DNA of 64,000 nt from Sinohyriopsis cumingii (taxonomy: Eukaryota > Mollusca > Bivalvia > Unionida > Unionidae). Below, piece by piece: positions 1-64,000 of this stretch. Below the pieces are notes generated by a model. It had not been told where the DNA came from. It ran no database searches and worked only from the letters and a program-made list of their open reading frames with translations. The stretch spans positions 2,383,501 through 2,447,500 of the forward strand of contig JAPYKE020000263.1 in NCBI GenBank assembly GCA_028554795.2. The letters are read 5' to 3'. Numbering within the stretch: the stretch's first letter is position 1; every line of letters starts with the position of its first letter. A program made the position numbers and the translations under genes.

Positions 1-77
1 TGGATGTGAAGTTTTAAACAATGCAGTACAGATGGACAGTCTATACAAATATGATACTGCTTCAGCCAGCTGGACCA

Positions 78-340
78 AAAGGCATATATCACCATTGTGA
101 CTGCTGACCAATTTTGTCCAGGTATTAGGAATGAACAGTGTATAATTACAGCAATCATGAGTGTGCAATCTCAGATTGGCAAGCCATATGTCCATACGAA
201 CTACATAGCCAGCCATATCGACAATACTGCACCAGTGGGCCAAATTGCAAGGCATATACCATCTTTAATGTGCTATTCAAGCTGCTGACCAAAATGTCCA
301 GAATGAGCTATGTACATGTACAGCAGTTATGAGTCTTTTT
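78..340. repeat. Diverged tandem duplication, period about 170 bp
   Basis: Two diverged copies lie in direct orientation. A block with GGCATAT, then CTGCTGACCAA, TGTCCAG, AATGA and TCATGAGT-like words appears near 80-165 and again near 250-333. Copies are clearly related by eye but contain indels. No coding function is seen; short ORFs in both copies are in unrelated frames. Confidence 0.4.
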
Positions 341-1589
341 TTTCTGACTGAAGAGCCAGACAACCATTCTGCCAATTCATAGTAAACCAACATTACTTAT
401 GAAGTCATCCAACTGAACTAAACTGGTCTTGCTGGACTTGCATTCCATAATGTGATCATTAGTGATGACATCCAGTGGAAAATATAGGGTGGCATGCTTG
501 TGATACTTCATCATTTCATGTTAATAAAAGAGATGAAACGGAAATGCCATAACATACCGATCTGATAGTGGAATGGACATTATGACATTAAGAGAGGAAA
601 TATGTAAGATTTTGTCACCATTGGAATGCCATCTTCCACCTTCAATCAGTTTTTAACTACAAGGGCAATAACCTTGGTGTATGTAGACGATGGTGATGTC
701 AGCTCATCATTCAAAATCTTAACACAATTGTTAAAGATTGGAGCATTTTCAGTCCCAGTAAATCAAGAGCTTCTTTATGTTAGGCCAGGTGGAACTATCT
801 CACTCACTGGTAAAATGTCAGATTCACATATATTTCCTCCACATTTACCTTGTTAATAGATCTTGATAAAATGTACAGACAGGTCTTTAATGCTATGTCA
901 AGGTTGTGTCAACTTCATCCATACCTGACATTGTGTGTCTGATGACTTTTTCTGTACACTTCTTCCCTTTCAGTTCTACACTTATGTGCGGGCATCAGAG
1001 TAGGTGAGAAAGTCAGAGGCACAAGAGGTGCACTTTAAGTTCAAGTGCAATCTCCTATCCTTGCACTACCATCCTAGGGAATTGAAAAGTGAAGTGACAA
1101 TAGTTGCCAGAGAATTTGCTGTGTTGATTCTCACGACACTCTCACATGCCTGGGTGAAGCACCAGACCACTCCCTTTTTGTTAGAAATGGACAAATCATT
1201 CTTGCAAAATGATAGCCGATCCCAAACCGTGTCAGTTGGCCCCTTGATTTGATTATCCAAAAGCCTCCACTTTCATCTTCTTACCTTCATGAAGGATCTT
1301 CTTAGCTACTCAGTAGAGGGGAATGTTTTTATTACACATGACAATGTTTTTAAAGAGTGATGTAGGTAGTATGACAACATCACAAACAAGACTTCTTCTC
1401 CAGAACATTTCTGATTCCAAAGTCAAATGTCAGCTGAGGTATGTGATAGAGATGCAGTGAGAACATACCAGTCTTGATGGACACATACTTCCAGATTTCT
1501 ATTCATATGGCACAAACCTAAGTCCTTGGGTCTTCACGAATTGTTGAAAATATCCATCAGAGATGGTGAAATTTCTGTATGACACAAAT
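341..1589. other. Unassigned DNA, no gene recognised
   Basis: Only short ORFs (under 85 codons) without recognisable motifs or splice-consistent partners occur here. I see no tRNA, transposon end or host exon that I can support. Confidence 0.4.
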
Positions 1590-2040
1590 GTATTTGGTAA
1601 GTTTGGTGTTTCCTTCATGACATGAACAACATTGCTTCCCTACGTGTGTGGTGGATAATCAGTGTAGAGAAGTCAGCCCTTGACCTTTTAGAACATTTTG
1701 GTCCTTCCTTGTGTGGAACCATAAACATGTGTCAACTTGGTTTTGTCTTCCCTGATGCATCAAATGAATCTTTCAAGCATTGAAGAAAGCATGAACCAAA
1801 ACGTTTAATAGGAACTTAGGCTAAGCCATGCCAATTCAGGACATTTTCCAGAGAATGTGTTGTTCCTGGATGACACTACAGAACCATTGGATAAGTATGG
1901 TTTTTGTTTCACATCATGGGCAACATTGTTTCTCTTAGTTACAGTTCAGAGTGGATACTAAACGTAGAGAAGTTGGAGTTTTTCCCTTCTCAGCATTTTG
2001 TCCATCTAGATATGGAACTCTTTGCACATACTAACTTGCC
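1590..2040. repeat. Diverged direct repeat, spacing about 300 bp
   Basis: The stretches starting near 1,595 and 1,890 share an ordered set of words (TAAGT-TGGT, CATGA/CATGG, CAACATTG, GTGGATA, GTAGAGAAGT, CATTTTG). This looks like an old duplication of about 150 bp. In forward translation both copies show a run resembling N-I-x-S-L followed by E-K, but many stops interrupt it, so a decayed unknown element is possible. Confidence 0.35.
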
Positions 2041-2298
2041 CAAATAGTGGCCAAGTGGTCTAAAGTGCTCTCCATTATGGATCATTGCCATCTCATCTCT
2101 ATCTGCATGGGTTCAAGTCCAGAATTCGGCTAATGTGGGAATGTGAGAAAGCTTGCCAGTAGCTTCTCGTGGGTCGGTGGTTCTTCCTGGGGTTTTCTAG
2201 GGTTCTTCCTCCACCATTAATACTGGCCGCCATGCATAGCCTATCATGTGCTGAAAAATGGCATTAAACCCCACAACAACAACAACAACAACAACAAC
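2041..2298 (+). mobile_element. tRNA-derived SINE with (CAA)n tail
   Basis: A Pol III A box (TGGCCAAGTGG, 2,048-2,058) is followed 52 bp later by a B box (GGTTCAAGTCC, 2,110-2,120), the spacing of a tRNA-derived SINE promoter. The body includes CTCCACCATTAATACTGGCC (about 2,210-2,229), which resembles the conserved body of abundant bivalve SINEs (MetaSINE-like, recalled from memory). It ends in (CAA)n at about 2,271-2,298. A true tRNA gene is ruled out because the region between the boxes does not fold as a tRNA and a long tail follows. Confidence 0.8.
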
Positions 2299-5019
2299 TT
2301 GCCCAAATACATTGAAGGTATAACTCATGCTCTGGAGAAAGCATCAGCAAGACATTGTTAACATGAGGAAGTTTGTTACGGCTCCTTGACTTACTCAATG
2401 CAGCTGTGTACCCATTACTATGCAAGTTTACTACTGGACCTGTGATGGCTAGTGGCATGTGGATTACTTTAAAGAAGGCTTTTCAAACCAGTCACATTGG
2501 TGAAACATAGAAAATGCTGGACAGCTTGCTTGCTGTGACATTCCTCAGTGGGTGCGTGGGGTGTGAAGAGGTATTCATCATGCCCATGCCTACTGGTAGG
2601 GAATATCTTCATGGGTACTCCCAGATAATATTCAAAGTCTGACACATCCCTGGCCAGCTCAGTGATAAAGGTGGACAACTGTTTCATTAAAAATTATCCC
2701 TCCAGGAAACTTCCATCAGGTCCATGCCTTTTGGGGCCATCCATTGCTTGACATTTCTTTTTCATTTTACCATGATCACAGAAGCATGGTCCATTCATGC
2801 ACTTTTAATCAGATGGGAGGCAATGTGGGCACATACCTTCCCTCCATCGGTTTTAATTATGAAACCAATGACAAAATGATGGGTACAGACTGCAGTAGCT
2901 CTGATTGTTTCGCTGTGATGAAATGTGCTTCACTGTGAAGAAGCATCCTGCATCTACATTCTGCTCAATTTAGTGACAGACTTACCTAGACATGTCATAG
3001 TGACCACCACTCCACTTAAGCAGTCAAGATTGCCAATAATCCACCCATTTCCATGGAAACCCCTTCACTCCATGCACATTTCAGGGATGTTCTGGTTGAA
3101 TAGGAGTTTGGAGTATCAACCTTGGAGAGGATCAAACCAAGCGGAAATCATGTGTTGTCAGTGACTGATGTCATGTCAATGAATGCAGACCACTGCCAGT
3201 AGCCATTGCCCAATGACAAACTTCTTTCTTCTTTTCTTTGAAGATAAAACGTTAGTCCCCATCACAATCAAGAAATACTGTTACATGATCTCAGACACAT
3301 TCAGACTTCATGGAAGAAATGATTTTGGCCCAAAATGGGTAATCTCCAACTTGCAGTCCAGTTCTGACATCCAGACCACACTCACACACATTATTGGCAG
3401 TGGAATCAGTTCTGGGTTTTGTCCTGTTCAAAGTCATCTGAGCTTGGCTCACCATCCCCCTACCACCACACTGAAGCAGCTACCATATTTTTGCATGATG
3501 TGCAATTTATGATAATGTTAATTTAAACATGCAGAGTGACTGAGCTGCATATGATATCTGTAGATATGAACAACTTGCAGCTCCATTGTGAAGATTTAGT
3601 CATTACAATGACACAGCCAGATTCCTTTCTAAGAAAAGCTTGCCGTCACTAATCAACGAAGAATAACCATCTCATCCCTTTTCTTGATCAGTCTGTTAAG
3701 AGATGTAAAGGTGCAGGACCCGCTATGTAACTGCAGCTTGCAGTTGTTATCTGAAATGCACAGACAGTATCTGCATCCGCTGTAAAAGACAATTCTTATC
3801 GCTGAAGGCAAGAATGCAAGACATGACACAACAGTTGCTGGCAGCTTGGCTAAAGAGAGTTATTAAATCATTGTAATCTGAACTCTCTTTCCGAGTCAGG
3901 TACACTAAAAATAATTTCAGCTATTAGCCTGACCTTAAATGTAAGTCTTGAATCGGGACATAGCAGCCGACTGGCATGGCCAGTCTGCCTTTCTACATTG
4001 CTAAGCTAAGGAAATAACTGAATCTTGTTAGGTTAGTGGTAGCTGCACAGACGGTGATACTTTCCCATTCATGAAATGCAACCTTTGAATGAGACCTTTC
4101 CACTCTTGCTGGATTCACCTGGGAGACTTTTGATTCTGAGACAATAACCAAGTTCGGAATCCCACAGGATCTCCTGTGGATTTGTATAAAACTTCTGCTA
4201 AACTAAGAAAAGAAGTTCATCCTTGTAGTAGAGCAATCATGCTCCTACTGTGTGAGGTAGGATGCTCAGCATTTCTTCCTCTTCTCGTCTGTTCTCCTAA
4301 TGTAATGCGATCAGATAATGTATTTGATGGACAAAGCAGTTTTTTTTGTGTAAATTATGTTTTTCAGATGATACTTACCTGATCACATTACAAATTACTC
4401 CTCCCACCTTCCCTGCAATGCTGACATCATGAATTAGTTGTTTCCCTTTGTCTATGTAACGTAAAGACAGAAATATGCTTTTTATCTTTCATGAGGGATG
4501 GATTCAGAGGTAGCAGGGATTGTTATCCATAATATAATGTGATCATGTGTGTATTGTTGGAGAAATACAATTTACTAAAAATATTCTTTCTCACTTTATT
4601 GTTTATGGTCAACACAATTATGGCATGAACAATTATAAATCACCTGTCTCTTTCATGCTTACCTATCAGTATAACTTGAGGCTATATGAAATAAATTCTC
4701 TTTCGAAGTATAGCCCATGAAAGTTAGAGTGTACTATTAAGGAATCTTAGGTTTGCTCAAATCTGCACTGCTTTTCTACCTCATACAGCAAGTTTTGTTT
4801 GTTCATAATGGCACAATGTATGTGCATATCATTAAGTGGCAATACTTCTTTCTCTGCTTTCATTAAATAGGGAAAAATGGAATGCAGGCTATAATTGTGC
4901 ATACAATTGCCTTTTTTTCTGGTAAGACTGGCAAATCAAGTTTGTATCCCATTCCAGATGTATGCAAAAAGTTAACTTTTATAAGGATAATACTGATATG
5001 ATGTGATGGTTGTTTTATA
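2299..5019. other. Unassigned DNA, no gene recognised
   Basis: No ORF exceeds 110 codons and none has a recognisable domain. A good splice-donor-like sequence (CAGGTAAGTATC) occurs on the minus strand near 4,372-4,384, but no coding exon adjoins it. Confidence 0.4.
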
Positions 5020-7681
5020 TACCGGGTTCCCACGCTACCAGGAAGTCGGGGGAAATGATAATGTTTTTCCTGACTCTGAAAAGTCCTGGAATTGTGCAAA
5101 TATTGACGAAAGTTGGGAAAAACCCAGGAATTTTTTGGCACCACTTGATGCCTGAAACAGTCACATAATTGAGTCATAACTAAACTGATCGTGAGTTAAA
5201 TTTATCGAGTTCTAACCAGAATATTCAGAGGGTGCATTATGTATTATTTGGTTGCTTGCATTAAACTTATATGCTGAGTCAATCCAAACGTTCAGTGGAT
5301 TAGATTCATCTAGTAGACTTTTATTTTCAAAGTCAGTTCAATATCCATATCTTTCCTTACATGGAAGGTACGAAAACCAGTCTAGCATCACAAGAGGCCA
5401 ACGTGGTAGTGGCAAAGTGTTGAGTTACACACTCCATCACCAGCACACTTGGCTACCAGTCACACTGGTCAGTCAAGCAGTCAGTATTCCAGGTTGGTCA
5501 ATCAGGCAATCAGTGCCCACCAATCTTGATCAGCAATGCCTGATCGCCTGCTACTCGACCAGCAACACTGTTTAGGTAGAACTAGGCTGCTATGCTTCAG
5601 CGTCACAGCTGCTATGGCCAACTTCTATGGTTAGCTCTGCAGCTGGTACCATGTTGACTCCGATAACTCTGATCGCTGATTACTCTGGTCACTCTGGTCA
5701 GCTATACAGCTGTGACTCCGATCACTCTGGTCAACTGAAAATACATCTAGCACCATGCACTATGCATGACACGGGCATATATGATAAAAACGTAATGATG
5801 TTATATATGGTAAGCTACACAGATTACATTATTGGCACAATAATTACAAAACAATACACAAGTTAAGATGTGAACCTAACTGCCCAACAAAAATCCTATG
5901 GTACTAAATGTTTCTTAAAAATGCAACTTTATATATTGCTAATGTAAATTTCTTCCTAAGTCACAAACAAGAATAGAAAATATTTGCACGATACTACGTA
6001 AGCTGCAGCTACTTAGAAAATATACAGAAATAAACGTGGTAGTACAATAGTTATAACTTATGCACAAGAAATTAATAACTCACATACCTCTGCAGCTGAA
6101 GATGTGCAAGTCCTTAAAGTAGACCACTCACTGTCAAGACATTCCATATTGTAAAGATTTTGACCTACGGTGAGGTATTTATACACAGACGATGCCGAAA
6201 TACATCGTCTGTGCGCTGGAAGTATTCGGTTCTTCCCATTGAATAAACTTCGCACATGCGGCATAGGATAAACCGAACTCACTATTTCAAAATATTTGTA
6301 GAATGTATCGTTGTACCCAACAAAAACGAAACCTGAGTAAATGTATTTAATAAATAAAAGGATTTATATAATTCCTTTACAAACAAATACAGTTAACATA
6401 ACAACTAATGTGATTTTCTGGTTCTGTAACTCTAGCTGGCCTGATAAGTCACTCTATGGTCTTGCATCCATTCACATATAATGTTGAATTCAGTTTTAAA
6501 TTTATCAATGTAATGAATTTTGGTATTCGACACTGGTTATCATTTTGTCAGTTTAGCATTTTTATGCAGTGTAGAAGATATATTTAATATTATGTAATGT
6601 AAGACAGGCATAGTATTTCATCATTTTTGTATGATTTTCTTCTTATGTAGTATTTTATCTTAAGAAAACCTTACTTTGTATCTTCACTCATTTCATGGTC
6701 ATATTGTTTGTGCATCATTTAAAACTTCCTATAAGTTAACTTTTGCATCTAATTTATGTTTGTGATTTTTAACACCCTAGTTCTATGATACCCTTGACTA
6801 AAACTGGTCTGAATTTCTGGTCTTGTACAGGACCTATGTTTATAACATACTACTGTATCTATTTCTGGTCTCGATCTGCAGTGTTCTAATGAAAACACTG
6901 AAGCATCAGTGTGTATTCTTTTACATTGTATTAAATGGATTATGATTGCTTCTGAAGGTGCTAATTCTATTTAGATCTTGCCTGTTAATGCTGATAATTT
7001 ATATTTTTGTTTTAAGATAGATTAAGAGAGTCCTGTTATATTCATAGTAGACTGATAAATCTGTCCCCATAACAAGTTTGTTTTTATTTTAATATTAATG
7101 GGGATGGGAGTCAGTATATACCGGATTTATTTAGGGAGGTAGGCCAAATCTGGCCTACAGATGTTACTTACTGTCATGCATGGATGAAGTAAAAGTATGG
7201 TCATAGATAATTGTCTTGAACAATAATATTGGAAAGAATTAAAACAGTAGTATTCCCCTCTCTTGTATCGACACAGTTATTATCCTTTGCTTTAAGCGAG
7301 TGGTTAATTGCAGATAATCATTGATAATAATATGGAAATCAGCATTGCTTTTTTCTCCCCGAAGGACAGTTTAGTCGAATAAAAAACTTGTGAGATACAA
7401 TATAGGCAATAATGTTATATTTGAGACTATTAAATTTGTAGATTCTTTTTCAGCATTATTTATGTTGCAATTTAATGCCATTTAGCTTCCCCAAGATCTC
7501 TTTACACGAAGTGTTGGAAAATCAAAATAAAACAAAACCCCAACTGAAGCTACATGTATGAAATGCAGTGATATTGAATATCACTTGATGCACTTCAGTT
7601 TATGAATTGTCTCATATAAGCTCAGGACTTAATAAAACAATATACATTAATAAATGATAATGTTCGAGTTACATATGAACA
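5020..7681. other. Unassigned AT-rich DNA with a short low-complexity patch
   Basis: Near 5,640-5,745 the words CTCTGGTCA and ACTCCGAT recur several times, an imperfect short-period repeat. A segment near 5,028-5,160 (CCGGGTTCCCACGC start, AAGTCCTGGAA, GTTGGGAAAAACCC) resembles a dispersed repeat often seen in marine invertebrate genomes, from memory only. The rest is AT-rich without recognisable genes. Confidence 0.35.
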
Positions 7682-8640
7682 TTGTTATGTATATTTGATT
7701 TAATTATATCTGATATAATATATATTTATTTCAATTTAATTGTTTGTTTTGTCAGTATTTTTGTTGTTATTTTTCATTATATGCTATTGTAATGTAAATT
7801 TATTCATTGGAGATGATACTTTTTCCAGAAAATAGTTTGATTTTAGTAAAAACCAGGTGTTGACCTAGAGCCTGACCTTGATTCAAAATCAAGAGCAACA
7901 ATGTAAATAAGTTCTGTTTTTATTTTAAAATGATGGTTGTCCTTGAGGTCATGACATAACTATGTGGTTTAAGATACAATTTTTTTATTTTATTTCTTAG
8001 AGTAAAATAATTAATTTTCATCAGGGTCATGTTAAGCATATGTCATAAACATGATCACATGACCCCCTTTTCGATTTCGCATCTTGGGGATTTTTTTAAC
8101 TACACTTTAGAATACAATATATTCTTTGTTTTAGAGAAATAATCTCAGTTGGGCTTTTTCTTTACACTGGAAGGTGTTGTGTCGTTTGAAATTATTTCAG
8201 ATTACTTGGATTCAAAAGGATTAATTCTTTTTTCCTGGAAAATACGTGTGCTCATGTGAGATTCTTGAACAAAGATAGCGCTTATAAAAATTGTATTCAG
8301 ATTTCCAAAACCAGAGTGATATTTCTTGTTTCTACAAGGAACTGTAGACTTCAACACACTTCAGGTTACAGCATATGTCATTGTCTTCCATCTTGGATTC
8401 TTTGTTGGGACTCGAACTTAAAATCAGTAGAACATTTTGATACTAGGGCTTCCAAAAATTTTATTCGTGGATTATTTTGGATTGTTTTTGGATTTGATCA
8501 TAAAAAAACCGTAAGTTCATATTTTTTCATTTTTATAGAATTTTTTCCAGGGAAATAAATTATTATATTTTTCAAAGCTTGTTGTTTTTGCTCTTTCTTG
8601 TGCTATTGCTAATTTGAGACTATACACGTGACATAAGAAC
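7682..8640 (+). repeat. Dispersed diverged copy of the 2.88-kb repeat
   Basis: This stretch follows the array unit in the same order. It starts with TGTATATTTGATTTAAT (compare about 48,950), then ACCAGGTGTTGACCTAGA, the GATCACATGACCCCC block, AAAAGGATTAATTC, CCTGGAAAATACGTGT and GGAACTGTAGACTTCAACAC. It ends near the equivalent of CCTATACAAGTAACATAAG. Substitutions and indels are many, so this copy is much older than the array. The array's short ORFs are frame-broken here, which argues that the repeat is non-coding. Confidence 0.75.
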
Positions 8641-10117
8641 GTGCTGGCTTATTATTGTAAAGTCTTCATAATGAACTGTAAAATGAAAGTATTCAATTCA
8701 TTTCATTTGTTGAATTTAAATAAAACTATTTCATAATTTAAGCTGATTGTCTCCAGTTGTGTTGCTTATTATTATAACAATCTTACAAATTGCTGGGCAC
8801 ATTTCTAAGCTCAAAGGTTAAATTTTAACTCTGGTTGAAACAAGAAATGTCATGTTCATATAGTAATATATATATATATTCCACAAAGTGGTTATTCAGT
8901 GCAGACATAAATGAATCCATTTGTGATAATGCATTTATTGTCTTCTTGTCTTCTCTATGATCTGAATAAAATGTACAGTGATTTTATTAAATATTCCAGT
9001 TGGGTTTCTACATTTTAAAGTGATGATACGTTGTTATGTACATACAAATCAAAGAGATATATAATTTCAAATATATTTATAATCTGATTGAAACATGAAA
9101 CTCTGTGAATGTTTTGCATGTACCCTTATATAGGCAAAGCATTGTATGCTATTAGCATTAGCTAGTAAGCAATTTATTTGCTATGTTGAGTTTCATCATA
9201 AAGTACTTGTACACCTGTTGAATGATTATTTGACCATGTTACATTTATTTTCTCGATAGTATTACAACTAAAGGGAATCCATTCATTACAGCCTGGTTTG
9301 TTTTTATACAACAGGAAGAATCAATTGGTACATGTGCATATTACAGATAGTATTTATAGCTAATTACTTTGAAGATACCACTTTTTCATGGACTAAAAAT
9401 ATGGTGCAGCAGTTTAATGCAGTTTTAATTCAGTTGATATTAAACCTGTTCAATTTAATGATGGTGTAACTAATTACAGCATGTTGCTCATAATTCTCAG
9501 AGTTTCATATTTCAGTCAGATTAGAAACATTAGCTTCTGTGTCCCACTGTCATTCATCTTGGTATGTCCTGTCAGGTTTCTTTATTTCTCTATTTTATAT
9601 GTTCATTATTATTATTGTAAGTTTTATTATTTCTCTATTTTATATGTTCATTATTATTATTCTAAGTTTTATATATAGACAACACTGATGTTTGAAATTA
9701 TAAATCTCTTTGTTTTGTCTGTTTCTGAGTTTCCTTTTATATATTTTCTGAGTTTATCAAATATATTTTGCTGTGTTTTTGTTTCAGATGTGTATATATT
9801 GTTTATTTAAAGATCTTTCAACATTTGCATTTAAATGTTTTGTTGTCAATTTCTGTTGCTGTGTCATATCATTATATCGAGAATCCTTGATCATTTATTA
9901 GTTTGTACAAGTATTCTTAGCACCTTTGTAAGTTTTGGTTTTTCCATTTGCAGATCTGCTTTATATTGGGAGCTTGTTTATCTGGTATCCAGACCTTGTG
10001 AATCTGTTCGTATGTTTATATTATCGACAATTCAAATTATATAGCAAAGACTCATTATCTCTGGAAAATATTTGTATTTTTTTTTTCTCAAGAAATTTAA
10101 TTAATTTGTATTTTCAG
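8641..10117. other. AT-rich, intron-like DNA upstream of COR exon
   Basis: No coding exon is recognisable. The stretch ends in a T-rich tract and the TTTTCAG acceptor at 10,111-10,117 used by the downstream exon, so it is best read as intron. Confidence 0.4.
9582..9672. repeat. Two-copy tandem repeat of about 45 bp
   Basis: The sequence TATTTCTCTATTTTATATG plus TTCATTATTATTATT and AAGTTTTAT occurs twice back to back with almost no change. Confidence 0.8.
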
Positions 10118-10693
10118 GCAGAAGATTTCTTTCTTGCCCCATGTATGCTTCAGCAGACATCCCCAAGGGAGATAATTTCTCCTAAAGTAAAACCTGAGAT
10201 GAAGAGATCATCAGTCCTTTGTTTTGTCTTTAAGGGGAAGTTTCTACCATCCCCAATCTTTCATAGGCTTCTCGCTGTCTGTGTTGCAAAATGGCCGATA
10301 CTTACAAAGAGGGGAACAAATCAGATCTACTGTGGTTGTGGAGTCTTTGAAATCGACCGTCTTCACAGACTGACTCTGTATTTCAAGAGCTATGTTATTT
10401 TTGCAAGAGTTTCACTAGCAGCTGGATCCAAAGAACAGACATTGGATGCAAGTGTTTGCATCCCTGTCAGAGAATTCATAAACGACAGTCTTTCAAACAT
10501 TCTTGGAACCCTCAGCCAGAACTTGAACTTTGAATTGTTCATGCAGTGCCAGTGCCCTGATTCCATTGGTGATTGTTTGGACAGTATGCTTTCTGTGAAA
10601 GATCTAGAGGGCAATTCTGAGTTGACATGCCGTTTCCATGATGATAAAACTGTTGAGTCAAACACCCTTCTGAAATACTGGTTTCAAAATAAG
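10118..10693 (+). CDS. Internal exon encoding a COR-type domain
   Basis: The exon is bounded by an acceptor (TTTTCAG, 10,111-10,117) and a donor (AAG|GTATTT at 10,693/10,694). It is 576 nt, exactly 192 codons, phase 0 at both ends and open throughout. The encoded segment contains SSVLCFVFKGKFLPSPIFHR, CVAKWP, YCGCGVFEIDRLHRLTLYF and VIFARV, then a C-terminal LLKYWF. These features match the COR (C-terminal of Roc) domain of ROCO/MFHAS1-like proteins, a family expanded in molluscs and amphioxus, in which COR follows a Ras-like GTPase domain and aids dimerisation. GTPase, leucine-rich repeat and death-domain exons are not visible, so this is one exon of a larger gene or an isolated fragment. 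Family call is from motif memory; exon limits are seen directly. Confidence 0.75.
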
Positions 10694-12189
10694 GTATTTT
10701 CTTAAATTCTTTCTTCTTGGAGTCTGAGTACAATCAGAAACCTTTTCTAATGCAAGCAATACTTTAAAATGATAAAACAAACACAAAAATTTAAATTATG
10801 GGTATAACATTATTTATCTATGTATCGGTGCAATATATCATCACCGATTGTATCTATTCAAATTCATCCATATGAATATTTTAACCCTAACTGTCTATTA
10901 TATTTATTGATTATGGAACTAATTTTGCTTGCTGAAAATATGACTTGGAGTTAAAGAAGCGAACACCAATATGAGTCAGATGCCTGGTTCAATAATAGAT
11001 TATGGACAGTCACTGATGAACAAGCAAGCTAGATCTGGTGAATATGGGAACATTGTTAGCAGTATGCAGTAGATTTAACAGCTGGAGCAGTTTTGGAGTG
11101 AATACTATTACTCACCAGAAACATGTTTCAACATCATCTAAAACTGGTCATCATGTATATTTTAGTTTCATCAACGGTGTTTGATAATTTTGGCCATACA
11201 CATAAACCATCTAATTGTTACCATGTTAAGGAGAAATAAGTCTGATAGAACATGATATCTAAATATGGGTTTTCAAAATTGGATGCTTGGTAGCAGTCCA
11301 GACTGATACATACTGACACATAAAATGATACATAAAAATGGGTTTTGGGTTCAAGCTCATACACAGATTTAAGTTTCATTTAGTGTAATGAGTCACAAAT
11401 ACATATAGCAATAAACAAATATGAAGACCATTATTATCATTAGTCTGTTGTTTCCTTTTTATATTGAACTGCATTTAAGTAATATTTTTTGATTTAATCT
11501 GCAAGGGACACTTAATTTGACCTCACAATGTCATGTGAAATATTGTTTGCATATAATTTATCTGAATAGGCAAATATCTATTCTAACATTGCTGGTTTTA
11601 AAACATAGAAATAAATGAACGAATAGGTTTAGATTATATATGCAGATTTTGCATCCGACTTTTAGACCTGTCCAGAATTTAATCTAAAAAGATGTTAGAC
11701 ATCACAAAAAAGTTGTAAATTACATGTACTGATTTTGCACTCCTTATATAGATTATGTAGTAAAATATTAAAATGACTTTTTTCATGCATGGTTTGAACA
11801 CACAGAACTCTTAAAATATACTTTGGAAACTAGACCAGGTCATAGCTCAGAAGCTGACAAGCTCCTTGAGACTCCACACATAAGTCTGCAGAATTACGCA
11901 CCAGGCAGAGAAAATTCTCTTCTTTTCTGGGTAGCAACCACAGAGAAAACTTCTGCAAGTGCACACACACATGGGGTAACCCATTCATTGCTACTGATAA
12001 TAACAAAACCACACATCATTGGATAATTTGAATTAAAAGTCTAGATTAATAAGTGTATTAATACAAATAAAACTGATTAGCTTTAAAATTGTCAAACCTG
12101 GAAATTGGGGTCATTCATAAACACCACCACTTCTTTCTGCCAGAGGAAGGATGGTAAGGGTCACTGCGTGAGCCAGTACGATAACGGTC
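10694..12189. other. Intron-like or intergenic DNA, no feature recognised
   Basis: AT-rich sequence downstream of the COR exon. A short ORF near 11,823-12,026 has no recognisable motif and no convincing splice signals. Confidence 0.4.
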
Positions 12190-12427
12190 TGACGCGTTGT
12201 GTCGTCTGACTTCTGGGTGACGGGAGATCAGTGTTATAATATTTGAAACACTAAGTCCTTTCACAAACTACTGTCTATATGTGATATACACACTCTAAAG
12301 TTCTGTCCTACTCTCCCAGTTCTACACTTCAATTTACCTACATGGTTTCTTGATGTAGTTGTCCACTCATAATATCTATCACTCCATTATATATATTAGG
12401 CATCCTATCTCTTCTCTTAATTCCCAG
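12190..12427 (-). repeat. Downstream (3') LTR of the decayed retrotransposon
   Basis: It matches 14,964-15,207 through shared words such as TTTCACAAACTACTGT-like, CTCTAAAGTTCTGTC, ACATGGTTTCTTGATGTAG, TGTCCA-TCATAATATCTATC and CATCATATCTCTTCT-like. Divergence is substantial, so insertion is old. Confidence 0.6.
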
Positions 12428-12545
12428 TCTTTTATATTTCTGTTTCTTTTTCCAGCTATATTTTGTAAGTCCTATAATGAAGTTGTTTTGTTCAGTTACC
12501 ATTTCGTATCTGAAATATCTATCTTGTTCTAACTATTATAATGTA

Positions 12546-12592
12546 TCTCTCTCTCTCTTTCTCTCTCTCTCTCTATATATATATATATAATG
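12546..12592. repeat. (TC)n/(TA)n microsatellite
   Basis: Pure TCTCTC followed by TATATA. Confidence 0.9.
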
Positions 12593-12678
12593 CCACACCC
12601 ACTTTCCTTGAACTGGCACTAATTTTAACAATTTGACAAGAATTGGCTAATGAATTGCATTAAACTGGCCTCATAGAT

Positions 12679-12726
12679 AATTATAATAATAATAATAATA
12701 AAAATAATAATATTAATAACAATAAT
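12679..12726. repeat. (AAT)n microsatellite
   Basis: Repeated ATAATAATA with a few interruptions. Confidence 0.85.
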
Positions 12727-12884
12727 GCTTTAGTTATAGAGGGTGACTCATTTGTCAAGGACTGTTCTCCCATGAGGCCCTCTTAAGGAGAGTATAACAA
12801 TGCACATTATATGAAGATATCAATAATTACTGTTTATTTTAACATGTTTAACATTAAAATACTAAATTCCATTATCTCTTAGAT

Positions 12885-13497
12885 GCACATCCATGCTCAT
12901 GATATCTCTTCCTAAATACTCTAACATTTTCAGCAGATTTTACGTGTAGTGGAAGCTTGTTCTACAGAACTGTACCATAGTATTGGAAGCTCTTTTTAAA
13001 TTGCTCTGTTGGTTTTGGTGCTGGAAGGTTTCCATCTGATATTGATCTCAATTGGTATTGTGTTGAAAAAGGCCTGAATAAGTCGTGAAGATACTCTGGT
13101 GCAGTTACATGTAGACATTTATATAAAATAACTGCCTCTTGAAAATCTATCCTGTCATATATTGTGAACCATTTGAGTTCTGTAAATAATGCCTTTGAGG
13201 GATGATCAACAGATGCATCTAAAATTATGTGTGCTACTTGTTTCTGAAGTTTATAAATCCCGCCAAGCTCAGATTTAGTACAGTTTTCCCGTACATTTGA
13301 ACAATAATTAATTGTTATAAGAAAATATGACTTGTAGTATAGATTTCAAGTTTCCATAGGTAAATATTTCTTGATTCTGCTGAGCTGGGCAATTTTGGAG
13401 GACATTGTTTTACAAAGCTTATCAATATGGTCATTCCATAATAAATTATTATCTATAGTCACACCTACAAGCTTTTTGTTTGACATTTTCTAATCAA
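12885..13497 (-). pseudogene. 3' end of a non-LTR retrotransposon RT ORF
   Basis: The minus-strand reading from 13,497 contains LVGVTIDNNLLWNDHI, a typical post-catalytic thumb region of LINE reverse transcriptases. It continues through a YKLQKQVAHIIL-like segment to the characteristic tail with FKKSFQYYGTVL, a stop where W is expected, then NKLPLHVK. A frameshift or stop lies near 13,355. The catalytic YADD region is missing, so this is a truncated LINE 3' end of the Jockey/CR1 type. It lies inside the LTR element and is on the same strand. Confidence 0.7.
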
Positions 13498-14405
13498 TGA
13501 AGACTTAGAAAGCAAAATAGACAATAGTGTGGGTCTCTTTCTTTTGTGTTGTTTTGTTTCTGATCCCCCATGCATGTAATTAGGTGGTTGTTCCCTCCTT
13601 TATTGATTATATGGTTTGAACATTCATTTTCTTTTCTTCTTCAGAGTTTTATAGATATGAAACTCTCTCATTAGACAAGTCTTGGGCACAAGCATCTCTA
13701 TTATTACATAAAAACATTTGTTAATTTTGTTATTTAAACTTAGCTAGGTCAGAATTGGGTAGATTAATTCCTAGGTCATTGCTATACTGATATATTTATG
13801 ATCAGCATCCTGGACCCAATACTTACTGTGATGCTGGGAGGGTTCCATCTGTCAAGTTTATTTTAGCAACAGCGAGTTGATTTAAACCACTCATAACACT
13901 GCCAGGATTCCCTACCTGCACTACTGTGGTGAACATCTGTTATGCAGTTACATACAGTGTGTCAGGGAGTTCACCAAGTACAACTTCTGGACAAACTTCT
14001 TCCACTAATTGTGGTATTCCTACCACAGATATACACCCTGCATATCTATGCAGTTATTTGTATAATCTATCTTTGCATTTTGGTTTTGTAAGAAATCTGT
14101 GTTGAATATGACTGAGTAACTGAGGTTTTCAATTACTTGTATTTTTTTTATCAAGTCTAAGTGACATTCCAGTATATACAGTATTACCTGTCATTTACTA
14201 GTAACTATTCAAGCCTGAAATACTTTTATACCTGTTCTAATATTTATCATGCTTCTACTAAGTTACTATTATATGCAGTATTTCCTTTACCTTCCTGCCT
14301 TACATTATCTCCAACCTTAGAAAAATTTCTATCCCTGTGGTATTTATGTAAGAGGCCCTGGCATATGCTCATACCCATATCTTTATTTTACTTTGATGGT
14401 ATGTA

Positions 14406-14905
14406 TCATGTAGAATGACATGCAGCCTTGATATGCCCCAATGTGTCGTATTTGAAGCACCTTGCATTTTGGAATACGCCATCTGTTGCTTTATGGTGGT
14501 AAACACCTTTGTAGCACGGGTGTGTTTTTGTTCCTGTAAACTCCAGTTTTGGCCTCCTTGCTGCCCCTTTCCTTCTGTATGGCATCAAGAATGTTATTTT
14601 GGGATTCAGTTCTTGAATTTCTAGTTTTTAAGTTTGAGATTTTCTTTTATGAATTTACTGCCACCACCAAATAAGTCATTCTTTTTTTGATTCTTCCTCC
14701 AGTGTTTTGTCCTCCTTGGCCAAGACGAATGATAGGATATGTGGATCAAGTCCATTTATTGTAAGGTCAAAGATTTTTGATGTTATTTTTCCAGGTCCTT
14801 TCACATTGAACTAACTTTTTCCAGATAACCAGCCACATTGTCACTTAATCCCAATCTCTGCACAACTGAATATTGGTCTCTCCCTTGATCTTTACCCGAA
14901 GCCAT
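14406..14905 (-). pseudogene. Degenerate gag with zinc knuckle
   Basis: On the minus strand an ATG near 14,905 opens MASGKDQGRDQYSVVQRLGL. After frame breaks, the segment at 14,588-14,406 reads HPCYKGVYHHKATDGVFQNA then RCFKYDTLGHIKAAC. This matches the paired CCHC-like knuckle seen in Ty3/Gypsy gag, but with cysteines lost in the first knuckle. It sits just inside the upstream LTR, where gag belongs. Nonfunctional. Confidence 0.5.
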
Positions 14906-14963
14906 TTTTTCCCTCAGTTCCACATGAGCTAAAAAGTCAGCTACCCCAATTCTCCACCATGTC

Positions 14964-15207
14964 TGATGCGTTAGGTCTATTGTCTGACTTCAGGGTGAGG
15001 CAAGACCAGTGCCATATAATATTTTAATCACGTCATTTTGCAAACTACTGTTTATCTCTGATGTATATGCTCTAAAGTTCTGTCTACCTCTCCAAGTTCT
15101 ACACTACCGTTTAGGTACATGGTTTCTTGATGTAGATGTCCATTCATAATATCTATCATTCCATCATATCTATTAGGTATCATATCTCTTCTATTTATTC
15201 CCCATCA
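14964..15207 (-). repeat. Upstream (5') LTR of the decayed retrotransposon
   Basis: Minus-strand termini are TGATGGGG and CGCATCA. It pairs with 12,190-12,427 in direct orientation. Confidence 0.6.
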
Positions 15208-15699
15208 GACATGCCTACCATCCCACATTTTGTATATTAGTCCCGCAAAATGCCCAAATTTGCCTTTGCGTCCTACAGATACCTATTTAGTGTTGAAAAT
15301 CCGCAAAAGTGAGGATAAAAATTCCGCTTGTCATAAAATATGCTATCACTGACCAGAACAGGAAATAATCAAATCTGTACATGAGTGGTGGTTTAAAATA
15401 GCCATTGCAAACGTGTTCTGAGGCAGTTCTAATACAAAAATCAGCATTCATGGATTCTTTTACATTCTGTTTACAATGAGTTGTTTTTGATTCTGGACAA
15501 AAAATTCAAGGCTTCAAAAATCTAATTGGATATTAATGAAAGTAATTCAAAACTTACATCAAAAGAACACTCTGTAATTTTGAATTTTCAATAAAGAGGA
15601 ATGTTCGGTATATGCAGAAACATTTCAGGAAAAAGGTTTTCCAACCTTGAAAAAGAAATTAAACGCTCTAAGAATTTTGTGGGATTTTTTTTTCATTAT

Positions 15700-16953
15700 T
15701 GGCTGGATCTAGTGCGACTTCATCCTCTGTGCCTAAGTCTGATATAATTAGAGTAGAAGTTATGTTAGTAGATATTATTACTGAACTCAATCTGCCTATT
15801 AGCGCATTTGAATCAATATCAAATGCTTTTAAAATTATGTTTAGTGACTCTGACATTGCTAAATAATTTCATTGTGGCAGATCAAAAGGAACTGCTATTG
15901 TTGAAGAAATAGCAGCAAGTACTACATTACAATTAGCTGGAAGAATGCGTAATTGCCCATTCACTGTTTCTACAGATGAAAGCAGTGATCAAGGAAACTT
16001 CAAGATCTTTCCTCATGTTATCAGATCTGTTGATCCATTATCATCATCGGTAACATCAGACATTCTTTCAATCCCTGTTTGTGAAGACAGTGCAACAGGT
16101 GAAGCAATATTCAATCTGATACAGAATGAATTGCAAGTTCATGACATTCCTTGGAAGAATTGCTGGGCCCTTGGGTCTAACAGTGCCACTGTGATGGTTG
16201 TGAAGGACAGAGGAGTATATGGGTTTATGATTAAAGAGCAACCCAATTTATATCTTTCAGGCTGTGTGTATCACCTGATACATATAGCTGCATGTCTGCC
16301 ACTTAATGTTCATCAGCTTTTTATATATATTATTATTTGGACAAATGCAGTAAATGGCAAGCAGTGTTCAAAGATATGCAGGTTCTACATGTTACCAAGG
16401 AAATACAATTCTAAAATGTTTCAACTAGATGGCTAAGCATCAACAGGTGCTTACAAAGTCTTCTGGGACAACTGGGATGATTTATTAAGGCATACTAAAA
16501 TGTTGGATCCAGCATTGCATCTGAAAAGCTAAAATGGCATCTTTGGATTATTTCTTTGAAAGATTTTCAGTATTATTACCCAAGGAAGTGACTGTAACAG
16601 ATGTGAAATTGAAAATGGCAATTTATCAGTCCACAGATAATCAGTCATGTCTGAGAAACAGAATTGATGAAACCTGGGTTGCTGTCGGTCAGATGAAGCA
16701 AGATCGAACAGTGGTCTTCAAAATATTGTCAAAAATAATGCTTTCATTAATGACAATGTCTCATTCTTCTGCACACTTTGAGCGAGTTTTCTCTCTAGTG
16801 AGAAAAAAAGTCAGAGTTCAGGAGTAAATTGTTTGCAGAAACTGTAGGGCACATTTAATTTCAAAATGTAGACTAGGGTCAGCTACCAACAGGATCTACA
16901 CTGAACATGAGCTGCAGGGCCTGAAAAGTGCTTACTATAGCCACTTAGCATGA
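15700..16953 (+). pseudogene. hAT transposase, inactivated
   Basis: Three colinear plus-strand blocks match a hAT (ZBED-like) transposase. The first (about 15,710-15,944) has CGRSKGTAIVEEIA and one internal stop at 15,864. The second (15,945-16,436) has FTVSTDESSDQGN around the first catalytic-region Asp, then CWALGSNSATVMV and GCVYHLIHIAA. The third (16,534-16,953) carries the C-terminal dimerisation signature SSAHFERVFSLVRKKVR, followed after an in-frame TAA (16,825) by a continuing CRAHLISKCRLGS reading. Stops and missing middle sequence make it nonfunctional. I did not find terminal inverted repeats or an 8-bp duplication. It may also be a decayed domesticated copy. Confidence 0.75.
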
Positions 16954-18109
16954 ATTGAGTAGTCACAGACTTGAATTTTATATATTGTATATATTGTAAA
17001 TAGGTCGGTACTGGTTTTTATACATAAATATTTATTATAAATATGCATTACTGGTATTTAATGATGTTTTGAGAGAATGTATTATGTTTATTACTCTAAC
17101 ACACTTATGTTCCTCATTTGCATGCTCTGTCCCTCATTCTTGGTGATGGAGTCCCTCAAAAACATTTTTTTGGGGTATGTCTCTATTCCCATTTCATATA
17201 TCAAACTTTTATCTTGTTCAGGCTATTGTCTTTTACCTATATATATGATAATTGCACACCCACTTTCTTTACATAATATGATTGGCTAACCATTAATAAA
17301 TGAAGGACAGCCCGATTCCCATGAGATCATACCATAACTAAATTGTGCTGAAACAGCAGGAATATCATCCAGTTACCCATATTTGTCATGATGCTGACCC
17401 ATTTACCCACATTTGTCACTGCTTTACCCACACACATACTAGGTATTGATATGTTTTCCAAATTCTTACACCCAACATATTGCTGGTTAGAAAACTGATA
17501 TTGGCACTGCTATTATGTTTTGTTTTGCCCATTCAACTTTTATATTTTAACTTTTTTCCCCACATTAAAAATTCCTTTAGTCATAATGGTACCAAGCTCT
17601 GGATCCACATGTGCAGACACCTGCATGGATGACAGAAGTCTTCCTTCCTCATCTTAGCATGTCATTTCCTTCCAAATTTGCTTTGATTCTTCGTGGTGAA
17701 GCTCACCCATATCATTTTTCCAAGGAACATAAGGACTTAGATCATGGAATAGGTTATCCTCCTCATTTACAGGATGCACTAGTTATCTCAGATGATTAAC
17801 TTTCTCCTTGTGTGTCAGGTAATATTGCATGCTAATACTTGCATCTTAATCCTCCGCTGTTGCAGTGAAACAACACTTGATCTTAGGGTGTCTGCTTCTT
17901 ATGAATGTGGCTCACCACCTTACTCTTTATCTCCAATGACAACCACCTCCATTATGTATTTGTGACACTGCTAGACTCTTCTTCTACTGTTAGAGACTTG
18001 ACAGTAATCAGTATTGATGCCATCTCAACCTGAAAAATGATTAGGCGATATCCTGCTCTGTTCTGATGTTGTTGAAGTGCATGCAGATTTGTATAATTAT
18101 TATTTTTCA
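16954..18109. other. Unassigned DNA, no gene recognised
   Basis: AT-rich sequence. Near 17,370-17,450 the word TTTACCCACATTTGTCA recurs imperfectly. A 62-codon ORF at 17,611-17,799 has no recognised motif. Confidence 0.4.
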
Positions 18110-18364
18110 AGTGTCCGTCTTGGATATAGGAGGTCATGGGTTCGATCCCTGGCCGAGTCTTACCAAAGACTTACAAGAATGGTACTAAGAGCTGCCTTGC
18201 TGGGCGTTCATCATTAAGAGGTTAGTATTAGAACCAGTCGGCCTGGTGTCAGGATGAAGTGACTGGGTGGGAATTAATGCTTCATGTCTGCGGCATGATG
18301 CCCAATTGCTAGACATAACTTTAAACTGCCACATTGCCGACATCGTAGCGATATGACTGAAAAT
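18110..18364 (+). mobile_element. SINE-like element with tRNA-type B box
   Basis: A B-box-like GGGTTCGATCCCT (18,138-18,150) is followed by GGCCGAGTC, TACCAAAGACTT, a GGCGTTCATCATTAAGAGG block, CGGCCTGGTGTCAGGA, GTGACTGGGTGGG and a terminal CATCGTAGCGATATGACTGA. The order matches the body of a SINE common in bivalve genomes (from memory). The same body recurs in reverse at 21,325-21,515. The A box is not clear, so the 5' end is approximate. Confidence 0.7.
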
Positions 18365-18889
18365 TGCACATCACATTATTTTTCATTATACATCTGTACA
18401 CATATAGTTATGTATTTGTTTATTTATTTGCAACCTTGTTTGATGCGTCCAATGTGATAGAACAAGTAAAACCCCCACAAATTATGATACAATTTATTCA
18501 GCTTCACTTTACGTAATGCATTCATTCAAGTATAATGTTTGACTGGATTCTAGTCTTAAAATTTGATACAAATCCAACCTTGCTATTTTTTTCCATAGTT
18601 TCATCATCCATTCTGGTGGACTCTATCCAACATAAGGCTTCAGTTTATGTAACAGCTTATCCCATCCTTTTTGGTACAGTAGAATAATAGAATTCAGACC
18701 ATAGGTCTTCTTCTTGACTACAAACAGATCATCATACAACATATGTAGCCTTGGTGAAATACCTTGTATCTAGCTTCAGTAACGATCAAAGCCAAGGACT
18801 GTAATTTAACTAGGATAATTTCACATCATACAGATCAGTTCGGCTTTTGCTGCTTATTAAATTCTTCCTGAGGACACCATTATAATGTT

Positions 18890-19560
18890 TCAATCTATTC
18901 TTAAAGATATCGACTTATTCCTGATAAGTTGTAACTTGTTCCTTGCTTGCAACTCTTCCAAGCAGTATCTCATCTTAGCATCAAAATATATGGTGTCATA
19001 GTTGTAAATTGTTGTGTGGCTTGGTATGCTGCAGCTAAACACCCTAATATGCAGATCTCGAGTCTTATTGTTCCTCTTTAAGATATGACTATCTTCCTCA
19101 GCAAGGTGCGGTTCAGCTGTTGAGCTTGGCCATAACATCTTTGGTTTCTGTGACTTGTTCTTGTTTACAAAGTAATAAAATTCTACAAAGTTCAGAAAAT
19201 ATGACACTTTCATAGTTTCTTCCTTGATCTGCATGCAGCAACAATGGGTATCCATATCTCCTAAAGATTTCATCCATAATCTTTAGCGCATTTTCTGCTG
19301 ATTAAACTGGGTCAGGCATATTAGAAAATCTCCACCCATTCAGAAAAAGTGATCAGTGACTACTAATATGTACTTATTATCCCCTTGTATTTTCTGGCAA
19401 TGGTCCCAATATGTATGTTGCTTATCGAAAGGAAGTCCTACTCCTATAAATCCCATTAGCACTTTTGGTTTTCTATTGAGTCTCTTATCTGCTGTACAGA
19501 TATCACACCCCTTGATCCCATTGTTGATGTCCTCTCTCATTTCAAATCAGGAATATCATT
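18890..19560 (-). pseudogene. Ty3/Gypsy-like integrase remnant
   Basis: On the minus strand, 19,540-19,340 reads GCDICTADKRLNRK, the second half of the HHCC zinc-binding motif, then GLPFDKQHTYWDH and GDNKYILVVTDHF. That is the start of the integrase catalytic core, including the conserved D in VxD. Frame breaks follow, and a further open stretch (19,273-18,890) lies where the rest of the core and C-terminal region would be but shows no clear catalytic residues. No LTRs were recognised around it. Confidence 0.6.
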
Positions 19561-21057
19561 GAAAAAAGTTGTTCCATGTTTTGCTCAATTTTAAGTAGCC
19601 TAGTAGAATTACATCATGGCTTTTAGTGATCAAAGAACCACAAATTGTATATCCTGTCTTGTTAGATGTCTTCTGAAAAATTTCTTGAATAACATCGCCT
19701 CCATTACTGCAAGTGAATCACAAAGTAACCAGTAGTGTCTTGGAAATTGACTGGTTGTTCCCATTACTGTGCTTTTTAGTTGTGTATTCCATTTTTGCTG
19801 TTAAGATGGGGCTCTTTTATTTCTATACCAGAAACTACAAGTTCTCTCTCGGTTTTGTTTTTTCTCTCTTAGACCGAGCTCATGTCTTCACACTTCAAAG
19901 AGGTTTGGAATGTGATCAAGAGATTCAGAACCGTCTACTTGATATTAGTTCTAATTGACCCTCAGGAGAAATTGTGTGCTTCTGTTATCCATCATGACCA
20001 CCATGGAGGCCATCTTGAAAGTATTATTACTGTTGTTCTTCCGAAATGGAAAGTCATATCAAGATTCTCACTAAAAGATATTTTATACTGGCATGTTGGT
20101 CACAAATTAAAATGATGCTGATCTGAGGTCAGATATGGACATATGGTGGCAAGCTTGAAAATGTTATTGCAACTCCTTAAATTCTGATAAGGGATTTTAT
20201 CAGAAGATTAGTTCAAACTTAAAATGATGCAAATTTTCCCTCAATATGGCCATATGATCTTGAAAATAGTATCTTTCCTTGTAAAAAATACAAAGTTATT
20301 TTCATATTGGGGTTTTCACAAAAAGATTTCTAACTATGTCTTAGTGTTCTTCAATGAAAATGGTGCCAAGATGCTATCCTCTACCACAACACCTAATTTG
20401 AAAATCCTTGTTTGATTTCTAAAGAATATTGGACATGGTTTCAACACTCAGCATTTGGTCTGTTGAAATAGTTTTATCTTGAATTCCAGGAAATTATTGT
20501 CATACAGATTCTTGTTAAAGAAAAATGTGAGGATCAAAATTCCAACTTCTGATTGAGCTGAATCTCAAACAAATTATTGCTAAAGTTAATGTAAAGGAAT
20601 ATTGGCCAGAAATGAAATTTACATGTTGCATAATTTCCCTTATTAAACTTCCTCTTTTAGTTCTGTATTATAACTGAGGAAATGGAACAGGATGTATTTA
20701 TGTGTATAAATAGTTTGTAAGTTTTATTTTTTATGATGCCATTATTTCTGGTCAAAAAATAACTTCTTGTATTTCCATATTTTCATCCAGTAAAGTATCA
20801 ATTATGTGACATTGGTTGTTTTTTTTTTTTGTTTTCCACAGGGACTATCTTGTTAATTGGAAATTATAGCTAGTGAGTAGTAGTTGATGTGTAGAACATG
20901 TCCCTGAATGAAATGGTGAAAGCGATTATGAGCATCATTTCCCATTGAAATTCAATATATCCAGGCTTAAGGATGGTTATTTTACTTCCAGTTACTCAGT
21001 TTCGTCGTACATTCACCGATATTTATCAAACAACTTGTGCTTAAATTAGCACTTTTG
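19561..21057. other. Unassigned DNA, no gene recognised
   Basis: Several short ORFs (77-81 codons) lack recognisable motifs. Words like CATCTTGAAA and ATCTTGAAAATAGTATC recur between 20,000 and 20,420, suggesting an old internally repetitive element. Confidence 0.4.
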
Positions 21058-21324
21058 TAATAATAATAATAATGAGGAATTCGTATAGCGCCTAATCTTT
21101 AGATGCTCTAAGCGCTTTACAACATTAGACAACACCTATAAGTTATGTGAGCTCTCACTCCTCTCGCAAAGAAATAAGTACTCTTGATGTCGATTGTGGG
21201 ATTTATGACAATTGGTCTGAGGTACAATAAACAAACCTAAAACAATACAAAACACATACTTAGAATACAAGATGAACAAAATATGCGATGTGATTTTGAT
21301 TTTTAACGTAGCTTTAATAATTGT

Positions 21325-21515
21325 TCAGTCATATCGCTACGATGTCTGCAATGTGGCAGTTTATAGTGATGTCTAGCACTGGGGCATCATGCCGCAGACA
21401 TGTAGCATGATGTCCCACCCAGTCACATTATCCTGACACTGGGCCGACCAGTCCTAACACTAACCTCTTAATGCTGAGCGCCAAGCGAGGCAGCTGTTAG
21501 TGCCATTTTTGTAAA
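21325..21515 (-). mobile_element. SINE body fragment inside LINE copy 1 3' region
   Basis: It is the reverse complement of the 18,110-18,364 body: GTTCAGTCATATCGCTACGA through CACCCAGTCACATTATCCTG to CCTCTTAATGCTGAGCGCC. The promoter part with the B box is missing, so it is 5' truncated. Confidence 0.7.
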
Positions 21516-22029
21516 TCGAACAAAATACATAATATAACAAATACAATACACATTATATAACCCACCCACCGGCATTTATAATTTTATCACAAAAATAAAA
21601 ACAATTCCTTACCAGGATCAAAGAGTATTACTTTCCCGAAATATATTAAGGTATTCAATCCCTTTGTCTTTCACTTACGTGAAAGACAAATCTCCGTACT
21701 GCTCGAGGTATTGTATGACTCTCTCTCTAGCCTCGAGTAGTAATTCCCTTTTTTTAGTATCGCAGAGATGTGGTTTTCATACACGTGACACACATGAATC
21801 ATGCACCATGATCGATCGCTCACTCGTTCACTCACTTACAACAACCATGCACATTAGCACACGACTCAAGTCCCGGGTCACAGAAAAAAACATATAATGA
21901 TATGATTACAAAAACCAACACCATGAAATTAGAAAACATTAAAAAACATGCTGAGAATATTTAAGGTAGGAAACATTATTGGGTCTTTAGGTTTGTTCTT
22001 GCAGTCGAAATAAGTGTGTTTTGAGAGCC

Positions 22030-23552
22030 CTCGTGAATGTGATCACTTTGTCTTTGTGTCTCAGTTCAGTGGGCAATTCATTCCACTTTGCTGGGCCTTT
22101 TTATGCAAAAGAATGCTGTCCATATGACTTTGTTTTCATAGTGGGAATAATGATTATAGGATTGTCAGAAGAGGGGCGTAAGTATCTTGCTGGTGTGTAC
22201 ACATGGGTGAGGTCAGATAGGTATGTTGGACCAAAGTCCGACAGTGAAACGTAGAACAGAGAACAAATTTTATTTTTGATTCTGGATTGAATGGATAGCC
22301 AGTGTAGGGTACAGAGCAGTGGGGAGGTGTGATCTGATCATGGTGCTCAAGGTATGATCAGAGCAGCTGTGTTTTGAACATTTTGAAGTTTCTGGAGTAG
22401 ATATTGAGATGAACCAGACATAATTGAGTTACAATAGTCAAGTCTTGAATGTACTAATGAACATACAAGTGTTTTAGTGGCATCATTGTAACTGAAAGAT
22501 ATTTGCGAATTGAGCTGATGCATCTCAGCTCAAGATATGCAGACTTGCATATGTTCATTACATGTTGGTGCAGTGTGAGAGTACTGTCCAGAGTAACACC
22601 TAGGTTTCATACTGATTGTGTGAATTTAATGTTGGTGCTGCTGATATTTACTGTTTGAGGTAAAGGATGTGAATGAGAAAGTCTTTGTGTTGTGATCAGA
22701 ATGGCCTCAGTTTTATCATCATTCATCTGCAGCTTGTTAAATGTCACCCATGATTTCACATCAGAAATGCACCTCTCTGCACCTTGGATGGTAGCATCAA
22801 CTTCAGTTGGGTGGCTAGATTTATATATTTGGGTGTCATCAGCATACAATTGGTGAGACACTGCATGATGATCTATGACACTTGAGAGCGACTGAGTGTA
22901 CAGAATGAAGAGAACCGGTCCATGAACAGACCGCTGTGGAACACCACAACATAGATCAACTGGGCTGGAGTGTATTCCATTTGCAGATATAATTTGTGTC
23001 CTGTTGACCAAGTAGGACTTGAACCACAGTATATCTGTATCATGAATGCCAAATACATGTTGGAGACGGTGAAGTAATATATCATGGTATATTATGTCAA
23101 ATGCTGTTGACAAATCAAGGAGGGTGAGTACTGTAATCTTTCCGCTATCCAAAACAGAGAGAATGTCATTAGTTACTTTTAGAAGAGTATTGTCAGTACT
23201 GTGGCAAGGGTGATATGCAGATTGTACATTGCTAAAAAGACTGTTTGAATTTAGATGAGATACAAGCTGGGACAGAAGAACCTTTTCTAAGATTTTTTAT
23301 ATGAATGGGAGATTAGAAACTGGGCGGTAATTCTTTAAATCGTTATGGTCTAGTGTTGGTTTCTTCATCAGTCTTTACAATGGCAGTTTTGAAAAATGAT
23401 GGGAATTCCCCGGATGAGAGAGAGGTATTGATAACATCAGTTAGTGAAGGCAATACTGGATCTAAGGACTGAAGCAGCAGTGATGTTGGAATTGGATCAA
23501 GTTCAGATAACTTTGGTGAACTCTTCATCACGTTCGTACGTACAAAATCCAT
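22030..23552 (-). pseudogene. Reverse transcriptase of LINE copy 1
   Basis: The minus-strand reading shows RT blocks in order: an N-terminal palm segment (23,552-23,343) ending in a frameshift before the NYRPVS-like region, then ITVLTLLDLSTAFDIIYHD (fingers/palm, block A), CCGVPQRSVHGPVLFILYTQ (block B) and QLYADDTQIY (catalytic YADD, intact). Then LQMNDDKTEAILI and a thumb region follow. The C-terminal tail with ELPTELRHKDK and ALKTHLFRL lies at about 22,080-21,990, with frame breaks between. R replaces G in the usual PQGS motif, and several frameshifts make it inactive. Confidence 0.85.
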
Positions 23553-23757
23553 AGAGACAGGTTCAGATGCTGCTAATGTTTTCCACTCAAATTCTGTATC
23601 CCAACTGTATAGTGATGACGATTCAATTGAAATTGTGGTATCAAACTTTTATCTCTAACGGTTTGTACTTTGTCAAGGAAGAAATTTTGCAAACATGTCC
23701 GGAAGGTCAACTGGAGAGAAGGTAGTTGGAAGTGGTGCAGATTTGTTCCTTGACATG

Positions 23758-25429
23758 TTGGTGTATCGAGGAGATTGAATTTGCTTACGTAATTGCTAAT
23801 CAGGAGTATAGCTATTTACACGTGTGATGTTTATATTTTGCTATATTAACCAATTTCTGTGCATTTTCTTTCCTCACATACAACATCAGTATCACTAGCA
23901 TGCTTGGCAAGTGAAGAATATTTGAAGATTCCTTACACCATAATCTAAATCACAGTCTTAGCAAGTTCATTATGCAGGTTTATGATGTAATGAAATGTTC
24001 ATATTGTTGGATGTAAATAATTCAAGAAATGATAAGAATAAATAATGAATATTAAATTGTTACTTTGTTCTATATTTTAGGAAATTGTTTCTGGGGAAAG
24101 ATGTAAGTATATGAATTGATGTGCTTTAATAAAGCAATAGTTTGTGCGACTACCTTTCAGACTCATCATCCTTTTTATTGTTATTTGTTTCTAAGTTGTT
24201 CATGATGTATAGAAAACAATTTTTGTCCATGGCTTGAAGTTTGGGAAGAATCCAGTTGATGTGTCATAAAAAGAACATCATTCAAAATCACTATTACTGA
24301 TAGCAGAACATTGTTTTTTGCACATTGAGTTCTGCAAATATAAGTAACCAAACATTGTGGATAGTTGTACTTGGTGTTAGGACGAATCCTTTATATATTC
24401 TGATAAAAAGGTCAAAGTCACTGACTCTGAGAAGAGAGATGGTATGAAAGGACTATTGATGGCCCAAAGGTTGAAGGTGAAGGTCATTGTAAGAATACAA
24501 ATGATTTCTGAACAGTCATATTCTGCATGAAAATTCTGTAACAAACTTTGTGGCTTCCTTTACTTGGAGAAGCCTTTTGAATTTGCAGTCAAAAGGTGCG
24601 GGTCAGGGTCATTTGGAAAGAAAACAGTTTCCACACAGACATTTCAGTTATTGATCATGTCCTTCACCAAAGTTTCGGGAAAACTTCAACATTGGGTACA
24701 CAACAATATCAATTTTTGGATTCAAAAGGTCAAAGGTCAAGGTAACTGTGACTGAATGATGAACAATGTTTGTAACTTTAGTTCTAGATGTGGGTTTGTG
24801 GAATTCTCATACTTAAGGTATGGAATAGTCCTGTATGTTTTGTTTTGAAAAGTGGTGCCAAAAAATGGGCATTTGCATCACTTTTGCTCTCGAGTAAGTA
24901 CTTTGACCAAATTGTGTGGATTGCTTCCAATTAGGGTAATAAAATCTAAATTCTAGAGTCCAAGTAATGGTTCTGATAAGTCTAATAAGAAAAGAATGGT
25001 CACTACACATACAATTAGCCTTAAGATTCCATATCAAATGTAATAATCACTTAGAGCCTTTTGATCAATAATCTTTAGTGTCAACCATAATCTGCTGGTA
25101 TCTTGATAGACAACTATTAATGACAGGGAAAGCCTATAAAATACCATTCACTTTTCATTTGTTCAGTTTTGTTTAGCTCTCCTGAGTATAGAGTTTATGA
25201 GATGGCCTATTAGAGCTCCACCCATTTAAACAAGTTTGTTATCGCTGTTCCTCCTAAACTTCTTAGATGATTGCCAAGAAACATTACACAAAAGCACATA
25301 AACAAACTGATTACATGGTTTGGTTGTTACAATTGAAAATGGTATAGCTCAGACATCCTTTCCACCACAGCAGCCACCTTGAAAATTGTTTAATGCTACT
25401 GCTTATAAACAGAAAGTACAACGCGACAA
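23758..25429. other. Unassigned DNA with a receptor-half-site-like repeat patch
   Basis: No gene is recognised. Between about 24,400 and 24,760 words such as AAAAGGTCAAAG, GTTGAAGGTGAAGGTCA and AGGTCAAGGTAACTGTGAC recur, resembling a dispersed mollusc repeat rich in AGGTCA. Confidence 0.4.
24727..24745 (+). promoter_or_regulatory. AGGTCA direct repeat, DR1-like
   Basis: Two perfect AGGTCA half-sites are separated by one base (24,727-24,739), followed by AGGTAA. This is the DR1 arrangement bound by RXR/HNF4-type nuclear receptors. It lies in repeat-like DNA with no nearby gene, so function is unproven. Confidence 0.3.
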
Positions 25430-26190
25430 TTTTAACACTGGAGAAAAGCATTATTGTAATTGAAAGAAGAGAAAAAGATGAAACTACTTGAAACCAGTAG
25501 TTTAAATGGTCAGTGAAACAATCAGGTTATAAAGGACAAGGAATAAATTAGAAATGATTGTACATGCTAAGTCATGTAAATACATCTTCAAATATAAATG
25601 ATTTTAACATTTAATATTTAAAGTATCTATCACTTTTTGGCCATATAATTTTGTTTTCAGATGAATGAATGCAATATTTTAACAAGAACTATGAATACAG
25701 GATCTAATAGCTGTAAAGTGATTCTGGTTACTTTTCCTTCTGAAAAAATTCTGAAATCCTACCATGGATTCTGTTCTTTTTGTACAAGCCTACTATTGGA
25801 GACTACATGTCTTGAGAGAACATTTTTTGTTTTGAGATGGAGCGGTCTCTCAAGACAGGTTGTACCTTGTCTTCAGTTGTTTTTTGTTTTTACCCAGCAA
25901 TAAAATATTGGCATCCTTTACTATATTTTGTGTGAACTATTCTTATATACAGTAAGTATGATTTAAATCCCAATTAGGCAGTGTACTGCCAACTACCTCC
26001 AGAAAATTTGATTTTCTTTAATCTTTTTTTTTTAGATTTCATTTTAATTTATATATTTATTTATTCTTGTATGAGTAAGAATGTAAGGGTTTTATGGATG
26101 TATAACTGTTTGATGAATAATTTTAAGTTTTCAGGTTTTTTTCCCTATTTAGTTTGAATTCTTTTCCAAAACTGAGTGCTGTCCAGAAAT
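25430..26190 (+). repeat. Dispersed, internally deleted copy of the 2.88-kb repeat
   Basis: It matches the array unit from TTTTAACACTGGAGAAAA through ATCACTTTTTGGCCATATAA and TTTTGTTTTCAG. It then jumps near 25,735-25,755 directly to CCTACCATGGATTCTG, skipping most of the unit, and continues past the conserved stem-loop to about the CTGTCCAGAA block. Confidence 0.75.
25809..25856 (+). other. Conserved stem-loop of the 2.88-kb repeat (best copy)
   Basis: GTCTTGAGAGA (25,809-25,819) and TCTCTCAAGAC (25,846-25,856) form a perfect 11-bp stem around a 26-nt loop containing TTTTGAGATGGAGCGG. The equivalents in other copies keep the stem at least in part. Confidence 0.7.
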
Positions 26191-26199
26191 ATTTTATTA

Positions 26200-26866
26200 A
26201 TAGGGCTACAAAAATTTCATTCGTGGATTATTCTTTGATTATTTTCCGATTTGTTCATATTTTTTTCTTCTCACTTTACATAATTTTTCTGGAAAAGAAA
26301 TTATTATATTTTTGAAAGCTTATTGTTTTCACTCTTTCTTGTGTTACTGTTTATTCGAGCCTAAACAAGTAACATAAGATCATCAAATTCTACTTTGGAT
26401 TCTGGTATTTTTGTACAAGCCTGCTATGGGAGACCACACGACTTCAGAGAATATATTTTGTTTCGAGATGGAGCAGTCTCTCAAGACAGCTTTTACCTTG
26501 TATTCAGTTGGTTTTAGTTTTTCCCCACCAATGTAATATTGGCATCCTTTACTATATTTTGTGTCAGTTTCTCTTGTATCCATGAAAGTATGATTTAAAT
26601 CCCAATTAGGCAGTGTAATGCGAACTACCTCCAAAAAGTTTGATTTTCTTTAATCTTTTTTTCAGATTTCATTTCCATTTATATATTCATTTACTCATGT
26701 ATGCATCAAAATTTAAGAGTTTTATGGATATATAACTGATTGCTGTCCAGAATTGTATGAAAAATTTATGGAAGATATAGATTCATTTGCAAAATATAAC
26801 TCTCATTTTTCTTTTTAAACTCATTGAGAATACAGTAATACCGGGGTAGATACTGAAATATCGCCT
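26200..26866 (+). repeat. Second partial copy of the 2.88-kb repeat
   Basis: It starts at the equivalent of the TTCATGGATTATTTTTG block and runs through ATGGAGCAGTCTCTCAAGAC to the ATACTGAAATAT block, where it is cut sharply by LINE copy 2 at 26,867. Confidence 0.75.
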
Positions 26867-28356
26867 TGTGTCTAAGTTCAGTGGGCAATTCATTCCACGT
26901 TGCTGGGTCCTGGTACGCAAAAGAACGCTGTCCATAGGACTTTGTTTTTTTATTGGGTAAAATGAGTATACGATTGTCAGGAGAGTAGCATAAGTATCTT
27001 GCTGGTGTGTACACATGGGTGAGGTCGGATAGGTATGTTGGACTGGAGTCCGTCAGTACAACGTAGCACAGAGAACAAATTTTGTGTTTGATTCTGGATT
27101 GAATGGATAGCCAGTCTAGGGTACAGAGCAGTGGGGAGGTGTGCTCTGATCATGGTAAGTATGATCCATGCAGCTGTGTTTGAAATTTTTGAAGTTTCTG
27201 GAGTAGATATTGAGATGAACCAGACAGAATTGAGGTACAATAGTGCAGTCTTGAATGTACCAATGAACACAAGTTTTTTAGTGGCATCAGCTGAAAGATA
27301 TTTGTGAATGGAGCTGATGCGTTTCAGCTCAAAATATGCAGCCTTGCATATGTTCATGACATGTTGGTGCAGTGTGAGAGTACTGTCCAGAGTAACACCT
27401 AGGTTCCGTACTGATTGTGTGAATTTAATGTTGGTGTTGCTGATATTTATTGTTTGAGGTAAAGGATGTGAATGAGAAAGTCTTTGTGTTGTGATCAGAA
27501 TGACCTCAGTTTTATCATCATTCATCTGCAGTTTGTTACATGTCATCCATGATTTCACATCAGAAATGCACCTCTCTACACCTTGGCCAGTAGCATCAAC
27601 TTCAGTTGGGTGGCTAGATTTGTATATTTGGATGTCTTCAGCATACAGTTGGTGAGACACTGGATGATGATCTATGACAATTGAGAGCGGCTGAGTGTAT
27701 AGAATGAAACAAACAAGTCCATGAACAGACCCCTGTGGAACACCACAACATTGATCAACTGGGCTGGAGTGTATTCCATTTGCAGACACAATTTGTGTCC
27801 TGTTGACCAAGTAGGTCTTGAACCACAGTAAGGCTGTATCATGAATGCCAAAAACATGCTGGAGAGAGTGAAGTAATATATCATGGTCTATTGTGTCAAA
27901 TGCCACAGACAAATCAAAGAGGGTGAGGACTGTAATCTTTCCGCTATCCAAAGCAGAGAGAATGTCATTAACTACTTTTAGAAGAGTATTGTCAGTACTG
28001 TGGCAAGGGCGATATGCAGATTGTACGTTGCTAAAAAGACTGTTTGAATTTAGATGAGATACAAGCTGGGACAGAAGAACCTTTTCTAAGATTTTTTATA
28101 TGAATGGGAGATTAGAAACTGGGTGGTAGTTCTTTAAATCGTTATGGTCTAGTGTTGGTTTCTTCATCAGAGTCTTTACAATGGCAGTTTTGAAAAAGGA
28201 TATGAATTCCCCTGATGAAAGAGCGGTAACAATAACATCAGTGAATCTATACTGGATCTAAGCACTCAAGCAGCAGTGATGTTGGAATTGGATCAAGTTC
28301 ACATGACTTTGGAGCACTTGTCATCAGGATTGTACGTACGAAATCCATAGAGACAG
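26867..28356 (-). mobile_element. LINE copy 2, 3' half (RT region)
   Basis: It is colinear with LINE copy 1 and related to it at high identity by eye. The 3' end is lost: after ELPTELRHKA the minus-strand reading runs into the adjacent 2.88-kb repeat, whereas copy 1 continues through its C-terminus and tail. At 28,356 it is interrupted by element A and resumes at 37,940. Confidence 0.85.
26977..27951 (-). pseudogene. Reverse transcriptase of LINE copy 2
   Basis: A 324-codon minus-strand open stretch carries LFDLSVAFDTIDHDILLH (block A), CCGVPQGSVHG (intact PQGS), QLYAEDIQIY, LQMNDDKTEVIL, NLGVTLDSTLTLHQHV and a long thumb segment. An overlapping frame (27,014-26,867) continues with YGQRSFAYQDPATWNELPTE, the usual C-terminal LINE signature, so there is one frameshift near 27,000. 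The catalytic YADD is YAED here, a substitution of a metal-binding Asp that should abolish polymerase activity. The upstream palm and endonuclease parts are displaced to 37,940-39,103 by element A. Confidence 0.9.
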
Positions 28357-28370
28357 CCCAAACCAAAATT

Positions 28371-28730
28371 GCAAGCTTGTTTTAAAGCTTGCAGCAAGCT
28401 TGCCACAAGCTTATTTATAAAGCTTGTGGCAAGCTTGTATTTGGAACATTGCAGCAAGCTTGCGCAAGCTTGTTTTAAAGCTTGCAGCAAGCTTGCGACA
28501 AGCTTATTTATAAAGCTTGCGACAAGCTTGTATTTGGAACATTGCAGCAAGCTTATTTAACAAAAGTGTCATAAGCATGCACAAGCTTAAGCTTGCACAA
28601 GCATGCGCAAGCTTGTTATTTATTTACCTAGTACAATAAGTATACACAAGCTTGCGCAAGCTTGTTACTAGCTTGTTGCAATCTTGCGCAAGCTTGTTAC
28701 TAGCTTGTTGCAAGCTTGCAGAGATTTCTT
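28371..28730. repeat. Left subterminal AAGCTT-rich repeats of element A
   Basis: Dozens of overlapping CAAGCTTG, GCAAGCTTGC and GCGCAAGCTTG words occur. They include a two-copy block of about 105 bp with TTTATAAAGCTTG and TTGGAACATTGCAGC. Many are self-complementary (AAGCTTGCGCAAGCTT), so strong cruciform potential exists. Both-strand ORFs rich in Lys, Leu, Ala and Ser here are artefacts of the repeat. Confidence 0.9.
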
Positions 28731-29089
28731 GCAACAAGCATCTGGGCTTTCAAAAATCAGACATGATTGTGTTTTCCCCCCTGAAAATGTGAAGGGGGGG
28801 GTCTGGGAGTCCGAAGGCCCCTGTCCAAACATGCATTTTAGACTCAACTGCTCCTGGTGGACCATATTATCATAATATATTGCAAAGTTTTACTTCATTC
28901 CAATGAAGTAATCTGCATATTTAATGATTAAATAATGTAATCTTATAGTTGCAATGCAGTGGAAAACAAATCTGTTCCACCAAAACATTAAGTTTAATTC
29001 TATTGTTCAAGTTTATTCATTCACTACAAGCTTACCCAAGGCTGCAGAAGCTTTATGTGTTCCCCTAGCTGCAAGTGTCACGCCCCTAT

Positions 29090-29310
29090 GAAATGATCAT
29101 GAATAATGAATGAACTGGCATGAACTGTTCATGAACTTGGTTCAAGAACCATTCATGAAAGTTCATCAAAAGGTTCATGAAGTATTCTAGAATGTGCATG
29201 AACTGAAAACAGTCCACAAATTGGATCATCATCATTCATGAACAAGTGCATGAACATATTCATGAACTATGATGAACAAAGTCTCTCAATGATTCATGAC
29301 TTCATGAACA
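29090..29310. repeat. Left subterminal TTCATGAA repeats of element B
   Basis: TTCATGAAC, GTTCATGAA and CATGAACTG words recur every 10-25 bp in both orientations, being palindromic. Confidence 0.85.
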
Positions 29311-29559
29311 GTGCCTATAAAACAAAATATGATTACCTGACAAGTCACAAATACCTATTTCATCATGAATCACACAATAACCTTAGATAGGGGATGGGGT
29401 TAATACAGTATAAAATGCAACATATCTTAAAAACTGTATTTGATTTCAGATAAATTTAAACTGACAAGTGATATTCTTTTTTTTTTACCCTTAGCAACAC
29501 TTTTTGTATGTTCTGTAATTTTTCTTTGAAAAATGTTCAAGAGATATTGGGGCAGTTGC

Positions 29560-29894
29560 CTGCAATCAACTGTTGAAGCATATTTCATCGTCATGGGGCT
29601 GTCTTTCAGCTGGGGTTTCTCCTGACCAATCTTCTTCCAGAGACTGACCTGTCTGATAACTATTTTGTGAAGATGTTCAGGGTCTATAATTTAATCAAAT
29701 CCTGTCCATTGTCACTACTGAATGTCTCCTTCTGCAGCTTAAGCTGTTCCATCCGATTACTGTTTGGATCTTTAACATTGTTGCAGCAGTCACAATTTAA
29801 TGTCTCTTCCATCGTGGATCCTCCAGTTTTCAAATTTTCCTCCTCAACCTACAAACTTCATCCTCTAACAATTTTACTTTTCTGCTGTCTGGTC
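29560..29894 (-). pseudogene. Coding-like remnant within element B, unknown
   Basis: On the minus strand a TTTTTTTCAG acceptor at about 29,895 precedes a reading with EKVKLLEDEVCRLRRK, a short coiled-coil-like heptad segment, followed by stops. Together with 36,781-36,584 it could be a later exon of the same element B gene, split by insertion of element C. I do not recognise the family. Confidence 0.3.
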
Positions 29895-30515
29895 TGAAAA
29901 AAAGGTAAAGTTAGTTAATTACAGATAATCTCTGATCAACATTGTTTTTAGCCTTTAGCACATTATCATTGTACCCCACTTTACTTACTGGAATAATATG
30001 ATCCAACTCAAAAATGATTTAATCCCTGACACATAATACTGAGCATTTATATTACTGCAGAGTTTTGTCACTTTTATATTAACTGAATCTGTCTAGCCAT
30101 AGGTATGGTCACAGGAGACGGATGTTTTATTCAGTAAAATATGACAGGTTTTTTTTTTGACAACATCGTTACACTAAATAACCGTATATATTACAGACAA
30201 CGGTTATTTCATGCCTTCAAATATTCTCGCCATTTTTTACTGATAAAACGCCAGACTTGTGTGGTATAGGCCCTTAGTATGTCACTAATGCATCCACTCC
30301 GACTCCGCATGTTGCGTATAGCTGCTTCCGGTTTCATCACGTTGTTATTTGCACTTCTTTGTGAACAGTTTCACGCATTAACTATTTTCTTAAGTTTTTT
30401 TTTTTAAATTACCAAATTACATCAGATTATAGAAATAGTGATGTCATGTAAAAGAAAACGATCTCGAACATCTCAACTCCTATCGATATCGTACCACGTC
30501 TGGTATCGAGAACTG

Positions 30516-30525
30516 GGGGGTGGGG
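30516..30525. repeat. Left 10-bp target-site duplication of element C
   Basis: GGGGGTGGGG directly abuts the left terminus and is identical to 36,403-36,412. The motif is low in complexity, which weakens but does not remove the evidence. Confidence 0.75.
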
Positions 30526-31059
30526 TAGACCAGCAAGTTGTTCTCCACCTTTTTTTTTTATTCTTTGACTGGCGGCGGAGACCAACGTTGCTCTGCACCA
30601 GTCGTGCTGAGACGTCCGAGCTATGTCACCTCGGATGATCGGACCGCGCGCTATTAATTAATAAATTTATTTAGACAAAACTTTGTATCCAGACGGTAAG
30701 TATAATCCCTCTTCTAATGATCCACAGCGTTAAATCCTTTAGAACACACACTTTTTTAGTATAAATCCCTGTGAGAACAGAACACCTGTGTATTCATCGG
30801 CTGTTGACCTCAGATTTGAATTACACACGCATGCGTGTAAAGCAGCATCACCACGAGGTAAGAGTAACGCGTGAAAACCGTCTAGCGAGGCGTAGATCAC
30901 TAGGAATTTACTGATGCTTGGGTGGGAAATGTGTCGTTACGGCAGAAATTTAGGAGATAGAGAGAGAGAGACTTCATGTCAGAAATGTGAGATAGAGTGA
31001 ATGATAAATAAATTGTAAAACGACTACAAACTGTATTCAGATGTGAAAATATGCTACAC

Positions 31060-31092
<33 letters not shown>

Positions 31093-31375
31093 TTATTATT
31101 ATTACTAGTGGTAGTATCTTCAATCATATTTAATAACATTTACAATGGTATAAATGGATTTTATGACATACATACATATCTACATATTAATACTTTACAT
31201 TGCTTATAAGAAGAACATGATTATTATGATGAATATTATTAATAACATTTGCAATGGTATTTATGAATACATACATACATACATGCATACATACATTACT
31301 TAACATTACTTATAACATTATTAGCATGATGAACTTTATTAATAACATTTACAATGGTATTTATGAATACAAACA

Positions 31376-31409
<34 letters not shown>

Positions 31410-31500
31410 CGTCTGTTATAATTTTACACCATAACTTATAACATCTGGATAATGTTATATTTTAATCAAAAACAATAGTTTCTTCTTCCCTTCTGATCAC
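30526..31500 (+). repeat. Left terminal inverted repeat of element C
   Basis: It pairs with about 35,468-36,402 in inverted orientation. It includes poly-T, the AAT microsatellite at 31,061-31,092 and ATAC/ACAT-type microsatellites at 31,170-31,405, all mirrored in the right arm with length differences. Its inner end covers the last codons of the helicase reading. Confidence 0.9.
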
Positions 31501-31957
31501 TGCATTGACAAGTGTTGCAACAATTTACATAACAGTTGCATTTGCCGCAAGAGCATATATTGCAACTTCCCGCGGAACATTCTTTTAGGCCAGCGGGAAG
31601 TTTATCCATTTCGGGGATCCACAATGCCTCAAGAATTTTTCTTCTTAAACAGACTTGACGATTTTTCGCAACTTCTATCATGTTTTCATCTGTTGTCGTC
31701 ATCATGCTTGTCATGTAAGGTAGGAGACAAGCATAACCTTTTCTCCCATCTCTGGCACATCTCCCATCTCTTGCCAATAGCTCAGAATGCTCTTTGGGCA
31801 TCCCCAAAGAATAACGATATCTACATCGCTAGTTTGGATCCCCATTCCGAATGCTACCGTAGCAACAAGACAGCGAATTATGCTTTCGGGTCTTCGAAAT
31901 TCCTTGATAATTCTGTCCCGTGTCTCTTTATCCGTGGAAGAATGATACATTTCAATA
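31466..31957 (-). pseudogene. RecQ-like SF2 helicase, C-terminal part, frameshifted
   Basis: The minus strand from an acceptor (TATAGTCAG, next to 31,957) reads MYHSSTDKETRDRIIKEF, then IRCLVATVAFGMGIQ (motif V region), DVDIVILWGCPKSILSYWQE (motif Va and the start of motif VI) and, after a single frameshift near 31,780, RCARDGRKGYACLLPY (rest of motif VI with its arginine finger region). A cysteine-rich C-terminus follows (CSAGSCNICSCGKCNC), comparable in place to the RecQ zinc-binding region. The N-terminal ATPase half (Walker A, DEAH) is absent. This family would unwind DNA using ATP. In an element it could aid excision or replication, but that role is inference. Confidence 0.85.
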
Positions 31958-32154
31958 CTGACTATAAATCATAGTACAGTGAATCACGGACATATATTAA
32001 ACACAGCATTTAATTAGTTTCTTAAATTTCACACCATAAATAGGCTATACTATTTGCTGGAACAATGTTGGTCGACAGTTAAAGGCAAAGCATCATACTA
32101 GGAACCATGGCAACAAGTACATGATTTGGGCCTTAGCATATATAGCAAAGAACA

Positions 32155-34157
32155 GTGAACACCATAATGTACAAGGAGGCCTCTGATGTGAGAAGAGCTG
32201 TAGATCTACCAATGTCCACTTATTTTCCTTCTCGAGAGGAGATACAAGCGACCAGGGATAGAATGGAAGCTGTGATGTCTCGAATCCTGACTGAAAATGT
32301 CCCATGCCTCTATCCACTGGCGGACCTTGTTTGTCATCATATTGATCACAAACATTGGTCCAAATCAAGGCGGAAAAGTGAAGTAGTATGTACTTGCCTG
32401 ATATTTATACTAAATGCCATTCTCCTATCACGATAATAACAATGATCTCATTCAAACGATGTACTGTTCGTTGTATTGATGTATGTTCAACATTGTTATG
32501 CTAGTGCCTACGATTTGTCCGTGTTTTGGATTAAACGTTTACATGAAGCAGTTTAAACAAATGTACTTTTACGATCTGAGGCGATATGTGTGCACTTAGT
32601 TTTAGATTTGAATTGTTTTTCTTTTCTTACTCTAACAGGTTGAAAAGTAAGAGAATGTGCGTTTTTATTTTGTGGCAAAAATACAACAATAGCAAGTTGA
32701 GAAAATTATTTTTTGTCTCAAACGCTTTAACTGCATACTCTATTATAATTAAACTGTGTTCCATTTCACAGTTTAATATTGGTGTGATCCCAGAAAATCC
32801 TTCAACAACCGCAGGTGTTATTAGGATGCTGGAGCGGCTGCATGATTATGTTCCAAGAAGAGATGATAATCATGTGTATCCCATAGTGTGCTGGGGGGAT
32901 GGCCTGTCTTGTGAAAGACACATAGATGCTCAAAATGCAAGATCCAATGCTGGGAATCCTGTACAAAGATTGGAGGGCTTGGTGCCATCACCTGGAGAAT
33001 TTCACAAAAGAATACTACTGCTTCAGGTAAAATAATACACATCTATAGCTTGTTTTGTACAGCTTTATGATGGAAATTCTATTGTTTCAAAATTATCCGT
33101 ATTCTGTTTTTTTGCACAAGTGATAAACATCAGTACCAATGTGCCTCACTTAGTCAAAATCAGTATCAATGGTCATATTGACGTACTTAGAATTTTTTTT
33201 CATATTCTCATTTTTATGTAAGATACATGTGTTTTCATTTCCAGACGAAGAATGGTTTTGCTCTGAAAATTGCAAAATGATATCAAGAAGGAAATCTAAG
33301 AAAAGGAAGAGCAAGAAAGACTCTGTAAGTGAAAAGGCTGCTGACCGTAAATTCGAGTATACAAAGACGATTCTCATCCGAGGGATGGAAGATAAAGTAA
33401 GAAGAGATGCTGTCAGAGAAAATGATGGCCCATCAATGGTGTCCTTTTGGAAGCAAGACACGGTCAAATTCCACAACAATAACCACAGAAGATACTTTAT
33501 CCTGGGGCACAATCTAATTACAAGTAAGCCATGTAATATTTGTTTCAGAGCATTAATGTATTTATATGTTAATTAGGTCAAGCTAACTCCATCTAACATC
33601 TATGAAGGAACAACCTATATTGAAGACTTTTATTACTGTAATTATTCTATATTAGTTCATTATCCCAGCGACTATAAAGAACAAAATGGTTATCCATGAC
33701 AAAACACATACAAGAAAAATCCACTAAATGCTTACTTGTTCATAATGTAATTTTAAAAAAAATTCCTGCTTTATATTTTTTGGGGTCCTTTTTTGCCGTA
33801 CTTAGTGTTTGCTTTAGAGTTACTGTACAAAAAATATTAAAATGTCATGTGAAAATAAATTATAAAAGTTATTACAAGTGTTTAGTTGGATGTTACAAAA
33901 GTTCCACAGTAAAGATTGTATCGATTCATTTATTTAAAAACAAGTCACCTATATTTAATATAATTTTGGAACATCAAGGAAGTGACAGCTGAATACCCAT
34001 TAGGACCAGGGCGGGCGCCAAACCCAACCAGACTATCTGGCGCCCTAGGCAAGGTTAGATTCTGGCGCCGCCCTCCCCCCCCCAAAAAAAATATATCAAT
34101 TTCAACATTTATAAACAATTATACAAAAAATAAAAAAAATGCGCCCTCTGAAATCAG

Positions 34158-34193
<36 letters not shown>

Positions 34194-35027
34194 CGCCGGC
34201 CCTGATTAGGACTACATCAGAATCATCAGATGCATATATCAAATATTCTGAAGAAAATAGTTTTAATTTAGTGTGATCATTCTGCGGTAGTATATAACAT
34301 CTTTATTTCATTTGTGGGTCAGTAACAGTAAATTTGTATAAGAATCGGTTAAACAACGAGAAAACTGTCCTAAGTAACAAAGCAATTTAAATTCTTGCAG
34401 ACTTATCTGGGTGCGTATCAGAGAGAATGCAGCAAGACTTGATGTGGAACAGAACAGTTAATCTTCGAGGAGGTGCCAGAAACAATGATGAGGTTGACCT
34501 AGTCAATGAATATTTGAACAAGGAGTTCAAAGGTAAATCATTTGATAACGGAATTATAATTAATCGTTTTAAACTAGAAGAATTTTGTTTTATAAATATA
34601 TGAAGTCTTAGTATATGCAGTATTTTGTAATTCGTGGAAATACGAGTTTAACATGATTTCTTGGTGTCTAATATATTATGTGTTCATTAATTTGAAAACT
34701 ATCACATAATGTTAATTTTGGAGGTTAAAATAGTAATGCTGACTTTTTATTATCTTTATAGAAAGCTTACGATCGGCCAGTCATCAGCTGAGTGACGCCA
34801 CTTTGGACAGGCATAGCAAGTTGGCTGGTGGGGTTGGCCATGCTCTAGATAAAATATACTCTACAACAGTCTCCGAATTGGAAAGTTTCCAGACAGGAAA
34901 ATCAAAGTTTTCACGAAGAAAGGAAATTGAGACTTTTGTCAGAGTACTGAAGGACGAGAAACTCTTATCAGAATTTCCGCTCATTAGCAAGAATAAAGAA
35001 CCCAGACATATACATCTCGGAAATTAA
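32155..35027 (+). pseudogene. DUF6589-like multi-exon gene of element C, incomplete
   Basis: Supported exons: 32,155-32,385 (start uncertain; donor GTATGT), 32,772-33,026, 33,245-33,523, 34,401-34,532 and 34,762-35,027 (ends in TAA). Exon 1 has PMSTYFPSREEIQATRDRM and LADLVCHHIDHKHWSKS. Exon 2 has GVIPENPSTTAG, WGDGLSCERHIDAQNAR and RLEGLVPSPGEFHKRILLLQ, the region I recognise as DUF6589-like. Exon 3 opens with DEEWFCSENC, like the end of a PHD finger, and then is lysine/arginine rich. Exon 4 has NRTVNLRGGARNNDEVDLVN; exon 5 has HQLSDATLDRHSKLAGGVGH. Phases agree between exons 1-2, 3-4 and 4-5, but exon 2 (phase 0) does not fit exon 3, so at least one exon is missing. Transposase role is inferred from context. 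Confidence 0.75.
33999..34212. mobile_element. hAT-type MITE with perfect 8-bp duplication
   Basis: A 198-bp element (34,007-34,204) begins CAGGGCGGGCGCC and ends GGTAGCGCCGGCCCTG, imperfect inverted termini in CAGGGC. ATTAGGAC flanks it on both sides (33,999-34,006 and 34,205-34,212), an exact 8-bp duplication typical of hAT. Internal GCGCCCTAGGC words and an A-rich middle resemble a MITE widespread in animals (from memory). It lies in the intron between exons 3 and 4 of the element C gene. Confidence 0.9.
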
Positions 35028-35334
35028 CAAATTATCATGCAAATTTGACAAAAGTAACAAAATTATCGCTAGCTCACATGTCAATTTATAATGTATGTAT
35101 GTATGTATTAATAAAGTTCATCATACTAATCATGTTATAAGTAACGATTTGTTGCACGAGGGATTAAAGTATGAAGGAGAAAGGTTTACATGTGCAGTCA
35201 AAACAGGAAATGGGGAAGTGAGTCGGATGTACATGGTTTGATACCAGCAGTGCGGGGGAATATTTCATATGAAAAGGATCGTTATTATTATTATTCTTTT
35301 ATTTTAGAACATACAGTGCTGTATTTATTGTTTG

Positions 35335-35470
35335 GTCATGGTTGGTTGAAGAAATGGGAGACCAAGTATACCGAGGCGAAAAATCAGCAAAGACACGTTT
35401 GATTGAAAAGTATCATTCCTCCACGGATCAAGAGACATAGGACAGAATTATCAAGGAATTTTGAAGACCA
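35335..35470 (+). pseudogene. Second helicase fragment, mirrored in right arm of element C
   Basis: The plus strand reads EEMGDQVYRGEKSAKTRL, then IEKYHSSTDQET, a stop, DRIIKEF, a stop and RP. It is related to the left-arm helicase at 31,957-31,860 but in mirror orientation. It then jumps to the VRREEET reading of the TIR inner end, so about 370 bp of helicase sequence present in the left arm is missing. Here the coding continues upstream of the IEKYHSS segment without the intron boundary seen in the left arm. Confidence 0.75.
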
Positions 35471-36402
35471 GTGGTCAGAAGGGAAGAAGAAACTATTGTT
35501 TTTGATTAAAATATAACATTATCCATATGTTACAAGTTATGGTGTATAATTATAACAGACGTATATATGTATGTATGTATGTATGTTTGTATTCATAAAT
35601 ACCATTGTAAATGTTATTAATAAAGTTCATCATGCTAATCATGTTATAAGTAATGTTAAGTAATGTATGTATGTATTCATAAATACCATTGCAAATGTTA
35701 TTAATAATATTCATCATAATAATCATGTTCTTCTTATAAGTAATGTAAAGTATTAATATGTAGATATGTATGTATGTCATAAAATCCATTTATACCATTG
35801 TAAATGTTATTAAATATGATTGAAGATACTACCACTAGTAATAATAATAAATTATTATTATTATTATTATTGTGTAGCATATTTTCACATCTGAATACAG
35901 TTTGTAGTCGTTTTACAATTTATTTATCATTCACTCTATCTCACATTTCTGACATGAAGTCTCTCTCTCTCTATCTCCTAAATTTCTGCCGTAACGACAC
36001 AGTTCCCACCCAAGCATCAGTAAATTCCTAGTGATCTACGCCTCGCTAGACGGTTTTCACGCGTTACTCTTATCTCATGGTGATGCTGCTTTACACGCAT
36101 GCGTGGGTAATTCAAATCTGAGGTCAACAGCCGATGAATACACAGGTGTTCTGTTCTGACAGGGATTTATACTAATAAAGTGTGTGTTCTAAAGGATTTA
36201 ACGCTGTGGATCATTAGAAGAGGGATTATACTTACCGTCTGGATACAAAGGTTAGTCTAAATAAATTTATTAATTAATAGCGTGCGGTCCGATCATCCGA
36301 GGTGACATAGCTCGGACGTCTCAGCACGACTGGTGCAGAACAACGTTGGTCTCCGCCGCCAGTCAAAGAAAAAAAAAAGGTGGAGAACAACTTGCTGGTC
36401 TA
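35468..36402 (-). repeat. Right terminal inverted repeat of element C
   Basis: It is the inverted counterpart of 30,526-31,500, including the mirrored AAT and tetranucleotide microsatellites and the terminal GGTCTA at 36,397-36,402. Confidence 0.9.
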
Positions 36403-36412
36403 GGGGGTGGGG
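36403..36412. repeat. Right 10-bp target-site duplication of element C
   Basis: GGGGGTGGGG, identical to 30,516-30,525, directly abuts the right terminus. Confidence 0.75.
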
Positions 36413-36583
36413 GTGATAATGTTTAGTGACTTTCAAAACTTCGATGAGCAAGTTTAAATTAGGTCTGAACAAAATCGTGTCATTAGCTTGGTTATAAATA
36501 ATATGAAGACATATATAAACCAATAAAATATCCATATAACTTCTAATGAAATAATCACGAATGACCAAGAAAAATATACTCAC

Positions 36584-36781
36584 CGTAATTTTGGTCATCC
36601 AGGCTTGGTACACTTTTCCACCTAATTTTGCTCTCACCAAATCATTTCCTTCATATTCTTCAAAATCGCTTCTCTGCACTTCTACTTACTTTAAAAAAAA
36701 AATGATATTGAAAATATTCTCATCTGTCCATTCCATGGAGTCCACAGTTTTTGTTCGAGGTTTTTGCCTAACCATCTGCAT
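36584..36781 (-). pseudogene. First coding exon remnant of element B gene
   Basis: On the minus strand an ATG at 36,781 opens MVRQKPRTKTVDSMEWTDEN (second Met) and reaches a poly-T/AAAGTAAGT region with a stop. A shifted frame continues with FEEYEGNDLVRAKLGGKVYQ and AWMTKIT up to a donor (ACG|GTGAGT, exon end 36,584). One frameshift separates the two parts. I do not recognise the family; charged N-terminus and position in element B suggest a transposon-encoded accessory protein. Confidence 0.35.
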
Positions 36782-37194
36782 GATCTTTGGTTTCTGAGGA
36801 AGCTTAACTGTTGAAATCGCGCGCGTATATTAACCAATCCTATCACGTCTCTTTTCAAAGTCATCCAATCAGGATAATCGTTGTTAATATATTTCGGTTT
36901 TTACTGCAAATTGGCAACCAGTGACTAAGTCAATAGAATGTGAAGTTTATAACAGTAATGGAGAGAAGAAAAAAAAAACGTTAGGACAAAGTCATTGAAA
37001 GCTTTTTAAAGCAAATACATTTTGTTGATGCTGGCCAGAAAATATTCTCCCATATTAATCCAGAAATACTCAGGTTAAGTACACAAGTATTGAATTAAAG
37101 ATCTGTATGAACATTTTATACAGTATATCATTTTAAAACAAGAAGAAAAAATTCACCTTTATTTAAATTTCACTAATATTGTGAGAAGTTTGTA

Positions 37195-37475
37195 TGATAA
37201 ATTTTCATGAACATTTTATGAATATAATGATATAGATATTTAATATAAATTTTTTTAAGAAATACCATGGTATTGCATCAAAGTACTTGAATTGTTCATG
37301 AACCATTAGTTCATGACATTTCAGGAACTTCAAAGATATTATAATAGTTCATAAAAATTCATCATTGTGTTCATGAACTTCAAGTACATGATTCATCAAA
37401 ATTCTTCAAGTTCATGAACTTAGTTGAGGAACTTTCATGAACACTTCATGATTGTTCATCAAGTCATGAATTTGT
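37195..37475. repeat. Right subterminal TTCATGAA repeats of element B
   Basis: The mirror of 29,090-29,310: GTTCATGAAC, TTCATGAACTT and CATGAACACTTCATGA words recur. Confidence 0.85.
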
Positions 37476-37555
37476 TTTCGTAGGGGCGTGACAGTAATGG
37501 TGCCTGCTACTTGGATACATGGTCTCAAACTTTCACAAGCAATGGATATATACAT

Positions 37556-37556
37556 A

Positions 37557-37629
<73 letters not shown>

Positions 37630-37630
37630 G
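37556..37630. repeat. (TG)n(TA)n microsatellite
   Basis: A short TG run followed by a near-perfect TA run. Poly-(Ile-Tyr) ORFs over it are artefacts. Confidence 0.95.
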
Positions 37631-37633
37631 AAG

Positions 37634-37925
37634 AAACTTGTTGCAAGCTAGTTTAAATTTACTTTCTGAAACATACAAGAAAGCTTGCGCAAGCTAGTTG
37701 TACTTTATGAAACAAACAAGAAAGCTTGTGCAAGCTAGTTTTAATTTCTGAAGCAAACAAGAAAGCTTGTACAAGCTTGTGCAAGCTTGCAGTTATATCC
37801 AGCTATCTTGCCTAAGCCTGCACTTGCTTGTACAAGCTTGCGCAAGCATCCATGTTAGCTTATAAACATCAAACTAGCTTATCGCAAGCTTACCGCAAGC
37901 TTGGCACAAGCTTTCAGCAAGGATG
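37634..37925. repeat. Right subterminal AAGCTT-rich repeats of element A
   Basis: AAGCTTGCGCAAGCT, AAGAAAGCTTG and CTTACCGCAAGCTTGG words mirror the left cluster, and a triplicated AAACAAGAAAGCTTG unit of about 55 bp is visible at 37,670-37,775. Confidence 0.9.
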
Positions 37926-37939
37926 CATTTTGGTTTGGG

Positions 37940-39103
37940 AGGTTCAAATGCTGCTAATGGTTGCCGCTCAAATTCTGTATCCCAACTGTATGATGATGAC
38001 GAGTCAGTTGAAATTGTGTAGTCAAGCTTATCTCTAATGGTTTGTACTTTGTCAAGGAAGAAATTTTGCAAACATGTCCGGACGGTCAACTGGAGGGAAG
38101 GTAGTTGGAGGTGGTGTAGATTTGTTCCTTGACATTAGCTTGTTAGTAATCTCGAAGGGCTCTTTGCAGCTGGAACTTTCCATGATGTTAGATGTGTAGT
38201 GTGCTGATTTTGCTGCATGGACTATATTTGTGACATTCGGTGACATCAAAAGATATGCTGAACAATTGCATTGGCTCTTTCTTTCAGTATTGCAAACTAG
38301 GTGTATATTTACATGGTGTTATCTCATTAATTTCTAATTAAGCTCATATATGAAGAAAACATATACACTGCAGATCATTTTATTAAATTTAATGGGACTG
38401 TAATTTTAAGCGGGCTGATTTCACTGCATGGACTCTATCTGTGACCTTCTTCTTAGCGGTTTCATAGATTTGCTTATGAATAGTGAGTCTGGCAGAAAGA
38501 AAAAGCCTCTCAGGTTTATGGTGGTCTCTTTTAGCAGTGCGAAGCTGGTCCCTAACACTGCTATACCATGGAGAACACTTTTGAATTGATACTCTGCACT
38601 TGGTAGCTGGGGCATGTTGGTCGAGCAATGAATGCAGGTAGTTATCGAGTTGTTCTGCTGTAGGGGGTCAACAGGTTGTTAGGTTTGCTTGGATGCCATG
38701 CATTTGGTTCTATTGATCATACGCAGGTTTCTCTTAGTAGAAGATATAGGTGGAGGGTTAGGGACTGATACGTCAAGATGGCATATAATGCACAGGTGAT
38801 CTTATGCAAGTTCATGGGATATCAGAGAGGACCATAGAATGTTATCATCAGGTTTATGAAGAATCCAGTCTATAATGTGACCATGTTTATGGGTGGGTTG
38901 GTTAACTGACTGAGGTTAAAAACATTAATGGAATCGAGTGTTTGGGTTTCCAGGACAGACAAAGTGAAAGTTGAAATCTCCAAGAATAATGAGGTTTCCA
39001 CTTATCGAATTTCCATACTCCATGAGATTCGGAAACTGCTCCAAAAATAGAGGTTCAGTCAGCTTGTTTTTTCTACTAGGAGGAGGGTGGTACTGGCAGA
39101 AAA
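37940..39103 (-). mobile_element. LINE copy 2, 5' half (endonuclease to RT linker)
   Basis: It resumes the LINE exactly where 28,356 breaks off. The minus strand from about 39,060 reads GNLIILGDFNFHF, the conserved GDFN motif of the apurinic-like endonuclease, then HKHGHIIDWILHKPDDN. Further down come LDQHAPATKCRVSIQK, PWYSSVRDQLRTAKRDH and HKQIYETAKKKV, the usual linker between endonuclease and RT. Frame breaks and stops are frequent. The 5' end is truncated at about 39,103, where the 2.88-kb repeat resumes. Confidence 0.8.
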
Positions 39104-40505
39104 AATCAAATTCTACCTTGGATTCTGGTATTTTTGTACAAGACTGCTATGGGAGACCACACGTTTTGAGAGAACATATTTTATTTCGAGATGGAGCAGT
39201 CTCTCAAGACAGATAGTACCTTGTCTTCAATTGGTTTTAGTTTTTCCCCAGCAATGTAATATTGGCATCCCTTACTATATTCTGTGTCAGTTTCTCTTGT
39301 ATCCATGAAAATATGATTTAAATCCCAATTAGGCAGTCTAATGCGAACTGCCTCCAAAAAAATGTGATTTTCATGTATGCATCGAAATGCAAGGGTTCTA
39401 TGGATATATAACAGTTTGTTGAATAATTTGAATTTTTAAGCTCTTTTCCTAATTATGTTTGAATTCATTTCTAAAAGTAAGTACTGTCCAGAATTGTATG
39501 AAATCTTTATGGAAGATATAAATTCATTTGCAAAATATAACTGATTTTCCTTTGAAAATCACTAAGAATAAAAAAGTACAAGGGTACATACTGAAATATA
39601 TCTCAACATGGTTGCATGCATATATGTACATAAACATCCATACGTCCTTCATAGATACATGTTTCAAATTATTTGAAGGTCCTAGTATATGGTAACAAGT
39701 TTGATGTAATGCAAGATATGTAACGAAAGAGATTAAGCCATGTATAACTTGTTGATTGTTAAGGGGGAAATTGTATCATGATTATGGAGGATAAATGTAT
39801 TCAGTAAATTTTGATGTAATTTTAATTTTATAGCAAATGATATTAGTCTGTTCCTAATTATGCTATGAATCAGTATCATCTTATTGAATCCTTGTTATTT
39901 TCTTCTTTTTCATGATATCCTTCACAAAACAGCGTGTAAGTATTATATCTCGATCATTTCTGTTACCTGGTCTAAACAGACATAGTGATCTCAAAAAGAG
40001 AATAAAAATGCAGAAAAATAACGTATTTTACTAATAACCTTGAAAGAGAATGTAGTTTTGGCACGTCAAGTATTTAGTGTGATTTGTTGTATATACTATA
40101 AACCAGACTAAAGTAGGTGTCACGAACTACCCTTTTAGTGCCAAAGGCAAGCTGGTGTTTAATTGTGTACATAGTTTGTCTTTGGAGTTAAGGCATATTA
40201 CCTTGAAGTGAACGAGGTCTTTTTGCCTATTAAACCAGCACATAATTATTCTTTCCGGATTCGGTTGATATTGCAAAAAGATTGCTCTATGTGTTCTTTT
40301 TTTCCCGATGTTTCCCGATGTTACATTAATCACATCCCAAACATCAAGTCATCAGTTGAAGTTCGTGCGGTCAGATACATCCTTTCTTTACAGAATTCAT
40401 CTGTGTATGTTATCTGTAAATTACGCCACTGACTTGAGTCTCTGAGTTAATGACTTTGTTTGTTTATATGATAGTTGTCTTTTTATTTCATTCATTTCTA
40501 TATGT
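39104..40505 (+). repeat. Inverted-border copy of the 2.88-kb repeat, forward arm
   Basis: Forward-oriented unit sequence from CTACCTTGGATTCTGG through the stem-loop (ATGGAGCAGTCTCTCAAGAC) and GTCACGAACTACCCTTTTAG to the TTCATTTCTATATGTACAG block. Diverged from the array. It ends at a sharp switch to inverted sequence at about 40,506. Confidence 0.8.
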
Positions 40506-42525
40506 ACAGTCAATGTCAAAATATTTTCTGATAAAGGTATCGTTTCAAGTGAATAAATTTACACTAAAAACGCATGAAATGAGAAATAAATAAAATTTAA
40601 AACTGACAAACAAATAAATTGATATAAATATATATGAAATCAGATAGAATTGAATCAAATAGACATAACAAGTACTTTTGAAGAAGGAGAAAGAACCACA
40701 ATGGATTTACAAACAAATATCAGATCCAGTATTCATAGTTTTTGTTAAAATATTGTATTCATACTTCTGAAAACAAAATTATATGGCCAAAAAGTTATAG
40801 ATATTTCAAACATTAAATGTCAATCACATTTATATTTAAAAAGGTATTTCAATGACTTAACATGCAAATTCATTTCTAGTTTGTTCCTTGACCGTTTTAA
40901 CACCCTGAATATTGTTTCACTGCACATTTAAATTGCTATTTTAAAATAGTTTCTTTTTCATTTCTTTCAGTTACCATAATGATTTTCTCTAGTGTTAAAA
41001 TTCTCTCCCTTGTACTGGGAGTTTATGCCGTTGTTTTTAAGGTTCTAGTTGTTAACATTATTAGTCCTCAATAGTAAGAACAGCTCTAATGATGGTTTTG
41101 ATCAAGCTTTGGGGAAACTTCGAATATATATAAATGTACACTGTACATATAAAAATGAATGACATAAAAAGACAACTACCACATCCACAAACAAAATCAT
41201 TAACTCAGAGACTCGTCAGTGGCGTAATTTACAGATAATATACATCGATGAACTCTATAAAGAAAGGATGTAACCGACTGCACCAACTTTAACTGATGAC
41301 TTGATGTGTGGAATGTGATTAATCTAACATCGGGAAAAAAAAGGATCACACAACCCAATTATTTAGCAATATCAATCAAATCCAGGAAACAATAATTACT
41401 TGCTGGTTACTCGTTCACCCGAAGTTAATATGGTTTAACTCCAAAGACAAACTATGTACACAAATACCTGCTTGTCTTTGGCACTGAAAGGGTAGTTCGT
41501 GACACGTACTTTAGTCTGGTTTATAGTCTATACAACAAATCATACTAAATACTTGACCTGCCAAACTGCATTCTCTTTCAAGATTGTTAGAAAAATTAGT
41601 TATTTTTCTGCCTTTTTATTCTCTTTTTCAGATGAATGTATTACTGTTTAGACCAATTAACAGAAAAGTTCAAGATATATTACTTACCACCTGTTTTGTG
41701 AAGGATATCATGAAAAAGAAGAAAATAACAAGAATTCAATAATATGATACTGATTAATATCATAAATAGGAACATACTAATATCATTTGTTGTAAAATTA
41801 AAAATACATAAAACATTTACTAAATACATTTATCCTCCATCACAATCAAAAAATTTCTTCCTTAGCAATCAACAAGTTATACATGGCTAAATCTCTTTCG
41901 TTACATATCTTACATTACAGCAAACTTGTTAGCTTATACTAGGACAATGAAAGACTTTGATACATATATCTATGAAGGATGTATGAATGTTTATGTACAT
42001 ACATGCATGCAACCATGTTGAGATGAATTTAAGTATGTACCCCTGCATTTTGTAAAAATTCTCAATGAATTTAAAAGGAAAATGAGTTATATTTTGCAAA
42101 TGAATCTATATCTTCCATACAGTTTTCATACAATTCTGGACAGTATTCAGTTTTGGGAATGAATTCAAATAGAATTAGGAAAAAACTTCAAAAATTCAAG
42201 TTATTTGCAAGTAGTTAGATATCCACAAAACCCTACAATTCTGATGCATAGATGAATAAATGAATATTTAAATGGAAGCGAAATCTCAAAGAAAGATTAA
42301 AGAAGATCAAACTTTTTGGAGGTAGTTGGCATTACACTGCCCAATTGGAATTTAAATCATACTTTCATGGATACAAGAGAAACTGACAAAAAATATAGTA
42401 AAGGATGCTAATATTACATTGCTGGGGAAAAACCAAAACCAACTGAAGACAAGGTAAAAGCTGTCTTGAGAGACTGCTCCATCTCGAAACACAATAGGTT
42501 CTCTCAAGAGATGTGGCTTTTTATT
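40506..42525 (-). repeat. Inverted-border copy of the 2.88-kb repeat, reverse arm
   Basis: From AAAATATTTTCTGATAAAGG onward the sequence is the reverse complement of the unit. 41,135-42,525 pairs with 39,104-40,505 as a long inverted repeat around about 0.63 kb of further reversed unit sequence. It stops near AGAGATGTGGC, just past the stem-loop. Confidence 0.8.
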
Positions 42526-43622
42526 GTCTTTTTCAGATGAATAAAACATTTACTGAATACATTTATCCTCCATCACAATAAAACAATTTCCTCCTTAACA
42601 ATCAACAAGTTATACATGGCTAAATCTCTTTCGTTACATATCTTGCATTACAACAAACTTGTTAGCATATACTAGGACAATGAAAGACTCTGATACATGT
42701 ATCTATGAAGGATGTATGGATGTTTATGTACATCTACGCAAGCAATCATGTTGAGATATATTTCAGTACGTATCCCTCTATTTTTTTTAATTCTCAATGA
42801 GTTTAAAAGGAAAATGAGAGTTATATTTTGCAAATGAATCTATATCTTCCATAAAGTTTTCATACTATTTTGAACAGTATTCAGTTTTGGAAATGACTTC
42901 AAACAGAATTAGGAAAATAAATAAAAAATTCAAATTATTCAACAAATAGTTATACATCCATCAAACCCTTACATACTGATTCATACATGAATAAATGAAT
43001 ATATAAATGGAAATGAAATCTGAAAAAAAAATGGAAAAAGGAGGTCACATGATCATGTTCCAGAACCTTGTCGAAATTATTTTCTTGCTAAAGCTCACGT
43101 ACATGCAGTGTGGCCCGGAAGAAAACCAATAATTTTCTCTAAGAAATAAAATTTTAAAAAATTGTTTACATCTTAAAAACGTAGATTGAAAATGACCTCG
43201 AGAAAAACTAATCACTTTAAAATCAAAATAGAACTAATTTACGTGGTTGCCATTAATTTTGAATAAAGGTCAGGATCTAGGTCAACACCTGGTGTTTACA
43301 AAACGAACACTCAAGATCAAACTATTTTCTGAAAAGGGTATCATCTGTAGTGAATGAATTTACATTTCAAACGAATGTAATGAAAAATAAATAAAATTTA
43401 AAATTGAAAAACAAACAAATAAACTGAAATACATATATATGAAAGCAGAATTAAATCAAATACATATAACAAGTACTTTTGGAGCAGGAGAAAGAACCAC
43501 AATCACTTTACAAATATCAGATCCTGTATTCATAGTTTTTGTTAAAATATTGTATTCATTCTTCTGAAAACAAAATTATATGGCCAAAAAGTGACAGATA
43601 CTTCAAACATTAAATGTCAATC
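42526..43622 (-). repeat. Second reversed, internally deleted copy next to the array
   Basis: Reversed unit sequence restarts at AAAACATTTACTGAATAC. It jumps near 43,025 from the AGATTTC-side block to the CACTGCGTGTACATG-side block (skipping about 0.8 kb of unit) and ends at ATGTCAATCACAATCAC. The forward array begins there, making a head-to-head junction. Confidence 0.75.
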
Positions 43623-46500
43623 ACAATCACCCCCTTTTTGCATTTTAGAATACAATATAACCTTTGTTTTGGAGAGATATTCTCAGTAGTAGTTGGGCTC
43701 TTACACTGTAAATTGTATGTTGTGCTGTCTGGAATAATTTCAAATTACTTGAATTCAAAAGGATTAATTCCTTTTTCCTGGAAAATACGTGTTCTGCATA
43801 CGAAATTCCTGAGCAAAGACATCTCTTTGAAAGATTTATTTGGATTTTCAAAACTAGGAGTGATAATTCTTCTTTCTATTAGGAACTGTAGACTTCAACA
43901 CTATAGATAACAGCATATGTCATCTTCCATCATGGATTCTTCGTGAGGACTCAAACTTGAAATCATTAGAAAATTTTATTATTAGAACTACTAAAATTTT
44001 ATTCATGGATTATTTTTGTAATTGATTCTTCAAACCGTAAATTCATACTTTTTTCCTCACTTTTAAAGATTTGTTTTTAGGAAAAGAAATGATATTTTTC
44101 AAAGCTTGTTGTTTTCACTCTTTCTTGTGTTACTGTTTATTCGAGCCTATACAAGTAACATAAGATGATCAAATCCTACCTTGGATTCTTGTCTTTTTGT
44201 ACAATACTTCTATGGGAGCCAGATCTCTTGAGAGAACCTATTGTGTTTCGAGATGGAGCAGTCTCTCAATACAGCTTTTACCTTGTCTTAAGTTGGTTTT
44301 AGTTTTTCCCCAGCAATGTAATATTAGCATCCTTTACTATATTTTGTGTAGTTTCTCTTGTATCCATGAAATTATGATTTAAATTCCAATTGGGCAGTGC
44401 AATGCCAACTACCTCCAAAAAGTTTGATTTTCTTTGATCTTTCTTTGAGATTTCGCTTCCATTTAAATATTCATTTATTCATGTATGCATCAGAATTTTA
44501 GGGTTTTGCGGATATCTAACTATTTGTAAATAATTTGAATTTTTGAAGTTTTTTCCTAATTCTATTTGAATTCATTCCCATAACTGAATACTGTCCAGAA
44601 TTGTATGAAATCTTTATAGAAGACATAGATTCATTTGCAAAATATAACTCATTTTCCTTTTAAACTCATTGAGAATTTTTTTAAAAAGTGCAGGGGTACA
44701 TACTTAAATTCATCTCAACATGGTTGCTTGCATATATGTACATAAACATCCATACATCCTTCATAGATACGTGTATCAAAGTCTTTCATTGTCCTAGTAT
44801 ATCCTAACAAGTTTGCTGTAATGCAAGATATGTAACGAAAGAGATTTAGCCATGTATAACTTGTTGATTGTTAAGGAGGAAATTGTTTTATTGTGATGGA
44901 GGATAAATGTATTCAGTAAATGTTTTATGTATTTTTAATATTACAGCAAATGATATTAGTATGTTCCTATTTATGATATTAATCAGTATCATATTATTGA
45001 ATTCTTGTTATTTTCTTCTTTTTCATGATATCCTTCACAAAACAGATGGTAAGTAATATATCTTGAACGTTTCTGTTACTTGGTCTAAACAGTAATACAT
45101 TCATCTGAAAAAGAGAATAAAAAGGCAGAAAAATAACTAATTTTTCTAACAATCTTGAAAGATAATGTAGTTTGGCAGGTCGAGTATTTAGTATGATTTG
45201 TTGTATAGACTATAAACCAGACTAAAGTACATGTCACGAACTACCCTTTCAGTGCCAAAGGCAAGCAGGTATTTGTGTACATAGTTTGTCTTTGGAGTTA
45301 AACCATATTAACTTCGGGTGAAGGAGGTCTTTTTGCCTATTAAACCAGCAAGTAATTATTGTTTTCCGGATTCGATTGATATTGCTAAATGATTGGGTTG
45401 TGTGATCCATTTTTTCCCGATGTTAGATTACTCACATCCCACACATCAAGTCATCAGTTAAAGTTGGTGCAGTCGGTTACATCCTTTCTTTATAGAGTTC
45501 ATTCCTGTATATTATCTGTAAATTACGCCACTGACTTGAGTCTCTGAGTTAATGATTTTGTTTGTGGATGTGATAGTTGTCTTTTTATTTCATTCATTTT
45601 TATATGTACAACGTACATTTATATATATTCGAAGTTTCCCCAAAGCCTGATCAAAACCATCATTACAGCTGTTGTTACTATTGAGGACTAATAATGTTAA
45701 CACCTAGAACCTTAAAAACAATGGCATAAACTCCCAGTACAAGGAGAGAATCTTAACACTGGAGAAAATCATTATGGTAACTGAAAGAAATGAAAAAGAA
45801 ACTATTTTAAAATAGCAATTTAAATGTGCAGTGAAACAATATTCAGTGAGTTAAAACGGTCAAGGAACAAACTAGAAATGAATTTACATGTTAAGTCCTT
45901 TAAATACATCTTCAAATATAAATGTGATTGACATTTAATGTTTGAAGTATCTATCACTTTTTGGCCATATAATTTTGTTTTCAGAAGAATAAATACAATA
46001 TTGTAACAAAAAATATGAATACTGGATCTGATATTTGTGTGTAAATTGATTGTGGTTCTTTCTCCTTCTTCAAAAGTACTTGTTATGTGTATTTGATTTA
46101 ATTCTATCTGATTTCATATATATTTATGCCAATTTATTCGTTTGTCAGTTTTAAATTTTATTTATTTCTGATTTCATGCGTTTTTAGTGTAAATTTATTG
46201 ACATGAAACGATACCTTTATCAGAAAATATTATGACCTTGACTGTTCGTTTTGTAAACACCAGGTGTTGATCTAGATCCCGACTTCGATTCAAAATTAGT
46301 AGCAACCACGTAAATTAGTTTTATTTTTCTTTTAAAATAATTGCTTGTTGTTGAAGTCATGATGGGACTACGTTTTTAAGATGTAAACAATTTCTTAAAA
46401 TTTTATTTCTTAGAGTAAAATGATTGGTTTTCGTCAGGACCACACTGCGTGTACATGAGCTTTAACAAGTAAATAATTTTCACGATGTTCAGTACCATGA
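43623..46500 (+). repeat. Array unit 1
   Basis: First forward unit, 2,878 bp, bounded on the left by the inverted junction. It lacks the TGACGTCA start because of the junction. Confidence 0.9.
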
Positions 46501-49359
46501 TCACGTCACCCCCTTTTTGCATTTTAGGATATAATATAATCTTTGTTTTGGAGAGATATTCTCAGTAGTAGTTGGGCTCTTACACTGTGCTGTCTGGAAT
46601 AATTTCAGATTACTTGAATTCAAAAGGATTAATTCCTTTTTCCTGGAAAATACGTGTTCTGCATACGAAATTCCTGAGCAAAGACATCTCTTTGAAAGAT
46701 TTATTTGGATTTTCAAAACTAGGAGTGATAATTCTTCTTTCTATTAGGAACTGTAGACTTCAACACTATAGATAACAGCATATGTCATCTTCCATCATGG
46801 ATTCTTCGTGAGGACTCAAACTTGAAATCATTAGAAAATTTTATTATTAGAACTACTAAAATTTTATTCATGGATTATTTTTGTAATTGATTCTTCAAAC
46901 CGTAAATTCATACTTTTTTCCTCACTTTTAAAGAATTTTTTTAGGAAAAGAAATGATATTTTTCAAAGCTTGTTGTTTTCACTCTTTCTTGTGTTACTGT
47001 TTATTCGAGCCTATACAAGTAACATAAGATGATCAAATCCTACCTTGGATTCTTGTCTTTTTGTACAATACTTCTATGGGAGCCAGATCTCTTGAGAGAA
47101 CCTATTGTGTTTCGAGATGGAGCAGTCTCTCAATACAGCTTTTACCTTGTCTTAAGTTGGTTTTAGTTTTTCCCCAGCAATGTAATATTAGCATCCTTTA
47201 CTATATTTTGTGTAGTTTCTCTTGTATCCATGAAATTATGATTTAAATTCCAATTGGGCAGTGTAATGCCAATACCTCCAAAAAGTTTGATTTTCTTTGA
47301 TCTTTCTTTGAGATTTCGCTTCCATTTAAATATTCATTTATTCATGTATGCATCAGAATTTTAGGGTTTTGTGGATATCTAACTATTTGTAAATAATTTG
47401 AATTTTTGAAGTTTTTTCCTAATTCTATTTGAATTCATTCCCATAATACTGTCCAGAATTGTATGAAATCTTTATAGAAGACATAGATTCATTTGCAAAA
47501 TATAACTCATTTTCCTTTTAAACACATTGAGAATTTTTTTAAAAAGTGCAGGGGTACATACTTAAATTCATCTCAACATGGTTGCATGCATATATGTACA
47601 TAAACATCCATGCATCCTTCATAGATACGTGTATCAAAGTCTTTCATTGTCCTAGTATATGCTAACAAGTTTGCTGTAATGCAAGATATGTAACGAAAGA
47701 GATTTAGCCATGTATAAATTGTTGATTGTTAAGGAGGAAATTGTTTTATTGTGATGGAGGATAAATGTATTCAGTAAATGTTTTATGTATTTTTAATATT
47801 ACAGCAAATGATATTAGTATGTTCCTATTTATGATATTAATCAGTATCATATTATTGAATTCTTGTTATTTTCTTCTTTTTTTATGATATCCTTCACAAA
47901 ACAGATGGTAAGTAATATATCTTGAACGTTTCTGTTACTTGGTCTAAACAGTAATACATTCATCTGAAAAAGAGAATAAAAAGGCAGAAAAATAACTAAT
48001 TTTTCTAACAATCTTCAAAGAGAATGTAGTTTGGCAGGTCGAGTATTTAGTATGATTTGTTGTATAGACTATAAACCAGACTAAAGTACATGTCACGAAC
48101 TACCCTTTCAGTGCCAAAGGCAAGCAGGTATTTGTGTACATAGTTTGTCTTTGGAGTTAAACCATATTAACTTCGGGTGATGGAGGTCTTTTTGCCTATT
48201 AAACCAGCAAGTAATTATTGTTTTCCGGATTCGATTGATAATGCTAAATGATTGGGTTGTGTGATCCATTTTTTTCCGATGTTAGATTACTCACATCCCA
48301 CACATCAAGTCATCAGTTAAAGTTGGTGCAGTCGGTTACATCCTTTCTTTATAGAGTTCATTCCTGTATATTATCTGTAAATTACGCCACTGACTTGAGT
48401 CTCTGAGTTAATGATTTTGTTTGTGGATGTGATAGTTGTCTTTTTATTTCATTCATTTTTATATGTACAGCGTACATTTATATATATTGGAAGTTTCCCC
48501 AAAGCCTGATCAAAACCATCATTACAGCTGTTGTTACTATTGAGGACTAATAATGTTAACACCTAGAACCTTAAAAACAATGGCATAAACTCCCAGTACA
48601 AGGAGAGAATCTTAACACTGGAGAAAATCATTATGGTAACTGAAAGAAATAAAAAAGAAACTATTTTAAAATAGCAATTTAAATGTGCAGTGAAACAATA
48701 TTTAGTGTGTTAAAACGGTCAAGGAACAAACTAGAAATGAATTTACATGTTAAGTCATTTAAATACATCTTCAAATGTAAATATGATTGACATTTAATGT
48801 TTGAAGTATCTCTCACTTTTTGGCCATATAATTTTATTTTCAGAAGAATGAATACAATATTTTAACAAAAACTGTGAATACTTGATCTGATATTTGTATG
48901 TAAAGTGATTGTGGTTCTTTCTCCTTCTTCAAAAGTACTTGTTATGTGTATTTGATTTAATTCTATCTGATTTCATATATATTTATATCAGTTTATTTGT
49001 TTGTCAGTTTTAAATTTAATTTATTTCTTATTTAATGCGTTTTTAGTGTAAATTTATTCACTTGAAACGATACCTTTATCAGAAAATATTTTGACTTTGA
49101 CTGTTCGTTTTGTAAACACCAGGTGTTGACCTAGATCCTGACTTCGATACAAAATTAGTAGCAACCACGTAAATTAGTTTTATTTTTCTTTTAAAATGAT
49201 TGCTTGTTGTCGAGGTCATGATGGGACTACGTTTTTAAGATGTAAACAATTTCTTAAAATTGTATTTCTTAGAGTAAAATGATTGGTTTTCGTCAGGACC
49301 ACACTGCGTGTACATGAGCTTTAACAAGTAAATAATTTCGACGATGTTCTGTAACATGA
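46501..49359 (+). repeat. Array unit 2
   Basis: 2,859 bp. It has an 11-bp loss near 46,588 (AAATTGTATGT missing) and TCACGTCA where later units have TGACGTCA. Its second half shares private variants with unit 6 (TTCAAAGAGAATG, GGGTGATGGAGG, GATACAAAATT). Confidence 0.9.
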
Positions 49360-49367
49360 TGACGTCA
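49360..49367. promoter_or_regulatory. Perfect CRE-like palindrome at unit start
   Basis: TGACGTCA, the full CREB/ATF consensus. Repeated at 52,239, 55,118, 57,995, 60,872 and 63,751. No gene is recognised downstream, so a transcriptional role is only a possibility. Confidence 0.4.
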
Positions 49368-49964
49368 GCCCCTTTTTGCATTTTAGAATACAATATAACC
49401 TTTGTTTTGGAGAGATATTCTCAGTAGTAGTTGGGCTCTTACACTGGAAATTGTATGTTGTGCTGTCTGGAATAATTTCAGGTTACTTGAATGCAAAAGG
49501 ATTAATTCCTTTTTCCTGGAAAATACGTGTTCTGCATACGAAATTCCTGAGCAAAGACATCTCTTTGAAAGATTTATTTGGATTTTCAAAACTAGGAGTG
49601 ATAATTCTTCTTTCTATTAGGAACTGTAGACTTCAACACTATAGATAACAGCATATGTCATCTTCCATCATGGATTCTTCGTGAGGACTCAAACTTGAAA
49701 TCATTAGAAAATTTTATTATTAGAACTACTAAAATTTTATTCATGGATTATTTTTGTAATTGATTCTTCAAACCGTAAATTCATACTTTTTTCCTCACTT
49801 TTAAAGAATTTTTTTAGGAAAAGAAATGATATTTTTCAAAGCTTGTTGTTTTCACTCTTTCTTGTGTTACTGTTTATTCGAGCCTATACAAGTAACATAA
49901 GATGATCAAATCCTACCTTGGATTCTTGTCTTTTTGCACAATACTTCTATGGGAGCCAGATCTC

Positions 49965-50006
49965 TTGAGAGAACCTATTGTGTTTCGAGATGGAGCAGTC
50001 TCTCAA
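49965..50006 (+). other. Stem-loop in array unit 3 (representative)
   Basis: TTGAGAGA (49,965-49,972) pairs with TCTCTCAA (49,999-50,006), 8 bp. The outer pairs present in the dispersed copies are lost because the array has CAATACAG where older copies have CAAGACAG. The same form occurs in every array unit. Confidence 0.6.
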
Positions 50007-52238
50007 TACAGCTTTTACCTTGTCTTAAGTTGGTTTTGGTTTTTCCCCTGCAATGTGATATTAGCATCCTTTACTATATTTTGTGTAGTTTCTCTTGTAT
50101 CCATGAAATTATGATTTAAATTCCAATTGGGCAGTGTAATGCCAACTACCTCCAAAAAGTTTGATTTTCTTTGATCTTTCTTTGAGATTTCGCTTCCATT
50201 TAAATATTCATTTATTCATGTATGTATCAGGATTTTAGGGTTTTGTGGATATCTAAATATTTGTAAATAATTTGAATTTTTGAAGTTTTTTCCTAATTCT
50301 ATTTGAATTCATTCCCATAACTGAATACTGTCCAGAATTGTATGAAATCTTTATAGAAGACATAGATTCATTTGCAAAATATAACTCATTTTCCTTTTAA
50401 ACACATTGAGAATTTTTTTAAAAAGTGCAGGGGTACATACTTAAATTCATCTCAACATGGTTGCATGCATATATGTACATAAACATCCATACATCCTTCA
50501 TAGATACGTGTATCAAAGTCTTTCATTGTCCTAGTATATGCTAACAAGTTTGCTGTAATGCAAGATATGTAACGAAAGAGATTTAGCCATGTATAAATTG
50601 TTGATTGTTAAGGAGGAAATTGTTTTATTGTGATAGAGGATAAATGTATCCAGTAAATGTTTTATGTATTTTTAATATTACAGCAAATGATATTAGTATG
50701 TTCCTATTTATGATATTAATCAGTATCATATTATTGAATTCTTGTTATTTTCTTCTTTTTTTATGATATCCTTCACAAAACAGATGGTAAGTAATATATC
50801 TTGAACGTTTCTGTTACTTGGTCTAAACAGTAATACATTCATCTGAAAAAGAGAATAAAAAGGCAGAAAAATAACTAATTTTTCTAACAATCTTGAAAGA
50901 GAATGTAGTTTGGCAGGTCGAGTATTTAGTATGATTTGTTGTATAGACTATAAACCAGACTAAAGTACATGTCACGAACTACCCTTTCAGTGCCAAAGGC
51001 AAGCAGGTATTTGTGTACATAGTTTGTCTTTGGAGTTAAACCATATTAACTTCGGGTGAAGGAGGTCTTTTTGCCTATTAAACCAGCAAGTAATTATTGT
51101 TTTCCGGATTCGATTGATAATGCTAAATGATTGGGTTGTGTGATCCATTTTTTTCCGATGTTAGATTACTCACATCCCACACATCAAGTCATCAGTTAAA
51201 GTTGGTGCAGTCGGTTACATCCTTTCTTTATAGAGTTCATTCCTGTATATTATCTGTAAATTACGCCACTGACTTGAGTCTCTGAGTTAATGATTTTGTT
51301 TGTGGATGTGATAGTTGTCTTTTTATTTCATTCATTTTTATATGTACAGCGTACATTTATATATATTGGAAGTTTCCCCAAAGCCTGATCAAAACCATCA
51401 TTACAGCTGTTATTACTATTGAGCACTAATAATGTTAACACCTAGAACCTTAAAAACAATGGCATAAACTCCCAGTACAAGGAGAGAATCTTAACACTGG
51501 AGAAAATCATTATGGTAACTGAAAGAAATGAAAAAGAAACTATTTTAAAATAGCAATTTAAATGTGCAGTGAAACAATATTTAGTGTGTTAAAACGGTCA
51601 AGGAACAAACTAGAAATGAATTTACATGTTAAGTCATTTAAATACATCTTCAAATGTAAATATGATTGACATTTAATGTTTGAAGTATCTATCACTTTTT
51701 GGCCATATAATTTTGTTTTCAGAAGAATGAATACAATATTTTAACAAAAACTGTGAATACTTGATCTGATATTTGTATGTAAAGTGATTGTGGTTCTTTC
51801 TCCTTCTTCAAAAGTACTTGTTATGTGTATTTGATTTAATTCTATCTGATTTCATATATATTTATATCAGTTTATTTGTTTGTCAGTTTTAAATTTAATT
51901 TATTTCTTATTTCATGCGTTTTTAGTGTAAATTTATTCACTTGAAACGATACCTTTATCAGAAAATATTTTGACTTTGACTGTTCGTTTTGTAAACACCA
52001 GGTGTTGACCTAGATCCTGACTTCGATTCAAAATTAGTAGCAACCACGTAAATTAGTTTTATTTTTCTTTTAAAATGATTGCTTGTTGTCGAGGTCATGA
52101 TGGGACTACGTTTTTAAGATGTAAACAATTTCTTAAAATTGTATTTCTTAGAGTAAAATGATTGGTTTTCGTCAGGACCACACTGCGTGTACATGAGCTT
52201 TAACAAGTAAATAATTTCGACGATGTTCTGTAACATGA

Positions 52239-55117
52239 TGACGTCAGCCCCTTTTTGCATTTTAGAATACAATATAACCTTTGTTTTGGAGAGATATTCT
52301 CAGTAGTAGTTGGGCTCTTACACTGGAAATTGTATGTTGTGCTGTCTGGAATAATTTCAGGTTACTTGAATGCAAAAGGATTAATTCCTTTTTCCTGGAA
52401 AATACGTGTTCTGCATACGAAATTCCTGAGCAAAGACATCTCTTTGAAAGATTTATTTGGATTTTCAAAACTAGGAGTGATAATTCTTCTTTCTATTAGG
52501 AACTGTAGACTTCAACACTATAGATAACAGCATATGTCATCTTCCATCATGGATTCTTCGTGAGGACTCAAACTTGAAATCATTAGAAAATTTTATTATT
52601 AGAACTACTAAAATTTTATTCATGGATTATTTTTGTAATTGATTCTTCAAACCGTAAATTCATACTTTTTTCCTCACTTTTAAAGAATTTTTTTAGGAAA
52701 AGAAATGATATTTTTCAAAGCTTGTTGTTTTCACTCTTTCTTGTGTTACTGTTTATTCGAGCCTATACAAGTAACATAAGATGATCAAATCCTACCTTGG
52801 ATTCTTGTCTTTTTGCACAATACTTCTATGGGAGCCAGATCTCTTGAGAGAACCTATTGTGTTTCGAGATGGAGCAGTCTCTCAATACAGCTTTTACCTT
52901 GTCTTAAGTTGGTTTTGGTTTTTCCCCTGCAATGTGATATTAGCATCCTTTACTATATTTTGTGTAGTTTCTCTTGTATCCATGAAATTATGATTTAAAT
53001 TCCAATTGGGCAGTGTAATGCCAACTACCTCCAAAAAGTTTGATTTTCTTTGATCTTTCTTTGAGATTTCGCTTCCATTTAAATATTCATTTATTCATGT
53101 ATGTATCAGGATTTTAGGGTTTTGTGGATATCTAAATATTTGTAAATAATTTGAATTTTTGAAGTTTTTTCCTAATTCTATTTGAATTCATTCCCATAAC
53201 TGAATACTGTCCAGAATTGTATGAAATCTTTATAGAAGACATAGATTCATTTGCAAAATATAACTCATTTTCCTTTTAAACACATTGAGAATTTTTTTAA
53301 AAAGTGCAGGGGTACATACTTAAATTCATCTCAACATGGTTGCATGCATATATGTACATAAACATCCATACATCCTTCATAGATACGTGTATCAAAGTCT
53401 TTCATTGTCCTAGTATATGCTAACAAGTTTGCTGTAATGCAAGATATGTAACGAAAGAGATTTAGCCATGTATAAATTGTTGATTGTTAAGGAGGAAATT
53501 GTTTTATTGTGATAGAGGATAAATGTATCCAGTAAATGTTTTATGTATTTTTAATATTACAGCAAATGATATTAGTATGTTCCTATTTATGATATTAATC
53601 AGTATCATATTATTGAATTCTTGTTATTTTCTTCTTTTTTTATGATATCCTTCACAAAACAGATGGTAAGTAATATATCTTGAACGTTTCTGTTACTTGG
53701 TCTAAACAGTAATACATTCATCTGAAAAAGAGAATAAAAAGGCAGAAAAATAACTAATTTTTCTAACAATCTTGAAAGAGAATGTAGTTTGGCAGGTCGA
53801 GTATTTAGTATGATTTGTTGTATAGACTATAAACCAGACTAAAGTACATGTCACGAACTACCCTTTCAGTGCCAAAGGCAAGCAGGTATTTGTGTACATA
53901 GTTTGTCTTTGGAGTTAAACCATATTAACTTCGGGTGAAGGAGGTCTTTTTGCCTATTAAACCAGCAAGTAATTATTGTTTTCCGGATTCGATTGATAAT
54001 GCTAAATGATTGGGTTGTGTGATCCATTTTTTTCCGATGTTAGATTACTCACATCCCACACATCAAGTCATCAGTTAAAGTTGGTGCAGTCGGTTACATC
54101 CTTTCTTTATAGAGTTCATTCCTGTATATTATCTGTAAATTACGCCACTGACTTGAGTCTCTGAGTTAATGATTTTGTTTGTGGATGTGATAGTTGTCTT
54201 TTTATTTCATTCATTTTTATATGTACAGCGTACATTTATATATATTGGAAGTTTCCCCAAAGCCTGATCAAAACCATCATTACAGCTGTTGTTACTATTG
54301 AGCACTAATAATGTTAACACCTAGAACCTTAAAAACAATGGCATAAACTCCCAGTACAAGGAGAGAATCTTAACACTGGAGAAAATCATTATGGTAACTG
54401 AAAGAAATGAAAAAGAAACTATTTTAAAATAGCAATTTAAATGTGCAGTGAAACAATATTTAGTGTGTTAAAACGGTCAAGGAACAAACTAGAAATGAAT
54501 TTACATGTTAAGTCATTTAAATACATCTTCAAATGTAAATATGATTGACATTTAATGTTTGAAGTATCTATCACTTTTTGGCCATATAATTTTGTTTTCA
54601 GAAGAATGAATACAATATTTTAACAAAAACTGTGAATACTTGATCTGATATTTGTATGTAAAGTGATTGTGGTTCTTTCTCCTTCTTCAAAAGTACTTGT
54701 TATGTGTATTTGATTTAATTCTATCTGATTTCATATATATTTATATCAGTTTATTTGTTTGTCAGTTTTAAATTTAATTTATTTCTTATTTCATGCGTTT
54801 TTAGTGTAAATTTATTCACTTGAAACGATACCTTTATCAGAAAATATTTTGACTTTGACTGTTCGTTTTGTAAACACCAGGTGTTGACCTAGATCCTGAC
54901 TTCGATTCAAAATTAGTAGCAACCACGTAAATTAGTTTTATTTTTCTTTTAAAATGATTGCTTGTTGTCGAGGTCATGATGGGACTACGTTTTTAAGATG
55001 TAAACAATTTCTTAAAATTGTATTTCTTAGAGTAAAATGATTGGTTTTCGTCAGGACCACACTGCGTGTACATGAGCTTTAACAAGTAAATAATTTCGAC
55101 GATGTTCTGTAACATGA
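52239..55117 (+). repeat. Array unit 4
   Basis: 2,879 bp, near-duplicate of unit 3; differs at CTGTTGTTACT versus CTGTTATTACT. Confidence 0.9.
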
Positions 55118-57994
55118 TGACGTCAGCCCCTTTTTGCATTTTAGAATACAATATAACCTTTGTTTTGGAGAGATATTCTCAGTAGTAGTTGGGCTCTTAC
55201 ACTGTAAATTGTATGTTGTGCTGTCTGGAATAATTTCAGGTTACTTGAATTCAAAAGGATTAATTCCTTTTTCCTGGAAAATACGTGTTCTGCATACGAA
55301 ATTCCTGAGCAAAGACATCTCTTTGAAAGATTTATTTGGATTTTCAAAACTAGGAGTGATAATTCTTCTTTCTATTAGGAACTGTAGACTTCAACACTAT
55401 AGATAACAGCATATGTCATCTTCCATCATGGATTCTTCGTGAGGACTCAAACTTGAAATCATTAGAAAATTTTATTATTAGAACTACTAAAATTTTATTC
55501 ATGGATTATTTTTGTAATTGATTCTTCAAACCGTAAATTCATACTTTTTTCCTCACTTTTAAAGAATTTTTTTAGGAAAAGAAATGATATTTTTCAAAGC
55601 TTGTTGTTTTCACTCTTTCTTGTGTTACTGTTTATTCGAGCCTATACAAGTAACATAAGATGATCAAATCCTACCTTGGATTCTTGTCTTTTTGTACAAT
55701 ACCTCTATGGGAGCCAGATCTCTTGAGAGAACCTATTGTGTTTCGAGATGGAGCAGTCTCTCAATACAGCTTTTACCTTGTCTTAAGTTGGTTTTAGTTT
55801 TTCCCCAGCAATGTAATATTAGCATCCTTTACTATATTTTGTGTAGTTTCTCTTGTATCCATGAAATTATGATTTAAATTCCAATTGGGCAGTGTAATGC
55901 CAATACCTCCAAAAAGTTTGATTTTCTTTGATCTTTCTTTGAGATTTCGCTTCCATTTAAATATTCATTTATTCATGTATGCATCAGAATTTTAGGGTTT
56001 TGTGGATATCTAACTATTTGTAAATAATTTGAAATTTTGAAGTTTTTTCCTAATTCTATTTGAATTCATTCCCATAACTGAATACTGTCCAGAATTGTAT
56101 GAAATCTTTATAGAAGACATAGATTCATTTGCAAAATATAACTCATTTTCCTATTAAACACATTGAGAATATTTTTAAAAAGTGCAGGGGTACATACTTA
56201 AATTCATCTCAACATGGTTGCATGCATATATGTACATAAACATCCATACATCCTTCATAGATACGTGTATCAAAGTCTTTCATTGTCCTAGTATATGCTA
56301 ACAAGTTTGCTGTACTGCAAGATATGTAACGAAAGAGATTTAGCCATGTATAAATTGTTGATTGTTAAGGAGGAAATTGTTTTTTTGTGATGGAGGATAA
56401 ATGTATTCAGTAAATGTTTTATGTATTTTTAATATTACAGCAAATGATATTAGTATGTTCCTATTTATGATATTAATCAGTATCATATTATTGAATTCTT
56501 GTTATTTTCTTCTTTTTCATGATATCCTTCACAAAACAGATGGTAAGTAATATATCTTGAACGTTTCTGTTACTTGGTCTAAACAGTAATACATTCATCT
56601 GAAAAAGAGAATAAAAAGGCAGAAAAATAACTAATTTTTCTAACAATCTTGAAAGAGAATGTAGTTTGGCAGGTCGAGTATTTAGTATGATTTGTTGTAT
56701 AGACTATAAACCAGACTAAAGAACATGTCACGAACTACCCTTTCAGTGCCAAAGGCAAGCAGGTATTTGTGTACATAGTTTGTCTTTGGAGTTAAACCAT
56801 ATTAACTTCGGGTGAAGGAGGTCTTTTTGCCTATTAAACCAGCAAGTAATTATTGTTTTCCGGATTCGATTGATATTGCTAAATGATTGGGTTGTGTGAT
56901 CCATTTTTTTCCGATGTTAGATTACTCACATCCCACACATCAAGTCATCAGTTAAAGTTGGTGCAGTCGGTTACATCCTTTCTTTATAGAGTTCATTCCT
57001 GTATATTATCTGTAAATTACGCCACTGACTTGAGTCTCTGAGTTAATGATTTTGTTTGTGGATGTGATAGTTGTCTTTTTATTTCATTCATTTTTATATG
57101 TACAGCGTACATTTATATTTATTGGAAGTTTCCCCAAAGCCTGATCAAAACCATCATTACAGCTGTTGTTACTATTGAGGACTAATAATGTTAACACCTA
57201 GAACCTTAAAAACAATGGCATAAACTCCCAGTACAAGGAGAGATTCTTAACACTGGAGAAAATCATTATGGTAACTGAAAGAAATGAAAAATAAACTATT
57301 TTAAAATAGCAATTTAAATGTGCAGTGAAACAATATTTAGTGTGTTAAAACGGTCAAGGAACAAACTAGAAATGAATTTACATGTTAAGTCATTTAAATA
57401 CATCTTCAAATGTAAATGTGATTGACATTTAATGTTTGAAGTATCTCTCACTTTTTGGCCATATAATTTTGTTTTCAGAAGAATGAATACAATATTTTAA
57501 CAAAAACTGTGAATACTTGATCTGATATTTGTATGTAAAGTGATTGTGGTTCTTTCTCCTTCTTCAAAAGTACTTGTTATTTGTATTTGATTTAATTCTA
57601 TCTGATTTCATATATATTTATATCAATTTATTTGTTTGTCAGTTTTAAATTTAATTTATTTCTTATTTCATGCGTTTTTAGTGTAAATTTATTCACTTGA
57701 AACGATACCTTTATCAGAAAATATTTTGACCTTGACTGTTCGTTTTGTAAACACCAGGTGTTGACCTAGATCCTGACTTCGATTCAAAATTAGTAGCAAC
57801 CACGTAAATTAGTTTTATTTTTCTTTTAAAATGATTGCTTATTGTCGAGGTCATGATGGGACTACGTTTTTAAGATGTAAACAATTTCTTAAAATTTTAT
57901 TTCTTAGAGTAAAATGATTGGTTTTCGTCAGGACCACACTGCGTGTACATGAGCTTTAACAAGTAAATAATTTCGACGATGTTCTGTAACATGA
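55118..57994 (+). repeat. Array unit 5
   Basis: 2,877 bp. Begins with the CTGTAAATTG and CAGGTTACTTGAATTC variants, which recur in partial unit 8. Confidence 0.9.
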
Positions 57995-60871
57995 TGACGT
58001 CAGCCCCTTTTTGCATTTTAGAATACAATATAACCTTTGTTTTGGAGAGATATTCTCAGTAGTAGTTGGGCTCTTACACTGTAAATTGTATGTTGTGCTG
58101 TCTGGAATAATTTCAGATTACTTGAATTCAAAAGGATTAATTCCTTTTTCCTGGAAAATACGTGTTCTGCATACGAAATTCCTGAGCAAAGACATCTCTT
58201 TGAAAGATTTATTTGGATTTTCAAAACTAGGAGTGATAATTCTTCTTTCTATTAGGAACTGTAGACTTCAACACTATAGATAACAGCATATGTCATCTTC
58301 CATCATGGATTCTTCGTGAGGACTCAAACTTGAAATCATTAGAAAATTGTATTATTAGAACTACTAAAATTTTATTCATGGATTATTTTTGTAATTGATT
58401 CTTCAAACCGTAAATTCTTACTTTGTTCCTCACTTTTAAAGAATTTTTTTAGGGAAGAAATGATATTTTTCAAAGCTTGTTGTTTTCACTCTTTCTTGTG
58501 TTACTGTTTATTCGAGCCTATACAAGTAACATAAGATGATCAAATCCTACCTTGGATTCTTGTCTTTTTGTACAATACTTCTATGGGAGCCACGTCTCTT
58601 GAGAGAACCTATTGTGTTTCGAGATGGAGCAGTCTCTCAATACAGCTTTTACCTTGTCTTAAGTTGGTTTTAGTTTTTCCCCAGCAATGTAATATTAGCA
58701 TCCTTTACTATATTTTGTGTAGTTTCTCTTGTATCCATGAAATTATGATTTAAATTCCAATTGGGCAGTGTAATGCCAATACCTCCAAAAAGTTTGATTT
58801 TCTTTGATCTTTCTTTGAGATTTCGCTTCCATTTAAATATTCATTTATTCATGTATGCATCAGAATTTTAGGGTTTTGTGGATATCTAAATATTTGTAAA
58901 TAATTTGAATTTTTGAAGTTTTTTCCTAATTCTATTTGAATTCATTCCCATAACTGAATACTGTCCAGAATTGTATGAAATCTTTATAGAAGACATAGAT
59001 TCATTTGCAAAATATAACTCATTTTCCTTTTAAACACATTGAGAATTTTTTTAAAAAGTGCAGGGGTACATACTTAAATTCATCTCAACATGGTTGCATG
59101 CATATATGTACATAAACATCCATGCATCCTTCATAGATACGTGTATCAAAGTCTTTCATTGTCCTAGTATATGCTAACAAGTTTGCTGTAATGCAAGATA
59201 TGTAACGAAAGAGATTTAGCCATGTATAAATTGTTGATTGTTAAGGAGGAAATTGTTTTATTGTGATGGAGGATAAATGTATTCAGTAAATGTTTTATGT
59301 ATTTTTAATATTACAGCAAATGATATTAGTATGTTCCTATTTATGATATTAATCAGTATCATATTATTGAATTCTTGTTATTTTCTTCTTTTTTTATGAT
59401 ATCCTTCACAAAACAGATGGTAAGTAATATATCTTGAACGTTTCTGTTACTTGGTCTAAACAGTAATACATTCATCTGAAAAAGAGAATAAAAAGGCAGA
59501 AAAATAACTAATTTTTCTAACAATCTTCAAAGAGAATGTAGTTTGGCAGGTCGAGTATTTAGTATGATTTGTTGTATAGACTATAAACCAGACTAAAGTA
59601 CATGTCACGAACTACCCTTTCAGTGCCAAAGGCAAGCAGGTATTTGTGTACATAGTTTGTCTTTGGAGTTAAACCATATTAACTTCGGGTGATGGAGGTC
59701 TTTTTGCCTATTAAACCAGCAAGTAATTATTGTTTTCCGGATTCGATTGATAATGCTAAATGATTGGGTTGTGTGATCCATTTTTTTCCGATGTTAGATT
59801 ACTCACATCCCACACATCAAGTCATCAGTTAAAGTTGGTGCAGTCGGTTACATCCTTTCTTTATAGAGTTCATTCCTGTATATTATCTGTAAATTACGCC
59901 ACTGACTTGAGTCTCTGAGTTAATGATTTTGTTTGTGGATGTGATAGTTGTCTTTTTATTTCATTCATTTTTATATGTACAGCGTACATTTATATATATT
60001 GGAAGTTTCCCCAAAGCCTGATCAAAACCATCATTACAGCTGTTGTTACTATTGAGGACTAATAATGTTAACACCTAGAACCTTAAAAACAATGGCATAA
60101 ACTCCCAGTACAAGGAGAGAATCTTAACACTGGAGAAAATCATTATGGTAACTGAAAGAAATAAAAAAGAAACTATTTTAAAATAGCAATTTAAATGTGC
60201 AGTGAAACAATATTTAGTGTGTTAAAACGGTCAAGGAACAAACTAGAAATGAATTTACATGTTAAGTCATTTAAATACATCTTCAAATGTAAATATGATT
60301 GACATTTAATGTTTGAAGTATCTCTCACTTTTTGGCCATATAATTTTATTTTCAGAAGAATGAATACAATATTTTAACAAAAACTGTGAATACTTGATCT
60401 GATATTTGTATGTAAAGTGATTGTGGTTCTTTCTCCTTCTTCAAAAGTACTTGTTATGTGTATTTGATTTAATTCTATCTGATTTCATATATATTTATAT
60501 CAGTTTATTTGTTTGTCAGTTTTAAATTTAATTTATTTCTTATTTAATGCGTTTTTAGTGTAAATTTATTCACTTGAAACGATACCTTTATCAGAAAATA
60601 TTTTGACTTTGACTGTTCGTTTTGTAAACACCAGGTGTTGACCTAGATCCTGACTTCGATACAAAATTAGTAGCAACCACGTAAATTAGTTTTATTTTTC
60701 TTTTAAAATGATTGCTTGTTGTCGAGGTCATGATGGGACTACGTTTTTAAGATGTAAACAATTTCTTAAAATTGTATTTCTTAGAGTAAAATGATTGGTT
60801 TTCGTCAGGACCACACTGCGTGTACATGAGCTTTAACAAGTAAATAATTTCGACGATGTTCTGTAACATGA
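57995..60871 (+). repeat. Array unit 6
   Basis: 2,877 bp. Its second half is the counterpart of unit 2. It has a private CACGTCTCTTGAG where other units have CAGATCTCTTGAG. Confidence 0.9.
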
Positions 60872-63750
60872 TGACGTCAGCCCCTTTTTGCATTTTAGAA
60901 TACAATATAACCTTTGTTTTGGAGAGATATGCTCAGTAGTAGTTGGGCTCTTACACTGGAAATTGTATGTTGTGCTGTCTGGAATAATTTCAGGTTACTT
61001 GAATGCAAAAGGATTAATTCCTTTTTCCTGGAAAATACGTGTTCTGCATACGAAATTCCTGAGCAAAGACATCTCTTTGAAAGATTTATTTGGATTTTCA
61101 AAACTAGGAGTGATAATTCTTCTTTCTATTAGGAACTGTAGACTTCAACACTATAGATAACAGCATATGTCATCTTCCATCATGGATTCTTCGTGAGGAC
61201 TCAAACTTGAAATCATTAGAAAATTTTATTATTAGAACTACTAAAATTTTATTCATGGATTATTTTTGTAATTGATTCTTCAAACCGTAAATTCATACTT
61301 TTTTCCTCACTTTTAAAGAATTTTTTTAGGAAAAGAAATGATATTTTTCAAAGCTTGTTGTTTTCACTCTTTCTTGTGTTACTGTTTATTCGAGCCTATA
61401 CAAGTAACATAAGATGATCAAATCCTACCTTGGATTCTTGTCTTTTTGCACAATACTTCTATGGGAGCCAGATCTCTTGAGAGAACCTATTGTGTTTCGA
61501 GATGGAGCAGTCTCTCAATACAGCTTTTACCTTGTCTTAAGTTGGTTTTGGTTTTTCCCCTGCAATGTGATATTAGCATCCTTTACTATATTTTGTGTAG
61601 TTTCTCTTGTATCCATGAAATTATGATTTAAATTCCAATTGGGCAGTGTAATGCCAACTACCTCCAAAAAGTTTGATTTTCTTTGATCTTTCTTTGAGAT
61701 TTCGCTTCCATTTAAATATTCATTTATTCATGTATGTATCAGGATTTTAGGGTTTTGTGGATATCTAAATATTTGTAAATAATTTGAATTTTTGAAGTTT
61801 TTTCCTAATTCTATTTGAATTCATTCCCATAACTGAATACTGTCCAGAATTGTATGAAATCTTTATAGAAGACATAGATTCATTTGCAAAATATAACTCA
61901 TTTTCCTTTTAAACACATTGAGAATTTTTTTAAAAAGTGCAGGGGTACATACTTAAATTCATCTCAACATGGTTGCATGCATATATGTACATAAACATCC
62001 ATACATCCTTCATAGATACGTGTATCAAAGTCTTTCATTGTCCTAGTATATGCTAACAAGTTTGCTGTAATGCAAGATATGTAACGAAAGAGATTTAGCC
62101 ATGTATAAATTGTTGATTGTTAAGGAGGAAATTGTTTTATTGTGATAGAGGATAAATGTATCCAGTAAATGTTTTATGTATTTTTAATATTACAGCAAAT
62201 GATATTAGTATGTTCCTATTTATGATATTAATCAGTATCATATTATTGAATTCTTGTTATTTTCTTCTTTTTTTATGATATCCTTCACAAAACAGATGGT
62301 AAGTAATATATCTTGAACGTTTCTGTTACTTGGTCTAAACAGTAATACATTCATCTGAAAAAGAGAATAAAAAGGCAGAAAAATAACTAATTTTTCTAAC
62401 AATCTTGAAAGAGAATGTAGTTTGGCAGGTCGAGTATTTAGTATGATTTGTTGTATAGACTATAAACCAGACTAAAGTACATGTCACGAACTACCCTTTC
62501 AGTGCCAAAGGCAAGCAGGTATTTGTGTACATAGTTTGTCTTTGGAGTTAAACCATATTAACTTCGGGTGAAGGAGGTCTTTTTGCCTATTAAACCAGCA
62601 AGTAATTATTGTTTTCCGGATTCGATTGATAATGCTAAATGATTGGGTTGTGTGATCCATTTTTTTCCGATGTTAGATTACTCACATCCCACACATCAAG
62701 TCATCAGTTAAAGTTGGTGCAGTCGGTTACATCCTTTCTTTATAGAGTTCATTCCTGTATATTATCTGTAAATTACGCCACTGACTTGAGTCTCTGAGTT
62801 AATGATTTTGTTTGTGGATGTGATAGTTGTCTTTTTATTTCATTCATTTTTATATGTACAGCGTACATTTATATATATTGGAAGTTTCCCCAAAGCCTGA
62901 TCAAAACCATCATTACAGCTGTTGTTACTATTGAGCACTAATAATGTTAACACCTAGAACCTTAAAAACAATGGCATAAACTCCCAGTACAAGGAGAGAA
63001 TCTTAACACTGGAGAAAATCATTATGGTAACTGAAAGAAATGAATAAGAAACTATTTTAAAATAGCAATTTAAATGTGCAGTGAAACAATATTTAGTGTG
63101 TTAAAACGGTCAAGGAACAAACTAGAAATGAATTTACATGTTAAGTCATTTAAATACATCTTCAAATGTAAATATGATTGACATTTAATGTTTGAAGTAT
63201 CTATCACTTTTTGGCCATATAATTTTGTTTTCAGAAGAATGAATACAATATTTTAACAAAAACTGTGAATACTTGATCTGATATTTGTATGTAAAGTGAT
63301 TGTGGTTCTTTCTCCTTCTTCAAAAGTACTTGTTATGTGTATTTGATTTAATTCTATCTGATTTCATATATATTTATATCAGTTTATTTGTTTGTCAGTT
63401 TTAAATTTAATTTATTTCTTATTTCATGCGTTTTTAGTGTAAATTTATTCACTTGAAACGATACCTTTATCAGAAAATATTTTGACTTTGACTGTTCGTT
63501 TTGTAAACACCAGGTGTTGACCTAGATCCTGACTTCGATTCAAAATTAGTAGCAACCACGTAAATTAGTTTTATTTTTCTTTTAAAATGATTGCTTGTTG
63601 TCGAGGTCATGATGGGACTACGTTTTTAAGATGTAAACAATTTCTTAAAATTGTATTTCTTAGAGTAAAATGATTGGTTTTCGTCAGGACCACACTGCGT
63701 GTACATGAGCTTTAACAAGTAAATAATTTCGACGATGTTCTGTAACATGA
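60872..63750 (+). repeat. Array unit 7
   Basis: 2,879 bp. Matches units 3 and 4, with unit 4's TTGTTACT variant near its end and a private GAATAAGAAACT. Confidence 0.9.
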
Positions 63751-64000
63751 TGACGTCAGCCCCTTTTTGCATTTTAGAATACAATATAACCTTTGTTTTG
63801 GAGAGATATTCTCAGTAGTAGTTGGGCTCTTACACTGTAAATTGTATGTTGTGCTGTCTGGAATAATTTCAGGTTACTTGAATTCAAAAGGATTAATTCC
63901 TTTTTCCTGGAAAATACGTGTTCTGCATACGAAATTCCTGAGCAAAGACATCTCTTTGAAAGATTTATTTGGATTTTCAAAACTAGGAGTGATAATTCTT
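63751..64000 (+). repeat. Array unit 8, partial (cut by window end)
   Basis: The first 250 bp carry the unit 5-type start (CTGTAAATTG, CAGGTTACTTGAATTC). Confidence 0.9.

What the first reader, a model, noticed from the sequence alone, without database searches (positions are those of the whole stretch)
30516..36412. Element C: a 5.9-kb transposon coupling a RecQ-like helicase with a DUF6589-like gene, with a 10-bp duplication
Seen: ends TAGACCAGCAAG in inverted orientation, about 0.95-kb inverted repeats, identical GGGGGTGGGG on both sides, a helicase remnant on the minus strand and a five-exon DUF6589-like gene with a PHD-like segment on the plus strand. Known: SF2 helicases are rare in DNA transposons; I recall a helicase-bearing Academ lineage (AcademH) with duplications of about 9-10 bp. 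Inference: this is a member or relative, and the DUF6589-like protein is its transposase.
Basis: partly seen in the sequence, partly recalled or inferred. Interest (0 to 1): 0.9.

Follow-up and report, generated by a model that had tools for sequence, protein, structure and literature searches.

The report
Broken copy of helicase-carrying DNA transposon
This is a broken, passenger copy of a "jumping gene" that normally carries its own DNA-unwinding enzyme and a cut-and-paste enzyme fitted with what looks like a chromatin-reading domain; the kind of element was already known, but the copies here suggest what a protein family of unknown function does.

Summary
A 5,877-bp element (30526-36402) has inverted arms of 977/934 nt, ends TAGACC...GGTCTA and a 10-bp target duplication. 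The window's own genome (2.9 Gb, unnamed; closest named relatives mostly bivalve) holds many copies. All 16 distinct insertions with both ends in hand have a 9-bp (7) or 10-bp (9) duplication. All 17 two-ended copies read whole (15 distinct) carry DUF6589 and helicase sequence. DUF6589 is very probably a DDE transposase: D, D and E are invariant (28/28, 34/34, 30/30), placed as in an RNase H core, and the best large structural matches are P element, Hermes and ISCth4 transposases, at middling scores. Tandem PHD fingers, the second ING/YNG1-like, lie between second D and E. The window copy is dead: first D is Asn, a frame break, lost exons. Twelve insertions share that Asn, implying spread in trans. 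New member of a known kind with an unexpected chromatin-reader-like insert.

The parts
30516..30525 (+). target-site duplication, left copy (GGGGGTGGGG)
   Evidence: identical to 36403-36412
30526..31502 (+). left terminal inverted arm, starts TAGACC; contains ~100-bp internal tandem units and microsatellites
31466..31968 (-). helicase remnant: Helicase_C part and Cys-rich C-terminus, with one frame change; N-terminal motor motifs absent
   Evidence: Pfam Helicase_C E 6.9e-13; tblastn to P0034, P0031
31889..31956 (+). helicase-coding stretch repeated inverted at 35402-35469 (91%)
31957..32039 (.). stretch between helicase remnant and transposase exon 1; inferred site of an internal deletion shared by 16 distinct insertions
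   Evidence: 212-bp segment 31889-32100 contiguous in 17 of 29 loci L009-L037 plus the window, two of the 17 being duplicated loci
32040..32385 (+). transposase (DUF6589 protein) exon 1 remnant, one frame break near 32150
   Evidence: tblastn to P0003; other copies read through in one frame
32061..32063 (+). first catalytic position, AAC (Asn) instead of the invariant Asp
32772..33026 (+). transposase exon 2, DUF6589 profile 66-150, ends in phase 0
   Evidence: Pfam E 5.5e-9
32898..32900 (+). second catalytic Asp codon (GAT) in GDGLSCER
33245..33523 (+). transposase exon 3: last part of the second PHD finger and the following helical region; needs phase 1, so the join to exon 2 is broken
34401..34532 (+). 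transposase exon 4, NRTVN..DLVNE
34508..34510 (+). catalytic Glu codon (GAA)
34762..35025 (+). transposase exon 5 (C-terminus)
35294..35469 (+). second helicase fragment, in the right arm, internally deleted and with stop codons
   Evidence: tblastn to P0032
35469..36402 (-). right terminal inverted arm, ends GGTCTA
36403..36412 (+). target-site duplication, right copy

Best explanation
A non-autonomous, inactivated copy of an AcademH-type DNA transposon. In fuller copies a RecQ-like SF2 helicase gene and the transposase gene lie head to head between long inverted repeats. The DUF6589 protein is the DDE transposase (RNase H core, D..D..E, tandem PHD fingers in the insertion region before the E). 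Inferred, not shown: the transposase binds both ends, cuts them and joins them to target DNA with a 9-10 bp stagger; the helicase opens or remodels DNA during excision or insertion; the ING-like PHD may hold the complex on H3K4-methylated nucleosomes. The window copy descends from a deletion derivative that lost both gene starts, and belongs to a group whose transposase lost its first catalytic Asp; it most likely moved on enzymes made elsewhere.
Confidence: 0.85

Rival explanations
1. A helicase-bearing transposon of another superfamily (P/hAT/MuDR-like, or an unnamed one) that has converged on AcademH features.
For: Best structural matches are the P element, Hermes and ISCth4. A conserved QxxH after the second D (Q and H nearly invariant) resembles the C/DxxH motif that PMC10045372 gives for P, hAT, MuDR, Kolobok and Dada; the same passage gives 4-10 bp duplications for IS256 and MuDR.
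Against: Of the groups seen in the papers only AcademH pairs a helicase with 9-10 bp duplications. P and hAT make 8-bp duplications (recalled).
Confidence: 0.11
2. A Kolobok (KolobokH) element: DDE transposase plus RecQ helicase.
For: KolobokH and one red-algal Kolobok encode a RecQ helicase, the latter on the complementary strand (PMC9587614 passages).
Against: KolobokH was reported only from fungi. Kolobok duplications are TTAA (recalled), whereas here they are 9-10 bp without a fixed sequence.
Confidence: 0.02
3. Helicase and DUF6589 are unrelated neighbours or a nested pair of elements.
For: The right arm holds a second, partial helicase, and some helicase loci show no DUF6589 (L038 core, L039, L036).
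Against: Both occur inside the same terminal repeats in 17 of 17 two-ended elements read whole, and a 212-bp segment joining them is contiguous in 16 distinct insertions. As these share one ancestor, the independent support is the fuller copies L027, L028 and L031 and the Mizuhopecten contig match.
Confidence: 0.02

Closest known systems
AcademH (Kojima 2020, Mobile DNA 11:15; not seen; known here through passages of PMC10045372 and PMC10799480)
   Same: Helicase-encoding DNA transposon of animals and fungi with 9 or 10 bp target duplications.
   Different: Transposase sequence not compared. Whether PHD fingers, helicase exon pieces in the arms or a dead-transposase subfamily were described could not be checked.
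AcademX
   Same: Same superfamily if Academ membership holds.
   Different: Makes 3-4 bp duplications and encodes a nuclease (PMC10045372 passage); neither is seen here.
KolobokH
   Same: DDE transposase with RecQ helicase (PMC9587614 passage).
   Different: Reported only from fungi; TTAA duplication (recalled).
P element and Hermes (hAT) transposases
   Same: Predicted core aligns over 269-288 residues, the catalytic region being interrupted before the E.
   Different: Here the interruption carries PHD fingers, and duplications are 9-10 bp.
ING/YNG1 PHD fingers
   Same: Second PHD of copy L028 matches YNG1 at E 2.7e-10, and a relative's PHD matches ING PHDs in fold.
   Different: Found inside a transposase; binding untested.

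Membership tests
AcademH | 9 or 10 bp target-site duplication | tested here: met
   16 of 16 distinct two-ended insertions: 7 of 9 bp, 9 of 10 bp
AcademH | encodes an SF2 helicase within the element | tested here: met
   helicase sequence in 17 of 17 two-ended elements read whole; Helicase_C E 6.9e-13 in the window
AcademH | encodes a DDD/E transposase | tested here: met
   D 28/28, D 34/34, E 30/30; predicted core best matched by P element, Hermes, ISCth4 at middling Z. Predicted, not assayed
AcademH | transposase related by sequence to Academ transposases | not testable with these tools
   no Repbase/Dfam; AcademH paper not held
AcademH | terminal inverted repeats | tested here: met
   977/934 nt arms in the window; inverted match starting at base 1 of both ends in 17 of 17
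AcademX | 3-4 bp duplications and a nuclease | tested here: not met
   duplications are 9-10 bp; no nuclease family matched in the ten window frames scanned, though the copy is incomplete
Kolobok | TTAA duplication (recalled) | tested here: not met
P element / hAT | 8-bp duplication (recalled) | tested here: not met
P element / hAT | RNase H core with a long insertion before the last acidic residue | tested here: met
   predicted model, middling Z

The most novel reading that the evidence does not exclude
DUF6589 is a chromatin-reading transposase: an ING-type PHD built into the insertion region of its catalytic domain binds H3K4-methylated histone tails and steers insertion toward active promoters, while the partner RecQ-like helicase melts about one helical turn of target, giving the 9-10 bp duplication. 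A subfamily that lost its own catalytic Asp has nevertheless multiplied by borrowing this machinery.
Probability: 0.3. Interest if true: 0.7.

Novelty: new member of a known kind. Interest (0 to 1): 0.5.

Why it matters
DUF6589 is listed in Pfam as a family of unknown function, and no paper in the library searched holds the word. The evidence here ties it to a DDE transposase core and to a helicase-bearing transposon with 9-10 bp duplications. It also gives a directly testable case of a transposase with a histone-reader-like domain in its catalytic region, which bears on how transposons choose targets. The catalytic Asp to Asn change shared by 12 insertions is a clean natural example of passengers apparently mobilised in trans.

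Tried and rejected
Viral and prokaryote contig scans with the DUF6589 alignment gave no relatives. The last protein search, with A3, listed 16 proteins, 8 of them new (P0150-P0157); none bore a fungal name, and some bore no name. Pfam gave no match over its cut-off for exon 1 and none for three of five other window frames. The PDB sequence searches saw only the PHD, not the core. Foldseek alone gave nothing at E <= 0.001 and only PHDs with high probability; the transposase matches come from the VIA re-alignment of Foldseek's candidates. Paper searches for DUF6589, PF20231 (one unrelated hit), PHD finger with transposase, and Academ with XPG gave nothing of use. Considered and rejected: chance repeat, KolobokH, nested unrelated genes. 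Not done: an empty-site search was never sent; the whole-genome search with DUF6589 protein P0002 and a pattern count of the ends were sent but did not complete.

Rows dropped before counts: in the duplication count L009 (same site as the window) and L011 (same site as L010) were left out as duplicated loci. L024, L025, L027, L028, L032, L033 and L037 were not counted for duplications because only one end was found in the stretch fetched; L028 is also an inverted duplicate of L031. L035/L036 (ends 36 kb apart) was counted for the duplication but is not among the 17 elements, because only its two outer 10 kb were read. L009 and L011 are among those 17, so they are 15 distinct insertions.

Full report
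Observation. The element runs 30526-36402 (5,877 bp) between identical GGGGGTGGGG flanks. Its arms match over 977/934 nt at 94.0%, or 98.3% without gaps. Beyond them a 68-bp helicase-coding stretch is repeated inverted (31889-31956 against 35402-35469, 91%), so the right arm looks like the left one with an internal deletion. The matching 10-mer is the only one at that spacing in 58,103 positions, against a background of 9 in 3,050,047.

Genes in the window copy. Helicase: minus strand 31968-31466, Helicase_C E 6.9e-13, with a frame change and no N-terminal motor motifs; a second fragment with stops lies at about 35294-35469, plus strand. Transposase: five exon-like blocks at 32040-32385, 32772-33026, 33245-33523, 34401-34532 and 34762-35025. 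Exon 1 has a frame break near 32150; other copies read through there. Exon 2 ends in phase 0, while exon 3 needs phase 1. Other copies show why: L020, L027 and L028 have, between these two, an exon for the stretch after the second D and one for two PHD fingers; the PHD exon alone is also found in 13 further loci, two of which (L010, L011) are one insertion.

Relatives. The first protein search returned 29 proteins; named hosts were bivalves, Priapulus and a sea star, and several rows had no name. Helicase relatives P0030-P0035 (five rows with names: bivalves and Ptychodera; one unnamed; 153-115 bits) stand apart from the next rows, mainly RecQ of bacteria or unnamed sources (55 bits or less, best 120 of 217 listed). 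None of the six has a RecQ zinc-binding or HRDC model in the precomputed column (P0030, P0032 and P0033 rescanned). In Mizuhopecten the DUF6589 protein P0015 and the helicase P0033 are listed with the same longest contig of 365,016 bases, which suggests, but does not prove, that they are neighbours. In the own genome one helicase locus is 86% identical to the Sinanodonta protein, which points to a bivalve host; the host itself is not named.

Copies in the genome. The window is part of a 2.9-Gb assembly; 75 arm matches were listed, a lower bound since only the best 40 candidates were scored. I fetched 29 stretches. Eighteen copies including the window have both ends in hand; 17 of them begin TAG and end CTA, L035/L036 ends CTG. 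Two are duplicated loci of others (L009, L011). The remaining 16 distinct insertions all have duplications of 9 (7) or 10 bp (9). Both genes were found in all 17 two-ended elements read whole (L009 and L011 included, L035/L036 not). Among the other loci, tblastn found no helicase in L024, L035 and L037 and no DUF6589 in L035, L036 and L037; L025, L027, L028, L032 and L033 have both.

History. A 212-bp segment joining the helicase remnant to transposase exon 1 is contiguous in the window and 17 of the 29 loci, 16 distinct insertions after removing duplicates. I infer that they descend from one internal deletion that removed the starts of both head-to-head genes. L028 and L031 keep more of the helicase, again facing the transposase, but lack exon 1. 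The first catalytic codon is AAC (Asn) in 12 distinct insertions, 11 of which carry the junction (L024 does not), and GAC (Asp) in 6, five with the junction plus L027. It is the only position fixed in the Asn group and absent from the Asp group in the 351-nt stretch aligned; trees of that stretch and of the arms are unrooted and poorly resolved. Since relatives have Asp in 28 of 28, Asn is the derived state and most simply arose once, in a copy that then multiplied with a disabled transposase; enzymes must have come from elsewhere. The alternative, that this Asp is dispensable, is hard to square with its invariance. A helicase exon piece has also become part of the arms: L020 has five copies in one arm at 0.57-0.58 kb spacing.

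A second family. L038:1667-8248 has 384-bp arms (99.5%), ends TAGGCC...GGCCTA, a 9-bp duplication TACAAAATC and helicase exons from motif I to the C-terminus, but only the N-terminal cysteine finger of a P0012-like protein, at marginal score (E 0.009). Four other loci give the same helicase score. So more than one such family lives here.

Comparison with the known. PMC10045372 (passages read) states that AcademH makes 9 or 10 bp duplications and AcademX 3 or 4, and relates this to helicase and nuclease. PMC10799480 (passages) mentions AcademH helicases in fungi. PMC9587614 (passages) describes KolobokH. The AcademH paper itself was not seen. By duplication, helicase, DDE core and host range the element fits AcademH; sequence relation to Academ transposases is untested.

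Mechanism. Shown: structure, linkage, duplications, shared lesions. Inferred: cut-and-paste by the DUF6589 protein, a helper role of the helicase, chromatin reading by the PHD. Confidence 0.85 for AcademH-type identity, about 0.9 that DUF6589 is the transposase, 0.3 for H3K4-directed targeting.

Noticed in passing
window 43600-64000: Tandem array of a 2.88-kb unit (about seven copies, mostly 97-99% alike), no reading frame over 100 aa in the unit looked at; an inverted partial unit lies at 40506-42518 (94%).
   Followed up: partly
window 22607-23296 and 26977-28095, minus strand: Two reverse-transcriptase readings (RVT_1, E about 7e-23), about 90% alike at DNA level.
   Followed up: partly
window 15867-16436, plus strand: 189-aa frame that looks like a hAT/ZBED-type transposase by eye; no Pfam match.
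   Followed up: no
P0028 (Potamilus streckersoni): A predicted transporter gene model begins with a DUF6589 C-terminal piece 71-80% identical to window exons 4-5: a transposon remnant annotated into, or captured by, a host gene.
   Followed up: no
L038:1667-8248: Second helicase-bearing family with near-identical arms and a 9-bp duplication, apparently recent; no DUF6589 core inside.
   Followed up: partly
L020:1768-4221: Five tandem copies of a helicase exon piece within the arm.
   Followed up: no
L035/L036: Ends 36 kb apart with a matching 10-bp duplication; no DUF6589 in the two outer 10-kb stretches read. Possibly large nested insertions.
   Followed up: no
L009 and window: The same insertion with flanks occurs twice on contig C263, about 99% alike: a segmental duplication or an assembly duplicate.
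   Followed up: no
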